From assembly GCF_034932065.1 (NCBI RefSeq), contig NZ_JAYGHP010000002.1, forward strand, positions 186,001 to 250,000: a DNA stretch of 64,000 bases, read 5' to 3'. This DNA comes from Crocosphaera sp. UHCC 0190 (GTDB lineage Bacteria > Cyanobacteriota > Cyanobacteriia > Cyanobacteriales > Microcystaceae). Made by a program: the position numbers and the translations under genes. The notes beneath the pieces are model-generated. The model worked only from the letters and a program-made list of their open reading frames with translations, was not told the DNA's origin and did no database searches. Positions within the stretch are counted from its first letter, which is position 1; each line of letters begins with the position of its first letter. Shown here in pieces: positions 1 through 64,000 of the stretch.

Positions 1-15
1 CAAGGAGTTCATATA

Positions 16-93
16 ATGGCTGTTAAACGAGAAGATTTAATCCCCGAAATTTTGGATCAAGCAGGTATTTCTCCCATTATTATTAAGGGTTAA
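16..93 (+). other. Short open frame at the window edge, 25 codons
   Basis: ATG at 16 has an AAGGAG ribosome-binding sequence 8 bases upstream, and the frame stops at 91-93. The same frame is open back to base 1, so this could instead be the C-terminal end of a longer gene that begins outside the window. The peptide starts MAVKREDLIPEI and has no domain I recognise. Given the broken TA genes that follow, a gene fragment is as likely as a real small gene. Confidence 0.3.
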
Positions 94-129
94 TTTAACA
101 AAGATATCTTTGTTTTAAAATTCGGTTTC

Positions 130-285
130 ATGTTAAAAATCTCCAGTTTCCATTTAAAAAAAGAAATATTCAATATCATCATGTTTCATTCAATTCTAAC
201 AACTTTTGCAGATGATTGGAATAGTCCAGAAATTAGTATTTATGATAATTATGAACAAAATAGAGCCAAACTTCAAGCGCGGTAA
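130..285 (+). pseudogene. Probable truncated antitoxin-like fragment
   Basis: A 51-codon frame from ATG 130 to TAA 283-285. The C-terminal half reads TFADDWNSPEISIYDNYE, which resembles the acidic tails of small cyanobacterial antitoxins or their partners. The N-terminal half is lysine- and phenylalanine-rich and looks like random read-through. No toxin gene adjoins it, and the next feature is a decayed hicBA. I read it as the surviving tail of a TA-type gene; a small intact gene starting at the internal ATG (181) cannot be excluded. Confidence 0.35.
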
Positions 286-330
286 TGTCAAGATAATAAA
301 ATAAAGGCAGTAAAACAAGGATATAAAACG

Positions 331-427
331 ATGAAGCGTCTTGAATTTCCTGTAGAATATAGCTTTATAATATTATTGTTCATCAGGCTAGATTAAGTAT
401 AGAAGAATGGAATAATCTCCAAAGAAA
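331..427 (+). pseudogene. hicBA remnant: 5' end of hicB fused to 3' end of hicA
   Basis: Bases 331-365 match the first 35 bases of the intact hicB at 10587 with a few changes (MKRLEFPVEYS against MNRLEFPVEYS). Without a gap the sequence then becomes the last roughly 60 bases of hicA (YNIIVHQARLSIEEWNNL against YNIVVNQSKLSIEEWNNL). About 400 bases of the operon are missing. The join is out of frame: the hicB frame stops after 21 codons, and the hicA stop codon is itself lost. The module is dead. I see no gene in the rest of 286-608. Confidence 0.8.
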
Positions 428-608
428 CATATTCACTAGACTCACTTTTACATTGGAATTTTTTAAAATTTTGATGACGTAAATCAACTTCTATTATTGC
501 TATTAATTCATCAATTTTTAATGTAACTAAATCCAATTTTCGGCAAGCTTCTAGCCATATGGTCACGGGCAAAATGGTTATAATCGTCATTTTGCCCTAA
601 TTAACCGA

Positions 609-2291
609 TTAATGGGACAGATCTAAACTTGATGCTAATTCAGACACTTCTTGAATTTTGGGAGCAAAAGCATAAATCTCAGGATTAATTTCAGCAATTT
701 GTTGATAGGAGTTACGAACCTGAGCATTAATTGCAACCGTCTTCACATCATACATTTGGGTAAAGAACTTTGGATAAAAGCCAATACCAATAATTAAGAC
801 GATGAAACTAAAAGCAATTAGGAGTTCACGGGGTTTAGCATCGCTAAAATCTGCATCTGTGGGTAAAACACAACTATTCCCAAAACAGACCGCTTTTTCT
901 TCCCCAGATTTGAGAGATTGGGTATCAACCAATCCGCAGGTTAAGGCCCTATCCGAACCATAGAACAATTGCCGTAGCATCGACAAAAGATAAATGGGGG
1001 TCAAAATCAGTCCTATTGCTGCTAAAAATACGGTAACAGTGCGGAAAATAGAACTATAAACATCACCGCTCGTTACTCCGACGAAAACAGAAATTTCACT
1101 AGCAAAACCACTCATTCCAGGTAGTGCGAGAGAAGCCATAGCACCAATGGTAAAGAGGGCAAAGACTTTGGGCATTATTTGTCCAATATCGCCCATTTCG
1201 TCTAAAAACATGGTGTGGGTGCGATCATAAGTGACACCAGCCAGGAAGAATAACAACGCCGCAATTAACCCGTGGGAAATTAACTGCAACATCGCACCAC
1301 TGATACCAATATCGCTAAAGGAGGCAATACCGAGCAAAACAAACCCCATGTGAGACACGGAGGAGTAGGCGAGACGGCGTTTCATGTTGGATTGGCCAAA
1401 GGAGGCAAAACCGCCGTAAACAATGTTAATTACTCCCAAAATAACTAAGATGGGCGCAAAATAGACATGAGCTTCGGGGAGCATTTCTAAGTTCAGGCGA
1501 ATTAAGCCATAGGCTCCCATTTTTAGTAATACTCCCGCCAGAATCATGGAAACGGGCGAGGAAGCTTCCCCGTGGGCATCGGGCAACCAAGTATGAAGGG
1601 GGAAAATGGCTAATTTAACCCCAAAAGCGATTAATAATCCAGCGTATAGGGGCAATTCTAAGGCGAGAGGATAGTTTTTAGCGGCTAATTCCACCATATC
1701 GAAGGTCATCTGACCACCTCCATAGAGTCCCATAGCTAAGGCGGCGATTAAAATGAAGATAGACGCGGCTGCCGTGTAGAGTAGGAATTTCATGGCTGCA
1801 TAACGTCGTTTTTGACCTCCCCAGATGGAAACCAGGAGATAGACGGGAACTAACTCTAATTCCCACATAATAAAGAGTAACAGTAAGTCTTGAGCGACAA
1901 ATACCCCTATTTGGGCTGAATATAACAGCAACATTAAAAAATAGAATAATTTTGGCTTGCGATCGACTTGCCAGGCGGCAAAGATCGAAAGGGTTGTTAC
2001 CAGTCCCGCCAAGAGAACAAGAGGCATGGAGATCCCATCGACGGAAACAGCCCAACTTAGTCCAATTTGGGGCAACCAAGGGTATTTTTCAGCGAGTTGA
2101 AAGCTTGGGTTACTAATATCGTAATTAGCCCAAAATACATAGCACATAAGGACGAAATCCGCAAGACCTACCCCTAGGGCGTACCAACGGACTAATTTAC
2201 CATCTTTATCAGGCAATAGGGGAATACCACAGGCAGCAAGAAGTGGTAATGCGATAATTGCCGTTAACCAAGGAAATTGGGCGGTTATCAT
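609..2291 (-). CDS. ndhD: NAD(P)H-quinone oxidoreductase subunit 4 (NdhD)
   Basis: Proton-pumping membrane subunit of NDH-1 in the thylakoid membrane, homologous to NuoM; it works in respiration and cyclic electron flow. The 560 residues form about 14 hydrophobic segments. The antiporter-type core is clear: [12 protein letters not shown] near residue 143 carries the conserved membrane glutamate, and [16 protein letters not shown] near 230 is a family hallmark. The length and core fit the NdhD1 class, but I cannot fix the paralogue type. No strong ribosome-binding site precedes the ATG. It stands alone here, without other ndh genes. Confidence 0.93.
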
Positions 2292-2584
2292 GTTTTTTAT
2301 ATCAAAAAACTATTTTTTAGATTATTGATGGTATTGTATCAGACTTTGTAAATTTTTATAAATATTTTTTTCTAATAGGCCAATTAATTAGACAAAATCA
2401 AATCATTCTAGTGAATATACATACAACAAAACAACCTCAATACATTCTACAAGAGTAGCGATCGCATGATAGAAGGAAGAAGATAACACAAAATTTCAAG
2501 AATATTTAAAAATAATCTCATCCCTGATAATTTTTTTAGAGTTTTGGGCATTCTAAACACATAATAGTTTTGAGACAATACTAA

Positions 2585-3250
2585 ATGAATGATCGAGATA
2601 ACCCTAAAATCCGAGATAAAGTACAATTGACCCAACCAGAGCAACTATATCAAATTAGAGATAAAGAGGGAAACATTATTGATTTAGAACAAGCGAACGG
2701 GAGAGAACTTTTTAATCATTATCGTCATAATGTAACTAATTATGATCAAGTTCTTGATAATCGTCGTGATCAACAAGGTTATGTAACAGGAAGACAAGAA
2801 AAAGAAGCGGTTATTGGTGCTGCGGAACAAGTTCTTGAAAAATATCGAGATGAACATATCAAAGTTATTAAAGATGGTCAAAAAAAAGGAGCTTTAATAA
2901 AGCAATGGTTCGATAAAGTAGGAGTCGGTACTGCATTAGCTTTTACTCATCTTCTTGATTCCTGGTCAGAAAAAATTAAAGAAGTCGCTAAACTGCAAAA
3001 TAGCCAACGAACTTTACAAACCTGGAATGATACCTATCGAGTACAGAGAGAACTGGTTAAAAAACTCCTAAAAGATGAAGAAGTCTCTGAAGAAATTATC
3101 GAAAAAGTCAATAAAATATATAGCACTCGTTCAGTAAATAAAGTGGTTGAATTAGGTACAGATTTATTTGATTTAAAAAAATCTGAAATGCTAAAATTAG
3201 TTAAATCTGCAATCAGATATGCAAAACTAAATGAAGAGAGTAAATCATGA
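2585..3250 (+). CDS. Hypothetical protein, first gene of a GIY-YIG unit
   Basis: A 221-residue charged, soluble protein with no signal peptide or clear membrane segment. From about residue 75 it is mostly predicted helix, with heptad-like stretches such as EVAKLQNSQRTLQTW. I do not recognise the family. Its stop overlaps the start of the next gene (ATGA, 3247-3250), so the two are translationally coupled, and the third gene overlaps by one base. The unit is AT-rich and lies between ndhD and TA material, which suggests accessory DNA. The start at 2585 has no clear Shine-Dalgarno sequence. Confidence 0.6.
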   Translation: MNDRDNPKIRDKVQLTQPEQLYQIRDKEGNIIDLEQANGRELFNHYRHNVTNYDQVLDNRRDQQGYVTGRQEKEAVIGAAEQVLEKYRDEHIKVIKDGQKKGALIKQWFDKVGVGTALAFTHLLDSWSEKIKEVAKLQNSQRTLQTWNDTYRVQRELVKKLLKDEEVSEEIIEKVNKIYSTRSVNKVVELGTDLFDLKKSEMLKLVKSAIRYAKLNEESKS

Positions 3251-3585
3251 AATTACAAGAAATCAAGCAAAAAGTTTATCAATTGACTTGTACAAAAAAT
3301 ACAAAAATCTTAAAAAAACAACGTCCTGAACTGGTCAAAAATAGAGATTTGCGATACAAAATACAATGGATAGCGATTCTAGACGAAGTAAAACTCTTAC
3401 GAAGTCAAGGTCTAGATTTTTCCTTAACTGATTTAGAAGAATCCGAAAAAATGCTAAAAAAATCATTACTTACTGTTGGTCATTTGGCCGGTTTAAGTAA
3501 TGAAATGATTGAGCTTGACTGGCAACGAATTAAACTTGAAAACCAATTTACTGATATTCATGATATTCATATAGAGGAATTATAA
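3247..3585 (+). CDS. Hypothetical protein, second gene of a GIY-YIG unit
   Basis: A 112-residue lysine-rich protein, mostly predicted helix, with no motif I recognise. It starts inside the stop codon of the upstream gene (ATGA), and its own TAA shares one base with the ATG of the GIY-YIG gene. This tight packing implies the three products are made together and possibly act together. It could be a partner or an immunity-type protein for the nuclease-fold protein, but that is context-based inference only. Confidence 0.6.
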   Translation: MKLQEIKQKVYQLTCTKNTKILKKQRPELVKNRDLRYKIQWIAILDEVKLLRSQGLDFSLTDLEESEKMLKKSLLTVGHLAGLSNEMIELDWQRIKLENQFTDIHDIHIEEL

Positions 3586-3866
3586 TGAGAGTCTGTCTTA
3601 CTGAAATTGAGAAACTCCCACGGGTTAGTGGAATCTATAAAGTGATTGATTCTCAAAGTAAAGTAATTTATATTGGACAATCAAAAAATATTTACAAACG
3701 CTGGAAAAATGGCCATCATAAACTGGCTAAAATTGTTAGTGAATATGGAACAGATATTTATATTGAATGGGTTGAAATTCCTGAATGGTTACTTAATAGA
3801 GTAGAAAATACAGCAATTTCATTTTATCAACCTAAGCTAAATTCTAAACTTCCGCCTATTATATAA
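3585..3866 (+). CDS. Small GIY-YIG nuclease-fold protein
   Basis: A 93-residue protein that is essentially one GIY-YIG domain. GIYKVID (residues 17-23) and VIYIGQSKNIYKRW (about 28-41) give the two tyrosine/glycine signatures and the conserved arginine. ENTAISFYQPKLN near residue 72 supplies the metal-binding glutamate and the usual end of the fold. Catalytic residues therefore look intact. Members of the fold cut DNA in homing, repair, restriction or mobile elements. There is no separate DNA-binding domain, so specificity may come from the two upstream proteins. It ends 3 bases before the repeat that copies the nrtD tail. Confidence 0.8.
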   Translation: MRVCLTEIEKLPRVSGIYKVIDSQSKVIYIGQSKNIYKRWKNGHHKLAKIVSEYGTDIYIEWVEIPEWLLNRVENTAISFYQPKLNSKLPPII

Positions 3867-3869
3867 AAA

Positions 3870-4016
3870 AAGGTGCGCTAAAAACGCACCCAAACTCATG
3901 CAGATAAAGTTTAATTAATGATTAGGCCGCATCATCATCATGGGCAAAACGATTATAGAGGAAATCTAAAGCATAGTTGCGTAAATCGTAGTATTGGGGA
4001 TCTTCCATAATGCGAT
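3870..4016. repeat. Direct repeat A, copy 1 (duplicated nrtD 3' end)
   Basis: Aligns without gaps to 4741-4887 (offset 871) with about 10 mismatches in 147 bases. It contains the nrtD terminator hairpin and the last 31 codons of nrtD. Five differences fall in the non-coding third. Of the five coding differences four are synonymous and one changes His to Tyr. Together with copy 2 it brackets the RelE-type TA pair. Confidence 0.95.
3922..4016 (-). pseudogene. Orphan C-terminal fragment of nrtD
   Basis: Reads in frame to the stop as the NrtD tail (MEDPQYYDLRNYALDFLYN, then RFAHDDDAA), but lacks the rest of the gene and any start. Upstream of 4016 the sequence turns abruptly into unrelated intergenic DNA. 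It is a non-coding relic of the event that placed the TA pair here. Confidence 0.9.
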
Positions 4017-4043
4017 TATCGTTTAATATTTGTAAATTTTGCG

Positions 4044-4385
4044 TTAGTACGTTTCAAAATCGTTAATAATATCTTTAATTTGTTTAGCTGAAATATCCGT
4101 CTGATCTGACTTAGAATAAATAATAAGCATTAAAATGCACTGATTATTTTTAATTTGATAGATCACCCGATATCCCTCACTTTTTCCTTTTTGAATATCA
4201 CTATTTTTAAGACGAATTTTTAGCACAGTGTAACCTGTTCCTATGATTTGATCGCCGATAAAGTTACCAGACTGAAGTTCATCAATAAGTGGTTGTAAAT
4301 CTTTACGAATACTACGATAACGTTTAGCAAGTGTCCGAAGTCGTTCTTTAAATTCATCAGAGAAAAAAAGATTAATATCAGACAT
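4044..4385 (-). CDS. RelE/ParE-type toxin
   Basis: A 113-residue basic protein with the RelE/ParE order: an N-terminal helical pair (FKERLRTLAKRYRSIRKDL), then strands with LKIRLKNSD, GYRVIYQIKN and CILMLIIYSK. Such toxins cut mRNA at the ribosome or poison gyrase; which applies here is unclear. I place the start at 4385 rather than 4394, because ATGTCTGA then overlaps the antitoxin stop by 8 bases, a usual TA coupling. Antitoxin comes first, toxin second. The pair is bracketed by repeat A, so it probably arrived as a cassette. Confidence 0.8.
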   Translation of the reverse strand: MSDINLFFSDEFKERLRTLAKRYRSIRKDLQPLIDELQSGNFIGDQIIGTGYTVLKIRLKNSDIQKGKSEGYRVIYQIKNNQCILMLIIYSKSDQTDISAKQIKDIINDFETY

Positions 4386-4686
4386 CAATGCCATCCCATA
4401 ATTCAGAAATAGGATGAAGTTTTCCTTCTTTTACTTGTTGTAGAGAAGTCCGAAAACTAGCAATGATTAGCTCATTGTTTTCGTCATCATCATCTATCGG
4501 TGAACTTACAATATTCCGATTCGATAACAGTTGATAAAAATCATCATTTGTCATTCTGCTTAGTTGAGCAGCTTTTTCAAGGGGAATACGCTGTTGTTGA
4601 TAAAGCATTATGGCAATTTCTTTAAGCATTTCTATTTCAGTCATTTGGGCTGTTTCTAGAAGCTCAGTCGGTAAATTAATGCTCAT
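4378..4686 (-). CDS. Antitoxin partner of the RelE/ParE-type toxin
   Basis: A 102-residue acidic protein beginning MSINLPTELLETAQMTE, with a UPF0175-like helical N-terminus (EIAIMLYQQQRIPLEKAAQLSRM, a possible DNA-binding unit). An acidic linker (SPIDDDDENNE) and a C-terminal segment that probably wraps the toxin follow. I prefer the ATG at 4686: the longer frame upstream would add a hydrophobic, unlike extension that runs into the nrtD terminator. Autoregulation by the antitoxin-toxin complex is usual; I found no obvious operator. Confidence 0.72.
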   Translation of the reverse strand: MSINLPTELLETAQMTEIEMLKEIAIMLYQQQRIPLEKAAQLSRMTNDDFYQLLSNRNIVSSPIDDDDENNELIIASFRTSLQQVKEGKLHPISELWDGIDV

Positions 4687-4736
4687 AATAGTAAATAGTA
4701 TAATATAGTTATCCTTATACCAATATAGAAGAAAAA

Positions 4737-4761
4737 TAAAAAGGTGCGTGGAGAACGCACC
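4737..4761 (-). terminator. Rho-independent terminator of nrtABCD
   Basis: Stem GGTGCG/CGCACC with a short loop. On the minus strand it is followed by a run of T residues. It lies 32 bases past the nrtD stop. The duplicate at 3870-3890 keeps the stem and has a longer T run, so it can end the TA transcript from the right and, with weaker flanks, the GIY-YIG unit from the left. Confidence 0.8.
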
Positions 4762-4887
4762 CAAACTCATGCAGATAACGTTTAATTAATGATTAGGCCG
4801 CATCATCATCATGGGCAAAACGATTATAAAGGAAATCTAAAGCATGGTTCCGTAAATCGTAATATTGAGGATCTTCCATAATGCGAT
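4741..4887. repeat. Direct repeat A, copy 2 (within and behind nrtD)
   Basis: The resident copy: the nrtD terminator plus its last 31 codons. Identity with copy 1 ends at 4887, inside the HIP1 octamer GCGATCGC at 4883-4890. Confidence 0.95.
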
Positions 4888-5650
4888 CGCGGTCACGGGG
4901 ACGAGGGAAGGGAATAGTCATAATTTCTCCGATCGCAGCGGCCGGCCCATTGGTCATCATAACGAGACGATCAGCAAGGAATAACGCCTCATCAATATCA
5001 TGGGTAATCATTAACACTGTACAACGGTGATCATTCCAAATTTTAAGCAATTCTTCCTGTAATTCCTCTTTGGTGATGGCATCTAACGCCCCAAAAGGTT
5101 CATCTAAGATTAACACTTCTGGCCGAATAGCAAGGGCCCGGGCAATAGAAACCCGTTGTTTCATCCCCCCAGAAATTTGCGTCGGTTTCTTGGTTTCTGC
5201 TTCCGTTAAACCCACCATTGCTAGATGATCCCGTACAATACCCCGTTTTTCTGCTTCTCGCTTGTTAGGACTCACTGCATCGACCGCTAAATAGACATTT
5301 TCAAACACGGTTAACCAAGGAAGTAGGGCATAATTTTGGAATACTACCATGCGATCGGGGCCGGGTTTCGTAACAGGTTTACCATTAACTAAAACCGATC
5401 CATTTGTCGGAGTGGCAAACCCTGAAACCATATTTAAAAGGGTCGATTTTCCACAACCAGAATGACCAATTACACAGATAAATTCCCCATCTTTAACGGT
5501 TAAATTAACATCTTTTAATACTGTATACGGCCCTTTAGGAGTGGGATAAACTTTACTGACGTTTTCGATAACAACAGACAGATTATTATTCATAGTTGGT
5601 TGAGGTTTCAGGTTCAAAGTTTTCGGGTTTTGAGATTTGATACTTTGCAT
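4793..5650 (-). CDS. nrtD: Nitrate/nitrite ABC transporter ATPase NrtD
   Basis: Second ATP-binding subunit of the high-affinity nitrate/nitrite importer, pairing with NrtC under the NrtB membrane dimer. Walker A GHSGCGKST, signature SGGMKQRVSIARALA, Walker B VLILDEPFGALD and the H-loop MITHDIDEA are all present. I keep the start at 5650 because GGAGA lies about 7 bases upstream; the ATG at 5593 gives a more family-typical N-terminus (MNNNLSVVIENVSKVYP) but has no ribosome-binding site. Last gene of the operon. Its 3' end is the target duplicated in repeat A. Confidence 0.93.
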   Translation of the reverse strand: MQSIKSQNPKTLNLKPQPTMNNNLSVVIENVSKVYPTPKGPYTVLKDVNLTVKDGEFICVIGHSGCGKSTLLNMVSGFATPTNGSVLVNGKPVTKPGPDRMVVFQNYALLPWLTVFENVYLAVDAVSPNKREAEKRGIVRDHLAMVGLTEAETKKPTQISGGMKQRVSIARALAIRPEVLILDEPFGALDAITKEELQEELLKIWNDHRCTVLMITHDIDEALFLADRLVMMTNGPAAAIGEIMTIPFPRPRDRDRIMEDPQYYDLRNHALDFLYNRFAHDDDAA

Positions 5651-5683
5651 TTTTTCTCCGTATTGATAAATAGTTTTGTCTTT

Positions 5684-5713
5684 TGTAGAGACGTTTCATG
5701 AAACGTCTCTACA
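5684..5713. repeat. 30-base perfect palindrome between nrtC and nrtD
   Basis: Two 15-base arms (TGTAGAGACGTTTCA and its exact complement) meet with no loop. Palindromes of this sequence type are dispersed in many cyanobacterial genomes. Here it sits in the 80-base gap inside an operon, where a strong RNA hairpin could reduce or stabilise the nrtD part of the transcript. Confidence 0.85.
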
Positions 5714-5730
5714 GGGTTTAATTGATAGAA

Positions 5731-7740
5731 TTAAGCAGCAACAGCAATAGGAGTTTTAATCCCATCAAGATGAACTTCAGCCATAGTAAAGTTCTGTTTA
5801 ATGGCTAATTCATTGAGATAATTAACCGGATCTTCTGCATCAAAAGTGATACCATCAAACAACTTAATAGGTTCACGACGATACTTAATATCCACCATTC
5901 CTAACTCTCTTGCTGCGGTACTAAATACCCCAACACGACATACCCGTTCTAAAATTTCTACCCAGTTGCGAGGGAAGGGAATATGACCCCATCGCGCCAT
6001 TTGAGTCATCATCCATAAATGTTCTGTGCGACTGGGACGGTTCATTCCTTCCCCAAAAAACATATGATGGGCATATTCGACGGTTTTTTCCAGATTGCAA
6101 CTATAGTTATTCGGGTCGCCCAATTGTATATATTCGGGGTTGGTACTCAGATATTGACGACTTGCTAATAATTGGCGAATATCCTCATGATTCGCCGGAT
6201 CAGCGCAATATTGACAGGCTTCTAATAAGGCTTTAACCAAGGCAATATGACTATTAGGATAAGTATTGGCCCAGTCTTCTCGAACACCTAAGACTTTCCC
6301 TGGATGTCCCCGCCAAATTTCTAAGTCTGTGGCAACCGTAAACCCGACTCCTTCCATTGCGGCCCGCATATTCCAGGGTTCACCCACACAGTAACCGTCA
6401 ATAGTTCCCGCTTTCAGGTCAGCTACCATTTGGGCAGGGGGTATGGTTTCTAATTGTACATCTTGATCAGGATCAATACCTCCTGCGGCTAACCAATAGC
6501 GTAATAAGATGTTATGGACAGAAGAAGGGTGAACCATGCCGAAAATGTGACGTTTTTCGGTAGATTCGAGTAACATACGTCTTAAATCGGTGACGGTGTG
6601 AACTCCCTGTTCATAAAAAGGCTGTCCCAATGTGATACCGTTACCATTGCGGGTCATGGTTAAGGCCGAAACAATGGGTAAGGGGGTTTCTTGGTGTCCT
6701 CCTGCGGTTAACCAGGTGGGCATTCCTGCGGGCATTTGGGCCCCGTCTAAGTAACCTCCGGCGATCCCGTCCACAATACCCCGCCAACTGCTTTCACGGA
6801 CTAAATTCACCTCATCTAGACCGTGTTTTGCGAAAAATCCCCGTTCTTGGGCAACTATTAAGGGGGCGCAAGCGGTAAGGGGTACAAAGCCAATTTCTAA
6901 ATTGACTTTTTCTAAGCCATGACGGGGGATAGCATCTGTTTTTTTGGCGCGTAATTTTTTAATACGTTTCTGTTGGTTGAGGAAGTAAATAATTTCACTG
7001 CGAAGACTGTAATAACTGGGATGATTTACGACTTCCATTCGTTTACGGGGACGGGGGATATCGACTTCTAAAATACCCCCAATTTTTGATTTTGGACCAT
7101 TGGTTAACATGACAATTCTATCAGAAAGTAAGACGGCTTCATCTACATCATGAGTCACCATAACAGAGGTGATTTTATATTCCTCACAAATCTTCATTAA
7201 TTGTTCTTGTAAATTGCCTCTAGTTAAGGCATCTAAAGCCCCAAAGGGTTCATCAAGTAACAATAATTTAGGGCGAATAGAGAGGGCGCGGGCAATAGCT
7301 ACCCGTTGTTTCATTCCTCCTGAGAGTTGTTTGGGATATTTATCAACCGCATGACCTAAACCCACTAACTTAATGTGTTGTTCAATGATTTCTTTGCGTT
7401 CTGCGGCGGGATAATCTTTCATAACTTCATCAACTGCTAGGGCAATATTTTGATGAACGGTTAACCAAGGTAAGAGGGAATAATTTTGGAAAATAACCAT
7501 TTTATCTGGCCCTGGTTTTTTCACTTTTTGTCCTTCTAAGGTAACAATTCCTTCCGTGGGTAAATCTAACCCTGCAATCATATTCAAAAGTGTTGATTTA
7601 CCACAACCAGAGTGACCAATTAAAGAGATAAATTCCCCTTTTTTAATCTCTAAGTTTATTCCTTTGAGGGCAATATATTCACCACCACCACTTAAGGGAA
7701 AAACTTTATCGATATCATCAACTGCAACAAAAACGCCCAT
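5731..7740 (-). CDS. nrtC: Nitrate ABC transporter ATPase/regulatory fusion NrtC
   Basis: A 669-residue fusion. Residues 1 to about 255 form an ABC ATPase: Walker A GHSGCGKST at 42-50, signature LSGGMKQRVAIARALS, Walker B LLLLDEPFGALD, and VMVTHDVDEA. From about residue 280 the protein is an NrtA-like solute-binding domain (GFVPLTACAPLIVAQERGFF). In Synechococcus this C-terminal domain is known to be needed for ammonium-triggered inhibition of uptake. No signal peptide, so the sensor domain is cytoplasmic. It lies 107 bases after nrtB and 80 before nrtD. Confidence 0.95.
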   Translation of the reverse strand: MGVFVAVDDIDKVFPLSGGGEYIALKGINLEIKKGEFISLIGHSGCGKSTLLNMIAGLDLPTEGIVTLEGQKVKKPGPDKMVIFQNYSLLPWLTVHQNIALAVDEVMKDYPAAERKEIIEQHIKLVGLGHAVDKYPKQLSGGMKQRVAIARALSIRPKLLLLDEPFGALDALTRGNLQEQLMKICEEYKITSVMVTHDVDEAVLLSDRIVMLTNGPKSKIGGILEVDIPRPRKRMEVVNHPSYYSLRSEIIYFLNQQKRIKKLRAKKTDAIPRHGLEKVNLEIGFVPLTACAPLIVAQERGFFAKHGLDEVNLVRESSWRGIVDGIAGGYLDGAQMPAGMPTWLTAGGHQETPLPIVSALTMTRNGNGITLGQPFYEQGVHTVTDLRRMLLESTEKRHIFGMVHPSSVHNILLRYWLAAGGIDPDQDVQLETIPPAQMVADLKAGTIDGYCVGEPWNMRAAMEGVGFTVATDLEIWRGHPGKVLGVREDWANTYPNSHIALVKALLEACQYCADPANHEDIRQLLASRQYLSTNPEYIQLGDPNNYSCNLEKTVEYAHHMFFGEGMNRPSRTEHLWMMTQMARWGHIPFPRNWVEILERVCRVGVFSTAARELGMVDIKYRREPIKLFDGITFDAEDPVNYLNELAIKQNFTMAEVHLDGIKTPIAVAA

Positions 7741-7804
7741 GATTTTTACCTCTTCTTTTACTGATTGTTTTTAAGATTAATTAGAGAGTTAGTTAATTGG
7801 TGTG

Positions 7805-7828
7805 TTGGGTTTCGTAATCTCAACCCAA
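7805..7828. repeat. Small hairpin repeat between nrtB and nrtC
   Basis: Arms TTGGGTT/AACCCAA around a 10-base loop. A near-identical hairpin occurs at 37927-37949, so this is a dispersed intergenic repeat and not an nrt-specific signal. Confidence 0.6.
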
Positions 7829-7847
7829 CCGACTTGTTACTTATTAC

Positions 7848-8690
7848 TTATTCTCCTGGTGCAATAACTTTTTGTAAGTAAGCAATGCCTCTATCAAGTA
7901 ATAAACCAACTGCCCCAATATAGATGACTGCTAAAATGATTTCACTGATGTAATTTTGTTGGTAAGCATCCCAAATAAAGAAGCCAATTCCGACAATACC
8001 TGACATCACAATTTCTGCCGCAATAATGGCTAACCAAGCTAAACCAACCGCAATTCTTAAGCCTGTAAAAATGTAAGGTAAAGCAGAAGGAAGCAAAATC
8101 TTGAAAAAGAATTTTTGGTTGGATAATTGTAAGACTTGCTGCACATTAATGTAGTCTTGAGGAATCTGTTTTACGCCTTCAGTGGTATTAATTAAGATCG
8201 GCCAAACTGAAGTAATAAAGATGACGAAAATAGCAGCAGGTTGGTTTTGTTGAAGGGCAACTAAAGCAATAGGAACCCAAGCTAAAGGTGCTACCATGCG
8301 TAAGAATTGAAATAGGGGATCTAAAGCTTTATCAATTAACGGTTGTGTGCCGACTAAAATACCCACACTAATGCCCACAATAGCAGCTAAAGAATAGCCT
8401 TGGGCAACCCGTCCTAAACTGGCTAAAGTTTGCCAAAATAAGCCTTTATCTAATCCACCCCGATCATAAAAAGGATACAGTAATAAAGTACGAGTCCGCT
8501 CGTTTGTCCACAAACTACTAGGGGGAGGTAATTTAATTAAGCCAACCATTGAAACAAATTGCCATACCAATAAAAAGCCGAGGATTCCAAAAATAGGCAG
8601 CAATATTTCTTCTTTATTTTTCTTCCAAAAAGTTGACAAAAAGTTTTGACTATTAGAGCCATTTTTGCGGATTCTTGTCGTAGCTGTCAT
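7848..8690 (-). CDS. nrtB: Nitrate/nitrite ABC transporter permease NrtB
   Basis: Inner-membrane channel subunit, 280 residues with about six membrane segments. The cytoplasmic coupling loop facing the ATPases is recognisable in QKFFFKILLPSALPYIFTG, the binding-protein-dependent permease signature. The N-terminus is polar and basic before the first membrane segment. It lies between nrtA (41-base gap) and nrtC, so the four-gene transporter is complete in canonical A-B-C-D order. Confidence 0.94.
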   Translation of the reverse strand: MTATTRIRKNGSNSQNFLSTFWKKNKEEILLPIFGILGFLLVWQFVSMVGLIKLPPPSSLWTNERTRTLLLYPFYDRGGLDKGLFWQTLASLGRVAQGYSLAAIVGISVGILVGTQPLIDKALDPLFQFLRMVAPLAWVPIALVALQQNQPAAIFVIFITSVWPILINTTEGVKQIPQDYINVQQVLQLSNQKFFFKILLPSALPYIFTGLRIAVGLAWLAIIAAEIVMSGIVGIGFFIWDAYQQNYISEIILAVIYIGAVGLLLDRGIAYLQKVIAPGE

Positions 8691-8731
8691 CTTCTTTCTC
8701 TCCTGTTGTTGACTAATAATAATCGACTAAT

Positions 8732-10105
8732 TTAAACTCGTTTAATCTTGAGACTGTTTAAGTAAGCCTCTGGATTTTCTGGGTCAAATTGAACCCCATC
8801 AAAGAAGGTTTCAACACCTCTGGAGGTACTAGCAGGAATATCTGCCGCAAACCCTGCTTCCGTTGCTGCTTCACGCCAAATATCCTCGCGGTTTACCTTG
8901 TCAATAATTTGTTTGGCTGTGGCGATATCTTTAATTTTGTCCTTATGAAAACCCCAACGAATACTTTCAGTTAAGAACCAAAGATCATGACTTTTATAGG
9001 GATAAGAAACACTGCCTAAATCGTCTTTCCAATATAAAGGCCCCATGTTGAAATCGTTGATATCCGGTTGACCATCACCCATTTTGTACATTCCTTTATA
9101 GGGTGCTTGGAGAATATCAGGGGGAACATTAAAGTAATTTCTGCCCGCGACAATCTCAATTAATTCAGGGCGATTAGTGGGATCATCACACCATTGTTGT
9201 GCTTCCATCACTCCTTTTAAAATGGCTTTTGTCGCTTTAGGATTTTGGTCAACCCAATCACCACGAATGGCTAGGTATTCTTCGGGGTGAAATTTCCAAA
9301 TTTGAGCAGTCAACGCCGCCATGTGACCGATATCTTCGGTAACGATGCGATAGGGCCAAGGATCGCCCGTACTGAAAGCATCCATTGTGCCGTTACGCAT
9401 CCCTTGAACTGTTTCTGCTGGAGGTACAGCGAGTAAATCAATGTCTGTATCAGGATCAACGCCTCCGGCGGCAAACCAATAACGAATCCAGAAATCTTGG
9501 TTAACATTGGGGAAAGTATGGGCAGCTTTGAACTTTCTGCCGTTGGTTTGGGGAAACCCTTTAATATAGTCTGCCGCCTTGGTAATGTCTAAATGGAGTC
9601 CTTTTCCCGCGTGCATTCTGGCGACCGCAATGCCATTACCGTTGGTCACCAATTGTGCTAGAACATACATGGGTAATTTCTTTCCATTGGTAATAATTCC
9701 CTCTGTAATTAGGTGAGGCATGGGCATTTGCCATTGTCCCCCATCAATACCGCCCCCTTGGGAACCAATGGTTACGTTATCCCTAGCTGATGCCCAGTTT
9801 GCTTGTTTGGAGACTTCCACCTCTGTCATGCCATATTTGGCGAAAAAGCCCTTTTCTTGAGCAATAATTAAGGGGGCAGACTCCACAATGGGAATATAAC
9901 CTAATTTAATTTTTGTCGTTTCTGGAGTGGTTTCTGGTGTTAAAGCTGAAGGCGAACCTGCGGGGGATGGGGTTGTAGTTGGGGAATTATTGGCCGTGGG
10001 TTCGGGAGGATTGCCCAAACATCCTTTTAATAAGACTGCACTAGCCGCCGACATAGAGGCAGTTACTAAAAATTTACGACGAGATAAAGGTGAAAAATCG
10101 GACAT
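8732..10105 (-). CDS. nrtA: Nitrate/nitrite-binding lipoprotein NrtA
   Basis: Periplasmic substrate-binding subunit tethered to the plasma membrane. The N-terminus has a twin-arginine signal (SRRKFLVTA, residues 8-16) and a lipobox LLKGC with the lipidated cysteine at 29. A Thr/Ser/Pro-rich linker to about residue 60 follows, then the binding domain ([20 protein letters not shown]). It matches the C-terminal half of NrtC along its length. The start is supported by AGGAG about 9 bases upstream. First gene of the operon; nitrogen control by NtcA is expected from the family, but I could not find a convincing GTA-N8-TAC site. Confidence 0.95.
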
Positions 10106-10586
10106 AAAACTCTACTCCTGCTAATAAATTTAAACAGAAAAATGAACTGACATAATATTTGGAAAAAGGACTTAAAACCTTATCCAATAAAGCTTATAGC
10201 ACTAATATTAATTATTTTTATGAGTGCGTTTAGTTGAGGTTACTCAATGGGTTTTATTGATTTTGCTCAACTTGTTAAATCAGTTTAGCACCTTTATTTA
10301 AAAAAAACTTATTTTTGACCTCGTCAACCATAACAAAAAATTAATCATATTCATAAGTATAGTTTAATTTTTATGATTATTTAATTTACTAATGTATTTT
10401 ATCAATATATTGTTTTGTTATTCTACTTATAACTGGAGTTTATCAATAATTAAAACCGTAGGGGTCAACGGCTGTTGATCCCTACAATAGAAATAAGTAG
10501 AAGGAATTCGAGTTAAGTCGTATAGCCTATAAAATGTGATAAAATGCCATAAGTATTAATAAATCTTAGAACAAAAATATCAAACA
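10106..10586. promoter_or_regulatory. Divergent control region of nrtABCD and hicBA
   Basis: 481 AT-rich bases between divergent operons. The nrtA side holds a good ribosome-binding site. The hicB side holds an AT-rich, TATA-like stretch 25-65 bases before the ATG. No exact NtcA or NtcB site was found by eye. The only clear structure is the hairpin repeat at 10458-10485. Confidence 0.45.
10458..10485. repeat. Hairpin repeat upstream of hicBA
   Basis: Arms GTAGGGGTCAAC and GTTGATCCCTAC around a 4-base loop, with one G-T mismatch. It looks like another dispersed intergenic palindrome. It could also end transcripts from either side. Confidence 0.6.
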
Positions 10587-10826
10587 ATGAATCGTCTTGA
10601 GTTTCCGGTAGAATATAGTTTTGATGTTGAAACAAATTCAGTTATTGCAACTGTACCAGACTTAAATTATATTTCATCTTTTGGCAAAGATTTTACAGAA
10701 GCGGAACAGAATGTTATTGAAGCAGTTTTAGCTTATTTAGAAGCTTTAAAAATGGATGGTTTACCGATACCAAGTTGTCCGAAAAAGTCAACGGGAACTG
10801 TGCTATTAATTGAGTTAGTAGCATGA
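10587..10826 (+). CDS. hicB: HicB-family antitoxin
   Basis: A 79-residue partial-RNase-H-fold antitoxin (LEFPVEYSFDVETNSVIATVPDL, then EAEQNVIEAVLAYLEAL). It is short and ends soon after the fold, so it may lack a separate DNA-binding domain. The ATGA overlap with hicA couples their translation; the antitoxin is first, the reverse of the E. coli order but common elsewhere. This is the intact version of the remnant at 331-427, so two copies of one TA lineage have been present in the window. Confidence 0.85.
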   Translation: MNRLEFPVEYSFDVETNSVIATVPDLNYISSFGKDFTEAEQNVIEAVLAYLEALKMDGLPIPSCPKKSTGTVLLIELVA

Positions 10827-11047
10827 GTGAGCGTTTATCATCTATTACCGCTAAAAAGGCTCTACGGAAACTAAAAAAAGCAGGATTTAGAGAACACCAT
10901 CAACGAGGTAGTCATTTGGTTTTAAAGCATTCTGATGGTCGAATGGTAGTTTTACCAATTCATAGTAGTGATATTCCTAAAGGTACACTATATAATATTG
11001 TTGTTAATCAGTCTAAATTAAGTATAGAAGAATGGAATAATCTTTAA
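10823..11047 (+). CDS. hicA: HicA-family mRNA interferase toxin
   Basis: A 74-residue basic toxin with the double-stranded-RNA-binding-like fold. The catalytic histidine is H31 in RGSHLVLKH, followed by VLPIHSSDIPKGTLYNIV, all typical of HicA. The toxin cuts mRNA independently of ribosomes and is neutralised by HicB. The start overlaps the hicB stop. The gene ends 22 bases before the convergent GH10-like gene. Confidence 0.87.
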   Translation: MSERLSSITAKKALRKLKKAGFREHHQRGSHLVLKHSDGRMVVLPIHSSDIPKGTLYNIVVNQSKLSIEEWNNL

Positions 11048-11069
11048 AGAAAATATAAATTATCCTCTT

Positions 11070-12554
11070 TTATCGACAAAATCGCCGACTTTGATCAAAT
11101 TCTGGTTCTTGCCAAGAAAAGGCAAAATGACTAAGCGATCGCAGTTGAGGAAACTTAGCCCGAATTGCTGCCATTTGTGTCTCTAAAGTGGGACGGTTAT
11201 CTTGAGTTTTGCCCCATACTCCGGCGATCGCCGGAGTAATTTTAACTTTAGGGGGAGACATTTTCACGACCCGTTCCACTTGTTTAACAATACAAGCAGC
11301 ATCCTTGCAGAGTCCATAGGCCATAGGATGAAACTCTAAAGAAGGGGGAAATTTATCCCATGCTTGCAAACGAGAGTCAAACCCTCTGTCTCCGACTAAT
11401 TGATTCCCATCAGGAAAAAACACCGCCCCCGCAGGGATACCGTTACGTTCTACTGCTGAAGCTGCAAAAGAGACAAAATTGATGACACCTTGGGCAGCAT
11501 GGGCAACGGCAAGATACCACAAATCTGTCTTTAACCGTTGATAGCGCACTTGTAACGAGTCTTTTCCTTCTGTTGCCGGAGGGACACGCCCTTGCCATAA
11601 AGGGGAACCCTCATCAGGATAGATTTTATCCACTTCTAAGACATCATTAACCGTAATATAGCCTTTCGTGACGTAACGTTGAATTAAATCCCGTCCTTTG
11701 TTATTTAAACCCCGTTCATAGAACGCTTGTTGAGAGGCTGCACTATAAATCCAAAGATCCTTGACCTTTCCCACTGCTGACTGGGTTCCTGTGCCTCTAG
11801 GGTAGCGTACATAATCGAATAATACCCCATCGGGTCGCCGTTTGAGAACAGCTTGCAGTAGACTGTAATAGTCAGTTTGGGCTTGACGATTATAGGGATC
11901 AACAAAGGCCTGAGATTGATCATGAACAAACTTAGTGCTATCTTGTCCCTTGCCATTCCTTGCTAAGACAGATTGGCGATCGCTTCGTTGAGCATAGACA
12001 TAGCCAAAATTTAGGGTAAATACCCAAGCATAGACTTTAAGTCCCCGTTCTCGTCCCTTTTGGATAGCTTGGGCTAACAAATCTACTCTTTCGGCCCCTG
12101 GTGTCCGCACAACGGTGTCCCAAGGGGTCGGGTTATCTGCGGGAGGTAACAAGACCTGACTATCAGCAAAAACCTCTACATAAACCGTATTATAACCCTT
12201 ATTAACAATACGATCTAACACTGCCTCAACGGAACCAGGACGCACATCACAGGGATAGAAGCGTAACCAAATTGCTTGTTCTTGGGGCCAAGTTTGGGCG
12301 CGACAACGACGTAATTCTTCAGCCTGTTTTCGCACTAAAATTTGATAGTTTTTTGTGTCTTCTGGATCACCTTTTAGGGCTGTTTGTAAGAAATTTTCCT
12401 TCATAGCGATCGCATCAGGAGAAAATTGACAATAATTCCCTATTGCTGCTTGTACGGCCTTGATTTGTGTCAGGGGAATTATGGAATTTCCCAGAATAAC
12501 AAGACTCCCGATGATACTCTGTAGAAGTTTTTGAGTAAGCGATCGCTGATTCAC
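11070..12554 (-). CDS. Secreted GH10-like glycosyl hydrolase family protein
   Basis: 494 residues with an N-terminal hydrophobic signal (about residues 10-36, ending KAVQA). A TIM-barrel domain of the family-10-like glycosylhydrolase group (GHL10/DUF187 type) follows: AIWLRFYPCDVRPGSVEAVLDRI, GYNTVYVEVFADSQ, RGLKVYAWVFTLNFG and DGVLFDYVRYPRG, where the aspartate of the last motif is a likely active-site residue. Probably acts outside the plasma membrane on a cell-wall or extracellular glycan; the substrate is unknown. Several HIP1 sites lie within the gene. Psb27 follows after a 127-base gap and may be separate. Confidence 0.75.
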   Translation of the reverse strand: MNQRSLTQKLLQSIIGSLVILGNSIIPLTQIKAVQAAIGNYCQFSPDAIAMKENFLQTALKGDPEDTKNYQILVRKQAEELRRCRAQTWPQEQAIWLRFYPCDVRPGSVEAVLDRIVNKGYNTVYVEVFADSQVLLPPADNPTPWDTVVRTPGAERVDLLAQAIQKGRERGLKVYAWVFTLNFGYVYAQRSDRQSVLARNGKGQDSTKFVHDQSQAFVDPYNRQAQTDYYSLLQAVLKRRPDGVLFDYVRYPRGTGTQSAVGKVKDLWIYSAASQQAFYERGLNNKGRDLIQRYVTKGYITVNDVLEVDKIYPDEGSPLWQGRVPPATEGKDSLQVRYQRLKTDLWYLAVAHAAQGVINFVSFAASAVERNGIPAGAVFFPDGNQLVGDRGFDSRLQAWDKFPPSLEFHPMAYGLCKDAACIVKQVERVVKMSPPKVKITPAIAGVWGKTQDNRPTLETQMAAIRAKFPQLRSLSHFAFSWQEPEFDQSRRFCR

Positions 12555-12680
12555 TGATATTCCCTCTCTCGGTATCTGGATATAACTGTAGATTGTTATG
12601 GGTTAATTGTTCCTCATACCAAGAATAAAAAAAGGCTTGATTACTCAAACCTCAGATAATTTTATAAGTCATGAAATTGA

Positions 12681-13085
12681 TTAGATTCCGCGTTTAACAG
12701 CGACTTCTGCTTGTTTTAACTCTTGTTTTAAACGGGTTTTTAATTTTTCAGGAATGGGGCGACTACCATAGGAGGTGTAATAACCAGCTAAAGAATTTAA
12801 CGCCGTTTGCATGGTGGTAAAGGAACGAAGGCCACCGGATGAATTATTGCGTCGATAGCGAGAAATATAATCATTAATTTGCTCTTTAGCTAAAGACTGA
12901 ATCTCTTTTATATTGTCAGCATCCTTGGGTAAATCAAGGGCTGTGGTTAGAGTTTCAATGACGTTTAGGGTATCTTGACTATAATTGCCAGTAAGTCCCG
13001 TTGAACTATTAGCACAACCCGTCAGAGAAATGACTGCCACTAAAATGAGGGCAAGAAGGCGCGATAAGTAGGATTTGAAAAACAT
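12681..13085 (-). CDS. psb27: Photosystem II assembly lipoprotein Psb27
   Basis: A lumenal assembly factor that binds CP43 and keeps the oxygen-evolving cluster from assembling too early; it acts in photosystem II biogenesis and repair. 134 residues: a signal peptide with lipobox ISLTGC (Cys 24), then the four-helix bundle (YSQDTLNVIETLTTALDLP, AKEQINDYISRYRRN, TMQTALNSLAGYYTSYG). Length and motifs match the family. A single-gene unit next to the GH10-like gene. Confidence 0.93.
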   Translation of the reverse strand: MFFKSYLSRLLALILVAVISLTGCANSSTGLTGNYSQDTLNVIETLTTALDLPKDADNIKEIQSLAKEQINDYISRYRRNNSSGGLRSFTTMQTALNSLAGYYTSYGSRPIPEKLKTRLKQELKQAEVAVKRGI

Positions 13086-13271
13086 GATAAATTTGTCAAT
13101 AAAATTAGGTGATCCCAGAATTTAACTATCCTATCCTAGAAAGGGTTACTCAGTGAAGCCTATTTAGACCCCGTCAAGCTTGGGTGTCGTAACATCAGTC
13201 ACGGCGCATCTTTGCGATTTCCTGAATAATGGTTCTAACAATCTTGTTTTATTCCTATCATCTCAGAAAGC

Positions 13272-14759
13272 ATGAGCGAAATTTTCACCAAAAAAGTCTG
13301 GTTTTCTAACGTCAAAAATGATTTATTAGCGGGGGCCGTGGTTGCCTTAGCCCTAATCCCCGAAGCGATCGCCTTTTCTATTATTGCAGGAGTTGACCCC
13401 CAAGTGGGATTATACGCCTCTTTTTCCATTGCCATTATTACCGCTATTATCGGGGGTCGTCCTGGCATGATTTCCGCCGCAACGGGTGCCATGGCCTTAT
13501 TAATGACCACTTTAGTCAGAGATCATGGATTACAATATTTACTGGCTACCACCGTCCTCACTGGTATTCTACAAATCCTTTGGGGTTGGGTCAAACTGGG
13601 AAATCAAATGCGCTTTGTTCCTAGGGCGGTAATGGTGGGGTTTGTCAATGCTTTGGCTATTCTTATCTTTCAGGCCCAACTTCCCCAGTTTGCAGGGGCA
13701 TCTTGGTTAGTCTATGGAATGGTAGCCGCTGGTTTAGGCATTATTTACGGTTTACCTCGATTTACCAAAGTCGTTCCCTCTCCTTTAGTCGCTATTGTCG
13801 TTATTACTGCCGTTTCTTGGGCCGCAGGATGGCAAGTACACACAGTAGGAGATGAGGGAACCCTCCCCACTAGCTTACCGATGTTTTTGCTGCCTGAAGT
13901 CCCCTTTAATTTTGAAACCTTACAAATTATTCTGCCCTATGCTTTAGGCCTGTCTTTAGTGGGGTTAGTTGAATCCTTTTTAACGGCTAATGTAATTGAT
14001 GATTTAACGGATACTTCTAGTAATAAAAATCAAGAAGCTTTGGCCCAAGGGGTGGCTAATATTGTAACGGGATTTTTTGGGGGAATGGCCGGATGTGCGA
14101 TGATTGGTCAATCGGTGATTAATATTCGCTCTGGGGGAAGGGCCCGTCTTTCTACCTTGAGTGCGGGAATTTTTCTGTTTATCTTTATTTTGGTGTTTGG
14201 GGACTGGGTAGCGCGTATTCCTATGGCTGCTTTAGTAGCAGTCATGATTATGGTATCTATTAGTACCTTTAATTGGCAATCTATTCATCCTCGTTCTTTT
14301 CGTAAAGTACCCAAAAATGAAACCACAGTGATGATTACAACAGTATTAATTACGGTATTAACTCATAATTTGGCCGTCGGGGTAATTATTGGTGTGGCCA
14401 TGAGTGCTATTTTCTTTAGTCGTAAAATTGCTAACCTAATTTTTATTGATTCTTTCTTAGATGAAGCAGCAAGTAAAAGGATTTATAGTGTTAATGGTCA
14501 AATCTTTTTTGTCTCTGTTGATAGTTTCTTGAGTTCCTTTGATTTTCGGGAAGAATTAGCCCATGTTATTGTTGATTTAACTCATGCTCATTTGTGGGAT
14601 CAATCTGCAGTTGATGCGGTGGATAAAGTAGTCTTACGATTCCGTAGACGGGGCGTAAAAGTTGAATTAGTTGGCTTAAATGAAGCCAGTGCAACCTTAT
14701 TAGAAAGGTTAGCTATTCATGATGAACCAGATGCTTTGGGAAAGATGGCAAGTCATTAA
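13272..14759 (+). CDS. SulP/SLC26-family anion transporter
   Basis: 495 residues with 10-12 membrane segments and a C-terminal STAS domain from about residue 400 ([17 protein letters not shown], then [20 protein letters not shown]). The SulP N-terminal signature is [23 protein letters not shown]. Family members carry sulfate, bicarbonate or other anions with sodium or protons. It is shorter than BicA and its N-terminus differs, so I do not call it BicA. Monocistronic, on the opposite strand to psb27. Confidence 0.87.
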
Positions 14760-14887
14760 TTTTTTCAGTAAGGGCTTAATAATATTAAGCCCTTACGACT
14801 ATCACTTGGTTTTTTTTAGGTATGACTTAACGTTTTTTTGATTTTTCTCGATTATACTAACCTTAATGATCTTTTGCGCCATCAAAT

Positions 14888-15490
14888 ATGTTATCTCCTT
14901 TAATCGAAGCTCTCGAAAGAATTAGGTATTGGTTAGAACAAAATCTTCCTGAGTCAGCAGCGGCTCTTGAACCTGGCTTAAGTATATCAGAAATTGAAGC
15001 ATTATTATCCGCTTTTCCCTTTCAGTTACCCGCAGAAATTTACACCCTTTATCAATGGCGTAATGGTAGCAGTAGTCAAGACTATAATTTTTTCCCTTTT
15101 CATTGGTTTCTTCCTTTAGATGTAGCTCTTTCTTTTATTGAAGAAGAAAAACAAATTCAGGCGCAATTAACTAACCATTCTGAGGCTTCTTGGAATGATT
15201 GTTGGTTTCCTTTTTCAAGGTTTCAAGGTGATTATTATATTATCAAAGGTTCTGAAAATTGCCAGGCTTTTTCTCCTGTTTATCTCGTCTTTCAAGAAGA
15301 TAGAGAGGTAGATGATCCTTGGATGGTTTATAGTAGTTTAACCACTATGATGTTATCTTTGGCAGAAGGTTATGAAACAGGAGCTTACTATCTTGATGAG
15401 AATAAAATTATTAATACGGATGAGTCTGCTATTGATAAAATAGAGCGCAAATATAATCCAGAAATTGATAATTATCTTGATGATGATTAA
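14888..15490 (+). CDS. SMI1/KNR4-family protein
   Basis: A 200-residue acidic soluble protein with the SMI1/KNR4 core: SISEIEALLSAFPFQLPAEIYTLYQWRNGSS (residues 37-67), then FFPFHWFLPLDVAL and CWFPFSRFQGDYYII. In bacteria this superfamily includes immunity proteins against polymorphic toxins as well as house-keeping proteins. No toxin gene adjoins it, so the role is open. Own promoter likely; an AATAAG-rich stretch and a terminator follow. Confidence 0.75.
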   Translation: MLSPLIEALERIRYWLEQNLPESAAALEPGLSISEIEALLSAFPFQLPAEIYTLYQWRNGSSSQDYNFFPFHWFLPLDVALSFIEEEKQIQAQLTNHSEASWNDCWFPFSRFQGDYYIIKGSENCQAFSPVYLVFQEDREVDDPWMVYSSLTTMMLSLAEGYETGAYYLDENKIINTDESAIDKIERKYNPEIDNYLDDD

Positions 15491-15594
15491 GATAATAAGT
15501 AATAAGTAATAAGAATAAGCTAAATCAATACTTACAGACAGACTGAAGCCAGCCTGATACTATACAAACTAAGCCTCCCTTCGCAGTCTAAATT

Positions 15595-15615
15595 AAACCC
15601 GCGCAGGCGGGTTTT
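15595..15615. terminator. Bidirectional hairpin terminator
   Basis: 8-base arms AAACCCGC/GCGGGTTT with a 4-base loop, between two convergent genes. T-rich on the right and A-rich on the left, so it can serve both strands. A 14-base palindrome AACCCTTAAGGGTT follows near 15631. Confidence 0.8.
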
Positions 15616-15696
15616 GTCTGTATAGCTTAACCCTTAAGGGTTTGATCCTATAATTTCTAATAGTTTTAGACAGTAGGTTTGGTAGAGCTAAAAAAA

Positions 15697-16536
15697 TCAA
15701 CTAAATTGCTCTTTTAAAAAGGCTTCAACCGCTTTATTAAAAGCATCTGGTTCGACTAAAAACGCCCAATGATTGCCAGGAACTTCAACAATTTGTAACC
15801 GTTTTAAATACTTTTTATAAGGTTTAAGTTGCCATTCAGTTCTATTCAGTCCTTGTTGGGGTTTAATCAATAAAGTAGGTAGATCAATTACTTGAGTTAA
15901 TCCTGAATATTTCATCACTTCTTCAAAAATTTCATCCCTCGCTTGCGGCATAAATTTACTACCCCATTTTCCCTCTATTTTTTCTTCTATTGCTAACTGA
16001 AAAACTTGCTGTTGTAAGGGACTCCACCCACGATATTGTTTTAAACTACGAGCTAATTTTTCAGCTTCTTCATAACTATTAAATGGCCCCATGGCTTTCA
16101 AAAATGGCAAGACTTTATATAACAAAGGAAAGGTAACTTTAAACATTGATGGCATTTTATCAATAAAAAACGGATCTATTAAAATTAAATTTTTAAACCT
16201 TTCAGGCTGTTTAGTCGCCCAAATTGCTGCTAATTTTGCTGACCAAGAATGGGCGATAATTGTCGCAGAATTCCAGCCAAAATAACTCATTAAAGCATCT
16301 AAATCATTAATATAATCAGAGAATTTATAACCTGTTTCCGGTTTACTACTTTCCCCATGCCCCCGCAAATCAGGGGCAATAATATGATAATTTGGGGCTA
16401 AATAATCCCCTAAACTTGACCAAACCCATCCCAGATCAGCTAACCCATGTAATAATAACAAAGGCTCTTGACCTTGGGACCATTCTAAATAGGATAATTC
16501 AACCTTTCCTAACTTCAAACTTTTGCGTTCAACCAT
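15697..16536 (-). CDS. Alpha/beta hydrolase
   Basis: 279 residues with a complete alpha/beta hydrolase plan: LLLLHGLADLGWVW (oxyanion region, 26-39), IIAPDLRGHGESSKP, and the nucleophile elbow AHSWSAK with Ser 97. The acid is likely in the strand ending LPTLLIKPQQG, and the catalytic His is in VPGNHWAF. No signal peptide. Substrate unknown; epoxide hydrolase or esterase-like. The ATG directly abuts the stop codon of the phosphatase gene, so they form an operon. Confidence 0.82.
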   Translation of the reverse strand: MVERKSLKLGKVELSYLEWSQGQEPLLLLHGLADLGWVWSSLGDYLAPNYHIIAPDLRGHGESSKPETGYKFSDYINDLDALMSYFGWNSATIIAHSWSAKLAAIWATKQPERFKNLILIDPFFIDKMPSMFKVTFPLLYKVLPFLKAMGPFNSYEEAEKLARSLKQYRGWSPLQQQVFQLAIEEKIEGKWGSKFMPQARDEIFEEVMKYSGLTQVIDLPTLLIKPQQGLNRTEWQLKPYKKYLKRLQIVEVPGNHWAFLVEPDAFNKAVEAFLKEQFS

Positions 16537-17343
16537 CTATAAAATACACTCTACCAAAGGTTTAAATAAAGGCACAAATTCAGCTTGACTCACCACCAAA
16601 CAAGGAAAAGAATATCTACCATAATTTCGACCAATTGTCAAGGGAAAAATTGACTCATCTTTTAAAGAAATCAAAACGCCGCCAGCAGCTTGAATAATCA
16701 CCCAAACGGCTGCAATATCCCACACTTTCGGAGTCGCTTCTACTCCCCCTAATGCTGCCCCACAAGCCACCAATAATATGTTATAACTTGCTACTCCAAT
16801 CATGCGAATTTTACAAGGAAAAGGCTTTTGTAAGATCTTTATACTTCGAGCGCAAAGATTAAATAAATGACCCTTACTTGGTGTATCCTTGCTCGTGTGA
16901 ATGGGTTTGCCATTAACATAGGCCCCTGTCGGCCCCGTTAACCCCGTTTCCCCATACCAATACCCATAAAAAGACTGTTGTAATTGGGGAAGATAAACAA
17001 ACCCAAATACAGGAGTTCCTCGATACAATAAACCCAAAGAAATAGACCAGATGGGAATGCCTCTGGTAAAATTGGTCGTGCCATCAATGGGATCAACGAT
17101 CCAACACCAATCTTGAGCCGGGAAAATATGGGTCGTTTCTTCCGTTAAAACCCCATGCTCAGGGAATTGAGCCATGATCGCTTCCCGAATGGCCTGATCG
17201 GCCCAGCGATCGCCTTCAGTCACCAAAGAGCCATCCTCTTTCATCTTAGGGGAGATGTTCCCAGACTGCTCAATCAGGGGAGCCGCGATCGCTTTCGTAG
17301 TGGTTTGACAGAAGCTTAACACCTCACACCAAAATTGTTCCAT
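16537..17343 (-). CDS. Inositol monophosphatase-family phosphatase
   Basis: 268 residues. Metal-binding motif WIVDPIDGTTNFTRGIP (about 81-97), upstream glutamates in GVLTEETTH, and the second motif KVWDIAAVWVIIQAAGG place it in the lithium-sensitive phosphatase superfamily. These enzymes remove phosphate from inositol phosphate, histidinol phosphate, PAP or fructose bisphosphate with magnesium; the substrate here cannot be told. It is directly followed by the hydrolase with no gap. Confidence 0.87.
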   Translation of the reverse strand: MEQFWCEVLSFCQTTTKAIAAPLIEQSGNISPKMKEDGSLVTEGDRWADQAIREAIMAQFPEHGVLTEETTHIFPAQDWCWIVDPIDGTTNFTRGIPIWSISLGLLYRGTPVFGFVYLPQLQQSFYGYWYGETGLTGPTGAYVNGKPIHTSKDTPSKGHLFNLCARSIKILQKPFPCKIRMIGVASYNILLVACGAALGGVEATPKVWDIAAVWVIIQAAGGVLISLKDESIFPLTIGRNYGRYSFPCLVVSQAEFVPLFKPLVECIL

Positions 17344-17594
17344 AGTCTTACTCAGTTATCAAACGAGAAAAAATTCCTGCATTAATCATTATGTCAACCA
17401 TAGAAGGGATAAGACGAGAAAGCAAGCAGATTTGAGCAATTAGATTATGAAGATTCCCTGATGAAAGGTGGACACAAGTGTTATGCTAGAAACTAATTTT
17501 TAAATATTCGGGATTGAGTATTTCAACTCAAAACCTTCAAATTTATCACTAATACTCATTTCTCTCCTTGCTAAACACCCATGAGGCTATATCG

Positions 17595-17792
17595 ATGCTC
17601 TCAGCGACCTCAAAAAAAATTATAATACTCCGTAATTATTTGATCCTTATGGGCATGGTTACAGTGGTGATTACTGGCCTAGGAGGTCTTTTTGATAACC
17701 CTGATCGCATGGGACAAAAAGATCGCCTGAATAACTATGGTCGTTATATCAGTGCCGGATTTGTCAATCAAGCTCAGAAAATTGGCCGTTAA
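17595..17792 (+). CDS. Small single-span membrane protein
   Basis: A 65-residue protein: a short basic start (MLSATSKKIIILRN), one membrane helix (YLILMGMVTVVITGLGGLF), and a polar tail (DNPDRMGQKDRLNNYGRYIS) that would lie in the periplasm or lumen. I use the ATG at 17595 because GAGG lies 8 bases before it; a TTG 27 bases upstream is the alternative. Family not recognised. It converges on the DUF389 gene with an 18-base gap. Confidence 0.55.
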   Translation: MLSATSKKIIILRNYLILMGMVTVVITGLGGLFDNPDRMGQKDRLNNYGRYISAGFVNQAQKIGR

Positions 17793-17809
17793 TCCCTCAA
17801 TTACGTTTC

Positions 17810-18919
17810 TTAATTCACTTGGGAAGAGTTAGCATCTTGATGTTGGGGACGAAAGGGGGCCGGTGGTAATTGGGCCGGGCCAAATAGTAAGGGAGGGGAT
17901 AAAGGTTTTTCGTAATCTGCTCTTACCTCTCTTAATTGACTGGCCCGAAACACTAACTTAAATTTTTTGCCTAAGTCTCGTTGAATCAATTTTTCGACTA
18001 AGCGAACTTGGGTGGGTGTGACGGGATTTTCCGAATTTTCCTGAACCGTCAATAAAATAATCGGATAGTCTTGATCCCAAGGAAAGGTCGGCCATTGTAC
18101 CTTAAACCCGACTAATTCCGTTTGCTGACCCACTGTCACCGTTTTTCGTTGCAGAATAGTCTTAATTTCTGCTTCAATTCTCTCTTGACGTAAAAGATTG
18201 CCAAAACTAATAAACAAGGGGAAGATCAGGATGCCCGTCATCACTAAAAATCCCCCCAATGCTTGACGAGTTTGCTGGTAATCAAGGTAATATCCCCCTA
18301 AGACAAAAACGATGACACAAGAGAGGGTAATGCCCAAAAGATTGGTTAAATACAATAAAAAGGCACCATTACTTAATTGCCATGCTTGCTGAGAAATACC
18401 AATGCCTACCACGCAGATAGGGGGCATCAAAGCCACAGAAATAGCTGTTCCTGCTAAAGCATCACTAAGTTTACGCCGAATTTTGGCAAAGCCACTAATT
18501 GCCCCGGCTGCCACTGCTACCCCTAAATCAGCTAAATTAGGTTGGGTTCGTCCGAGAATTTCTGTACTAAAGGAGGACTCTGGCAAGCCAAAGATCCCCC
18601 CGACTAATCCAGACATGATAACTGCGACTACTGTCCCTATCACTAAGGTGATCAGACTGGTTTTCACTAAGTGACGCTCGTTATCTAAAGCACCAAGAGC
18701 TAAACCTCGTAAGGGCATCATCAAAGGAGCAATTAACATCGCTCCAATAATTACCGCCGGACTATTCATTAAGAGTCCCAAGCTGGCAATAAGACAAGAA
18801 CTTAAGTTTAAAACGAGAAAATTGGTATCGAGTTGAGCCTCTTCTAATAGTTCTTGATGCAATTTTTCGCGGGTTTCCGGGGGAACTCTCGGAATATTCT
18901 GTCTGAACCAGTTTTTCAT
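17810..18919 (-). CDS. DUF389 membrane protein
   Basis: 369 residues. A cytoplasmic start is followed by at least five membrane segments with the DUF389 signatures LNLSSCLIASLGLLMNSPAV, IGAMLIAPLMMPLRGLALG and SDALAGTAISVALMPPICVVG. A C-terminal soluble domain (about 235-340) and a proline-rich tail follow. The family's function is unknown; some members are annotated as putative hydrophobic or stress-related membrane proteins. It lies 34 bases downstream of ggpS on the same strand and may be co-transcribed with it. Confidence 0.8.
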   Translation of the reverse strand: MKNWFRQNIPRVPPETREKLHQELLEEAQLDTNFLVLNLSSCLIASLGLLMNSPAVIIGAMLIAPLMMPLRGLALGALDNERHLVKTSLITLVIGTVVAVIMSGLVGGIFGLPESSFSTEILGRTQPNLADLGVAVAAGAISGFAKIRRKLSDALAGTAISVALMPPICVVGIGISQQAWQLSNGAFLLYLTNLLGITLSCVIVFVLGGYYLDYQQTRQALGGFLVMTGILIFPLFISFGNLLRQERIEAEIKTILQRKTVTVGQQTELVGFKVQWPTFPWDQDYPIILLTVQENSENPVTPTQVRLVEKLIQRDLGKKFKLVFRASQLREVRADYEKPLSPPLLFGPAQLPPAPFRPQHQDANSSQVN

Positions 18920-18953
18920 TGGGATCAGGGAATGGGAAAGGAAATTTAAGGGA

Positions 18954-20450
18954 TCATACTCTTTCTTCTACCGTTTCATGAGTCAGCTTGCCGAAGTAGT
19001 CTAAAAGACGATCAGCCCAATATTTAACATCATAAGTAGTGACTGTATGATACATCTTGGCCATCCTTTCTTTTTGTTCTTCTGGACACATAATTAAAGC
19101 TTTTTCTATAGCCTCATCCATGCGTTTAACCGAGTAAGGATTGGTTAAAATGGCTTGGGGTAATTCGATGGCGGCTCCCACAAATTCTGAGAGAATTAAC
19201 ACCCCGTTTTGTCCTTCATGGGCAACAATGTATTCTTTGGCCACCAAGTTTAAACCATCCCGCAGAGGGGTTGTCCAACAAATATCCGCTACTTTATAGA
19301 AGCAGAATAGGTCAAGTAAAGGAATGGGCTGAGTGTACAGCACGATGGGTGTCCAGTCCAGTTTGGCGTAACGGCCGTTAATTCTGCCCACTAACTGCTC
19401 AATTTGACTTTGGGCTGTCTTATAAACCCGCATTCCCGGCGCAGGTTGTACACAAGTCATAATAAAGTTAATTTTGCCGTGTAAATCGGGACGACGATCC
19501 AATAAACGACCAAAAGCTTCTAATTTCTCTTGATTACCCTTTACATAGTCTACTCGACCGGCAGCAAAAATTAACTTGCGATCATGCAAACTTTCCTTAA
19601 ATTCTACAATTCGTTCTTGGGCTTCAGGAGAATGTAACACCTCTAGAATATTTTTGGGGTTAGTTCCCACGGGGAAGGCATCTACCCTAACCGTCTGATT
19701 TTTATAGCGTAGTTTAGTGGTCACTTCTGGCTCTGCTAGGGCAATGCCGACGGTGGTTAAGTGTCCTGATACTTTTTGCTTTTCTACGATGTCTACGGGG
19801 CGTAAACTACGAACTACGCTGACAAAATTCTCGGCATAGCGAGGAATATGAAAGCCAACTAGATCACAACAGAGTAAACTGTCAACAATTTCTTCACGCC
19901 AAGGCAAAATATTGAAGATATCGACAGAAGGAAAGGGCGTATGATGGAAAAAGGCGATCCTTGCATTGGGCTTTTTCTGGCGAATATAATAGGGTGCAAG
20001 CCACAAGTTATAGTCATGCACCCAAATTAAGGCATCATCAGCCGCTTCTTCACAAGCTGCTTCCGCAAACAGACGGTTAATTTCTCGGAAGTTTTCCCAT
20101 TCAGAGGTTTCGCTGGTGAAATGATAGGGAAATGAGTGAAGAATGGGCCAAAATGCTTCTTTGGAGGTGATGTGATAAAACTGTTTAACTTGTTCTGCAC
20201 TTAAGGGAATGCGAAAGACTCGATAATTGCCTTCATCTTCCACGCTTACTCGTTCAACAAAATTGGTTCTTTGTTTTGCTGTTACCTGTTTCCAAGCAAT
20301 CCAAGTTCCTTGATTGACATCAGCAAAAAAGCTTTTTAAGGTAGGAAGAATGCCGTTAGGACTTTTCTTGCGAAGATAGCGAATTTGTCCATTTTCTACC
20401 ACTTCATCATAGGGTTCGCGGTGGTATAAGATAACAAGAGATGATTTCAT
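18954..20450 (-). CDS. ggpS: Glucosylglycerol-phosphate synthase
   Basis: Joins ADP-glucose and glycerol 3-phosphate to glucosylglycerol phosphate, the committed step to the osmolyte glucosylglycerol. 498 residues, a GT20 fold like trehalose-phosphate synthase: ALIWVHDYNLWLAPYYIRQ, ARIAFFHHTPFP, FAAGRVDYVKGNQEKLEAF and TPLRDGLNLVAKEYI (nucleotide-sugar binding). The length equals that of Synechocystis GgpS. Salt control in Synechocystis is known at promoter and enzyme level; here three 10-base tandem repeats lie right before the start codon, and no ribosome-binding site is visible. Confidence 0.9.
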   Translation of the reverse strand: MKSSLVILYHREPYDEVVENGQIRYLRKKSPNGILPTLKSFFADVNQGTWIAWKQVTAKQRTNFVERVSVEDEGNYRVFRIPLSAEQVKQFYHITSKEAFWPILHSFPYHFTSETSEWENFREINRLFAEAACEEAADDALIWVHDYNLWLAPYYIRQKKPNARIAFFHHTPFPSVDIFNILPWREEIVDSLLCCDLVGFHIPRYAENFVSVVRSLRPVDIVEKQKVSGHLTTVGIALAEPEVTTKLRYKNQTVRVDAFPVGTNPKNILEVLHSPEAQERIVEFKESLHDRKLIFAAGRVDYVKGNQEKLEAFGRLLDRRPDLHGKINFIMTCVQPAPGMRVYKTAQSQIEQLVGRINGRYAKLDWTPIVLYTQPIPLLDLFCFYKVADICWTTPLRDGLNLVAKEYIVAHEGQNGVLILSEFVGAAIELPQAILTNPYSVKRMDEAIEKALIMCPEEQKERMAKMYHTVTTYDVKYWADRLLDYFGKLTHETVEERV

Positions 20451-20460
20451 AAGCTGAATT

Positions 20461-20490
20461 TTTCTGGAGTTTTCTGGAGTTTTCTGGAGT
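20461..20490. repeat. Three tandem 10-base repeats in the ggpS leader
   Basis: TTTCTGGAGT occurs three times head to tail, 10 bases from the ggpS ATG. One helical turn per unit suits a repeated protein contact. As RNA it is AACTCCAGAA repeated. It could also be a slippage tract. Confidence 0.85.
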
Positions 20491-21197
20491 TTTAAGCTTG
20501 TTCAGTAACTGTTCAATCTGATCTTTCTGTCGATTAATAGTCAAGATATCCGGTTACTGACAGGAATGCTTTTGATTTGGCTTCTATCATGAGAATTACA
20601 AGCTGATTGAGGACATTGGCTTACCCTGAATTAGCTAGGTAAATTAATCTAATTAATGGCTCACAATGATGATTTTTGAATAGTTCAAACTGCTCAGAAA
20701 ACAGTTTTTTTAAAATTGATTAGCTGATTAAGTTTTTTCGTATCTAATATTACACTCTTGCTCGACAAAACTGGATATTCTAGTCGTGCAGATATGAATT
20801 GATTCCTGTTCATTTTTTTGATAAACATGGGGGTTATACAAATGTACTTCCCTGTCATTAACTAAAGGCTCCCTTAGATTGATACAGAGTGGCTCTGCCC
20901 TTGGTTCTGTTCAGGCTTTCTAAGTTTACGTCCTGTATCCTAACATTAATTAATAATATCTGCAACCTATCATCAGAGAGAGTCTCTTATGGAGGATTAG
21001 TCTATATCTGACAAATCATCTAGAATAGTGTCTAGATGCTAAAATAGCAGGGAATTTGCCTAACTCGGCTCGATCAGAAAGGATACTATCATCAATAGAG
21101 AGTCAGGGAATAGAGTAATTGGCAAATAACTCCGATCAATCTTTATGATTGCAACGACTCAACAATTTATCAATAGAGGATGTAAGTTAGTAACACA
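20491..21197. promoter_or_regulatory. Control region between ggpS and gghA
   Basis: Together with the tandem repeats this is 747 bases without a convincing gene, between two divergent genes of the same pathway (synthesis and breakdown of glucosylglycerol). Structures seen are a GATACAG/CTGTATC stem spanning 20881-20939 and the CATCTAGA inverted repeat at 21017-21038. I looked for a GgpR-like small repressor gene as in Synechocystis and found none; an 18-codon minus-strand frame ending near 20533 is too weak to call. Confidence 0.5.
21017..21038. promoter_or_regulatory. Inverted repeat, possible operator of gghA
   Basis: CATCTAGA, 6 bases, TCTAGATG: a perfect 8-base dyad with spacing typical of a dimeric regulator site. 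A TAAAAT box starts 4 bases after it, and gghA starts 160 bases downstream. Confidence 0.5.
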
Positions 21198-23798
21198 ATG
21201 ACTCCAGAAAAAAAAACGCCCGTACTGGAAGAAACTTTAACCCAGTCTATGTTAGATTGGGTCGTAGAGATTGAACATTCCGAGAGAACCGTTTTTGAAA
21301 AATCTCAAGCCTTGGCCAGCCGTTTAGGGGCCCATTACCGTCATGATGGTATCACAGAAATTGGGTTTTGGACACCAGAATTAACAGGGGAAATCATGCA
21401 AGCGAGAGAAATTTATCTCGAAGTTTTCACCCCTCTCAAAAATATTAATTGGCAGCAACAAGAACAAACGATTAAAGTACGACGGGACTGTCTGCAACTC
21501 AAACAACAGGGGGAATTTTTTTGGGGTGCGATCGCTGGAATGAAACCAGGAAACAAAGAAGAAGTCGGGTCATTTTACTGGTTACGTTATTATGATCATT
21601 TCGGGAAATTGAAAACGGTTAGAGATTTAGTTCCCTATTCTCTTCCTTTTGGAATTTTTGCCCCAGCAGAATTATATGATATGGCAACGGTTCAAAAAAA
21701 GCGAGTTGATCTTGACTATTTTAAAAAAACAGGAGTTCCTTCTAGTAGTGAAGAAATTCCTCCTCGTGTTGCTGCTCCCACGAATATTTTACAACTTCAT
21801 GTTGGCACTGCATCCCCAGAGGGAACCATTGCTGGATTAACGAAAATTTATCAAGAAATCAGCCATAAACTTGTTAATAATAATCTCCTAACTCCCGTTG
21901 AAGAAAATTATATTGGCTATGATGCCATTCAATTACTTCCTATCGAACCCACCATTGAATATCGAGATGATTTGAGTCCAGAAAGCGGAATATTTGTCCT
22001 TCCTGTTGAGGATAAAAGTCCGAGAAGTCGCTTGCTTCCTCCGATGAATCGTTCCCCTTTAAAACTGATTAAACCAAACACCCAGGATTGGGGTTATGAT
22101 GTTCCAATTTTAGGATCAAGTGCCACAAATCCAGCCCTATTAGGAAGTCTTCGTCCTGATGAATTAATTGAATTTATTGGGACATTACATAATTTTCCCA
22201 CTGGGCCAATTCACTTAATTTATGATTTGGTTTATGGTCATGCCGATAATCAAGCGGAACTTTTAATTAATCGGCAATTTCTTAAAGGGCCGAATATGTA
22301 TGGGCAAGATTTAAACCATCAATTACCAATGCCCCGTGCTATTTTATTAGAAATGCAAAGACGGAAAATTAATACAGGTGCCGATGGCATTCGTATTGAT
22401 GGTGGTCAAGATTTTCGCTTCTTTAATCCCTTAACAGGACGAGTAGAACAGGATGATGCTTATTTATTAGCAATGGCTAATGTTGAACAAGAAATTGAAG
22501 GTCATAAACGGCTCTTATTTACAATTTTTGAAGACGGCAGACCCTGGCCAGAAGAGGGATGGGAAGAAAAATCAACTTATCGAGATCTCATTGAATTAAT
22601 GCCAGAATCCTATCAATGGGGCCCCTTGATTTTTGCCCATAATACCCCGACTTTAAAAGGGTTTTGGGAAAAAAAATGGCAACGAATTTGTGAAGTGATG
22701 GAAAAAGGAGATCACTGGATTACTGGTTGTGGAAATCATGATACTGTGAGGCGAGGTAATCAAGTTGATCCCACTCAACCGATTAATGAAAAATTGGGAA
22801 ATACCTTATCTGAAGTCATTCATAATGCCTATGATAATCCAGCAATTAGTCTCTGGGTTTATGGTTTTATGCCAGGTTTACCCATGGACTTTATTAATGC
22901 TTTAATGCGAGTGCCTTGGATGTTTTTCCGCAACACAGATGATCGTTATGGGGTGAAAGTTGTTTCGGAAGAAATGGGCTTTTTAGATTGGCAAATAACC
23001 CCAGAGATTTATGAACAGAATTGGGCTTTTAAACGGGTAAAGTCTTTAGGATTTGATACCCTAGAAGTCCTGCGAGAATTTGGTCAGGCAATTGCCCTCA
23101 GCATGGTAGAAAGAGAATACGATTTAGAAGCAGTAATTAAGTTTTGTCAAGCTTGCTTTGGAGAATTCAACGATGCTCAAGTTTGTGAGATTTCTGTTTT
23201 AGGAAAATTAAACCGTCATGAAAGTCTTCCTTTCCTGAAAAACCTCACTATTCCAAAGCTGAAAAAGTTTGCTTTACTGTTTATGGAAGATTGCCATGAA
23301 GTGTGTAATGTCTCCCATTATGAAGATCTCCTCAATCCGGCACAAGTTCGCTATAATTTAGAACTGCGTCGCTTCCGTAAAACTCATCCTTGGCTCCATC
23401 ATAACTTACAACAAATGGATCGTTTTAATCGCATTAATGAAGAAGAAAGAACCGTTTTTTATGGAATGCGAACTAATCCTGAAAATCATTCCGAACAAAT
23501 TGTTATGGTATCCCATCTTGAAGGCGATCCTTTGACCATTACCATCGGAGATTGGCTACAATTAGATCTGAATGAGTGGGAAATTGCGATCGCTTCCCCA
23601 GGACTCGATCCCAACACAACTTTAGCTGATTTGCGCTGTTTTGAACTATGTGACTCTCAAGGGTTACTCTTAAAACGAGTTACTCAACCCTCAACAGACA
23701 CCCCTCAAACCCCACCAACTAAGTCATCGAGTCGTGTCAGAAGGAGCGCAAAAGACAAACGCAAGAAAACGGCTGCATCCCCTAAAAACCCCTCATAA
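21198..23798 (+). CDS. gghA: Probable glucosylglycerol hydrolase
   Basis: Expected to hydrolyse the compatible solute glucosylglycerol to glucose and glycerol when salt falls. An 866-residue soluble protein, close to the size of Synechocystis GghA (Slr1670), and like it paired with ggpS. A GH13-like barrel is suggested by GPIHLIYDLVYGHADNQAE, GADGIRIDGGQDFRFF (candidate nucleophile aspartate) and WITGCGNHDTVRRGNQ. The C-terminus from about 835 is a Ser/Pro/Lys-rich tail. The call rests on overall resemblance and on context. Confidence 0.8.
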   Translation: MTPEKKTPVLEETLTQSMLDWVVEIEHSERTVFEKSQALASRLGAHYRHDGITEIGFWTPELTGEIMQAREIYLEVFTPLKNINWQQQEQTIKVRRDCLQLKQQGEFFWGAIAGMKPGNKEEVGSFYWLRYYDHFGKLKTVRDLVPYSLPFGIFAPAELYDMATVQKKRVDLDYFKKTGVPSSSEEIPPRVAAPTNILQLHVGTASPEGTIAGLTKIYQEISHKLVNNNLLTPVEENYIGYDAIQLLPIEPTIEYRDDLSPESGIFVLPVEDKSPRSRLLPPMNRSPLKLIKPNTQDWGYDVPILGSSATNPALLGSLRPDELIEFIGTLHNFPTGPIHLIYDLVYGHADNQAELLINRQFLKGPNMYGQDLNHQLPMPRAILLEMQRRKINTGADGIRIDGGQDFRFFNPLTGRVEQDDAYLLAMANVEQEIEGHKRLLFTIFEDGRPWPEEGWEEKSTYRDLIELMPESYQWGPLIFAHNTPTLKGFWEKKWQRICEVMEKGDHWITGCGNHDTVRRGNQVDPTQPINEKLGNTLSEVIHNAYDNPAISLWVYGFMPGLPMDFINALMRVPWMFFRNTDDRYGVKVVSEEMGFLDWQITPEIYEQNWAFKRVKSLGFDTLEVLREFGQAIALSMVEREYDLEAVIKFCQACFGEFNDAQVCEISVLGKLNRHESLPFLKNLTIPKLKKFALLFMEDCHEVCNVSHYEDLLNPAQVRYNLELRRFRKTHPWLHHNLQQMDRFNRINEEERTVFYGMRTNPENHSEQIVMVSHLEGDPLTITIGDWLQLDLNEWEIAIASPGLDPNTTLADLRCFELCDSQGLLLKRVTQPSTDTPQTPPTKSSSRVRRSAKDKRKKTAASPKNPS

Positions 23799-23808
23799 AC
23801 CCCAAAAA

Positions 23809-23828
23809 CCCAAGTTTTTTGACTTGGG
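23809..23828 (+). terminator. Hairpin between gghA and thioredoxin gene
   Basis: CCCAAG/CTTGGG with an 8-base T-rich loop, 10 bases past the gghA stop. No T run follows on the plus strand, so it may be a weak terminator or an RNA-stabilising hairpin. Confidence 0.45.
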
Positions 23829-23859
23829 AACCTACCGTTTTTCTGATTATCTAAAAATT

Positions 23860-24177
23860 ATGGCAGTCAAAAAACAATTTTCCAGTTTTGAAGAACTTCT
23901 GATGACATCAAATGTCCCGGTTTTAGTGGATTTCTATGCTACCTGGTGCGGCCCTTGTCAGATGATGTCCCCTATTTTAGAACAAGTAGGAACCCAGATG
24001 AGAAACCGCTTACAAGTCATCAAAATTGATACGGATAAATACCCAGGAATTGCCTCCAAATACGGTATTCAAACCTTACCCACTTTGGTATTATTTAAAA
24101 AAGGCAAACCTGTAAAACGGATTGAAGGAGCAATGCAAGCTTCCCAATTAATGCAGCATCTGCAAATTTTAATCTAG
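23860..24177 (+). CDS. Thioredoxin (y-type-like)
   Basis: A 105-residue disulfide reductase with the active site YATWCGPCQMMSPILEQ, the cis-proline loop TLPTLVLFKKGKP, and the end of the fold at residue 105. The start at 23860 (MAVKKQFSSFEELL) matches the family; the frame continues upstream into the end of gghA, but that part is shadow sequence. The pattern NVPVLVDFYATWCGPCQMM and IKIDTDKYP resembles y-type thioredoxin (TrxQ of Synechocystis) more than m-type. It may be co-transcribed with gghA, 61 bases upstream. Confidence 0.88.
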   Translation: MAVKKQFSSFEELLMTSNVPVLVDFYATWCGPCQMMSPILEQVGTQMRNRLQVIKIDTDKYPGIASKYGIQTLPTLVLFKKGKPVKRIEGAMQASQLMQHLQILI

Positions 24178-24270
24178 TTTTTGGGTTAAGTAAATCAGTT
24201 GGGTTGCTTTACCAAAAAATTCAACCCTTTTTAACTCTTAATTTTTCCTGATCAAAACTCCCTAAATGTT

Positions 24271-24621
24271 ATGGATAATAATAAGCGAAATTTCTTGATT
24301 CAAAATAAAGTCATCGGTGTTCTAGAAATTAAAATTGATCGTCTGGAAATCAGAGCAGAAACCATTCAAGAAAAACTTAATGGGATTGAGACTGTTTTGT
24401 CTCAAAAAGATCAGAATAACTCTCAAATTATCAAAGAGATCAACGACTTAAAAACTCAATTAGCAAAACCCGTTACAGACAGAGAAAGTGATCTTAAAAC
24501 AGAACTTAAAGAGCTTAATCAAAAATTAGATATTATCCAAGGAATTGCTATCATTATTTTACTCGGAATTATTATTGATATTTTCTCAAAACCTCTTTTA
24601 ACTGCTTTTACTATGGGCTAA
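24271..24621 (+). CDS. Coiled-coil protein with C-terminal membrane anchor
   Basis: 116 residues. Residues 1-88 are charged and heptad-like (IDRLEIRAETIQEKLNGIE, ELKELNQKLDIIQG), consistent with a coiled coil. Residues 89-107 (IAIIILLGIIIDIFSKPLL) form a single membrane segment near the C-terminus, so a tail-anchored topology is likely. Family not recognised. It lies between the thioredoxin gene and ilvC, on the same strand as both. Confidence 0.6.
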   Translation: MDNNKRNFLIQNKVIGVLEIKIDRLEIRAETIQEKLNGIETVLSQKDQNNSQIIKEINDLKTQLAKPVTDRESDLKTELKELNQKLDIIQGIAIIILLGIIIDIFSKPLLTAFTMG

Positions 24622-24721
24622 TTTGGTATGAGTTCTCAGTTTAAAAGTCAAAAGAAAGATTACAAATTATCCGAAGGGACTCCATTAGCCTTATAGATTA
24701 TATAATAGAGAGTTTGCATAA

Positions 24722-25735
<1,014 letters not shown>

Positions 25736-25772
25736 AGGCCATGAAGAAAGGGGAATAGGGGATGATTTGCGA

Positions 25773-26021
25773 TTACTTATTAGGTTCGTCCACTAATTGA
25801 TCGCGGTTTCCTTTAACCCTTTCTTCCATTTCTGTTACTTCAGCATCATGTTGTTCACTGGGTTTCCTAATTTTGGGATTAGGCATCAAACCCAGTAAAG
25901 ACTGATTAATACTGGTGCGCGTTTGTCTGCTAATGGTACTTAGGGGTTTGGGTAAAAAACTATCCCCCATGCCGATAAAAATTAAGCCCACGACAAAGAT
26001 AATTGTTCCTAGTTTTTTCAT
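25773..26021 (-). CDS. Small protein with N-terminal membrane segment
   Basis: 82 residues: MKKLGTIIFVVGLIFIGMGDSFLP is a membrane anchor or uncleaved signal, followed by a polar, charged tail with RKPSEQHDAEVTEMEERVKG. No domain recognised; similar short proteins are common in cyanobacteria. It follows the Crp/Fnr-type gene by 42 bases on the same strand. Confidence 0.6.
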   Translation of the reverse strand: MKKLGTIIFVVGLIFIGMGDSFLPKPLSTISRQTRTSINQSLLGLMPNPKIRKPSEQHDAEVTEMEERVKGNRDQLVDEPNK

Positions 26022-26063
26022 GACTTTTTACCTAACAGTTTCATGTTTATTGTTCCCAATAAA

Positions 26064-26735
26064 TTACTTAATTTTCCAACAAATTCGGTTGTCTTCCTGA
26101 ATTTCAATCAATCCCTCTTGTCGCAATTTTCCCATTAAGCGTGTCACTGTTACCCTCGTGGTGCCAATGGCACTGGCAATTTGAGCCTGGGTTAATGGAT
26201 AGGGTAAATAATAGCCTTTTTCCGTCCCTTCCCCTTCTTCTAGAGCTAATAGGGTAAAAAAACCAATCAGTCGATCAACGGTTCGTTTTTGTGCCATAAT
26301 ACTCATCCACAATAATTTACGTTGATGCTGTTGGCGAAACATTTCTAAGACTTTGATATACCAGGTTAATGAAGCGGCTAATTCATGCCAATAGAACCAA
26401 ATGACTGAGGTTTTTTCTAAATGGGCATAAGCATGGATAATACTCTGAGGATGTTCCGTAATTTCAAAGGGCTGTCCTATCCCAATAATACCCAGAAAAA
26501 TGGCTTCGGTGATCTCCTTTTCTAAGGATGGTTGCTCTTCTTTTAGGGGTGAACATCCCATCAAACGCACTGCTCCTTGTGTTACTAAATACAGTAACCC
26601 AGGACGGGCTGGAATTTGTTGATCTTTCTGAAAAATACGCTGACGACAATGGGAACGGGCCCAATTACACAGTTCTTGCCATGTGCTAAAGGGTTGCTCT
26701 GTCTCAAAAATAGGAGGGGGTTTAGAGGAAAACAT
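26064..26735 (-). CDS. Crp/Fnr-family transcription regulator
   Basis: 223 residues. Residues 1 to about 130 are a diverged cyclic-nucleotide-binding-type sensor (IPARPGLLYLVTQGAVRLMG). The C-terminal winged helix reads YPLTQAQIASAIGTTRVTVTRLMGKLRQEGLI, very like the helix-turn-helix of NtcA. The sensor half does not look like NtcA, so this is a paralogue with perhaps similar DNA preference but a different signal. It diverges from nrtL across a 107-base gap, which may contain its target. Confidence 0.83.
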   Translation of the reverse strand: MFSSKPPPIFETEQPFSTWQELCNWARSHCRQRIFQKDQQIPARPGLLYLVTQGAVRLMGCSPLKEEQPSLEKEITEAIFLGIIGIGQPFEITEHPQSIIHAYAHLEKTSVIWFYWHELAASLTWYIKVLEMFRQQHQRKLLWMSIMAQKRTVDRLIGFFTLLALEEGEGTEKGYYLPYPLTQAQIASAIGTTRVTVTRLMGKLRQEGLIEIQEDNRICWKIK

Positions 26736-26842
26736 CTCAGGGGCGTTAATCTAGATGAGGACGGAAAATATTGATTTATCTTAATCAGTAGGGATTAAAT
26801 CTGGCAAATAAAGGGTTTTTGGCGAATTTTTAGCGGTTAGAA

Positions 26843-27676
26843 ATGACTATAACTTATTTTTCTCTGCAAAGGCAGTTACAACAGTCCCTAGAGACTCTAT
26901 TGACCCCTTGGTATCCCTTAAAAGTTCCTGGTTGTGAACTTCCTCGATACACGGTTTCTGTGTTTCGTTTACCTCATCTCCATTCCCTTACCTATCGTTG
27001 TGCGATCGCAGTTAAGTTGGCCCCTCAGTTTTCTGTTTCTCCTGTTACCCTAGCTGAAGAAATCTTGAACTTGATAGAAAGGCAAGTTTCTTCCTTCAGC
27101 TTTACTGTAAAATTGGTTGCTCCTGGTTGGTTACAGTTTGAATTAAGCGATCGCACTTTGGCTGACTGGTTACAAAATTTACCTACCTTTCCCTGGCCAG
27201 TCAAAAATAATCCCCTAATGTCAGTAAATGATAACAATTTATTCCCCCTAGAATACTCTCAAACCCGTTGTGGTGCGTTACTAAGGTTAGGAGAGCAAGA
27301 GGGGATTATTCAGTTAAATAATGGGTTATTTGAGCCAAATTTTCAGTCATTTACACACCCTCAGATCATCCCTTGGTATGACTTAGAAAGGGAACAATTA
27401 AGATTATCAGATCCGGTAGAGCGATCGCTGATTTCTCAACTTGTTACTACGACGGATCGCTTAGTAAACGAGTCTTCTGTCGATGAAATAAAGTTAGCAA
27501 ATCATTTAAGTGAGTCTTTCTTAAAATTTGACAGTTACTGTCGTATTTTCGGCGAAACTGCCCTAGTTAATCCTGAATTATCCCAAGTAAGATTAGGATT
27601 AGTTGCCCTTACCCAGTATATATTAAAAGGGTTGTGGTTATCTCAAATTGAACGACCCCCTCGCCCTCAATTGTAA
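26843..27676 (+). CDS. nrtL: ArgS-related anticodon-binding protein (NrtL-like)
   Basis: 277 residues that resemble an arginyl-tRNA synthetase without its catalytic core: the C-terminal part (LVNESSVDEIKLANHLSESFLKFDSYCRIFG, then RLGLVALTQYILKGLWLS) has the DALR helical anticodon-binding pattern. No HIGH or KMSKS motif is present, so it cannot charge tRNA. The name NrtL is used for this cyanobacterial family; the link to nitrate assimilation is family lore, and the nrt operon is 17 kb away here. Role unknown. Confidence 0.7.
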   Translation: MTITYFSLQRQLQQSLETLLTPWYPLKVPGCELPRYTVSVFRLPHLHSLTYRCAIAVKLAPQFSVSPVTLAEEILNLIERQVSSFSFTVKLVAPGWLQFELSDRTLADWLQNLPTFPWPVKNNPLMSVNDNNLFPLEYSQTRCGALLRLGEQEGIIQLNNGLFEPNFQSFTHPQIIPWYDLEREQLRLSDPVERSLISQLVTTTDRLVNESSVDEIKLANHLSESFLKFDSYCRIFGETALVNPELSQVRLGLVALTQYILKGLWLSQIERPPRPQL

Positions 27677-27712
27677 AGTTAAGCAACGAATCAAAAAAGA
27701 ATCTTAAGCATA

Positions 27713-27741
27713 GTGACAAAATGCAAAGTTTCCTGTATATT
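27713..27741 (+). promoter_or_regulatory. Promoter of the Yfr2-like small RNA
   Basis: GTGACA (27713-27718), a 17-base spacer, and TATATT (27736-27741) make a near-consensus sigma-70 promoter. It points to a start near the G at 27749 and to no protein gene on this strand. Confidence 0.6.
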
Positions 27742-27748
27742 TATTTGT

Positions 27749-27812
27749 AGTGTGAGGAGCGAACCAGCAAGAGAGCCGAGACGAAACATGGAAAGTCGTC
27801 GGTTCTCTTTCT
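27749..27812 (+). ncRNA. Probable Yfr2-family small RNA
   Basis: Between convergent nrtL and the MscS gene. Starting near GTGTGAGGAGC, the transcript would fold into a long stem at about 27769-27811 (AGAGAGCCGA against the later TCGTCGGTTCTCT) capped by ACGA-AACATGGAAAG-TCGT. The exposed loop with AAACATGGAAA is the element I associate with the abundant cyanobacterial Yfr2/Cyano-2 RNAs, and the upstream promoter fits. The stem plus following T-rich bases may also be its terminator. A plain terminator shared by the two genes is the alternative. Confidence 0.6.
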
Positions 27813-27821
27813 GATCTTGGG

Positions 27822-29300
27822 TTAAATTTGAGAATTAAAGGGAAATTCCTCATAATTCTGGTTTTTAGCTCTAATCACCTCTTTGCGTCTCGTTTCTAAG
27901 AGTTCACTAAATTCTTGAGAGAGTCGGGGCATTTGTTCTAGGAGGGTGGCGATCACCTCAGGGGATAAAACAGCCACTTCCAAATCATCTAAGGCGATCA
28001 CTGAGACATCACTACATTCTCCGGTTAATAGAATCTTTTCTCCAAAAAATTCCCCTTTACCTAACTGAGCAATTTCTTGTTCTTGACCAAGATTATCTCT
28101 CACTAAAATAGCCGCATAGCCAGTTAAAATCAAATGGAGTCCGGCAATTCTTTCCCCTTCTTGAAAGATCCATTCTCCTTGAGCATAATATCGGAGATTG
28201 GTGGCATCTTTTTCTTTCGTTAATCGTTCCGCAGCGACTGACCCAAAATTAGGCAGCGATCGCATCATTTCTGTCACTTTGGCCACTGGGTTAGGTTTGG
28301 GCATTTCGGAAAGATTCATTTGATATTCTGTTTGAATGGGGTAAGGAATGGTCAAATGATACCGTTTGGCAGCATACCAAACTCGAATCACAAAATCATT
28401 GCGAATAGTCAACATCCCTTCGTAATCTTGAATAAATAAACCAATTTTATAAATAATCGAAAAATCAGCATAGTTTTCAATTCTCACCCAAGGTTTGGGA
28501 TCATTTAAAATTCCTGGGGTGGCTAAAGCCGTTTCTTTGAGGACATAAATCACTTTATTGGGTGGATCATCATAGGAAAAACCAAAAGTAAAAGTTTCAA
28601 CGTGCAATTCAGTGGGACGATGATAATTAGTAAAATTTCCTTGAGCTAAAATTGAATTAGGAATCACCACGCTATCTTGAGCGCGGGTTTGTAAATAAAC
28701 AGATCGCCAGTTGACTTTAATCACTTTACCAATGGTATCCCCAACTTTTAACCAATCTCCTAAAGCAAAGGGACGTTCAAACAATAATAAAATCCCTGAA
28801 AAGAGATTTTTAAGGGCATCTTGTAAAGCTAAACCAATGACAAGAGAACCGACCCCAAACGCGGTTAAAAGCGCACCTAAATCAACTTGCCACACCGTAG
28901 ATAGAATAAGGGCAGCAATACAAGTCACCAGAAAGAACCGCATTAAATCGAGTAATAAATCAGGGACTTTAGCTTGCCAACTTTCGGGAGTTGCTTGATC
29001 AAACACTAAAACTTTAAAGCCTGAGAGGGCCGCATGAATGATACAAATCCAGACTAAAGTTTTGACAATTCTAATAATCGTTTCTTCTTCAGATATTTCG
29101 AGAACTTTTGTTAAAAATAAGAGGAGAGCAACCGTTGGTAAAACTAAGTTACGCAGGATAAAAAATGTTTTAATTAAAGACTTTTCTTCTTGCCGAAGTC
29201 GCACAATAACTTCATTTAAAAAAATCATCAAAAAGGGAAAGCCTAAAATGAGAGCGATCGCCCATTGAAACCAGTCTTGACTCGTCAAAGCAACTTGCAT
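27822..29300 (-). CDS. MscS-type mechanosensitive channel with CNBD
   Basis: 492 residues. Four or so membrane segments lead into the MscS pore and vestibule (TAFGVGSLVIGLALQDALKN, LFSGILLLFERPFALGDWLKV). From about residue 355 there is a cyclic-nucleotide-binding-type domain (YYAQGEWIFQEGERIAGLHLI, LGKGEFFGEKILLTGECSDVSVIA). The phosphate-binding arginine is replaced in ECSDVS, so binding of cAMP or cGMP is uncertain. Such fusions may tie osmotic release or conductance to a second messenger. Monocistronic. Confidence 0.87.
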   Translation of the reverse strand: MQVALTSQDWFQWAIALILGFPFLMIFLNEVIVRLRQEEKSLIKTFFILRNLVLPTVALLLFLTKVLEISEEETIIRIVKTLVWICIIHAALSGFKVLVFDQATPESWQAKVPDLLLDLMRFFLVTCIAALILSTVWQVDLGALLTAFGVGSLVIGLALQDALKNLFSGILLLFERPFALGDWLKVGDTIGKVIKVNWRSVYLQTRAQDSVVIPNSILAQGNFTNYHRPTELHVETFTFGFSYDDPPNKVIYVLKETALATPGILNDPKPWVRIENYADFSIIYKIGLFIQDYEGMLTIRNDFVIRVWYAAKRYHLTIPYPIQTEYQMNLSEMPKPNPVAKVTEMMRSLPNFGSVAAERLTKEKDATNLRYYAQGEWIFQEGERIAGLHLILTGYAAILVRDNLGQEQEIAQLGKGEFFGEKILLTGECSDVSVIALDDLEVAVLSPEVIATLLEQMPRLSQEFSELLETRRKEVIRAKNQNYEEFPFNSQI

Positions 29301-29407
29301 AAGAAATTTAATTAGATCCTAAAATAAACGATGACCCATCAGGGTTTTACTTTTGACTTCCTGTAGGGCCATAATATATGATGCCGAATCTTAGGAGAAA
29401 CGAGAAA

Positions 29408-29662
29408 ATGAAAGAAACTGTTCTGACTTGGTTAAATCGCTTATTAGTGGCGGATGTTTTTTTAGTCTTATTGGCATTTTTTTGGTTTGCTGCGGCTGTA
29501 ATTGGACGCTCTATCGGGGTTCCCCTGGGGTTTGATTTATGGTACAAACTATGGCAACCTTTATTTAATCCAGCCATTGGTATTCTTTTTTTAGGGGCAA
29601 TTTTAAGTTGGTTAATTAATAAGCTTTCTCAAAAATCTTCTCCTAACTCCCCTGAGAATTAA
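29408..29662 (+). CDS. Small two-span membrane protein
   Basis: An 84-residue protein with two hydrophobic segments (LLVADVFLVLLAFFWFAAAVIG and PAIGILFLGAILSWLI) joined by a loop with GVPLGFDLWYKLWQPLF, and a polar C-terminus. I choose the ATG at 29408 because AGGAGA precedes it by 9 bases; the ATG at 29378 lacks one. Conserved-looking but of unknown function. Confidence 0.65.
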   Translation: MKETVLTWLNRLLVADVFLVLLAFFWFAAAVIGRSIGVPLGFDLWYKLWQPLFNPAIGILFLGAILSWLINKLSQKSSPNSPEN

Positions 29663-29788
29663 GGGGTTTAGACAACGGCCCCTAGCCTGATTGACCAAGA
29701 TAGGCTATTGTAAATGTTTAATTAGAGAATATCTAAAGATTTTGTTAATATTGTTACCATAAGCGAGCCTGGGAGAACACACCTTATT

Positions 29789-30490
29789 ATGAGTCAATCC
29801 ACCAAACCTATTGTTGTCGCACCTTCTATCCTCTCGGCTGACTTCAGTCGCTTAGGAGAAGAAATTCAAGCCGTAGATCGCGCTGGTGCTGACTGGATTC
29901 ATGTAGATGTCATGGATGGTCGTTTTGTCCCCAATATCACCATTGGGCCCTTAATTGTGGATGCCATTCGTCCTTATACGAAAAAGCCTTTAGATGTTCA
30001 TTTAATGATCGTCGAACCCGAAAAATATGTCGCTGACTTTGCGAAAGCGGGTGCGGATATTATCTCTGTTCATGCAGAACACAATGCGTCTCCCCACTTA
30101 CATCGTACTCTCGGCCAAATTCGGGAATTAGGAAAAAAAGCAGGGGTTGTTCTCAATCCTTCCACTCCTTTAGATTTGATTGAATATGTCCTAGAATTGT
30201 GCGATCTAGTCTTGATTATGAGTGTTAACCCTGGTTTTGGGGGTCAAAGCTTTATTCCTGAAATGGTTGCCAAAATCCGTAAACTTCGTCAAATGTGTGA
30301 CGAAAAGGGCCTCGATCCTTGGATTGAAGTGGATGGTGGTTTAAAACCTGGTAACACCTGGCAAGTCTTAGAAGCAGGTGCTAATGCGATTGTCGCTGGA
30401 TCGGCTGTATTTAAAGCACCAAGCTATGCTGAGGCCATTGAAGGGGTTCGCAATAGCAAACGTCCTCAACCTGAGTTAGCGACCGTCTAA
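29789..30490 (+). CDS. rpe: Ribulose-phosphate 3-epimerase
   Basis: Interconverts ribulose 5-phosphate and xylulose 5-phosphate in the Calvin and oxidative pentose phosphate cycles. A 233-residue TIM barrel with all signatures: [32 protein letters not shown] (metal-binding histidine and aspartate), [20 protein letters not shown] and [11 protein letters not shown]. Monocistronic, ended by a HIP1-based hairpin. Confidence 0.97.
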
Positions 30491-30509
30491 ACTTTCACAA
30501 TTTATTAAT

Positions 30510-30533
30510 GTAAGGTGGTCTTGCCCACCCTAC
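30510..30533. repeat. Dispersed hairpin repeat behind rpe
   Basis: GTAAGGTGGTCTTGCCCACC then CTAC forms an imperfect hairpin. A close relative (AAGGTGGGCATTGTCCACCC) lies at 57411-57430, so it belongs to a small dispersed repeat family. Confidence 0.5.
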
Positions 30534-30540
30534 CCTTTTC

Positions 30541-30566
30541 GGCGATCGCTGCGATCGCCTTTTTTT
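30541..30566 (+). terminator. Terminator built from two HIP1 octamers
   Basis: GGCGATCGC, one T, GCGATCGCC, then seven T residues: a perfect 9-base-pair stem and a U-tract. Two abutting HIP1 sites supply the stem. Confidence 0.85.
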
Positions 30567-30666
30567 GTTTGATTTTTGTAATGCTTTTTAATATAAATCC
30601 TAGTTGACTTCTGTAACATTTTATACAAAAATAGAGATAGATAATAAATCCTTGATAATTGTCCCC

Positions 30667-31023
30667 ATGAACCCATCTTTTCTCCCCCCCGATGATTTAC
30701 CCTATTGGATGTCTAATGACTTAGAGCTTTATTGGGAATTTAATGAAGTTGTTAGTCGTCTGTTTTATCATGCTTGTGATCAACAAATTCAACAATTATT
30801 GTCAAAATGTGGTTGGAATTTAATCACAGGTGGTGATGGTTTAACCTTGGTTTTAATTTGTCCTAAACAGGGTTTAACTTGGCAAATTTTGAAGTCTTTA
30901 GAAACCCTTAGTAACTATTTAAAAGAACTGGGAAAACAGGCTAAAATCCGCATTTATCCCCCACCAACCACAGGCAGTCCGATGGAGGTTTTAATCTGGG
31001 AAAACCAAGAAAGCTATTCCTAA
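30667..31023 (+). CDS. Conserved hypothetical protein
   Basis: A 118-residue soluble protein starting MNPSFLPPDDLPYWMSNDLELYW. It has mixed helix and strand (SKCGWNLITGGDGLTLVLICP, LGKQAKIRIYPPP) and no signal or membrane segment. The frame extends 63 bases upstream, but the ATG at 30667 opens the conserved-looking part. Family not recognised. Confidence 0.6.
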   Translation: MNPSFLPPDDLPYWMSNDLELYWEFNEVVSRLFYHACDQQIQQLLSKCGWNLITGGDGLTLVLICPKQGLTWQILKSLETLSNYLKELGKQAKIRIYPPPTTGSPMEVLIWENQESYS

Positions 31024-31364
31024 TAGCTGAAAAATCAACGAAGTTAGGTATTCAGAATGGTTTCACGTGATTCTTAATATCTAGCTTTTTTTGTGAGATA
31101 TAGTAATCAAAATAATAATATTGTTAACTGCGACAGGATGCTCAGGGAGATTAATTCTATTAACTAAACTTAGGGGATTTTCTCATCAAAATTTAAGCTT
31201 GATTAATTATACTCTTTAATATCAGGATAAGCTGCCCAGAAAAAATCTACTTTCTTTGTCAAGATTTTATCATGAATCCTGACCAGTTTATTCCCGTTCT
31301 AATTGAGAACTGCTACCATAAAGTCAATTCTGTTTATTGCCATACTTTTTGAGGTTTTTACAGT
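31024..31364. other. Intergenic region, 341 bases
   Basis: No convincing gene. A 26-codon frame (31272-31352, MNPDQFIPVLIEN...) ends 12 bases before the DUF4079 start and could be a leader peptide, but it has no ribosome-binding site. Weak AT-rich promoter candidates only. Confidence 0.4.
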
Positions 31365-32012
31365 ATGAATCCTGTTATTTTTTGGCTCATTATTCATCCT
31401 GCATTGACAATAATTTCTGTCTTTCCCTTAATAGGAATTGTCTCTTATTATGCTTGGCAAACTCGTCAAAGAAGATTACAAACCCTCGAAGGAAACAAGA
31501 GTAAAATCCCCCCTATTGTTGGCAGAGAACACGTCCAAATTGGTCGTTGGTTATCAAGTTTTGTTGTTGGGATAACCCTCTTAGGTTTAGCTCATCCTAT
31601 TGGGAAAAATATCATTAATCAACAGCTTTGGTCAAGTAATTTTTTCCAATTCCTTTTTTTGATGTTCATGTTTATGGTAACAATTGCTTCTTTAGTTATG
31701 TTACATCGTTCTCGACAAAAACATTGGCGCGGTATTTTTGCCACCTTAACGGGCATGGGAGTCGTAATTTTAGGCTGTCAAGAAGGAGTCTATCGTCGTA
31801 CCAATGAATGGTATATCTCCCATTACTATTATGGAATTGTTGCTGCTTTATTAATGATCTTTTCTTTAGCAATTATCGAAGATATTTATCAAGATCGCTC
31901 AAATCGTTGGCGCAATATTCACATTATTTTAAATTGCTTTGCTTTGTTATTATTTATGGGACAAGGTATCACAGGAACACGGGATTTATTAGAAATTGGC
32001 CAGGGATTATAA
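31365..32012 (+). CDS. DUF4079 membrane protein, cytochrome b561-like
   Basis: 215 residues with five to six membrane segments. Histidines sit at membrane edges in a b561-like pattern (LIIHPALTIISVFPLIG, LLGLAHPIGKN, YISHYYYGIVAAL, NIHIILNCFALLLFMGQG), which suggests haem binding in the thylakoid or plasma membrane. DUF4079 members occur mainly in cyanobacteria and plastids; function is not established. Monocistronic. Confidence 0.75.
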   Translation: MNPVIFWLIIHPALTIISVFPLIGIVSYYAWQTRQRRLQTLEGNKSKIPPIVGREHVQIGRWLSSFVVGITLLGLAHPIGKNIINQQLWSSNFFQFLFLMFMFMVTIASLVMLHRSRQKHWRGIFATLTGMGVVILGCQEGVYRRTNEWYISHYYYGIVAALLMIFSLAIIEDIYQDRSNRWRNIHIILNCFALLLFMGQGITGTRDLLEIGQGL

Positions 32013-32080
32013 AAAATAAAAAGAGCTAGTGATCATAACAATCACTAGCTAAATTCAGTTATATTCCAACGTCGAAAAAT

Positions 32081-32638
32081 CTAGTTACCGTTACCAACAA
32101 ATGCAATTGTCAAGCTATCTGATACCAAGAAATGATCTAAATGATAGGCACGTTCTTCTGTTTCTAGAAGCATTTTTTCGTATAGGTAACGAGTTGCTCT
32201 ATCCCCTAAACTTTCTGCTTGGGACGCTTGACTACGCAACATTTTAATGATGTCTTGTTCTGCTTTCAAGTCATTCTCAACCATGGTGCGACAATCATAC
32301 ATCCCATCGGGTTCAGTCTCAAAGCAGCACATTTCAGCTAATTTGCTGAAGCTGGCCACGGGAATTCCACCTAACCCATTTAAACGCTCTGCGAGATCAT
32401 GAACATGACCCCGAACTTCTTCATAGCTTTCGCTGAAATACTCATGCAAAGAATAAAATTCTGAACCCTCAACCACAAAATGGTGTTTTTCATACTGTAG
32501 GAACAACGCTTGAAAGCTTGCGATGGCAATATTAAAGCCTTCACAAACGGGAGTTGTTACGCTTTTGTCTAGTCCGACTGGATTGTCTCCTACTTGGTCA
32601 AAAGCACGAATTGGGGCTTTAACTTGAGTGGTTGCCAT
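32081..32638 (-). CDS. dpsA: DpsA-type ferritin-like protein
   Basis: Forms a 12-subunit shell that oxidises and stores iron and protects DNA from peroxide. 185 residues: an N-terminal tail, then the four-helix Dps core with [34 protein letters not shown]. The ferroxidase-type histidine is in [13 protein letters not shown] and the acidic ligands in [15 protein letters not shown]. It is nearest to the long cyanobacterial DpsA type. Monocistronic; the hairpin-like sequence near 32018-32048 probably ends it. Confidence 0.9.
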
Positions 32639-32884
32639 GTGTGTATTCCCTTCTTAACTACACTTCTATCAATAAAATACCTCATTTTAGCAACAGTTTA
32701 TCGAGACTCCGTAAAATCCTCAAGAAAGATTTAGATTTTCCCTAGGACAACCTTGGTAAGACTCTTCTGGCTTCTGGCCTATCTTGCACTTCAATTTTTT
32801 GTAGAAAATACTTGAGAATAATTAGCATTTGTCCGGTATACTAGGTAAGGAAACAATGACAATATTATTCATTTGTCAGTGTCA

Positions 32885-33136
32885 ATGAATTCAACCAACC
32901 TCCCCCTAGAATCGAGTCAAGTTGTACAAGTCGAGTGGAGCGATCGCTGGATTGTCTACCATCGCCTTCAGGAATTACATATCCCTTCCTATTGTGCAAC
33001 CCATCAGCCTTTACAAGTCCAGCTATCGAGTCCCACGGAAGCCATTCAGCTATGGAGTGTCATCAAACAATACTCGGCCTCTCGTCGGGAGTTGATTGAA
33101 TGGCTACATACTTGTTGGCAAGCTAAAGAGACTTAA
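32885..33136 (+). CDS. Conserved small cyanobacterial protein
   Basis: An 83-residue soluble protein; its core VQVEWSDRWIVYHRLQELHIPSY and ASRRELIEWLHTCWQ looks compact and conserved. I start at the ATG at 32885. It lies 33 bases before the ferredoxin-domain gene on the same strand, so a two-gene operon is likely. Function unknown. Confidence 0.65.
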   Translation: MNSTNLPLESSQVVQVEWSDRWIVYHRLQELHIPSYCATHQPLQVQLSSPTEAIQLWSVIKQYSASRRELIEWLHTCWQAKET

Positions 33137-33169
33137 ATTCTCAATTAACCTCTTAGTAAATAAAAAATT

Positions 33170-33727
33170 ATGTCAAATCTTACCGCCGTTTCCCAATTTC
33201 GCTTAGTCGGTCAATTAGAAAGTTTTGTCATCAAAGAAGGGGATAAACTTAAATATCTCCGAATTAAGGTGAATGAACGAGAATATTGGTTGAAAATCCC
33301 CAAACAACTCCGGTCTGAGATCGATCCCAATCTGTCCCCTGGAACCTGGTTAGAAGTGACAGGAACCAGAGAAACGAAGAAGAAAATGGGATTTTTCGAG
33401 CTAAAAGTTAGCACCGTTAATTTGTTACCAACTCCTGACATTTCCTATGCAGTAATTGTATCAGAAACCCCCAATCAAGCATCAGGAAAAATTTTAGTTT
33501 GTCAAAAATCCAGTTGTTGGAAACGAGGGGGAGAAAAGTTATGTCAACAGTTAGAAAAACAGTTAGGGGAGCAAGGGTTAAGCGATCGCGTAGAGATTCA
33601 ATTAACGGGATGTTTAAAACAATGTAAACAGGGGCCTAACCTGGTTATGTTACCTGATAAAACCCGTTACTCCCAGGTAAAACCTTACCAAGTGACTGAA
33701 TTATTAGACAAGCATTTTAAGCCTTAG
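33170..33727 (+). CDS. Protein with C-terminal thioredoxin-like [2Fe-2S] domain
   Basis: 185 residues. Residues 1 to about 95 form an OB-like beta-rich domain ([30 protein letters not shown]). From about 103 there is a thioredoxin-like ferredoxin with four cysteines in [14 protein letters not shown] and [15 protein letters not shown], the family pattern for a [2Fe-2S] cluster. Probably an electron carrier or cluster-sensing protein; partner unknown. Its last 11 bases overlap the convergent ispF. Confidence 0.82.
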
Positions 33728-34196
33728 AAAGTAATACTACAGCATAGACAGCAATTCCCTCTTCCCGTCCCACTGGGCCTAACTTCTCGTTAGTTGTCGC
33801 TTTGATACTAACTTGATCAGGATTAATGCTTAAAGTTTGAGCCAATTTTTCCTGCATGGCCCGAAGGTGGGGCTTCATTTTGGGTTTTTCTGCCACAATC
33901 ACCGAATCAATATTACCAATGTGCCAACCCTGCGATCGCACCAATTGATTAACCTCTTGTAACAATAATAAACTGTTAGCTCCGGCCCATTGGGGGTCAG
34001 AGGGGGGAAAATAATGACCAATATCCCCTAAACTGAGGGCCCCTAACATCCCGTCCATAATGGCATGAGTCAGCACATCAGCATCACTATGGCCCATAAG
34101 TCCCAGGGGATGAGGAATCGTGATTCCCCCTAAAATTAAAGGACGGTTTGGCCCTAAACAATGGATATCATAACCGTTACCAATGCGAATGTTCAT
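33717..34196 (-). CDS. ispF: 2-C-methyl-D-erythritol 2,4-cyclodiphosphate synthase
   Basis: MEP-pathway enzyme that makes the cyclodiphosphate on the way to isoprenoids (chlorophyll tail, carotenoids, quinones). A 159-residue trimeric fold: [12 protein letters not shown] with zinc-binding Asp and His, [19 protein letters not shown] with the third ligand, and [15 protein letters not shown] start at the ATG at 34196; a GTG lies one codon before it. Confidence 0.96.
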
Positions 34197-34260
34197 CACT
34201 ATTTAATTAACCTTTTATCGTACAATGTTGGCCAGACTAGGTGGCCGAGGTATTTAGGAG

Positions 34261-35202
34261 ATGACGCAAAAAAAAGAAACCCTAATAACGATTGTATCCT
34301 TGATGATTACCCTAGGGATTCTTGGGGGGGGTTATTGGTGGTTTACCCATCAAAATCAAGGTAATCTCAACAATGTGTTATCTTCTCCTACTTCTGACAA
34401 TCAACCCGCTACCTCTGATCGTCCCTTACCCGTTCCCCCTTCTCCCGCTTCAGTGACGGCCTTTAGTCCCCCGACTAATGTACCAAAGGGAACGAGGGTA
34501 AAAATTGATGGGTCTACCAGTATGGTATTAATCAATCAAGCCTTAAAAAATCGCTTTGAACAGCAATTTCCTGGCACTCAGGTGATGACGAATGCTCAAG
34601 GGTCAAGTAAGGGGATTCAAGGGCTACTAGAGGCGAGAATTGATCTGGCAGCTATTTCCCGTCCCTTAACGGCCCAGGAACAACAACAGGGGTTAGTGGC
34701 CATTCCCATTGCTCAAGATGCGATCGCCGTTGTGGTGGGAGTAAATAATCCTTTCCGTAAAGGGTTAACCATGATGCAGGTTAAGGATATTTTTCAAGGT
34801 AAGATTACTAATTGGTCAGAGCTAGGGCGATCGCCTGGTAGGATTGAGGTAATTAATCGGCCTTCGGTAAGTGGGACGCGACAAACCTTTGCTGAATTAG
34901 TCTTAAATGGGGAAAATTTTGGCAATACGCCCAATATTACGACTTTAGATCATGATGCGACTACACCGATTTTACAACGGTTAGGAACAAATGGCATAAG
35001 TTACGCTACCTATGCTCAAGTTGCGGAGCAACAAACGGTGAAAACCTTATCAATTGATGGGTTAACTCCTGAAGCTTCAACCTATCCCTATCAACGAACC
35101 TTATTTTATAGTTATAAAAATCCACCCTCTGAAGTTGTCAAAGCATTTTTAGGTTATGGGACTTCTCCCACGGGACAACAAGTGATTCAAGATGCTCAAT
35201 AA
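34261..35202 (+). CDS. PstS-like phosphate-binding protein
   Basis: 313 residues: an N-terminal signal anchor (LITIVSLMITLGILGGGYWWF), a Pro/Ser/Thr linker to about residue 75, then a PBP-like domain (VKIDGSTSMVLINQALKNRF, RIDLAAISRPLTAQEQ, INRPSVSGTRQTFAELVL). Phosphate-contact serines and arginines occur in GSTSM and SGTRQ. No pstCAB genes follow, so it may serve a distant transporter, act as a sensor, or bind another anion. GAGG lies 10 bases upstream. Confidence 0.83.
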   Translation: MTQKKETLITIVSLMITLGILGGGYWWFTHQNQGNLNNVLSSPTSDNQPATSDRPLPVPPSPASVTAFSPPTNVPKGTRVKIDGSTSMVLINQALKNRFEQQFPGTQVMTNAQGSSKGIQGLLEARIDLAAISRPLTAQEQQQGLVAIPIAQDAIAVVVGVNNPFRKGLTMMQVKDIFQGKITNWSELGRSPGRIEVINRPSVSGTRQTFAELVLNGENFGNTPNITTLDHDATTPILQRLGTNGISYATYAQVAEQQTVKTLSIDGLTPEASTYPYQRTLFYSYKNPPSEVVKAFLGYGTSPTGQQVIQDAQ

Positions 35203-35363
35203 TTTTTCAATACTGCTATCTTTCTAACTTCGTGATCATTTTTTTTCTTGAAGATTAGCTTAGTTAATGATGCTATCTCTAACTTTTAAGAAACCCTCAA
35301 GCAATTTTCAACAACTCCCGATAAAATAGAGAAATGCTAGTTTAGAGGATGAGGAGTGGTACT

Positions 35364-35864
35364 ATGTTCAAATACTTTTTGCCCATGACAGCGTTAGTGG
35401 TGTCAGTAACGGGGGTTGGGATTTCCCTCGCGCGAGAAGAAATCAGATGCTATTTGGGGTTATCTTCAGCAGCTTGTCATACTTCGGAAGTTAAATCAGT
35501 CTCTCCTTCCCCATTGAAACCGCTTTTTAATCATAAACCTATTCAGGAAACTATTGCCCCAAACAACCATCAGGAGAGTCAAGTCAATCTAGAAAATTCT
35601 GAAACTAAAACCTCATCAGAGGTTAACTCGTCTGAGCCAGAAAAGCAGGATGTAACGACGACTCAAGACATGAATACTGCCTCATCAGAGGATAAAATGT
35701 CTGAGAGTAAATTTATTCCTGTCGAGGAACTTTCTGCTGTCAAAGAGAGGCAACCACCTGTGAATTATGATAATTCTTCCTCTGCATCTCCAGAAGAAAC
35801 TGTCGGCATTCCCATTGAAGTTGAACCTTATCAAGAATCTTCAAATTCTCAACCTCAAAACTAA
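35364..35864 (+). CDS. Exported low-complexity hypothetical protein
   Basis: 166 residues: a signal-like segment (MFKYFLPMTALVVSVTGVGIS), a short region with two cysteines (CYLGLSSAAC), then a long acidic Ser/Glu/Pro/Thr-rich disordered tail to the end. GAGGAG 7 bases upstream fixes the start at 35364. No domain. It could be a cell-envelope spacer protein. It lies 32 bases before the TauE gene. Confidence 0.6.
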   Translation: MFKYFLPMTALVVSVTGVGISLAREEIRCYLGLSSAACHTSEVKSVSPSPLKPLFNHKPIQETIAPNNHQESQVNLENSETKTSSEVNSSEPEKQDVTTTQDMNTASSEDKMSESKFIPVEELSAVKERQPPVNYDNSSSASPEETVGIPIEVEPYQESSNSQPQN

Positions 35865-35896
35865 TAAAATTTTAGGAGAGTTCCTCTGAACAAAAA

Positions 35897-36667
35897 ATGC
35901 TAGATAATATTTTAGTCTTGATAGTTAGTGGGTTATTTTCAGGACTACTAGCAGGAATTTTAGGAATTGGTGGAGGAACGGTTTTAGTTCCTCTTTTAAT
36001 TGCTCTCAACCATACCCCTTTACAAGCAGTGGCTACCAGTAGTTTAGCCATTGTGATTACATCTTTATCGGGAAGTATCCAAAATTGGCGCATGGGATAC
36101 TTTAATTGGCGGCAAGTTATCTTATTAGGAATTCCTGCTATTATTACGGCTCAATTAGGAGTAAAAGTTGCTAATTATTTACCCGATTATATTTTACTAA
36201 CTGCCTTTGGTACGTTCTTGATTTTTAATATCTTTTTAGGGAATTTACGCCGTCAATTAATTTTCAAAAATTCAGATTTATCTTTGTCTAACTTTTCAAT
36301 AAAAATGGCAGGATTATTAACAGGTGCGATGGGAGGATTTCTAGCTGGTTTATTTGGTATTGGTGGCGGAGTTATTATGGTTCCTCTGCAAATGTTGTTA
36401 TTAAAAACAACGATTAAAGTTGCTATTCAAACCAGTTTAGGCGTGATTGTGATTACTTCAATTTCTTCTACTATTGGTCATGCTTTGAGGGGTAATGTTT
36501 TATTTCTGGTTGGCATTATTTTGGGATTAGGGGGATTAGTTGGGGCGCAAATTAGCACCCGTTTTTTACCCAGATTACCTGATAAAGTTGTAAGCTTTTG
36601 TTTTTATGGAATGTTAGGAATTCTAGCAGTTTATATCTTTATTAAGGCTTGGATGAGTTATCAATAA
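35897..36667 (+). CDS. TauE/SafE-family permease
   Basis: 256 residues with about eight membrane segments in two repeated halves, each opened by the family glycine-rich signature: SGLLAGILGIGGGTVLVPLL near residue 11 and GAMGGFLAGLFGIGGGVIMVP near 140. The family moves sulfite, sulfoacetate or related anions; the substrate here is not known. AGGAG about 20 bases upstream is too distant to decide the start, but the fold begins immediately after the ATG. Confidence 0.87.
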   Translation: MLDNILVLIVSGLFSGLLAGILGIGGGTVLVPLLIALNHTPLQAVATSSLAIVITSLSGSIQNWRMGYFNWRQVILLGIPAIITAQLGVKVANYLPDYILLTAFGTFLIFNIFLGNLRRQLIFKNSDLSLSNFSIKMAGLLTGAMGGFLAGLFGIGGGVIMVPLQMLLLKTTIKVAIQTSLGVIVITSISSTIGHALRGNVLFLVGIILGLGGLVGAQISTRFLPRLPDKVVSFCFYGMLGILAVYIFIKAWMSYQ

Positions 36668-36673
36668 ATATCA

Positions 36674-37288
36674 CTACAAAGCCGAATCAAAAATTTGTTG
36701 TGCTGTCAGGTTGAGTTGGGGAAATAAAGGCGATGCAATAAAATTATTTCCCCTAAATACAGTCATTTGATAATCTCCCTCAACTAATTCGCAAATTGTA
36801 ATAGTTGGTTGTTTAGGATTACCAGTAAATCTTTTGCCACCGAGTGCGGCATAGTCCACAATCCAATACTCAGGAATTCCCATGTCTTCGTAGTCCCTTA
36901 ACTTGTCGTAGTAATCGTCTCGCCAGTTAGTGCTAACAACTTCAACGGCTATTGGGATAGATGCAGCTTGAACAACAGTCGATTGCTTGCTCCACAGAGG
37001 TTCATTAACGAGATTGTCATGATTTAATAGCAAAATGTCGGGAGAATAGCTTGAATTATTGCTCTGAATTTTGATAAAGGCAGTTTTGGGGATACGAAAC
37101 GGAAGCCCCATTTGCAAGAACTGGAAGGTTATCTGTGCCGCCAAAAATCCAACAACATTTTCGTGTTCGCCAGTTGGGGGTGGCATTTCTATGATGACTC
37201 CTTTATGTAGTTCGTATCTTACCCCGTTTGAGGGGTACCATTCGATAAATTGTTTAAAGGTTACTAACTTGGATCGGGTTTGGGTCAT
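36674..37288 (-). CDS. Uma2-family (DUF820) putative endonuclease
   Basis: A 204-residue PD-(D/E)XK-fold protein of the group greatly expanded in cyanobacteria. Core: YELHKGVIIEMPPPTGEHENVVG, SYSPDILLLN (catalytic Asp), IPIAVEVVSTNWRDDYYDKL (Glu and downstream basic residue), and the closing GIPEYWIVDYAA. The start at 37288 follows GGAGGTGG. Biological role unproven; copies are often mobile. First gene of the accessory block that runs to 40540. Confidence 0.85.
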   Translation of the reverse strand: MTQTRSKLVTFKQFIEWYPSNGVRYELHKGVIIEMPPPTGEHENVVGFLAAQITFQFLQMGLPFRIPKTAFIKIQSNNSSYSPDILLLNHDNLVNEPLWSKQSTVVQAASIPIAVEVVSTNWRDDYYDKLRDYEDMGIPEYWIVDYAALGGKRFTGNPKQPTITICELVEGDYQMTVFRGNNFIASPLFPQLNLTAQQIFDSAL

Positions 37289-37993
37289 AGTTACCACCTC
37301 CACAGATATTTGATGTCTTTCTTAAAACAATTTTCAAAAACAGGAGATAACATTAAATTCCTAATTCATGATAAAGCTCATTTTTATTATTACAAGTGGT
37401 TAAGTTTTTCTGTTCTTCTATATTCTTAATCGCTTGTTGAGTTTCGGCTCTCCCGTACTTGTGGTGATAAGTAAAGCTTATAATTCGTAGGGTGGGTTAG
37501 ACGCGGCTATGATTTTGATGAAAAACTAATAAGTTTTAATCCGCGTCGTAACCCACCATCTTAAGTATTGTAGCTGATTATACATTTTATACCAAGATGT
37601 CGGGAGAGCCTAGAGTTTTAATTTAAGTGCAATAATATCTCAGGGCCTATAGGCAGATACAGATTACCCAATTTACATCTACCATTGTTTATTAGCATAC
37701 AAAAAAGTAGTATGGTTTGTCAAGGTTATTCTGTCGTTAATTATTGATAATCTTTTGCAAATTTTTTTGATCATGCTGAACATTTTTAGGGCTGTTTAGT
37801 ATAAATGATTACTCTTTTTGGTCGAATCCGAACTTAAGAAATACAAATATAATACATTCTTATAAATAAATCAGTCTTATTTTTCAGGGTCATTCAAGGA
37901 GATCGCTTCTTTTCAATTGATGATTATTGGGTTTTGTCCCTCAACCCAACCTACAAGATAGGCGTTGCCGAAGGCACTGCGGAGCAGAGCACA
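37289..37993. other. Long intergenic stretch with repeats and gene debris
   Basis: 705 bases. It holds the MITE-like element at 37446-37610 and the dispersed TTGGGTT/AACCCAA hairpin at 37927-37949. A GC-rich repeat (GGCGTTGCCGAAGGCACTGC, 37962-37981) of a type common between cyanobacterial genes precedes vapC. A minus-strand frame around 37352-37450 reads AETQQAIKNIEEQKNLTTC, possibly the end of a lost gene. No intact gene seen. Confidence 0.5.
37446..37610. mobile_element. MITE-like element
   Basis: 165 bases with 10-base perfect terminal inverted repeats GGCTCTCCCG/CGGGAGAGCC that extend imperfectly inward to CTTG/CAAG. A second nested inverted repeat (GGTGGGTTA...CGCGG against CCGCG...TAACCCACC) lies inside. 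GAGTTT occurs 1-2 bases outside each end, a possible decayed target duplication. No coding capacity. Confidence 0.5.
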
Positions 37994-38377
37994 CTATAAA
38001 GTGCTGACCTGGTAAGCACGAATTGCTTCATCTATTGTTGCAATTGTCAGGCCATTTTGTAAAGCTTGACAGATGAGCATTCTATCAAATGGATCACGAT
38101 GTAAAGGTGGTAGTTGAGCTAATTGAATAACACTTTTTTCATCTAAATCAAGGTTAACAATTTGATGACGATTACGCTCTTTTGGTAAATAAATTTCAGG
38201 TGAGTCTGGTAATGGTAGCTTACCTAATTGATATTTAACAATACATTCCCAAATGGAAACAACGCTCAAGTAAATTTCGTTATCTGAATCACGAATACAG
38301 TCACGAACATCTATTGATAAACGATTGTTACCACTAATAAACCAGAGAAAAATATGGGTATCTAGTAAAATCCTCAT
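37994..38377 (-). CDS. vapC: VapC-type PIN-domain toxin
   Basis: A 127-residue PIN ribonuclease: MRILLDTHIFLWFISG with the first catalytic Asp (D6), SVVSIWECIVKYQLGKL with the Glu, and HRDPFDRMLICQALQNGLTIATID with the closing acidic residues. All metal ligands appear intact. Its start overlaps the antitoxin stop by four bases (ATGA). VapC toxins usually cut specific tRNAs or rRNA; the target here is unknown. Confidence 0.88.
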   Translation of the reverse strand: MRILLDTHIFLWFISGNNRLSIDVRDCIRDSDNEIYLSVVSIWECIVKYQLGKLPLPDSPEIYLPKERNRHQIVNLDLDEKSVIQLAQLPPLHRDPFDRMLICQALQNGLTIATIDEAIRAYQVSTL

Positions 38378-38613
38378 TGACCTTCAAATGCGCTGAGAAT
38401 ATCTTCTGGTAAAGGAGCATCAAAATCTTCTGGAACGGTAAATTCTCCAGCACATAAACCAAATGGTCGTAATGGTTTATTATTGGTAATGGGTCTAAGT
38501 TCAGCAAGCTGTTTCTCTTTTAGTTCAGCCATCAAACGGGAAGCGATCGCATCTTGTTGATCTGGGGGAAGTTTTTTGAGTTCTGTAATTACTTGTTGGA
38601 GAAGTTCAGTCAT
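38374..38613 (-). CDS. vapB: VapB-type antitoxin
   Basis: A 79-residue protein: an N-terminal helix (ELLQQVITELKKLPPDQQDAIASRLMAEL, similar to DUF2281-type antitoxins), then an acidic C-terminal tail (EFTVPEDFDAPLPEDILSAFEG) that would thread into the toxin active site. It precedes vapC with an ATGA overlap. The pair follows the phospholipase-D-fold gene on the same strand. Confidence 0.8.
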   Translation of the reverse strand: MTELLQQVITELKKLPPDQQDAIASRLMAELKEKQLAELRPITNNKPLRPFGLCAGEFTVPEDFDAPLPEDILSAFEGQ

Positions 38614-38758
38614 AGTTTTAGGGGATAATATATAGACTATTATTTGTCATTCTAGCTTAATAATAATCTTAATTTAACTCAATTTAATAAGCTGCGTTAC
38701 ATTTCATTAACGCACCCGACAAGAGCGGCGATCGCACTATGAGAGCAATTAGCTTTCT

Positions 38759-39547
38759 TTAATTCATCCCTTCTAATTTAAGTTTCATAAATTCTTGAGA
38801 GAATTGTTTTGCCTTTTCATATCCAGTTGAAATCTCTATCGTTTCGCCATTATATCTTGCAGCTTTAGTCCAATTATAAGAGCCATGAATAACAGTTTTG
38901 AAATCTATAATGCAAAATTTATGGTGCATCTTATTTTTTGAGTAAACTCCTAAAGGTGGCAACTTATAAGTTTCAAATTGATTATAGTCTAAGTCAGATG
39001 AGTTATTAATCTGGTCATCATTTATAATTACTTGGATATTTAATCCTTTAAGTTTTTTCATGATTAGACATTTAAACAGACAAGGATCTGTAAACCAAGC
39101 TACTGCTATCCAAATTGTAAATTCAGCTTGTTTCAGTTCATTTAAAATATTCTCCCTGATCTTTTCAAAGTAAACTGTTCCAGAAGCATCCCCTTCTTCA
39201 TCTATGCTATCTTGTAGCAGCTTATTTGCTATTTCTACTATTTCATCAGGTTTTATCTCTGAAGAATGATAAATAGGATTTAAAGTTTTTTGATACTCTA
39301 CTAATTTTAGTAGTACCTTACCTGCTATAGCATTAGGTTCCTTCTCCAAAAAAGAGCGTAGACGATTTGCCTTAGAAGTTCCAAGGTTATCATATTTTCC
39401 CTCTTCATAAATATTGAGTTCCGTGGCGGAGCCTATAAACTCCTGAAAATTATTATTGGAGAAATTTAGGACATAACCTTTGTCGGTAGGTGGTGGGGTT
39501 ATGAATTTTTTTATTTTTTCTCGATCATTAAAGGATATTGTTGCCAT
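38759..39547 (-). CDS. Phospholipase-D-fold protein, possible defence effector
   Basis: 262 residues. The C-terminal half is a single-HKD phospholipase-D domain: KMHHKFCIIDFKTVIHGSYNW (HxKx4D then GSxN) after TIWIAVAWFTDPCLF. One HKD means it must dimerise, as in Nuc-type nucleases. The N-terminal half (about 1-110) has short strands, then SKANRLRSFLEKEPNAIAGKVLLKLVEYQ, reminiscent of N-terminal domains of AbiJ-type abortive-infection proteins; that likeness is by eye. Placement between two TA modules fits a phage-defence role. No signal peptide. Confidence 0.7.
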   Translation of the reverse strand: MATISFNDREKIKKFITPPPTDKGYVLNFSNNNFQEFIGSATELNIYEEGKYDNLGTSKANRLRSFLEKEPNAIAGKVLLKLVEYQKTLNPIYHSSEIKPDEIVEIANKLLQDSIDEEGDASGTVYFEKIRENILNELKQAEFTIWIAVAWFTDPCLFKCLIMKKLKGLNIQVIINDDQINNSSDLDYNQFETYKLPPLGVYSKNKMHHKFCIIDFKTVIHGSYNWTKAARYNGETIEISTGYEKAKQFSQEFMKLKLEGMN

Positions 39548-39638
39548 TTTTGCTTGTTAATTTTTCTTAAATACAACACAAATACACTTTGAGGTACTCT
39601 TAACGATTATATATCCCCTGAATTAATAAATAAAAAAA

Positions 39639-39808
39639 GGGCAGATCTAAACCCACCCTAATTATAATTAAAAACCACCTAAATCAATCAGAAAAAAGCG
39701 TTAATTTTTCCCGTTACCATTGGCAGCTAAAACATTACTTGTCACCTTATCAGGTACTTCTTGTAAATGATCATAATTCCAGGTAAACGTACCTACACCC
39801 ATCGTCAG
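39639..39808. repeat. Direct repeat B, copy 1 (duplicated EF-G-like gene 3' end)
   Basis: Aligns without gaps to 40541-40710 (offset 902) with about 10 mismatches in 170 bases: eight in the 62 non-coding bases but only two, both synonymous, in the 105 coding bases before the stop. It brackets the PIN/antitoxin pair together with copy 2. Confidence 0.95.
39701..39808 (-). pseudogene. Orphan C-terminal fragment of the EF-G-like gene
   Basis: Encodes exactly the last 35 residues of the EF-G-like protein (LTMGVGTFTWNYDHLQEV..., ending NGNGKN) and its stop, with no change of amino acid. Beyond 39808 the sequence is unrelated. No start, no gene body. Confidence 0.9.
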
Positions 39809-39840
39809 GGTTGCAGTTGCACTCGCAAAGCGAGATCTGA

Positions 39841-40005
39841 TTAATGTTTAGACCAGCGTTTGATGGGAAGTTTAACCAGTCTATCTTTATGAATTAATTG
39901 CTTTTGTTTCAAGTCATTAAAAATTGCTCTTAGATCATATTGAAATGATTGAGCATATTCATCCCTATATCTGTGAATTTCATCAAGAATCTCATTTTTG
40001 TACAT
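39841..40005 (-). CDS. Small antitoxin-like protein, 54 residues
   Basis: ATG at 40005, stop at 39841-39843. The sequence begins MYKNEILDEIHRYRDEYAQ and continues FQYDLRAIFNDLKQKQ with a basic LPIKRWSKH end. This resembles short cyanobacterial antitoxins that accompany PIN toxins (helix, then DLxAIFxDLK). It starts two bases after the PIN gene stop, so the toxin is first and the antitoxin second, which is unusual for vapBC-like pairs. Confidence 0.65.
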   Translation of the reverse strand: MYKNEILDEIHRYRDEYAQSFQYDLRAIFNDLKQKQLIHKDRLVKLPIKRWSKH

Positions 40006-40007
40006 AA

Positions 40008-40493
40008 CTAAACCTCTGGATTATATCCAATAAGCTCATAGGGAGTGCAAATGACTGGCAACAAATAGCCAAGATCGGAACTAATTTGAGCTAACTTACG
40101 CTGAATCTGAGCATTTGCCATGTGCTTGCAGTTCCATGTTAACAAATAATCTAAGTTATAGACCGTTGCAAGTGCCATGTGTAAAGCATCGTTGGCTGCT
40201 TTAGGGGGTAAATTGCTTTGACTCAGAAACCCTTGAGAGAGTTCAAACACCTCTTCCGTCAATTCAAGCAGCCTTAAAGACTTTAACAGATCTAACCGTT
40301 GAGCAGCAATTATCCGATCGCCTTGTGCTGCTTCATTTTCAACGATCTCTGATGCGTAAAGTGTAAATGTGCTGCGGTATTGATCCCACCAATCTTGGGT
40401 AATCTTGATATTAGCGGCAACAATCAGATTACTGGTTGGTCTAGCAGTCAAATGACCGAAAATACTGGTTTCAATATAGACAGTTCCACTCAC
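40008..40493 (-). CDS. PIN-domain protein, probable toxin
   Basis: 161 residues from a GTG start (SGTVYIETSIFGHLTARP). The first PIN acidic residue is the Glu in YIETSIFG, a known variation. Further acids occur in YASEIVENEAAQGD, and KAANDALHMALATVYNLDYLLTWNCKHMAN is the characteristic second half. An upstream frame would add 29 residues with a hydrophobic stretch, but that extension lies partly inside repeat B and I reject it. Target unknown. Bracketed by repeat B, next to the small antitoxin. Confidence 0.78.
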   Translation of the reverse strand: MSGTVYIETSIFGHLTARPTSNLIVAANIKITQDWWDQYRSTFTLYASEIVENEAAQGDRIIAAQRLDLLKSLRLLELTEEVFELSQGFLSQSNLPPKAANDALHMALATVYNLDYLLTWNCKHMANAQIQRKLAQISSDLGYLLPVICTPYELIGYNPEV

Positions 40494-40540
40494 AAAATTT
40501 GAAAAAATTAATTTGAATATTCTAACATAATACACAAAAA

Positions 40541-40710
40541 GGGCAGATATCAATCTACCCCAATTACAATTAAAAACCACCTAAAGCAATCCGAAAAAAG
40601 CGTTAATTTTTCCCGTTACCATTGGCAGCTAAAACATTACTTGTCACCTTATCAGGAACTTCTTGTAAATGGTCATAATTCCAGGTAAACGTACCTACAC
40701 CCATCGTCAG
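40541..40710. repeat. Direct repeat B, copy 2 (within and behind the EF-G-like gene)
   Basis: The resident copy: the gene's terminator (GGGTAGAT/ATCTGCCC plus a T run, on the minus strand) and its last 35 codons. Identity with copy 1 ends at 40710, the first base of the HIP1 octamer at 40710-40717. Confidence 0.95.
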
Positions 40711-42639
40711 CGATCGCAATTCAACAATAAAATTGTGCATCTCAGCTTGAGGTAAATAAGCACTCACCTGATCCCATCCTTTCCATTGGGCTAAACTCTC
40801 ATAACCAAGAATTTGGCCCCGTCGTCCACTCACCAACTGCAACACTTTTGAAGTACATTCCGCAGGAGCAGACACCACCACTGATAAAATGGGTTCTAAT
40901 AAGATCGGATGACATAAAGGCATTCCCTCCGTCATAGCAATGCGGGCCGCTTGTTTAAACGCCTGTTCTGAACTATCCACCGCATGATAGGAACCGTCCG
41001 TTAAAGTCACATCTACATCCACCACAGGGAAACCCAAGGGGCCATGGTCTAAATACTCTTTAACCCCCATTTCTACCCCAGGAATGTATTGTTTTGGTAC
41101 AACACCCCCCACAATAGTTTGATGGAAGTGGAAACCCTCACCCCTGGCCAAAGGTTTAATCTCTAAATGAACATCTCCAAAGGCCCCATGACCTCCCGTT
41201 TGATGTTTATAGCGGCCATGGACTTTATGACCTTGACGGATGGTTTCTTTGTAGGGAGTTTGGGGTAAATGAGTGGACATAGGCAGGTTATATTTACGAC
41301 GCAACCGATCTAACGCTACCCGTAAATGAATCTCTCCCTGTCCCCACAGAATCACTTCCTTGGTGTCTCCATGATGTTCCCAATACAAGGAGGGATCTTC
41401 TTCCATCAGTTTACCTAAAGCCCCACTCAGTTTCACCTCATCTTTGCGATGTTCTGGGGTCACAGCTAACGCATACACAGGTTCTAAAATAGCCGCTTTG
41501 GGTAACACTTCACTGGGTTGGGCTTGACTGGATAGGGTGTCTCCTGTTTTAATACTTTCTAAGCGTCCAATAGCCACAATATCCCCCACAGAAGCCCGTT
41601 GTACAGACTTTTGTTGTTGTCCCATCAACCGATAAATACCACTGGCCCGAACGCCATTTAGGGACATACCATCAGTTAGTTCTCCTTGCCATACTCTGAC
41701 TAAGGAAAGTTGGCCCCCTTGGGGAGTAAAATAAGTTTTGAGAACCTGTACTAAGGTTTCCGCTTCAGTCGTGGATTTTAAGCCGCGACGTTCGGCCGTA
41801 ATAGTAGGGGCCGGGGCTTCTTTACATAAGGCATTGAGTAAAGGCCTCACCCCATAGTCTTGTTCCGCAATACCAAAGAAGACGGGAACAATTAAATCAG
41901 CACCTAGATCCTGTTTTAAATCTTTGAGAATTTCTGCTTGAGGCGGTTCAATATCTTCAATTAATTCTTCTAAAAGATGATCATCAAAGTCCGCTAAGAC
42001 TTCTAACATTTCATGGCGGGCCGCTTGTTCTTCTGCTTTGAGGCGTTCAGGGAGAGGAACGGGATCGGCGGGACTACCTGCATGATAATGATAGGCTTGT
42101 TCGGTGATTAGATCAATATATCCCACTAATTCTCGATCTTGACGAATGGGATATTGTTGGGGTAAAACGGGACGGGTTGAGACATCTTTGAGGGCGTGAA
42201 GAACGTCCATAAAACTGTCTTTAAATCGATCCATTTTGTTGATAAAAATTAGATGGGGAATTTCCCAGTCGTCCAAAAATTTTAACAAGGGGGCCAGGGT
42301 TAACAGGCGATCGATCACGGGTTCACAAACTACAATGGCCGCACCTGCACCTACTAAAGCATTATAGGTTTCTTGGGCAAATTCGATGGAACCGGGACAG
42401 TCAAGAAAGGTGAATTCAATGGTGTCGTGGGTGGTACTTGCGGCAGAAACTTCCACACTCATTTGCCGTTCTCTCGCTTCTGGGGAACTATCGCTGACGG
42501 TGTTACCATCTTTAATACTTCCTTTACGGGTAATGGCACCACTTACCGAGAGTAAGCTTTCGAGTAGGGTGGTTTTGCCGCTTGAATAAGGGCCCACGAT
42601 GGCCACATTCCTAACATTTTCCAAAACTTTGTGGGTCAT
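40603..42639 (-). CDS. Elongation factor G-like GTPase
   Basis: A 678-residue translational GTPase of the EF-G fold, distinct from canonical FusA. G1 is GPYSSGKTTLLESLL (16-30), G3 FLDCPGSIEFAQE, G4 IFINKMDRFKDS. Later domains II-V are present (GGVVPKQYIPGVEMGVKEYL; HNFIVELRSLTMGVGTFTW). Variant EF-Gs of this kind occur next to normal FusA in many bacteria; function is not settled (ribosome recycling or stress are candidates). The start at 42639 has GGAGGT 6 bases upstream. Its 3' end is the target duplicated in repeat B. Confidence 0.88.
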   Translation of the reverse strand: MTHKVLENVRNVAIVGPYSSGKTTLLESLLSVSGAITRKGSIKDGNTVSDSSPEARERQMSVEVSAASTTHDTIEFTFLDCPGSIEFAQETYNALVGAGAAIVVCEPVIDRLLTLAPLLKFLDDWEIPHLIFINKMDRFKDSFMDVLHALKDVSTRPVLPQQYPIRQDRELVGYIDLITEQAYHYHAGSPADPVPLPERLKAEEQAARHEMLEVLADFDDHLLEELIEDIEPPQAEILKDLKQDLGADLIVPVFFGIAEQDYGVRPLLNALCKEAPAPTITAERRGLKSTTEAETLVQVLKTYFTPQGGQLSLVRVWQGELTDGMSLNGVRASGIYRLMGQQQKSVQRASVGDIVAIGRLESIKTGDTLSSQAQPSEVLPKAAILEPVYALAVTPEHRKDEVKLSGALGKLMEEDPSLYWEHHGDTKEVILWGQGEIHLRVALDRLRRKYNLPMSTHLPQTPYKETIRQGHKVHGRYKHQTGGHGAFGDVHLEIKPLARGEGFHFHQTIVGGVVPKQYIPGVEMGVKEYLDHGPLGFPVVDVDVTLTDGSYHAVDSSEQAFKQAARIAMTEGMPLCHPILLEPILSVVVSAPAECTSKVLQLVSGRRGQILGYESLAQWKGWDQVSAYLPQAEMHNFIVELRSLTMGVGTFTWNYDHLQEVPDKVTSNVLAANGNGKN

Positions 42640-42881
42640 AAAATACCTCCTTTGAGCCAATTCTCAAGGGACGCTCAACACAGAGAGGTTGGGGAGGTTT
42701 CCCTAACATGGCGTGCTAAGCACAAGGAAAATCAAGCTCGCACTATATGGGTTTCTATTTTTAATGTAGTGAGTTTAACGCACTTTGGGTATGGGAAAAC
42801 ACATCTTGCAATGTCTTTTAAAGTAAGGTCAACGTTTAATTAAGAAATAAAAATAAATGTAAATTAATGTTACAAATAAAA

Positions 42882-42915
42882 AAGCAGAATAACCTCGATG
42901 TTGCTTATCCTGCTT
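42882..42915 (-). terminator. Terminator of rpsU copy 1
   Basis: Arms AAGCAGAATAA and TTATCCTGCTT (one mismatch), followed on the minus strand by a T run. It lies 22 bases past the rpsU stop. Confidence 0.8.
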
Positions 42916-42936
42916 GCTCAATTCTTGTATTAATTT

Positions 42937-43122
42937 TTAGCGATAATTTCTTTTCCGTTGTCGCTGTTTAGCGAGGGCTTTTCGTTTACGCTTTTCTATA
43001 GGGGTTTCAAAATGACGATGTTTCTTCATATCGGGAAAAATTCCCGCTTTACTCACTTGTCTTTTAAAACGACGTAGGGCTGATTCAATACCCTCATTTT
43101 CACCACGAATAATTTGGGTCAT
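42937..43122 (-). CDS. rpsU: Small ribosomal subunit protein bS21, copy 1
   Basis: A 61-residue basic protein with the S21 core [19 protein letters not shown] and [20 protein letters not shown]21 helps 30S subunits engage the Shine-Dalgarno region at initiation. AGGAG lies about 7 bases upstream of the ATG. A second, different copy lies at 46721. The two differ mainly in the N-terminal strand (IIRGENEG against VVVGQNEP) and the basic tail. Confidence 0.95.
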
Positions 43123-43387
43123 TAATTTTCTTCTCCTAGATTCATCAAAACATTGGCCTCAATAACATTAACAGCAAATAGTCACCAATACAGGGAAAAC
43201 CTCTGAATTTTGGGGTTTCAGTCCTCCGCCTACCATACCAAACAACAATAAACTTTCGCTTTATTTTTGACAGTTAATTGTTAATTATTGATGGTCATCT
43301 TTTGATACTTGATTCTGGATAGTGAGTAGAAGCAAACTATTATCATTACCCATGAACAATGACCAAAAATGGCGACTGATTTAATCC

Positions 43388-43717
43388 CTATTTCAAGATT
43401 AAGTTAGCATCTATCTGAGCAGCCGTAATAGTCCTCGAAAGACGAGTTTGACTCAAATCTAAATCACTTAAATCAACCCCACTGAGATCGGCTGAAATTA
43501 AATTTGTTTCAGTCAAATTGGCTCCTTTCAAACTGACATCTGTTAAGTTAGCATGGCTAAGATTCGCCTTACTCAGATTCGCACCTCTGAGATCGGCACC
43601 CATTAAATTAATGCCACTCAGATTGACACTTCTCAGGTTGGCAGCAATCAGGTTAATATTTCTAAAGTCCCGCTGTCCGGCACCATATCGGCTTAAAAGT
43701 TCTTTAATATTCATCAT
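43388..43717 (-). CDS. Pentapeptide-repeat protein
   Basis: 109 residues; after a short helical start (MNIKELLSRYGAGQRDF) about 14 A(N/D)LxX repeats build a right-handed beta helix of three to four coils (ANLRSVNLSGINLMGADLRG, ANLSKANLSHANLTDVSLKG). Soluble, no signal. These proteins are numerous in cyanobacteria; the function of this one is unknown. Monocistronic between rpsU and the RNA-binding protein gene. Confidence 0.9.
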   Translation of the reverse strand: MMNIKELLSRYGAGQRDFRNINLIAANLRSVNLSGINLMGADLRGANLSKANLSHANLTDVSLKGANLTETNLISADLSGVDLSDLDLSQTRLSRTITAAQIDANLILK

Positions 43718-43789
43718 AATGCCCTCATAAATTGGGTTGAATTGGACTGGGATTCTCTTGGCAAGCTACACTAGACAGTAGATTGAGGT

Positions 43790-44077
43790 TTAATAGCGAC
43801 GAGTAGAACCCCCCCGGCCAGGGCTTTTTCTGTCTTCTCTCGGCTTCGCTTTATTAACCTTCAGAGAACGTCCCATCCATTCAGCCCCATCTAGGGCTTC
43901 AATGGCGGCATCTTCCTCTGCTTCTGTTTTCATTTCGACAAAACCAAAACCTCTCATTTTGCCTGTTTCCCGATCCAAAGGAAGTTGAACGCGACTTACT
44001 GTGCCGTATTCTGCAAAAACTTGTTCGAGGTCATCTTGTGTTACCTCATAGGATAAGTTACCGACGTAAATTGACAT
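43790..44077 (-). CDS. RRM-type RNA-binding protein
   Basis: A 95-residue single RRM: RNP2 IYVGNLSY (3-10) and RNP1 RGFGFVEM (43-50), each with the aromatic residues that stack on RNA, then a short Gly/Arg tail. Cyanobacterial Rbp proteins are typically cold-responsive and often linked to rpsU; here two rpsU genes lie 1 kb and 2.6 kb away. Monocistronic. Confidence 0.93.
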   Translation of the reverse strand: MSIYVGNLSYEVTQDDLEQVFAEYGTVSRVQLPLDRETGKMRGFGFVEMKTEAEEDAAIEALDGAEWMGRSLKVNKAKPREDRKSPGRGGSTRRY

Positions 44078-44345
44078 AAAATGAGAATCTATAGTGGATA
44101 TCGTAGAGAGTTAAATTCACTCGGATGCTTGCAAAGAGAGTTTGACAAAACAGCGAAAGGAAATAACTCTTATGGGGGTATCGTAGCACAGTTTGCTGAT
44201 CTTATCCGAAAATCTCTCCCTTAAGTCTTATGTTAACCCCTCAAAAACAATTTGAGATGGCCAATTATTGCTATCATGAGCAATACCTGAATTTTTTTGT
44301 TTTAATTAATCTCTATTTTTCCCCCTGATCCTCCAAGAGCAAGCT

Positions 44346-46139
44346 ATGACCAAAAAATTATTGGGATTTACTGTCTCAACCTTAATCCTTCTAGAAGGTA
44401 GCATTATTGGCCGTTCTATGGCTAAAAATAAACCTTCTTTATTTTTAGTTTATCCCCCTAATAATCATCAAACAAGTTCTGACAAAATTTTCTTAATTGG
44501 CACGGCTTCTCTCCCAGGAGATGTTACTATTAATGGTCAAAGAATTCAACAGAGTCCCCAAGGGCATTTTGCCCCAACTTTTCCCTTGAGAATGGGAGCA
44601 AATCAGTTTACATTACGCCACAATAATAAGACAATTAATGTCACCGTAACCCGCCTAAGTTCTACTCCGGTTATTCCTCAAGGGGCGGCCTTCGCTAATA
44701 ATTCCTTAACTCCAAATCAGTCAATTGCAACCCTACCAAATAAGCAGGTTTGTTTTGGGGCGATCGCGGCTCCTAATGCTCAGGTTTCTGTGAGCCTCGC
44801 TAATCAAACGATTCCCTTATTGCCTCAAAATAATTCGGTGGAACTTCCTCCTAATTCTGCTATTCTGACCGATTCTAATAACCCCATTCCCTCCCCAATT
44901 ACTCAGTATCAAGGCTGTACAATATTTACAACCTTTGGCAATTTAGGAACGCCGATTTTTCAACTTAATCTTAATCAGAAAACCGTGAGTCAAAAAGGGA
45001 TGGGAACAGTCGAAATTTTGAATCCCAATCAATTAACAATTATTGAAGTGATAGCAGATGAAGGGGTTGCCAGAACTGGCCCTAGCACCGATAATTCACG
45101 CCTTACCCCCTTACCCAAGGGGACAATTGCCTCAGTAGTTGGTCAAACGGGGGAATGGTTACAGCTTGATTATGGGGGGTGGATTAAACAAAAGGAAACT
45201 AAAGTTGTACCAAATTTAACGTCCCCTAATGCCTTAATTAGAAGTGTTAAATTTCAAAAAAATAATCAAGAAACTCAAGTTATTTTTCCCTTAACCCTTC
45301 CCGTCCCTGTGACGGTGACTCAAGAAAATAATCAACTGATCCTTACTTTATATAATACCACAGCCCAAACTGACACCATTCGCCTTGAATATGAACCGAT
45401 GATTAAAAGTTTTTCTTGGCAACAAGTCAGCCCCGATAAAATAGAATATCGCTTTGATTTAACCTCAAATCAACAGTGGGGATATAATTTAAAATATGAA
45501 GGCACTAACTTGATTTTTACCCTACGTCATCCCCCCGAAATAAAACCCAATAGTCAGCAACCTTTAAACAATATTAAGATCTTACTAGATCCCGGCCATG
45601 GGGGTGATGAATTAGGTTCAGTCGGCCCCAATGGTTATCCCGAAAAGTCTGTTAATTTAACCGTTTCTCAACTATTAAAACAGGAATTAATTAAACGAGG
45701 GGCTACGGTTTACCTCACGAGAGAAACGGATCAAACGGTGTCTTTAGAACAACGGGCAGAAATGATGAATCGCCTTCAACCCGCGATCGCCCTTTCTATT
45801 CATTATAATGCCTTACCCGATGGAGGGGATGCCATGAATACGTCGGGAATTAGTACCTTTTGGTATCATCCCCAAGCTGAAAACTTAGCAAAATTTCTTC
45901 ATGATTACTTAGTCACAAAGGCCAATCGCCCCTCCTATGGGGTATTCTGGAATAATCTCGCTTTAACCCGTCCCCAGATAACTCCGGCCGTTTTATTAGA
46001 ATTAGGTTTTATGATCAATCCGACAGAATTTGAATGGGTAACAAATTCTCAGGAGCAAACTATTCTTGCTCAAACCCTAGCCGATGGGATTACAGAATGG
46101 TTTAAACAACAAGCAACTTCATCAATTCTTGACAAATAG
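44346..46139 (+). CDS. N-acetylmuramoyl-L-alanine amidase
   Basis: 597 residues, secreted. A signal peptide (about 1-26) is followed by a beta-rich region with glucodextranase-like features (30-105). An SH3-like domain (about 230-295, VARTGPSTDNSRLTPLPKG) and an AMIN-like segment come next. The zinc amidase_3 domain is at about 405-590: ILLDPGHGGDELG (His ligand), YPEKSVNLTVSQLL (Glu ligand), IALSIHYNALPDGGD (His ligand), and LLELGFMINPTE with the catalytic Glu. It cleaves the peptide from glycan in peptidoglycan for cell separation or recycling. Confidence 0.92.
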   Translation: MTKKLLGFTVSTLILLEGSIIGRSMAKNKPSLFLVYPPNNHQTSSDKIFLIGTASLPGDVTINGQRIQQSPQGHFAPTFPLRMGANQFTLRHNNKTINVTVTRLSSTPVIPQGAAFANNSLTPNQSIATLPNKQVCFGAIAAPNAQVSVSLANQTIPLLPQNNSVELPPNSAILTDSNNPIPSPITQYQGCTIFTTFGNLGTPIFQLNLNQKTVSQKGMGTVEILNPNQLTIIEVIADEGVARTGPSTDNSRLTPLPKGTIASVVGQTGEWLQLDYGGWIKQKETKVVPNLTSPNALIRSVKFQKNNQETQVIFPLTLPVPVTVTQENNQLILTLYNTTAQTDTIRLEYEPMIKSFSWQQVSPDKIEYRFDLTSNQQWGYNLKYEGTNLIFTLRHPPEIKPNSQQPLNNIKILLDPGHGGDELGSVGPNGYPEKSVNLTVSQLLKQELIKRGATVYLTRETDQTVSLEQRAEMMNRLQPAIALSIHYNALPDGGDAMNTSGISTFWYHPQAENLAKFLHDYLVTKANRPSYGVFWNNLALTRPQITPAVLLELGFMINPTEFEWVTNSQEQTILAQTLADGITEWFKQQATSSILDK

Positions 46140-46322
46140 TTAAGTCCAGAAAGACTGTACTGATGTGGTATTCTGGGAGTCTGAAAACTGGGGTTGTCCG
46201 TCAGCAGATGAACTCGTCACTGACACAGGGGTTGGTTTAATCACTACCCATAACCCCGTTTGGGGATCGCGGTAGGTACGAAAAGGATTAGGTTGCAGTG
46301 GTTGTTCAGATGTTTTAGCCAT
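46140..46322 (-). CDS. Small conserved protein
   Basis: A 60-residue polar protein with the motif NPFRTYRDPQTGLWVVIKP in its first half and a Ser/Thr/Gln-rich tail. I start at the ATG at 46322 (MAKTSEQPLQ). Converges on the amidase gene, directly abutting it. Function unknown. Confidence 0.6.
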   Translation of the reverse strand: MAKTSEQPLQPNPFRTYRDPQTGLWVVIKPTPVSVTSSSADGQPQFSDSQNTTSVQSFWT

Positions 46323-46720
46323 AATACCGTCACAGTTCACCTATGTTGGTCTATTGTAATCTCTAAGAATGAATACGGACAGTGACCGAGATATCCCTAG
46401 GGTCGTGATTGTGATCACAGTATGAAGTGATCCTAAAGACTACCCAAAAGTTATGTATTATTTTGATAAAGTCAAGTAGTCGGACACAATTAAATTAGGG
46501 GTAAAAGTCTGTTTTTCCCTACTCTGAGATGAGGAAACTAAGGCACAAAAAAGTGTCAGCTTTATAAATTGTTATATTAATCTTGAGCCTCCTAAATAGG
46601 ATATACTTGATAGGTTGAGGAATTGTAGCTCAATTGACCTTAATCCCGATAAAGTCTCTCAGTCTTAGGGCTGATCACTGTCCAACCTATCGAAACAAAC
46701 AGGAGGTGTAAAGTTAAATA
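46323..46720 (+). promoter_or_regulatory. Promoter and structured leader of rpsU copy 2
   Basis: 398 bases. A 9-base perfect stem pairs GATAGGTTG (46609-46617) with CAACCTATC (46683-46691), enclosing 65 bases with room for inner helices, 9 bases before a strong AGGAGGTG site (46701-46708). TATACT at 46602 is a candidate -10 that would start the RNA close to the stem. Ribosomal-protein leaders of this plan often mediate autogenous control. The remaining 5' part shows nothing clear. Confidence 0.5.
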
Positions 46721-46903
46721 ATGACCCAAGTAGTCGTTGGTCAAAACGAACCCATCGAATCTGCGTTACGTCGGTTTAAACGGCAGGTTGCTAAAGCTGG
46801 AATCTACACAGACTATAAAAAGCACCAATTTTTTGAAACGCCACAGGAAAAACGGAAGCGCAAAGAAGCAACTCGGCGGAGACAGCGATCGCGCAGACGT
46901 TAA
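46721..46903 (+). CDS. rpsU: Small ribosomal subunit protein bS21, copy 2
   Basis: 60 residues, [19 protein letters not shown] then a tail of Arg/Lys (RRRQRSRRR). AGGAGGTG lies 12 bases upstream. Paralogue of the copy at 42937; cyanobacteria often carry one constitutive and one cold- or stress-linked S21. The structured leader suggests this copy is the more regulated one. Confidence 0.95.
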
Positions 46904-46978
46904 ATGCGAGAAACATCTATGGCAAGCAGATGTTAATTCATATTGTAGCCCTTCTCCGTTGGTTTGGGGAAGAATCAA

Positions 46979-47010
46979 AAGCCCCAACGAAGTGATTTAG
47001 TTGGGGTTTT
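46979..47010 (+). terminator. Terminator of rpsU copy 2
   Basis: CCCCAAC/GTTGGGG with an 11-base loop, followed by TTTT. The rest of the 341-base gap to the response-regulator gene (46904-47244) shows no gene, only AT-rich promoter-like sequence. Confidence 0.82.
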
Positions 47011-47244
47011 CACCTATTCCCCAAATTTAGGAAGAATTTTTCGACAAGATGATAGTTCAATAACTTATGTGGGTATTCTATCAATGAGACTTACTCAAAG
47101 ATCTGGCACCAAATCCCCTGGTTTTTTTTCACTATCTGTCCCTTAACTGTCAGATAATGGGGAATGATACTTAAGGCTTTCTCCTGCCATCTGAGTATAT
47201 AATAAAAGATACAAAGTTACTAAATTTATTGCTAGTGATATCTC

Positions 47245-47613
47245 ATGCGAACCATTTTAGTGGCCGATGATAGCACCGCCCAGCGAGAATTAATCGCTGG
47301 TTTATTGATAGAAAATGGCTTTTCTGTGACGACAGCAATTAATGGGGCTGAAGCGTTAGAAAAGTTAGCCTCCCTGTCTCCTGATTTGATTATTTTAGAT
47401 GTGGTGATGCCAAAACTAAATGGCTATCAAACTTGTCGCAGCATTAAAACTGATCCGAAAACAGAGCATATTCCGGTGATTCTTTGTTCAACAAAAAGTA
47501 CACAAGTCGATCATTATTGGGGATTAAAACAAGGAGCAGATGCTTATATCGTTAAGCCGTTTCCTGCCAGTGAATTATTGGGAACAGTTAAGCAGTTATT
47601 GAGGAATTCTTAG
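47245..47613 (+). CDS. Single-domain response regulator (PilH/CheY-like)
   Basis: 122 residues: one receiver domain with ILVADDSTAQREL (acidic pair at 8-9), the phospho-acceptor Asp in LIILDVVMPKLNGY (about 51), the Thr/Ser in PVILCSTKST, and the Lys in AYIVKPFPASEL. No output domain, so it works by protein contact. The sequence style resembles regulators of type IV pilus motility in cyanobacteria. No cognate kinase adjoins. Confidence 0.9.
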   Translation: MRTILVADDSTAQRELIAGLLIENGFSVTTAINGAEALEKLASLSPDLIILDVVMPKLNGYQTCRSIKTDPKTEHIPVILCSTKSTQVDHYWGLKQGADAYIVKPFPASELLGTVKQLLRNS

Positions 47614-47652
47614 TTATTTAACTAGCAATTTCTCTTAAGGGAAGAAACTTGA

Positions 47653-48033
47653 CTAATTAGCGTCTAAGTCTTCATAAGAGAATATTTTCGTATCACGATA
47701 GGACAGGTTATCACTATCAATGATAAATTTTATTCGCTCTTCTAGAGCTTCTTGAGCATCAGATTTAGTTTTAAATCCGGTGCAGTGCTGGACTTCGTTT
47801 TCATGGAATCTCCACTTTGTGTACTCTTCAATTACATATCCGAATTTTTGAATTGTCATAGGTCGAAAATTGTCGCTATTTAAGGGTAATGTTGAGATTA
47901 CATGATTTAGACATGGCCCCTTGCTCTGTTGTTGTTTTGGGGCAAGCACGGGGGAATTGTTCCTGGGGGGGTGTTGTTGTGTAGGGGAAATGGCTGAAAA
48001 ATTTGCAGAAAATATCAAAGCCATTGTTATCAA
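47653..48033 (-). CDS. Hypothetical protein
   Basis: Up to 126 residues. The N-terminal 58 residues are Gln/Pro-rich low complexity (PTQQHPPRNNSP) after a weak signal-like start (MALIFSANFSA). The C-terminal 68 (MTIQKFGYVIEEYTKWRFHE, TKSDAQEALEERIKFI) look like a compact alpha/beta domain and could be the true gene from the ATG at 47859. Family not recognised. Downstream of higBA on the same strand but separated by a terminator. Confidence 0.5.
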   Translation of the reverse strand: MITMALIFSANFSAISPTQQHPPRNNSPVLAPKQQQSKGPCLNHVISTLPLNSDNFRPMTIQKFGYVIEEYTKWRFHENEVQHCTGFKTKSDAQEALEERIKFIIDSDNLSYRDTKIFSYEDLDAN

Positions 48034-48143
48034 ATCCTGTGTTTGACTTTCTCAAAGATTAAAGTCAGAAATTTTTGCTTTAAAATGCTTTTTTTTAGCC
48101 ATATTCTGCTATTCTCCCGACTTTTTATTCGTCTTAGTCGTCA

Positions 48144-48174
48144 TTTTTTCCCAAAAGATTGGTCTGGGAAAAAA
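48144..48174. terminator. Bidirectional terminator behind higA
   Basis: TTTTTTCCCA, 11 bases, TGGGAAAAAA: a stem with T-rich ends on both strands. Confidence 0.75.
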
Positions 48175-48223
48175 AGATATTTGTAACTACTATTACACTG
48201 TCATAATTTTTTAGTTTTGATAT

Positions 48224-48619
48224 TTAGATAAAAAGTGCCGGGGATACATTAAATCTTTCTCCTAGAGCTTTTGCTTGACTTTTGCTGATACTTCTTTTTT
48301 GATTAACCACTTCAGAAATAATCCCTTTTGAACCAAAAATGTCTAAGAGATCTTTTTGTTTAAGATCATTGCTTTCCATGAGTTCAATCAGAATTTCATT
48401 AGGAGAAGCTTTTTGGGGCATTTGAACAGTTCTACTTTCATAATCTTCAATCAAGATTGCTAATAGTTCAAGCAAGTTTTCTTGTTCTAATGTCAACTCA
48501 TTTTCGTCAATCGCCATGAGTTGATCGACTTGTTTTAACATTTTCTGTTTTTCTTGTTCTGTGTGAATTGGTTTAGGTTGTACTGTGGTTAGAAGATTAA
48601 TGTAATCTTGAGTCATCAT
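48224..48619 (-). CDS. higA: HigA-type antitoxin
   Basis: 131 residues. The N-terminal part is acidic and helical (QEKQKMLKQVDQLMAIDENELTLEQENLLELLAILIEDYES). The C-terminal helix-turn-helix is NDLKQKDLLDIFGSKGIISEVVNQKR, as in HigA antitoxins of the long cyanobacterial type. GAGG lies 9 bases before the ATG at 48619. Unusually it is separated from higB by 170 bases that contain a perfect hairpin. Confidence 0.85.
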   Translation of the reverse strand: MMTQDYINLLTTVQPKPIHTEQEKQKMLKQVDQLMAIDENELTLEQENLLELLAILIEDYESRTVQMPQKASPNEILIELMESNDLKQKDLLDIFGSKGIISEVVNQKRSISKSQAKALGERFNVSPALFI

Positions 48620-48665
48620 AGCCAATGTCCTCTATGTATATCATGTCAACTAAGTTAAATAAATC

Positions 48666-48681
48666 CCTTCTTGAAAGAAGG
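48666..48681. promoter_or_regulatory. Hairpin between higB and higA
   Basis: CCTTCTT-GA-AAGAAGG, a perfect 7-base-pair stem in the higB-higA gap. It could act as an attenuator, a processing site or a dyad operator for a separate higA promoter. Confidence 0.5.
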
Positions 48682-48791
48682 TTTAAGTTAAGCTAGGAAG
48701 TGTCAAACATAAGAATAAAAAATGAAATAAGCTAAGATTATTTGTAATAATGGGAATACTCAGAAATTTTATATATTTTCTGGATATTTAG

Positions 48792-49088
48792 TTAACTGTT
48801 AGTTTTCCAATTTCCTCTATTGTATTCTTGATGGGTTAAGATATAATCAATTTTTACAATTCCTAATTTGTAGTTAATAGTAGCAATTAATCGATATTTA
48901 TTCCCTCCTATGTTAAAGACGGTTTTACCATCAACATCATCTGTTGCACGATTCCAAGTTATTTTAATATCAAACAGATGTTTCCATCTTGCTTGTTTAG
49001 CAACTTGCAACCAAGTATCCAACGGTACGGTTGCTTCTGGATAAATTGCGCTAAAGTTAGCAAGCAACTGGTCGTTGATTACTCGCAT
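48792..49088 (-). CDS. higB: HigB-type toxin
   Basis: A 98-residue RelE-fold toxin of the HigB type: MRVINDQLLANFSAIYPEA, WKHLFDIKITWNRATDDVDG, VFNIGGNKYRLIATINYKLGIVKIDYILTHQEY. The last block holds the conserved catalytic His/Tyr residues. HigB cuts mRNA on the ribosome. The start at 49088 has AGGAG about 8 bases upstream. It comes before its antitoxin, the usual hig order. Confidence 0.9.
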   Translation of the reverse strand: MRVINDQLLANFSAIYPEATVPLDTWLQVAKQARWKHLFDIKITWNRATDDVDGKTVFNIGGNKYRLIATINYKLGIVKIDYILTHQEYNRGNWKTNS

Positions 49089-49121
49089 CAAAGCGTCTCC
49101 TAATTTTCAAGGTTCTTGTTA

Positions 49122-49138
49122 GATCTCAAAATGAGATC
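49122..49138. promoter_or_regulatory. Palindrome upstream of higBA, candidate HigA operator
   Basis: GATCTCA-AAA-TGAGATC, a perfect 7-base dyad 33 bases before higB. The 15-base core also occurs at 63685-63699. Confidence 0.6.
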
Positions 49139-49195
49139 AATCCACACAATATTCTAAAAATCTTGATCTGTCAAGGGAATTGAGCAAACTTTAAA

Positions 49196-51343
49196 TTATT
49201 TAATTAATTCTTCTTCTAAATCTACTTCTTGACAACCATTAACTAAGGTTAATAATGGCCCTGTTTGTTCTGTTCCCTTAACACTTAAATCGCTGTGACA
49301 GAGAATAACTTTTTCTTCTGCCCTACCTAATAAATCCCTTAGAATACGCTTTAAACGGGCTTGATCAGCCTCAAATTCATCTTCAGGGGTTAGGGTACGC
49401 CCTGACCATTCCCGTAAGAATAAAGGGGCGCAAAATAGCACTGAAGCCCCGCCTTTTTCCCACAAATTTGATGAGGTATCTAACCAAAATTGCCAAGGAT
49501 GAGAACGCCTTAAAGAACGATATTGAAAAATTGTTGCTAAGGTAACATAACCTGGTTGTTTTCCTAAATAACGAATCGGTCGAGGATTAGCTGTAATGGT
49601 TCCTTTGCGTAACAATTGAATAAAGTCAATCAAGGTTTCTCCTTGAGGTTTGGGGTTAGGATCATGTTGTCGTAAACGGCGATCAATTTCCCAAAAATGT
49701 TGACTTGTTTCTGTTAATTCTCGTAAGGCTGATAATTGTTCATAAGACAACTTTATTTTGACTTCAATTAATTGCTTAATTGCTTTGTCTAACACAATCA
49801 TGGGACTGGTTAACTGTTCTTGTTGAACAAGATTTTTTGTGACTTCAATCCATTGACAAATCCTTTTGTAATCTTCTGTTGCTTGATTGCCTAATCTATC
49901 CCAACGGCTATATTTTTCAACAGGCAATAATTGAGGATGTTCACTATTAATTTGATAACAAGCATCAGCAATCAAACCCGATCTAACGGGATCAATTGCA
50001 GGATTTTTTTGATCAGAATTTTGACTTAAAACTGTTAACATTTGGGCGATATCATCTGTTCTAATTAGTTGCCCTAATCCGGGATAAGTTAGTCCTAATA
50101 ACGATAATAAAGCTTGAACAATGGGAAAACTAATTAAGGGGCGTTGTTCATTTAATGGTTTAATAGGAATGTCTGCTGCAGATAAAATTTCTATTAAAGT
50201 ATAGCGAGCAATTTCATCTAATCCTGGAGCAATAATAGCAATATCTTCAGGATTAACTTGCCTTGTTTTAATGATTTTAATGATCAAGTTTGCAGTTTTG
50301 CGGAGTAATTCAGCACGGGAAATAGTTTGAATAGATGTAAATTTATCGGGAAGATTAGTAATATAAAGGGGATCGGTAGCTAAGTTCACAATTAATTCCC
50401 CATATTCCTTGGCAATTCCTGAAGAATTCGGTAATATTTTGACCTGACAATAAGATGCTAATTGAGATAAATATTGAGGATCAGCATTTAATCCTAAGCG
50501 AATTTGTCCCTCTGGGTTGTAAGTAAATAACCCAAAGGCCCCTTGATCTAAAAGAAACTTAAATAAATCTTTGGCGATCGCCGGATAATCATCCACGTCA
50601 TCGGCAAAAATGGCCTGATAACGACTAATTAAATGTTGTTGATATTGGGGATGCGGTAAGAGATATCGCCAATAAAGGGTATAAATCAATCCATAAGTCA
50701 ATAAACCGCGTTCTAAACACCACTGCTGCCATTCTAAGATTAAATCTCCCCGTAATTGCCCTAAATTCCCTAGGGAACCCTCAGAATTATTTAACTGTCC
50801 TAAAAAGCCATCCCCCTCCCCTAAACCATGTTCTAGAATATAGGGGATATCCTCGACCCTGATGCCACTTGCACCGGCCAACTGTAATAAATCCAAGGTC
50901 TGGCGAACAAAACGGGACTCGCTGCTTCCACTCAGTGATTCCTGATACTTGTCTAACTGAAACCGCCATAATTGGGTAGCTAAGGTTTGTTCGGTTTCGG
51001 GACGTAACAAGAGGGGAAATTGGGCCTTTAAGTTGAGTTCTTCAAACAATAGAGGCCAAAACAGGTTAACCTCATCCCTGATCAATCCTAAAAGGGTTTT
51101 GCAAAGAATGGGATAACTTCCTCGGACAGATAAGGAGAGTTTGTCCCCCAATTCACGGCGATTCTCATCATTTGCTGATAAGACTAACACAGATGAGGCG
51201 AGATTTTGGGTAACGGAGGGAATGGGAGAGGTATTTTGGGGTTTATAGGGTTTATTCTCCACCCAGCGGCCAAATTCTTCAATTAAACGGGTTGTTTTTC
51301 CACTGCGGGTAGTTCCTTCAATCCAAAGAGAGGTCAATTTCAT
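49196..51343 (-). CDS. AddB/UvrD-like recombination protein
   Basis: 715 residues. An N-terminal ATP-binding loop WIEGTTRSGKTTRLIEEFG (Walker A at about 9-17) is followed by a long helicase-like body with SVLVLSANDENRRELGDKL, YQAIFADDVDDYPAIAKDLF (Walker-B-like acidic pair) and EDIAIIAPGLDEIARYTLIE. The layout recalls AddB and related inactivated superfamily-1 helicases; cyanobacterial homologues are often listed as recombinase family protein. No iron-sulfur cysteine cluster or nuclease motif is evident at the C-terminus. Probably in double-strand break repair; unproven. Confidence 0.65.
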   Translation of the reverse strand: MKLTSLWIEGTTRSGKTTRLIEEFGRWVENKPYKPQNTSPIPSVTQNLASSVLVLSANDENRRELGDKLSLSVRGSYPILCKTLLGLIRDEVNLFWPLLFEELNLKAQFPLLLRPETEQTLATQLWRFQLDKYQESLSGSSESRFVRQTLDLLQLAGASGIRVEDIPYILEHGLGEGDGFLGQLNNSEGSLGNLGQLRGDLILEWQQWCLERGLLTYGLIYTLYWRYLLPHPQYQQHLISRYQAIFADDVDDYPAIAKDLFKFLLDQGAFGLFTYNPEGQIRLGLNADPQYLSQLASYCQVKILPNSSGIAKEYGELIVNLATDPLYITNLPDKFTSIQTISRAELLRKTANLIIKIIKTRQVNPEDIAIIAPGLDEIARYTLIEILSAADIPIKPLNEQRPLISFPIVQALLSLLGLTYPGLGQLIRTDDIAQMLTVLSQNSDQKNPAIDPVRSGLIADACYQINSEHPQLLPVEKYSRWDRLGNQATEDYKRICQWIEVTKNLVQQEQLTSPMIVLDKAIKQLIEVKIKLSYEQLSALRELTETSQHFWEIDRRLRQHDPNPKPQGETLIDFIQLLRKGTITANPRPIRYLGKQPGYVTLATIFQYRSLRRSHPWQFWLDTSSNLWEKGGASVLFCAPLFLREWSGRTLTPEDEFEADQARLKRILRDLLGRAEEKVILCHSDLSVKGTEQTGPLLTLVNGCQEVDLEEELIK

Positions 51344-51453
51344 GGAGATTACTCAAATTAATTTGTTAATATACAATCACTTTCAGGTGTTTGCCTTGTT
51401 GTTTCTGCTCACCTATTTTATTCCCTATTTGCTAAAAGTAAGTATCAATTAAT

Positions 51454-52800
51454 ATGAAACTGAGTTCCCTAATTAGAAATGCTTCTGACTGGTTAACTGC
51501 GACCCCTGAAAGATCTTTAGATCGAGCTTATAAAGCCGCGTTAAAAATTAAAGATATTGAAGATAAACATTTTCGAGGTCAAAAAGTCTCTGCTGAGAAT
51601 GCTGACTATGGTGAGAGTGTTATTGCTTATTTTAAAACAGAAGTGAATGGTAACATACAAAAAATTAATATGGGATTAGGCGTGTTTAAGGCAAGTCGCT
51701 TATTTCTCAATGTATCGAATCTTCAGGAGTCATCAGAAAACCCAGAAACCCAAGGAGAGTTACAGGAAAAAAACACCAAAGCGGCAATTATTCTAGAGAA
51801 GTTAAAGGTGATTGACGAGATAACATCTAAATATCATTCTCCTGATGTTGATGAGCTTTCATCTAGTTCTCTTGCTTTAAATACGGCCTCTTTAGATAGT
51901 CTAAATTCTTCTCAAATTGTTCCCGCAGATTCTACTCGAAATCCTAACAAAAATGGTACTCATAAAGAGCGAGATCAAGGGTTAGAATCTGCCTCTAAAA
52001 AGACTGGGGTACTGCCTCGATCTTTTGTTAATACCCTCAATAAAATTAAGCAAGAAATTGATCCCAAATCAGGAGAAACTGAAGAACAAGTTCTTAATAA
52101 ATATCGAAAATCTCGTTACAGAACTGCCCTATCAATTAAGTTTATTTTATTACTAATTATTGTGCCTTTATTAACCCATCAACTGACAAAAACTTTTATC
52201 TTGACTCCGGTTATTAATCATTATTTTCAACAACATGAGCAGGTTATTTTTATTAATAGAGACTTAGAAGAAGAAGCTTTTCAAGAATTAGGTCATTATG
52301 AAGAAATTCTTAAGTTTCAGAACTTAATCGGTTTGAGAGAACCCTTAAATAAGGAAGAAATAGAAGAAAAAGTCAAAGTAAGGGCCCAAGAAATTACTGA
52401 AGAATACCGCCATCAAGGGATTGATGCTATTGCTAATATTTTTGCGGATCTTTTTTCTGTCATTTCTTTTGGGGTCGTTATTACCACTAGTAAAAAAGAA
52501 ATTGAGGTTCTTAAATCATTTCTTGACGAAATTTTGTACGGTTTGAGTGATCCTGCTAAAGCATTTCTGATTATTTTGTTTACGGATATGTTCGTTGGTT
52601 TCCACTCTCCTCATGGATGGGAAGTTATCCTAGAAGGGGTAGCTCGTCATTTTGGTTTACCAGAAAATAAGGAGTTTAATTTCTTGTTTATTGCCACGTT
52701 TCCGGTGATTTTAGATACGGTTTTAAAATACTGGATTTTCCGTTATCTCAACCGCATTTCTCCTTCTGCTGTTGCAACTTATAAGAATATGAATGAGTGA
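51454..52800 (+). CDS. pcxA: Proton extrusion protein PcxA
   Basis: A 448-residue plasma-membrane protein (CotA/PcxA, plastid homologue CemA) needed for light-induced proton extrusion and sodium-dependent carbon uptake. A long soluble N-terminal region (SLDRAYKAALKIKDIEDKHFRG) is followed by four membrane segments from about residue 228 (RTALSIKFILLLIIVPLLTHQL), with ADLFSVISFGVVI and LIILFTDMFVGFHSPHGWEV as family signatures. Monocistronic or followed by the 31-residue peptide gene. Confidence 0.92.
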   Translation: MKLSSLIRNASDWLTATPERSLDRAYKAALKIKDIEDKHFRGQKVSAENADYGESVIAYFKTEVNGNIQKINMGLGVFKASRLFLNVSNLQESSENPETQGELQEKNTKAAIILEKLKVIDEITSKYHSPDVDELSSSSLALNTASLDSLNSSQIVPADSTRNPNKNGTHKERDQGLESASKKTGVLPRSFVNTLNKIKQEIDPKSGETEEQVLNKYRKSRYRTALSIKFILLLIIVPLLTHQLTKTFILTPVINHYFQQHEQVIFINRDLEEEAFQELGHYEEILKFQNLIGLREPLNKEEIEEKVKVRAQEITEEYRHQGIDAIANIFADLFSVISFGVVITTSKKEIEVLKSFLDEILYGLSDPAKAFLIILFTDMFVGFHSPHGWEVILEGVARHFGLPENKEFNFLFIATFPVILDTVLKYWIFRYLNRISPSAVATYKNMNE

Positions 52801-52908
52801 TTTGAAAATGAGCAATTAGCTAGTTGTTAAAAGTTGATTAAATCGGGGAAATTCTCACAGAAATACGTTAGCTTAACAGAGGAATGTATTAAAATTTGGA
52901 AGAAGAAG

Positions 52909-53004
52909 ATGACGGTTGATCAACTACTACTCTTAATTGCTTTGTTGACTCCAGGGATTTTACTATCTGCTTTAGTGATGGGAAGCTTTGCTAAAGGGGG
53001 TTAA
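52909..53004 (+). CDS. 31-residue single-span membrane peptide
   Basis: ATG 52909 to TAA 53002-53004. Begins MTVDQLLLLIALLTPGILLS and ends ALVMGSFAKGG: one uninterrupted membrane helix with a short acidic N-terminus and a Lys-Gly-Gly C-terminus. Its size and shape match the small subunits of photosystems, cytochrome b6f or NDH-1, but I cannot match it to a named one. GGAAG and further purines precede the ATG. It lies 108 bases after pcxA. Confidence 0.5.
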   Translation: MTVDQLLLLIALLTPGILLSALVMGSFAKGG

Positions 53005-53109
53005 ATCCTTTTTGGGGGGACAATCAGGGGACAAGGAAGAGAAAACGTTAACTACGCGCTTAAACTAGATGATAGGGCTTCCCTGTCCCAACTATAGCAT
53101 CCCACTGTC

Positions 53110-53469
53110 TTAATCCTTGGCTTGACGATTAGGGGAAGGATTAGGATGTAATGACTCTGTATTAGAGAGTGTCACCTCTAGATTTTTTCTCTGTTCCATT
53201 TGACCCAGGAAATATCCCGTCATCATGGCCGAGGCCAAGAGATTGGCTAAATTTTCTCGATCAGTGGTAATAGCCATGTTAAAATCTTCAGAGGGTAGCA
53301 TTCCCACCAATCCCTGGACGTTCTGGGTGATGATTTGCTGGATTTCTGGACTGGCAGATTGGGCAATGCGGGTTAGGGTTTCAGGGTGTTGTTGTTGTAA
53401 GTATTGAATGAGGGCATTTGCGTTTTGTTCTTCTGGTTCAGAAGCGAAAAAGTCAAAATTGAATACCAT
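53110..53469 (-). CDS. DUF760-family protein
   Basis: A 119-residue soluble, mostly helical protein: ALIQYLQQQHPETLTRIAQSASPEIQQII, then ITTDRENLANLLASAMMTGYFLGQMEQR, the typical DUF760 arrangement shared by cyanobacteria and plastids. The polar C-terminal 20 residues look disordered. Function unknown. Confidence 0.8.
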   Translation of the reverse strand: MVFNFDFFASEPEEQNANALIQYLQQQHPETLTRIAQSASPEIQQIITQNVQGLVGMLPSEDFNMAITTDRENLANLLASAMMTGYFLGQMEQRKNLEVTLSNTESLHPNPSPNRQAKD

Positions 53470-53552
53470 TAGAACTCCAAAATTGGGGTTGACTTACTTT
53501 CCACTGTTACATACTACCCACTATAAACGCTACTGGGAGAAATAGCTAAAAA

Positions 53553-54026
53553 TTACTCTCTAGATTCAGAAAGTTGCTCAATCTCGAAATATTGATGAAA
53601 TTTGCTAGTAACTTCCAATAAGTAAGAACGACCATTTTCTTGACGGCGTTTACGGATAAATCCTAATTCAACTAATTCCTGAACTTGTTGGTAAGCTGTA
53701 CTTCCCCGCAACTCAATTAAATCAGTCTGTACAATGGGATTTTTAAGAGCGATGGCCGCTAAAGTTCTTAAAGTTCCTTTTCCTAACTCTGCGGGAATGA
53801 GATGATCCATCAGATCGTCAAAAACGGAGCGCAACTGTAGGCTGTATCCGCTTCCTGTCTCTACGACTTCTAAGGCACTGTCTCGGTAGGCATAATCAGA
53901 TATCAATTCCATGATCGCTTCTTGTGCTTCTTCTACGGACGAGTCTGCCCATTGAGCAATGTCAACTAATGTTAAGGGTTGACCTTTCAAGTACAGAATT
54001 GCTTCAATTTTAGTCGTTAATTTCAT
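53553..54026 (-). CDS. scpB: Segregation and condensation protein B
   Basis: Partner of SMC and ScpA in chromosome condensation. 157 residues with two winged helices: KIEAILYLKGQPLTLVDIAQW and LRTLAAIALKNPIVQTDLIELRGSTAYQQVQELVELGFI. It is shorter than Bacillus ScpB but typical for cyanobacteria. It follows the RibK-like gene by 18 bases, so the two are probably co-transcribed. Confidence 0.9.
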   Translation of the reverse strand: MKLTTKIEAILYLKGQPLTLVDIAQWADSSVEEAQEAIMELISDYAYRDSALEVVETGSGYSLQLRSVFDDLMDHLIPAELGKGTLRTLAAIALKNPIVQTDLIELRGSTAYQQVQELVELGFIRKRRQENGRSYLLEVTSKFHQYFEIEQLSESRE

Positions 54027-54044
54027 CGTTATATATATTATACC

Positions 54045-54506
54045 TCAATTAAGGAAAATAGCAATTTCTTGGGGATTAATTTCGAGTTGGACGCGATCGC
54101 CATATTGAATTTTCGCAATGGGAGGGGCCAGAATTTCCAAGGTTGAATCATCTTGAAAGTGGCTGGGTTTGGTTTCAGGATGAGGATAATAAATTAGGCT
54201 ATCATGAGTAAAGCCTTCATAACTAAGGCGACAAGGAGAAAAGGAAAAGGTTTCTGGGGGAGAGGTAGGATTCCATTGCACTTGTTTAAAGGTATATTTT
54301 GGAGATTTTACGCTAAATTTATCAGGACGGATGGAAACATTTAAGGTTCCTGAAAACAGAGCAGAAATATCTAATCCTAGTTTTTGAAAAAAGGGAGTTT
54401 GCATCTCAATCGAACCTTGGGGATAGGGGCTATGTTTGGCGATTCCTGAAGCGACTTGATGGCCTTTTATGAGAATTCCTTGAACTTTTATCCACTCACA
54501 TTTCAT
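54045..54506 (-). CDS. Hypothetical protein with RibK-like (DUF120) layout
   Basis: 153 residues, beta-rich, no signal. The order of motifs recalls archaeal CTP-dependent riboflavin kinase: IKVQGILIKGHQVASGIAKH, QTPFFQKLGLDISALFSGTLNVSI (the GTLN core), SLIYYPHPETKP, and a closing LEILAPPIAKIQYGDRVQLEI. The likeness is by eye and key nucleotide-binding residues were not checked. It could be a diverged kinase, a binding protein of the same fold, or unrelated. Likely operon with scpB. Confidence 0.55.
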   Translation of the reverse strand: MKCEWIKVQGILIKGHQVASGIAKHSPYPQGSIEMQTPFFQKLGLDISALFSGTLNVSIRPDKFSVKSPKYTFKQVQWNPTSPPETFSFSPCRLSYEGFTHDSLIYYPHPETKPSHFQDDSTLEILAPPIAKIQYGDRVQLEINPQEIAIFLN

Positions 54507-54551
54507 GGTATTTTTTAATCCTAGGTTGTTCTGTTTTTATTACCATTTCCC

Positions 54552-55589
54552 ATGGATATCCGTACTTGTGAGATCAATTTAAACTATTGGTATGTGGTAG
54601 CTCGTAGCACAGATGTTACCACTAAACCCTTAGGGGTTCAATTATGGTATCGTTCTATTGTACTCTATCGAGATAGTAAGGGGAAAATTCATGGACTTGA
54701 TAATCGTTGTCCCCATCGACAAGTCAAACTAAGTGAGGGTCAAGTTGTCGAAAATTCTCTAGAATGTGCTTATCATGGCTGGCAATTTAATCAGGAAGGA
54801 AACTGTATTGTTATTCCTTATTTAACGGAAAGCCAACAATTACCTAACTGTCAAATTTATGCCTATCCTGTTCAGGAATCTGATGGATTTATCTGGGTAT
54901 TTCCTGGGGATAAAAGTATTTTGAACGCGAATAATATTCAGCCCTTAAAAATTCCTGAATGGCAAGCTCTCAATTATTTAGGAACTGTTTCAGTCATTGA
55001 TTGTCAAGGACATTTTTCATTTTTGATTGAAAATTTAATGGATATGTATCATGGTCATCTCCATCATAATTATCAGGCTTGGACGGGAGCAAAATTAAAA
55101 GAATTATGCACAGAAAAGCATAAAGTTAATGCTTTTTATGAAGCCCAAAGTTATTATAAAATTGATAAAATTTGGTCAGTTAGTCAATTATTTTTCCCTC
55201 AATTAAGACGGTTACATTCTGAACCCTTAACTGTCAGTTATATTTATCCCCATTGGCTATCAAAATTAGGTAAAGAGTTTACAATTTATTGTTTATTTTG
55301 TCCGATTAATTTAACCCATACTCGCGCTTACTTAATTCATTTTACCTCTTTAAACGCCTTTTGGCGATTACATAAATTACCGATTTGGTTTCGACAATTA
55401 CTCAAAAATAGTTTATGGGGAACAGCACAAAAAATGTTAGATGGATTAGTGGCACAAGATGTTAAAATGATTGAACAAGAACAACAAGCTTACTTACAAA
55501 ATAAGAACCAGAAAACCCATGAAGTCAATCCTACTATTAGTCAAGTACAAAAACTGATTAAACTCCTAGGTGAAGTTGAGAAAAAGTAG
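54552..55589 (+). CDS. Rieske-type non-haem iron oxygenase
   Basis: 345 residues. An N-terminal Rieske domain has CPH (about 54-56) and CAYH (74-77) separated by 17 residues, ligating [2Fe-2S]. The catalytic domain has ENLMDMYHGHLHHNYQ with the Asp and His pattern for mononuclear iron. It belongs to the group of pheophorbide a oxygenase-like and vanillate O-demethylase-like enzymes; the substrate is unknown and may be a pigment or aromatic. No C-terminal membrane anchor. It diverges from the RibK-like gene. Confidence 0.85.
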   Translation: MDIRTCEINLNYWYVVARSTDVTTKPLGVQLWYRSIVLYRDSKGKIHGLDNRCPHRQVKLSEGQVVENSLECAYHGWQFNQEGNCIVIPYLTESQQLPNCQIYAYPVQESDGFIWVFPGDKSILNANNIQPLKIPEWQALNYLGTVSVIDCQGHFSFLIENLMDMYHGHLHHNYQAWTGAKLKELCTEKHKVNAFYEAQSYYKIDKIWSVSQLFFPQLRRLHSEPLTVSYIYPHWLSKLGKEFTIYCLFCPINLTHTRAYLIHFTSLNAFWRLHKLPIWFRQLLKNSLWGTAQKMLDGLVAQDVKMIEQEQQAYLQNKNQKTHEVNPTISQVQKLIKLLGEVEKK

Positions 55590-55804
55590 AGTTTTAGTTT
55601 CATAAATCTATTTCAAAAGTCAGAGAAAATAAGCTAAGAAAAATCTTATTTTCCGCCAAAAAATTTCCTGGGATTTGTTGGAAAAAGTGATCTGATAAAA
55701 ATGTACCTCAAGAGCAAAAAAGGAGCAACTACCCTGGTATAATTAACAAAGAGTAAATCCAGCAAACCCAAGTAAATCGGTTAATCATCTAATTTTCATT
55801 GCCT

Positions 55805-56458
55805 ATGGACACTTCCTTGCAATTAGAACACACCCCTAGTTTTATCTCTCCCCAATTATCTCCTGAAGAACTGCACATAGAAAAAACTTTAAAATTGGGA
55901 GTATTAGCATCAGGAAGTGGTAGCAATTTTGAAGTAATTGCTCAAGCCATTAATCATCAAGAACTCAATGCCAAAATCCCCTTAGTAATTTACAATAATC
56001 CCCAGGCAAAAGTTCAAGAAAGAGCGCAGAGATTAAACCTAGAGGCAAAATTACTTAATCACCGCAAATTTAAGGGGAGAGAAGACCTAGATCAAGCCAT
56101 TGTCAACCTATTTAGAGAATACCAAATTGACTGGGTGATCATGGCGGGGTGGATGCGAATTGTGACCCCAGTTTTATTAGAAGCATTTCCCAACCATGTC
56201 ATCAATATTCATCCTAGTTTATTACCTAGTTTTAAAGGAATTAATGCCGTTGAACAAGCCTTAGAATCTGGGGTAAAAATCACAGGTTGCACCGTTCATA
56301 TTGCCAGTATAGAAGTAGATAGTGGCCCCATTTTATTACAAGCTGCCGTACCAATTTTGCCCCATGACACTCCAGAAACCTTACACGCCAGAATTCAAAT
56401 TCAAGAACACAAAATTTTCCCCCAAGGGATTGCTTTAGCTGCCCAACTTTATCCTTAA
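55805..56458 (+). CDS. purN: Phosphoribosylglycinamide formyltransferase
   Basis: Adds the formyl group from 10-formyltetrahydrofolate to GAR in purine synthesis. 217 residues with an N-terminal extension of about 28 before the fold starts at LKLGVLASGSGSNFEVIAQAI. Active-site motifs: VINIHPSLLPSFKGINAVEQAL (Asn, His) and IEVDSGPILLQ (Asp). A TTG two codons upstream is an alternative start. TATAAT at about 55736 is a likely -10. Confidence 0.93.
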   Translation: MDTSLQLEHTPSFISPQLSPEELHIEKTLKLGVLASGSGSNFEVIAQAINHQELNAKIPLVIYNNPQAKVQERAQRLNLEAKLLNHRKFKGREDLDQAIVNLFREYQIDWVIMAGWMRIVTPVLLEAFPNHVINIHPSLLPSFKGINAVEQALESGVKITGCTVHIASIEVDSGPILLQAAVPILPHDTPETLHARIQIQEHKIFPQGIALAAQLYP

Positions 56459-56478
56459 GTATCAGACTCAATAAACCC

Positions 56479-57396
56479 ATGATTGACGCGCCTGATTTCA
56501 TACTTTTTGCCCAACATGGATGGGCGGATACCAATGAAGAAATTAGTCAACTGGCCACCGCATTAGTTACTCCGAATACAAAAATCATTGCCCCTAATTT
56601 GGGGTGGTTAAAAACCTGGTTAAGTCTTGACGCTCTCATGGAAACCGTTGAAGCTTCTGCCCTAGAAATCATTGAAAAATATCCGACAACTCCTTGGCAA
56701 ATTATTGGTCACTCCATGGGGGGATTAATTTGGTTAGAAATTCTCAATAAACATCCTAAATGGTGGTCAAAAATCAACTCTCTAACTCTCATTGCTTCTC
56801 CTGTCGGGGGTGCAGATATTGCCCGAATTATTGACCCCTTATCCCTTGGTATTGGCATTGCCAAAGACTTAGGAAAAAACCGCCGAATCATGGCTGATAG
56901 AATCACTAAAATTATTCCCACCTTAGTGATTGCGGGTAATATTGATAATGGCAGCGATGGTACTATTCCCATCTCAGCCACTAAATTATCCTATGCTCAT
57001 TTTGTTGGTTTACCAGCCATTTCTCACGCCCAACTTAAAAATCATCCCCATGTCGTTGAAGTGATTCAAAAGTTTTGGCAAACTTCCCCTAGTCCCGCCT
57101 TATTTGAAAAAGATTTGCCTAGCATTTTAATTGAGCGACTGCAATTAATTCCTGGAATGACTGATGCTCATCCGCGAGATTTTGAGAGAGCGAAAACCTA
57201 TTTAACCTTTGAAAAAGGAGTCAGTATTCGACTGTGGACAAATCCCCTCAATGTGCTTCATATTTTTGTGGCGAATGAGCAAGAAGAATGTCTTTATGCG
57301 GGTTTTGTGGGTTGGATTCATTCTGATGCCTTAACTCAAGCCCTCGAAGCCATTCATCAAGATTACTATGAATTAGTCATTCATGGATTTGAGTAA
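56479..57396 (+). CDS. Alpha/beta hydrolase, lipase-like
   Basis: 305 residues. Fold begins at FILFAQHGWADTNEEISQL. The nucleophile elbow is IIGHSMGGLIWLEIL with the catalytic Ser at about residue 79, and GNIDNGSDGTIPISATKL holds a likely acid. The C-terminal 90 residues (MTDAHPRDFERAKTYLTF onward) are an added domain. No signal peptide. It lies 20 bases after purN and is probably co-transcribed. Substrate unknown. Confidence 0.78.
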   Translation: MIDAPDFILFAQHGWADTNEEISQLATALVTPNTKIIAPNLGWLKTWLSLDALMETVEASALEIIEKYPTTPWQIIGHSMGGLIWLEILNKHPKWWSKINSLTLIASPVGGADIARIIDPLSLGIGIAKDLGKNRRIMADRITKIIPTLVIAGNIDNGSDGTIPISATKLSYAHFVGLPAISHAQLKNHPHVVEVIQKFWQTSPSPALFEKDLPSILIERLQLIPGMTDAHPRDFERAKTYLTFEKGVSIRLWTNPLNVLHIFVANEQEECLYAGFVGWIHSDALTQALEAIHQDYYELVIHGFE

Positions 57397-58102
57397 TATT
57401 GATAATAACAAAGGTGGGCATTGTCCACCCTACGATAAAATTTCTTGATCATGACATCACAAAATCATGAATACTGATCTAAAATATTGATATTCTCACC
57501 ATGGCTAATCTAATTATCAATGTTCTATAGCCTAAAGGCTAAGACTACATAAACAAAGCCTGGCTTCCCAGGCTTTTATAAGGTTGAAAATAAGACTAAA
57601 AATCTGATAATAATAACTGATTTTATTAACTTATTTTCTATTAGGAAAAAAATAACCAGAATACCACCTCTATTAATTAGCCCAAATTATATTAAATTGT
57701 ATAAACTATGATTTATTTCAATCAATCAACGCCCTTGACAGAACTTCATGAAGATCCTGTTTTTCCTGATTTTGCTAAAATTTGCCCGAAAACCAGAATT
57801 TGCCTATTTTCAAAATCTGCTATACTAATGTTATGTTGCATCTCTCCATACAAAAATTCGATTACAACCCTCAAAACCCTGTATTTCGTTACTTGCGTTT
57901 TTCCTTAGTTTTCCCTTATCCCCAAAAATAACCCAATTCAGATAACAGCGTAGAGAGTACAGAAGAACTAATCAATAAGTTTTATAAACTGAGCTTGACA
58001 AAGTATCTTAAAAAAAAATGTAGCTTGGCGTAAGTTGATTATGTTAACTTCTTAAAGAGGAGTTGTCCTCCGATTTATTTTCGTCTATTTACCTGAAGGA
58101 CA
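57397..58102. promoter_or_regulatory. Long region upstream of kaiA
   Basis: 706 bases. It holds a dispersed hairpin repeat (57411-57430) and the terminator at 57555-57577, then about 500 AT-rich bases leading to kaiA. GAGGA-GTTG-TCCTC (about 58058-58071) is a small hairpin just before the kaiA start. Short frames at 57708-57908 and near 57834 lack ribosome-binding sites and family features. The kai promoter is probably in the last 200 bases, but I could not place it. Confidence 0.4.
57555..57577 (+). terminator. Terminator behind the purN-hydrolase unit
   Basis: AAAGCCTGG/CCAGGCTTT with a 4-base loop and further T residues. A strong rho-independent form 158 bases past the hydrolase stop. Confidence 0.82.
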
Positions 58103-59008
58103 TTGCATACTCGACTATCGATTTGTCTTTATAGCGGTGACAGAATTCTCGCCCAGTCTCTGACCAAACATCTGAGGGACGAACGCTATCGTTTATATAT
58201 AATAGAGGCAGCAGAGGAATTATTGGCCTTCGTTACCCAGCAAAGCGAAACCATCGATTGTCTGATTGTCATTCGAGATCCCGCTATCCTGCCGTTATTT
58301 AATCAACTTTATGAACAGGGAACCCTGTTACCCGTTATAATTATTGAGCGAGAGATAGAATTTGAGGAAAACTTCCAAGGGAAAGAGTCTCCAACTTTTT
58401 TGTATCATAGTGCGGAAATTCATCATATTGCCCGTGAATTAGATGATATTCCTATCACCATTGACCGTGCTATTACTAAGTTTCTCACTCTTGGCCCCAG
58501 TTGTTTTCTCAACAGTCGTCCTGCGTCTCCTCAACAAGAAATAATTGATGAAAATCATCAGAGTTTTTTATTATTACAACAGCGTCGGTTAGCAGAAAAG
58601 CTAAAAGAAAGACTGGGATATTTAGGTGTGTACTATAAACGTAACCCCAAGTGTTTTTATCGTAATCTTTCCCCAGAAGATAAAAAGGAGTTAATTAAAC
58701 AACTAAGTGACAACTATCGAGAAATTGTGCTTAATTACTTTAATGATAATTCCGATGTCAATCAAGCGATCGATCAATTCGTAAATCAGGCATTTTTTGC
58801 CGATGTTTCTGTGTCTCGTGTCTTAGAAATTCACATGGAGTTAATGGATGAATTTTCTCAACAACTTAAATTAGAAGGGCGTAGTGAAGAAATTTTGCTG
58901 GACTATCGCTTAACAATTATTGATATTCTAGCTCATTTAGGAGAAATGTATCGCCGTTCTATTCCCAGAGGAGATATTCTTTTTGATTTATTAAATCAAA
59001 TAGATTAA
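58103..59008 (+). CDS. kaiA: Circadian clock protein KaiA
   Basis: Stimulates KaiC autophosphorylation by holding its A-loop exposed. 301 residues, a full-length KaiA: the N-terminal pseudo-receiver (LSICLYSGDRILAQSLTKHL, with IDCLIVIRDPAILPLF replacing the phospho-acceptor site), a linker, and the C-terminal helical dimer domain (LGYLGVYYKRNPKCFYRNLSPEDKKEL). The start must be the TTG at 58103, because an in-frame stop lies only 9 bases upstream. AAGGA is just 2 bases before it. First gene of kaiABC. Confidence 0.95.
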   Translation: MHTRLSICLYSGDRILAQSLTKHLRDERYRLYIIEAAEELLAFVTQQSETIDCLIVIRDPAILPLFNQLYEQGTLLPVIIIEREIEFEENFQGKESPTFLYHSAEIHHIARELDDIPITIDRAITKFLTLGPSCFLNSRPASPQQEIIDENHQSFLLLQQRRLAEKLKERLGYLGVYYKRNPKCFYRNLSPEDKKELIKQLSDNYREIVLNYFNDNSDVNQAIDQFVNQAFFADVSVSRVLEIHMELMDEFSQQLKLEGRSEEILLDYRLTIIDILAHLGEMYRRSIPRGDILFDLLNQID

Positions 59009-59097
59009 AGTAAGACAACAGTCTGGGATTTTTTAACCTTTTTATGTTATCTCTAAACTCAAGATCCTTACTCAATGATTTTTCCTAACTTGCACCC

Positions 59098-59412
59098 ATG
59101 ATTAACTTTAAAAAAACCTATGTTCTCAAGCTCTATGTCGCAGGTAACACCCCCAACTCCGTACGAGCTTTAAAAACCCTAAAAAATATTCTTGAAGATG
59201 AATTTAAAGGGGTTTATGCTTTAAAGGTGATTGATGTGCTGAAAAATCCCCAACTCGCTGAAGAAGACAAAATCTTAGCCACCCCCACCCTTGCCAAAAT
59301 TTTGCCCCCACCCGTTCGTAAAATTATTGGCGATCTCTCAGATAGAGAGAAAGTATTAATTGGACTAGATCTTCTGTATGAAGAGATCCGAGAAAGAGAA
59401 AATGAACTCTAA
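59098..59412 (+). CDS. kaiB: Circadian clock protein KaiB
   Basis: A 104-residue fold-switching protein that binds the CI ring of KaiC at night and sequesters KaiA. Nearly canonical sequence: [40 protein letters not shown] and [20 protein letters not shown]. It lies 89 bases after kaiA and 97 before kaiC; in Synechococcus kaiBC has its own promoter in the kaiA-kaiB gap, and the gap here is large enough for one. Confidence 0.97.
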
Positions 59413-59509
59413 AACTTTAATTATAAAGTCATGAGATTCCATGTTCAGCTTTCAGTTTTTCCCTAATTTGTGAATAATCTTCTTTTTAAAGTAGTTAAAT
59501 AAAGCGATC

Positions 59510-61069
59510 ATGAATCAAGCTCTTCCTAGCGGCAACAAGCAACAAGAATTATCTCCCAAAGGAGTCCGAAAAATTCGGACAATGATTGAAGGATTTGATG
59601 AAATTACCCATGGTGGTTTACCCTTGGGGAGAACAACCCTTGTCAGTGGAACGTCAGGAACAGGAAAAACCTTACTCGCGGTACAATTCCTTTATCATGG
59701 CATCAAATACTTCGATTATCCTGGATTATTTGTTACCTTTGAAGAATCCCCTACTGACATTATTGAAAATGCTTATAGTTTTGGCTGGGATTTACAAAAA
59801 CTCATTGATGAAGGGCAATTATTTATTCTCGATGCTTCCCCCGATCCTGATGGTCAAGAAGTCGTTGGAAGTTTCGATTTATCGGCTTTAATTGAACGCA
59901 TTCAGTATGCGATTTATAAGTATAAAGCCAAGCTTGTTTCTATCGATTCTGTGACAGCAGTTTTTCAACAATATGATGCAGCCCCAGTCGTCAGACGAGA
60001 AATTTTTCGCCTTGTTGCTCGTTTAAAGCTACTCGGTGTCACTTCAATTTTAACCACAGAACGGATAGAAGAATATGGACAAATTGCTCGTTTTGGGGTA
60101 GAAGAATTTGTCTCGGATAATGTGGTAATTGTTCGCAATGTTTTAGAAGGAGAACGTCGCCGTCGTACCGCAGAAATCCTGAAACTTCGCGGGACAACCC
60201 ACATGAAAGGGGAATATCCTTTTACGATTACCAATGATGGCATTAATATCTTCCCCTTAGGAGCAATGCGACTCACACAACGGTCATCTAATACGCGAAT
60301 TTCTTCCGGTGTTAAAACCCTTGATGAAATGTGCGGGGGAGGGTTCTTTAAAGATTCCATTATTTTGGCCACAGGGGCGACGGGAACGGGTAAAACTTTA
60401 TTAGTTAGTAAATTTTTAGAAGAGGGATGTCGCCAAGGAGAAAGAGCGATTTTATTTGCCTATGAAGAATCCCGGGCCCAGTTATCTCGAAATGCTTTTT
60501 CTTGGGGGATTGATTTTGAAGAAATGGAACGAAAAGGACTCTTAAAACTCCTCTGTACCTATCCCGAATCAGCCGGATTAGAAGACCATTTACAGATTAT
60601 TAAATCAGAAATTTCTGAGTTTAAACCTGGTCGTATTGCTATTGATTCTTTATCAGCTTTGGCCAGAGGGGTAACAAATAATGCCTTTCGTCAATTTGTG
60701 ATTGGGGTAACAGGGTACGCAAAACAAGAAGAAATTACGGGATTTTTTACCAATACCACCGATCAATTTATGGGGGCCCATTCTATTACGGAATCTCATA
60801 TTTCTACCATCACAGATACAATTTTGATGTTGCAATATGTCGAAATTCGTGGGGAAATGTCCCGGGCCATTAATGTCTTTAAGATGCGGGGTTCGTGGCA
60901 TGATAAAGGCATTCGAGAATACATGATTAATCAAGATGGCCCCATTATTCAGGATTCATTCCGTAATTATGAACGGATTATTAGTGGTTCTCCAACTCGT
61001 ATTGCTGTTGATGAGAAAAGCGAATTATCTCGGATTGTTCGGGGAGTGAAGGATAAGAGTGAGGATTAA
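59510..61069 (+). CDS. kaiC: Circadian clock ATPase/kinase KaiC
   Basis: Hexameric double-RecA clock core, 519 residues. CI: Walker A GTSGTGKT (47-54), catalytic Glu pair in FVTFEESP. CII: Walker A GATGTGKT, Glu pair in LFAYEESR, and the autophosphorylated Ser-Thr in SHISTITDTILMLQY. The C-terminal A-loop and tail (RISGSPTRIAVDEKSELSRI in outline) that KaiA binds are present. Together with kaiA and kaiB this is a complete three-protein oscillator. Confidence 0.98.
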   Translation: MNQALPSGNKQQELSPKGVRKIRTMIEGFDEITHGGLPLGRTTLVSGTSGTGKTLLAVQFLYHGIKYFDYPGLFVTFEESPTDIIENAYSFGWDLQKLIDEGQLFILDASPDPDGQEVVGSFDLSALIERIQYAIYKYKAKLVSIDSVTAVFQQYDAAPVVRREIFRLVARLKLLGVTSILTTERIEEYGQIARFGVEEFVSDNVVIVRNVLEGERRRRTAEILKLRGTTHMKGEYPFTITNDGINIFPLGAMRLTQRSSNTRISSGVKTLDEMCGGGFFKDSIILATGATGTGKTLLVSKFLEEGCRQGERAILFAYEESRAQLSRNAFSWGIDFEEMERKGLLKLLCTYPESAGLEDHLQIIKSEISEFKPGRIAIDSLSALARGVTNNAFRQFVIGVTGYAKQEEITGFFTNTTDQFMGAHSITESHISTITDTILMLQYVEIRGEMSRAINVFKMRGSWHDKGIREYMINQDGPIIQDSFRNYERIISGSPTRIAVDEKSELSRIVRGVKDKSED

Positions 61070-61121
61070 GCTGACACCTTGAAAGGTGCAGCTATTAAAA
61101 CAAAGCCCGCCTTCGCGGGCT
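61069..61121 (+). terminator. Double hairpin terminator of kaiABC
   Basis: First hairpin AGCTGACACCTT/AAGGTGCAGCT (one bulge), then AGCCCGC-CTTC-GCGGGCT at 61104-61121 with a T-rich flank. Confidence 0.8.
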
Positions 61122-61177
61122 GAGTTATTTGTTAATATTAATTATAATTAACCATAAATCATTTTGTTTGACTTACC

Positions 61178-62515
61178 TTGACTCAACAAGAAACCCATTT
61201 ACAACAAGCTCGCGCCAGTCTTCAACAGGCTCTATCCTGGTATAGTAGTGTTCGCCGTCATTGGAATTATCCCCCAAACCCTGAACTTCAAGCGGCGGTT
61301 AGGCCAGATTTACAAGCTTTAAAAGCATCCTTAGAAAAGCTGGAGCAAAATTTTATTAAAATTGCTACCTTTGGGTTAGTAAGTAGGGGAAAATCTGCGG
61401 TTATTAATGCCTTAATGGGTCAAAAAATGCTTGAGAGTGGCCCCATTCACGGGGTGACAAAATGGCCAAAATCTGTCCGTTGGACTCCCCCTAGTGGTAA
61501 AATTCAGGTGGAGTTTATTGATACCCCTGGATTAGATGAAATTGACGGGGAACAACGGGCTATCATGGCGCGGGAAATTGCCGAACAAGCGGATTTAATT
61601 TTGTTTGTGATTTCTGAGGATATTACTCGCACTGAATATGAGGCATTATTAGGCTTAAGAAAAACCTCAAAACCTCTAATTTTGGTGTTTAATAAAATTG
61701 ATCTCTATCCAGAAAAAGATTGCCAAGAAATCTATCAACAATTACAAAAGATTGGTCAAAAGTCTCAAGAAAAATCTCAATTACTGATTGTGCCAGAAGA
61801 TATTGTTCTGATTGCGGCTGCCCCCCAACCTATTCCTATTTTAGTCAAATATCCTGATGGCACAACTGCTGAAGAATGGGAAACCCCTGCCCCTAAAATT
61901 GATGCTTTAAGAAATAAAATTTTGACTATTTTAAATCAAGAAGGCCGTTCTTTATTATCCCTGAATGCCTTAAGACAAGCTGAAAAAGCAGAGGAAAATA
62001 TTGCCAGAAAAACTGTTAAGATTCGACAAAAAGAAGCAGAAGAAATTATCTGGAAATATGTTAAATACAAATCCTTAGCTGTTGCTATTAATCCCATTGC
62101 GATTTTTGATCTAATCGGGGGAGCTATCACAGATTTAGGCTTAATTCGCTCTTTAGCGCAATTATACGGCTTACCCATTACCAGTTATGAAGCAGGGAAA
62201 TTATGGCGTAAAATCCTGTTGAGTTCGGGAGGATTATTATTAGGAGAAATTGGCAGCAGTGTCATTTTGGGATTGGGAAAAAGTGCCTTAGCTGCTTCTA
62301 GTTTATTTGATAATCCAGGCCTATTAACGACTTATAGTAGTACGGCTATAATGCAGGGAGGAATTGCCGGATATTTTACTTATATTATTGGTAAAGCAGC
62401 ACAAGAATATTTAGAAAAAGGCTGTAGTTGGGGGCCTTTGGGCCCAAGTATGGTCATCAAAACTATTCTCAATCAAGTTGATCCTAATACGATTATTTAT
62501 CGCTTACAAAATTAA
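61178..62515 (+). CDS. Era/dynamin-like GTPase with membrane C-terminus
   Basis: 445 residues from a TTG start. G1 GLVSRGKSAVINALMG, G3 IDTPGLDEIDGEQ and G4 LVFNKIDLYPEK give a complete GTPase of the YcjX/Era-like group. The C-terminal 150 residues (SLAVAINPIAIFDLIGGAITDLG, LLSSGGLLLGEIGSSVILG, AGYFTYIIGKAAQEYL) are hydrophobic, DUF697-like. It probably acts at a membrane. No ATG is available near the N-terminal conserved block, so TTG is likely. Function unknown. Confidence 0.8.
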   Translation: MTQQETHLQQARASLQQALSWYSSVRRHWNYPPNPELQAAVRPDLQALKASLEKLEQNFIKIATFGLVSRGKSAVINALMGQKMLESGPIHGVTKWPKSVRWTPPSGKIQVEFIDTPGLDEIDGEQRAIMAREIAEQADLILFVISEDITRTEYEALLGLRKTSKPLILVFNKIDLYPEKDCQEIYQQLQKIGQKSQEKSQLLIVPEDIVLIAAAPQPIPILVKYPDGTTAEEWETPAPKIDALRNKILTILNQEGRSLLSLNALRQAEKAEENIARKTVKIRQKEAEEIIWKYVKYKSLAVAINPIAIFDLIGGAITDLGLIRSLAQLYGLPITSYEAGKLWRKILLSSGGLLLGEIGSSVILGLGKSALAASSLFDNPGLLTTYSSTAIMQGGIAGYFTYIIGKAAQEYLEKGCSWGPLGPSMVIKTILNQVDPNTIIYRLQN

Positions 62516-62555
62516 ACGAAAAAAACCTGTAGGATCAACAATTCTAACCCTAGGT

Positions 62556-63602
62556 TTATTGATAAGCCTTTGAATTTGATAAGATTTGTTTGCGATTCTT
62601 TTTGCATAATTCAAGGGCAGAAACATCTAAGACAAAACCATTTTTCCCTTGATATTTAGCCTGATAAAGAGCCTGATCGCTGAGAGAAATCAAGAGATCA
62701 GATTTTAAATTACTCTGGGGAATTATACTGGCAAACCCAACACTAATAGAAACATAAGGGGAAACTGAAGAGCGACGATGAGGAATTTGTAATTGTTGGA
62801 TCTGCTCAATAATTCTCTGACAAATGGGTTTTCCGCCCTTAGTATCCGTATTGGGGAGAATGATGGCAAATTCTTCGCCCCCATAGCGACAGACAAGATC
62901 CGTGGCTCGTAAGACGGCTGTTTTTAACCCTTGTGCCACTTGATAAAGACAGCGATCGCCTTCTAAATGTCCATAGGTATCATTATACTTTTTGAAGTAA
63001 TCAACATCGCATAAAATGAGTCCTAAAGGTTGTTGTTCTCGGATAGCCCGATGCCATTCTTGCTCCATACAATCATTAAAATGGAGACGATTGCCAATTT
63101 GGGTCAAGGGATCAAGACGAGACAATTTTTCTAGGTGATCATTGGCTTTTTCTAACTTTTTAACCAGACTTTCTAGATAAATATTTCTGCTTTGTAATTC
63201 TTGTTGTAATTGTCTGATTTTTAAGTGATTTTGTACCCTAGCTAAAACTTCAACCAATTTAAAGGGTTTGGTAATATAATCACAACCTCCCACGGAAAAA
63301 GCCTTTACCTTATCGAAAGCTTCATCACTAGCACTAATAAAAATTACGGGAATATCTTTGGTTTTAGGATTCGTTTTTAATTGTTGACAAACCGTATAGC
63401 CATCCATACCAGGCATACGAATATCGAGCAAAATCAAATCAGGGGGAGCTAATTCAACGGCTTTTAAGGTAATGGGGCCATTAAGAGACTGACGCACCTC
63501 ATACCCTTGCTCATCCAGCATACCAGACAGCAAGGCGAGATTATCAGCAGAATCGTCAACCACTAAAATGACGGGTTGGGGGACAGTATAAGGAGAGAAC
63601 AT
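62556..63602 (-). CDS. Response regulator with GGDEF diguanylate cyclase
   Basis: 348 residues: receiver domain 10-125 (VILVVDDSADNLALLSG, phospho-acceptor Asp in LILLDIRMPGMDGY, Lys in DYITKPFKL), a coiled-coil linker (QQELQSRNIYLESLVKKLEKAN), then a GGDEF domain (RLDPLTQIGNRLHFND, RYGGEEFAIILPN) with an intact GGEEF signature. It therefore probably makes cyclic di-GMP in response to phosphorylation. No clear inhibitory RxxD site was seen. It follows a kinase fragment on the same strand, likely its partner. Confidence 0.92.
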   Translation of the reverse strand: MFSPYTVPQPVILVVDDSADNLALLSGMLDEQGYEVRQSLNGPITLKAVELAPPDLILLDIRMPGMDGYTVCQQLKTNPKTKDIPVIFISASDEAFDKVKAFSVGGCDYITKPFKLVEVLARVQNHLKIRQLQQELQSRNIYLESLVKKLEKANDHLEKLSRLDPLTQIGNRLHFNDCMEQEWHRAIREQQPLGLILCDVDYFKKYNDTYGHLEGDRCLYQVAQGLKTAVLRATDLVCRYGGEEFAIILPNTDTKGGKPICQRIIEQIQQLQIPHRRSSVSPYVSISVGFASIIPQSNLKSDLLISLSDQALYQAKYQGKNGFVLDVSALELCKKNRKQILSNSKAYQ

Positions 63603-63684
63603 GATTAATACAGGTTAGTTTAATAAATGATAAAATGGTAAAAGAAACAACAGAAAATAGGGAACAAATTAAGTTAATCATGAC

Positions 63685-63699
63685 ATCTCATTTTGAGAT
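63685..63699. promoter_or_regulatory. Palindrome between kinase and cyclase genes
   Basis: ATCTCA-TTT-TGAGAT, identical over 15 bases to the core of the palindrome upstream of higBA. It lies 83 bases before the cyclase gene start and touches the stop codon of the upstream gene. Confidence 0.5.
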
Positions 63700-63995
63700 T
63701 ATTGGTGATGAGAATCTATGAGTTCTGTAATTGTAGCAAATTGGTAAGTTTCTGCCAGTTCTTTCAGAGATTTTGCTAAAGTGGGATGGGACAAAGCAAT
63801 CTGGTCAATCAAAGATAACACTTTTTTTCCATTGAGGTGAAGACTGGCTTGATAGAGTTGCCCTAACCACTCTCTAGGCATTGCTGTTAATGAATCTGGG
63901 GTTAATGCTGAAGAAACTTCTTCCTGTTGCCCATAATTATCAACTGTCATTTTTAACGGTTCATAAATATATTTTAGCCCCAAATGTTGGGACAT
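63699..63995 (-). CDS. C-terminal end of a probable sensor kinase (partial)
   Basis: 98 residues as read here, but the frame is open to the window edge and the sequence looks like a C-terminal tail, so the gene probably continues beyond 64000. MPREWLGQLYQASLHLNGKKVLSLIDQI and LAKSLKELAETYQFATITELI resemble the helical ends of cyanobacterial hybrid histidine kinases and their adaptor modules. It is followed by the response regulator-cyclase, which supports a two-component role. Confidence 0.55.
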   Translation of the reverse strand: MSQHLGLKYIYEPLKMTVDNYGQQEEVSSALTPDSLTAMPREWLGQLYQASLHLNGKKVLSLIDQIALSHPTLAKSLKELAETYQFATITELIDSHHQ

Positions 63996-64000
63996 TTTTT

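Follow-up and report, generated by a model that had tools for sequence, protein, structure and literature searches.

Three overlapping genes in the genome of Crocosphaera sp. UHCC 0190, here called A, B and C, may encode a single nuclease complex in which A and B target and restrain C, and C would cut DNA, most likely invading or abnormal DNA. We regard this reading as evenly balanced between right and wrong. It is based on the order of the genes and its conservation, on the domain homologies, on the intact active-site residues of C, and on the different types of nuclease that are encoded beside relatives of the B domain.

Gene layout and genomic surroundings

Gene A (positions 2585–3250 of the window, the whole stretch of 64,000 nucleotides that was analysed) encodes a helical protein of 221 amino acids, gene B (3247–3585) a helical protein of 112 amino acids, and gene C (3585–3866) a protein of 93 amino acids that is a stand-alone GIY-YIG domain with intact signature residues. 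All three are on the forward strand, and neither A nor B belongs to a curated family. The open reading frame coordinates confirm the original prediction that the genes overlap, by 4 nucleotides between A and B and by 1 nucleotide between B and C, and the three proteins would be made together. The search for promoters gave no support for the trio, with 14 promoter-like sites found against 13.3 expected.

The trio had been described as lying in variable DNA, which agrees with its AT-rich composition: the G+C content is 31.1% compared to 38.7% for the window, ranking 9 out of 628 overlapping stretches of the same length. Its neighbours in the window are ndhD, a toxin-antitoxin-like pair and the nrt genes, and no adjoining transposase or integrase gene was noticed when the open reading frame maps were inspected by eye.

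At the base right after C, as had been noted before, begins a direct repeat of 150 bp, with copies at 3867–4016 and 4738–4887 that are 93% identical. The second copy is the 3′ end of an intact nrtD gene (4793–5650, reverse strand) and carries a terminator at 4742–4762. The first, which abuts C, is what remains of a second nrtD 3′ end. It has a leftward terminator at 3871–3891 and is probably not part of the trio system. Between the copies lie a UPF0175 gene (4378–4770) and a RelE/ParE-like gene (4044–4394), both on the reverse strand, the latter with a match slightly under the Pfam cut-offs. The arrangement is that of a toxin-antitoxin-like insertion by which the end of nrtD was rebuilt, and the 150 bp with the terminator are now present twice.

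Conservation and loss of C

Full-length A is found in 2 of 50 genomes of the family (the present genome and G022). In the order it is found in 9 of 388 genomes, and 3 further genomes among the 388 contain only the C-terminal part. A single-sequence search with A across a sample of the phylum matched 3 of 386 genomes, namely the present genome, one C-terminal match and one match that looks like chance. Full-length A is also present in two named contigs, including L002, which equals the G445 contig in length (17,200) and in its protein scores; the total is 10 distinct loci, carrying the family labels f1, f10, f11, f44 and f57 together with L001, a MAG labelled Pseudanabaenales. Hits in G259 and G166 look like chance.

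B follows A in all ten of these loci and C follows B in eight. The trio is a conserved unit, and the outcome named originally as a refutation, a trio that is not conserved, did not arise. Of the two exceptions, L001 has no C downstream of B, and in L024 (9213–9390) C breaks off after about 12 codons and gives way to a short inverted-repeat element. Similar copies of this element occur in L022 and L128, and it appears MITE-like by eye. In L023 the open reading frame caller starts at an internal codon of C because the usual start codon is ATA there.

For the pair L022 and L024, the only one that is not saturated (dS about 0.5), A has a dN/dS of 0.26 and B of 0.22; the other computable pairs give 0.06–0.17, but at dS above 1. 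In a tree of A and B together only L022 with L024 (100) and L026 with L027 (99) form strong nodes, and the deep nodes of the A, B and C trees are weak.

Since two loci keep A and B without C, A–B may act alone. The loss of C from L024 and L001 is also the direction expected if a toxin goes first, and an alternative is that the trio resembles a toxin-antitoxin system in which C is a nuclease toxin that A and/or B keep inactive. The tight overlap with the nuclease gene in last place fits such an arrangement, as does the outcome of the C-profile search of 29 genomes, in which no trio-type C appeared without A–B. However, two upstream partners and a separate family in which B is joined to DnaJ would be unusual for a simple pair, and none of the proteins matches a toxin or antitoxin family; we consider a toxin role improbable.

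Spread and mobility

In L022 and L024, which belong to one genus, homology extends only from 38 nucleotides before A to 35 nucleotides into C, short repeated sequences being disregarded, and the left neighbour of L022 is found in G529 (L130) with no trio next to it. The trio of family f11 adjoins acnB in two genera (L023, L026, L027). Among the 13 genomes of genus g29 it lies beside acnB in 2, while the stretches from 3 others end at contig ends, and in G118 the flanking genes on the acnB side are kept and the trio is absent. From the constant acnB site in f11 and the cassette-only homology of L022 and L024, it appears that the trio has in some lineages been inherited at one site and in others occurs by itself at a new one. 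In two f11 genera the trio has a divergent neighbour, a gene of no known family that encodes 180 or 183 amino acids (L023, 7967–8509; L027, 8559–9110).

These patterns bear on whether the trio could be a selfish cassette, in which C would cut an empty site and the cassette would then be copied into it in the manner of free-standing homing endonucleases, with sequence specificity supplied by A and B. The sporadic distribution, the AT-rich composition, the confinement of the L022/L024 homology to the cassette and the trio-free acnB neighbourhood of G118 are all in keeping with this. On the other side, the flanks inspected showed neither a common insertion sequence nor a target duplication, the f11 trio stays beside acnB in two genera, the HNH and DnaJ relatives described below look like resident operons, and the flanks of L024 are too rearranged to offer a clean comparison with an empty site. 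Homing endonucleases join a catalytic domain to a DNA-binding domain and occupy one homologous insertion site, whereas C is the catalytic domain alone and the neighbours of the trio differ at most loci, with a shared site within family f11 only. We think it rather unlikely that the trio is such a cassette.

Searches of phages and plasmids returned no A at an E-value of 0.1, and plasmids contained no B at 0.01, nor any of three B relatives. Pattern scans of viral contigs, which have low sensitivity, found neither A nor B. The matches to C in these collections are distant GIY-YIG relatives only, in 37 plasmid records, all below 60% identity, and 1 phage.

The GIY-YIG protein

C scores above the cut-off of the Pfam GIY-YIG family (PF01541; 29.7 against 22.6 bits) over residues 16–79 of 93. 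A match that fills so much of the protein leaves no room for a DNA-binding domain, as had been anticipated. The signature residues, expected to be intact, are so throughout: G16, Y18, Y29, G31, R39, H44, H45, E74 and N86 are identical in all eight C proteins, and we take the catalytic roles of Y18, Y29, G31, R39, E74 and N86 to be those of the GIY-YIG family. Judged from its sequence, C belongs to the GIY-YIG superfamily and is a predicted nuclease.

Among solved structures the best relatives of C are UvrC (1yd6, E 4.1e-5), the N-terminal domain of glutaredoxin-S16 (2lwf, 2.4e-4) and I-TevI (1mk0, 2.8e-4). It matches the NCBIfam UvrC model TIGR00194 with an E-value of 1.5e-7, far under the cut-off, and gives weak matches to PADLOC-DB 2.0.0, the best (E 3.2e-4) being to a homing endonuclease model. 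When 29 cyanobacterial genomes were searched with the C profile, its nearer relatives proved to be domains within larger proteins. The present genome has four GIY-YIG matches, comprising the trio's own C, a protein of UvrC-like length and two larger proteins. Outside the trio, L048–L051 include proteins of approximately 350–530 amino acids in which an N-terminal GIY-YIG domain, among the nearer relatives of C, is followed by a C-terminal part of unknown type.

The UvrC matches could indicate that the trio forms a DNA repair or recombination complex that works on branched or damaged host DNA, and it is chromosomal and often located beside housekeeping genes. Set against this is its rarity: with full-length A in so few genomes of the order (9/388), the trio is unlike a housekeeping repair system, and a function in repair seems to us of low probability.

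Family searches and domain make-up of A and B

A and B were searched against Pfam, PADLOC, PHROGs and NCBIfam, and no family scored above cut-off, so that both remain unrecognised as predicted and neither could be placed in a known unrelated family. For A the best Pfam E-value was 0.013 and for B 0.27, both below cut-off, and neither had a PADLOC match. The lowest E-values for A were 0.0031 to PHROG 14432 and 0.0022 to the Pfam bAvd-like family, the latter in one of ten members. DUF2293 (PF10056) was considered for A and rejected, with weak matches in 6 of 10 A proteins (best E 0.019) that fall below the 25-bit cut-off. DUF2293 itself was found in none of 13 genomes, including the present one, with a sub-threshold match in the Synechococcus elongatus control, and there was no mention of it in the literature searched. 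The best match of A to a solved structure has an E-value of 0.095. B gave 12 matches to designed armadillo repeat proteins (best E 4.1e-10), but no stretch passed alone; we take the scores to be sums over repeats and not a sign of homology, and this assignment was also rejected. The structure models are poor, with a mean pLDDT of 56.5 for A and 62.0 for B.

The N-terminal region of A (residues 9–67, positions 2609–2785, forward strand) is a domain with the motif RHxxTNYD, which hhalign finds in common with stand-alone coiled-coil proteins; it is homologous to the RHxxTNYD proteins of L171, L179, L038 and L203 (A4 against A14, probability 94.8, E 5.5e-8). This group in turn matches (E 1.3e-7) a further RHxxTNYD group, the members of which are paired with B-like proteins of 131–136 amino acids. 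Aligned directly with this further group (A4–A8), A shares only an 11-residue motif (E 0.0011). The C-terminal domain of A (residues about 131–215, positions 2975–3229, forward strand), where tblastn and profile matches cover residues 131–213, is related (hhalign, E 1e-17) to proteins of 165 and 171 amino acids in L007 (8781–9278, reverse strand) and L028 (8047–8562, forward strand), which belong to another coiled-coil gene pair. Since both domains are found separately in other coiled-coil gene pairs, A appears to be a two-domain fusion. A relationship of A to the partners of 143–165 amino acids found with some B genes was rejected, as hhalign gives an E-value of 0.023 and only a short motif is alike.

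B begins with an adaptor-like domain (residues 1–49, positions 3247–3393, forward strand) that recurs upstream of GIY-YIG and HNH genes elsewhere. Its first 48 residues or so are homologous to the start of the proteins of 131–136 amino acids (hhalign, E 5.7e-9), the genes of which lie directly downstream of the RHxxTNYD coiled-coil genes, and profile comparison also relates trio B to the B region of a DnaJ-linked family (E 5.7e-7).

Several observations were made on these relatives. In L203 a B-like protein (3961–4626, reverse strand) is followed by an open reading frame of 623 amino acids that combines, by eye, an RHxxTNYD domain with a coiled coil and a sigma-70-like part. In L041 (6018–6700; G212, a single-contig genome) the B-like gene of an RHxxTNYD pair is frame-broken near its start. 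In family f3 the RHxxTNYD–B pairs of L148, L149, L151, L152, L155 and L157 adjoin, by eye, the same putative GTPase gene, most with a pyrB-like gene on the other side, and because of these constant neighbours the pairs look resident and not mobile.

Modularity of the B domain

A profile built from 14 sequences of the B domain was searched against 349 genomes of the order at E-values up to 0.01. The domain, which is approximately 50 residues long, occurs in 68 of these genomes at 72 places, and for 57 of the places we examined the next gene on the strand. This gene encodes a GIY-YIG protein in 8 cases, an HNH protein of about 150 amino acids in 4, and an HNH-like protein of 327–347 amino acids in 18. 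At the other 27 places it is of none of these types, and to these belong the RHxxTNYD–B pairs and the L024 remnant. The same three nuclease profiles gave no match in 11 control loci (168 kb). As the profiles themselves derive from genes neighbouring B, these counts show recurrence and not independent discovery.

The shorter HNH proteins come from L147, L150, L158 and L162. HNH matches exceed the Pfam cut-off in L147 (E 8.6e-9) and L162 (6.5e-7) and fall below it in L158 (9.9e-4) and L150 (0.029), and the residues CxxC, DH, N and CxxC are conserved in all four. The longer group is HNH-like by motif only, with conserved C, HH, N and H; Pfam HNH_2 was matched in one of 14 proteins scanned, below cut-off (E 0.048). 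A DnaJ-type domain with the motif YHPDN is joined to B at 20 places (in L167 it matches Pfam DnaJ with an E-value of 9.4e-8), and 18 of these fused genes precede a gene of the longer HNH-like group. Pairs of this kind are widespread (L164, L167–L170, L174–L178, L181, L182, L184, L185, L190–L192, L195).

The occurrence of B-domain relatives beside unrelated nucleases suggests an adaptor able to carry different cutting enzymes. We put forward, tentatively and as something short of an even prospect, that these operons represent a new modular class of nuclease complex, so far in cyanobacteria, with a coiled-coil targeting subunit and a B-domain adaptor into which GIY-YIG or HNH nucleases were plugged independently, some with a DnaJ domain that would recruit chaperones, acting against foreign DNA.

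The same survey bears on the idea that the system proper consists of A–B, as a coiled-coil pair with a structural or regulatory role, for which a nuclease is an occasional accessory. A–B without C at 2 of 10 loci would be expected from this, and so would the RHxxTNYD–B pairs, which account for 8 of the 57 places and lack a recognised nuclease (six of them, by eye, beside the putative GTPase gene), the fusion of B to DnaJ and the apparent fusion of RHxxTNYD to a sigma factor in L203. Yet C follows A–B in 8 of 10 loci across several families with its catalytic residues conserved, and different nuclease types recur beside B. That the nuclease is a mere accessory is in our view doubtful.

Proposed mechanism

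In the nuclease complex that we favour, C would be the catalytic subunit by virtue of its GIY-YIG domain, and A, a long helical protein, would be the sensor or targeting part. Since C has no binding domain, A and B would direct it to its target and restrain it, and since it has no targeting domain of its own, specificity probably resides in its partners, as first proposed. The N-terminal domain of B, approximately 50 residues, would couple the complex to whichever nuclease gene comes next, and the likely use would be the cutting of invading or abnormal DNA. The model fits operons in which a variable helical partner, a small adaptor domain and an interchangeable nuclease are encoded by genes that overlap or almost do. 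A physical complex, this division of labour, DNA as the substrate and a role against invaders are what we infer. The points that speak against the model are the 27 of 57 B places without a recognised nuclease, the A–B pairs without C in L001 and L024, and the weak start of C in L023.

Many neighbours of the trio are housekeeping genes. Counted as families and not as matches per protein, PADLOC families matched by proteins from the flanks number 149 (96 of 96 proteins), compared to 39 for control proteins (96 of 129, those left out being mainly from L123 and L124); 61 of the 149 come from one AAA protein in L022, which adjoins a DUF4276 gene, and the matches of the control set include an Argonaute. 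Family totals of this sort give no clean comparison of the two sets. A role against invading DNA is plausible, and the overall reading given originally, of a minimal defence or mobile-element system, is partly supported: the recurring unit, the unmatched A and B and, probably, specificity borne by the partners are the parts that stand.

Relation to known systems and significance

C resembles the GIY-YIG superfamily, which includes the N-terminal domain of UvrC and the catalytic domain of I-TevI, in scoring above cut-off with an intact catalytic pattern, but differs in having no second domain, and in the searches made A and B are not known GIY-YIG partners. Two anti-phage systems can also be compared. 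SNIPE, a membrane-bound anti-phage nuclease, combines DUF4041 with GIY-YIG, and CMoRE, or PD-T4-3, is a GIY-YIG type IV restriction enzyme (PMC13190303, PMC12923530). In SNIPE parts that are not catalytic guide the GIY-YIG nuclease, and one of them helps it to bind DNA (PMC13190303), but SNIPE is one polypeptide that carries DUF4041 and a transmembrane segment, whereas A, B and C have no DUF4041 match. CMoRE likewise combines a GIY-YIG effector with a recognition domain that belongs to no known family (PMC12923530), but has one component with the recognition domain on the same chain, and no PADLOC match ties it to C. Both are a precedent for GIY-YIG acting against phage when joined to a recognition or binding domain, and neither matches the trio.

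Against the component models of PADLOC-DB 2.0.0 A and B have no matches and C has weak ones, which does not identify a known anti-phage system. Nor does the trio resemble restriction-modification, as the window's open reading frame list has no adjacent methyltransferase gene and the only methyltransferase-type match of A is to PF12692 (13.8 bits against a cut-off of 27, E 0.059). The RHxxTNYD–B pairs, the B–HNH operons and the B–DnaJ/HNH-like pairs share the N-terminal domain of A, the B domain or both with the trio, but have another nuclease or none, and other upstream partners. The literature searched, with most subscription journals outside its coverage, contains no description of the trio operon, and we found in it no name or description for these relatives.

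The antiviral repertoire of cyanobacteria is less explored than that of enterobacteria. If the proposed reading is true, a small uncharacterised domain would mark nuclease operons across cyanobacteria, with the same adaptor serving unrelated nuclease folds, and would give a handle for finding further members by their neighbourhood. It would also provide a handle for testing how separate proteins direct a GIY-YIG domain that has no other domain attached.
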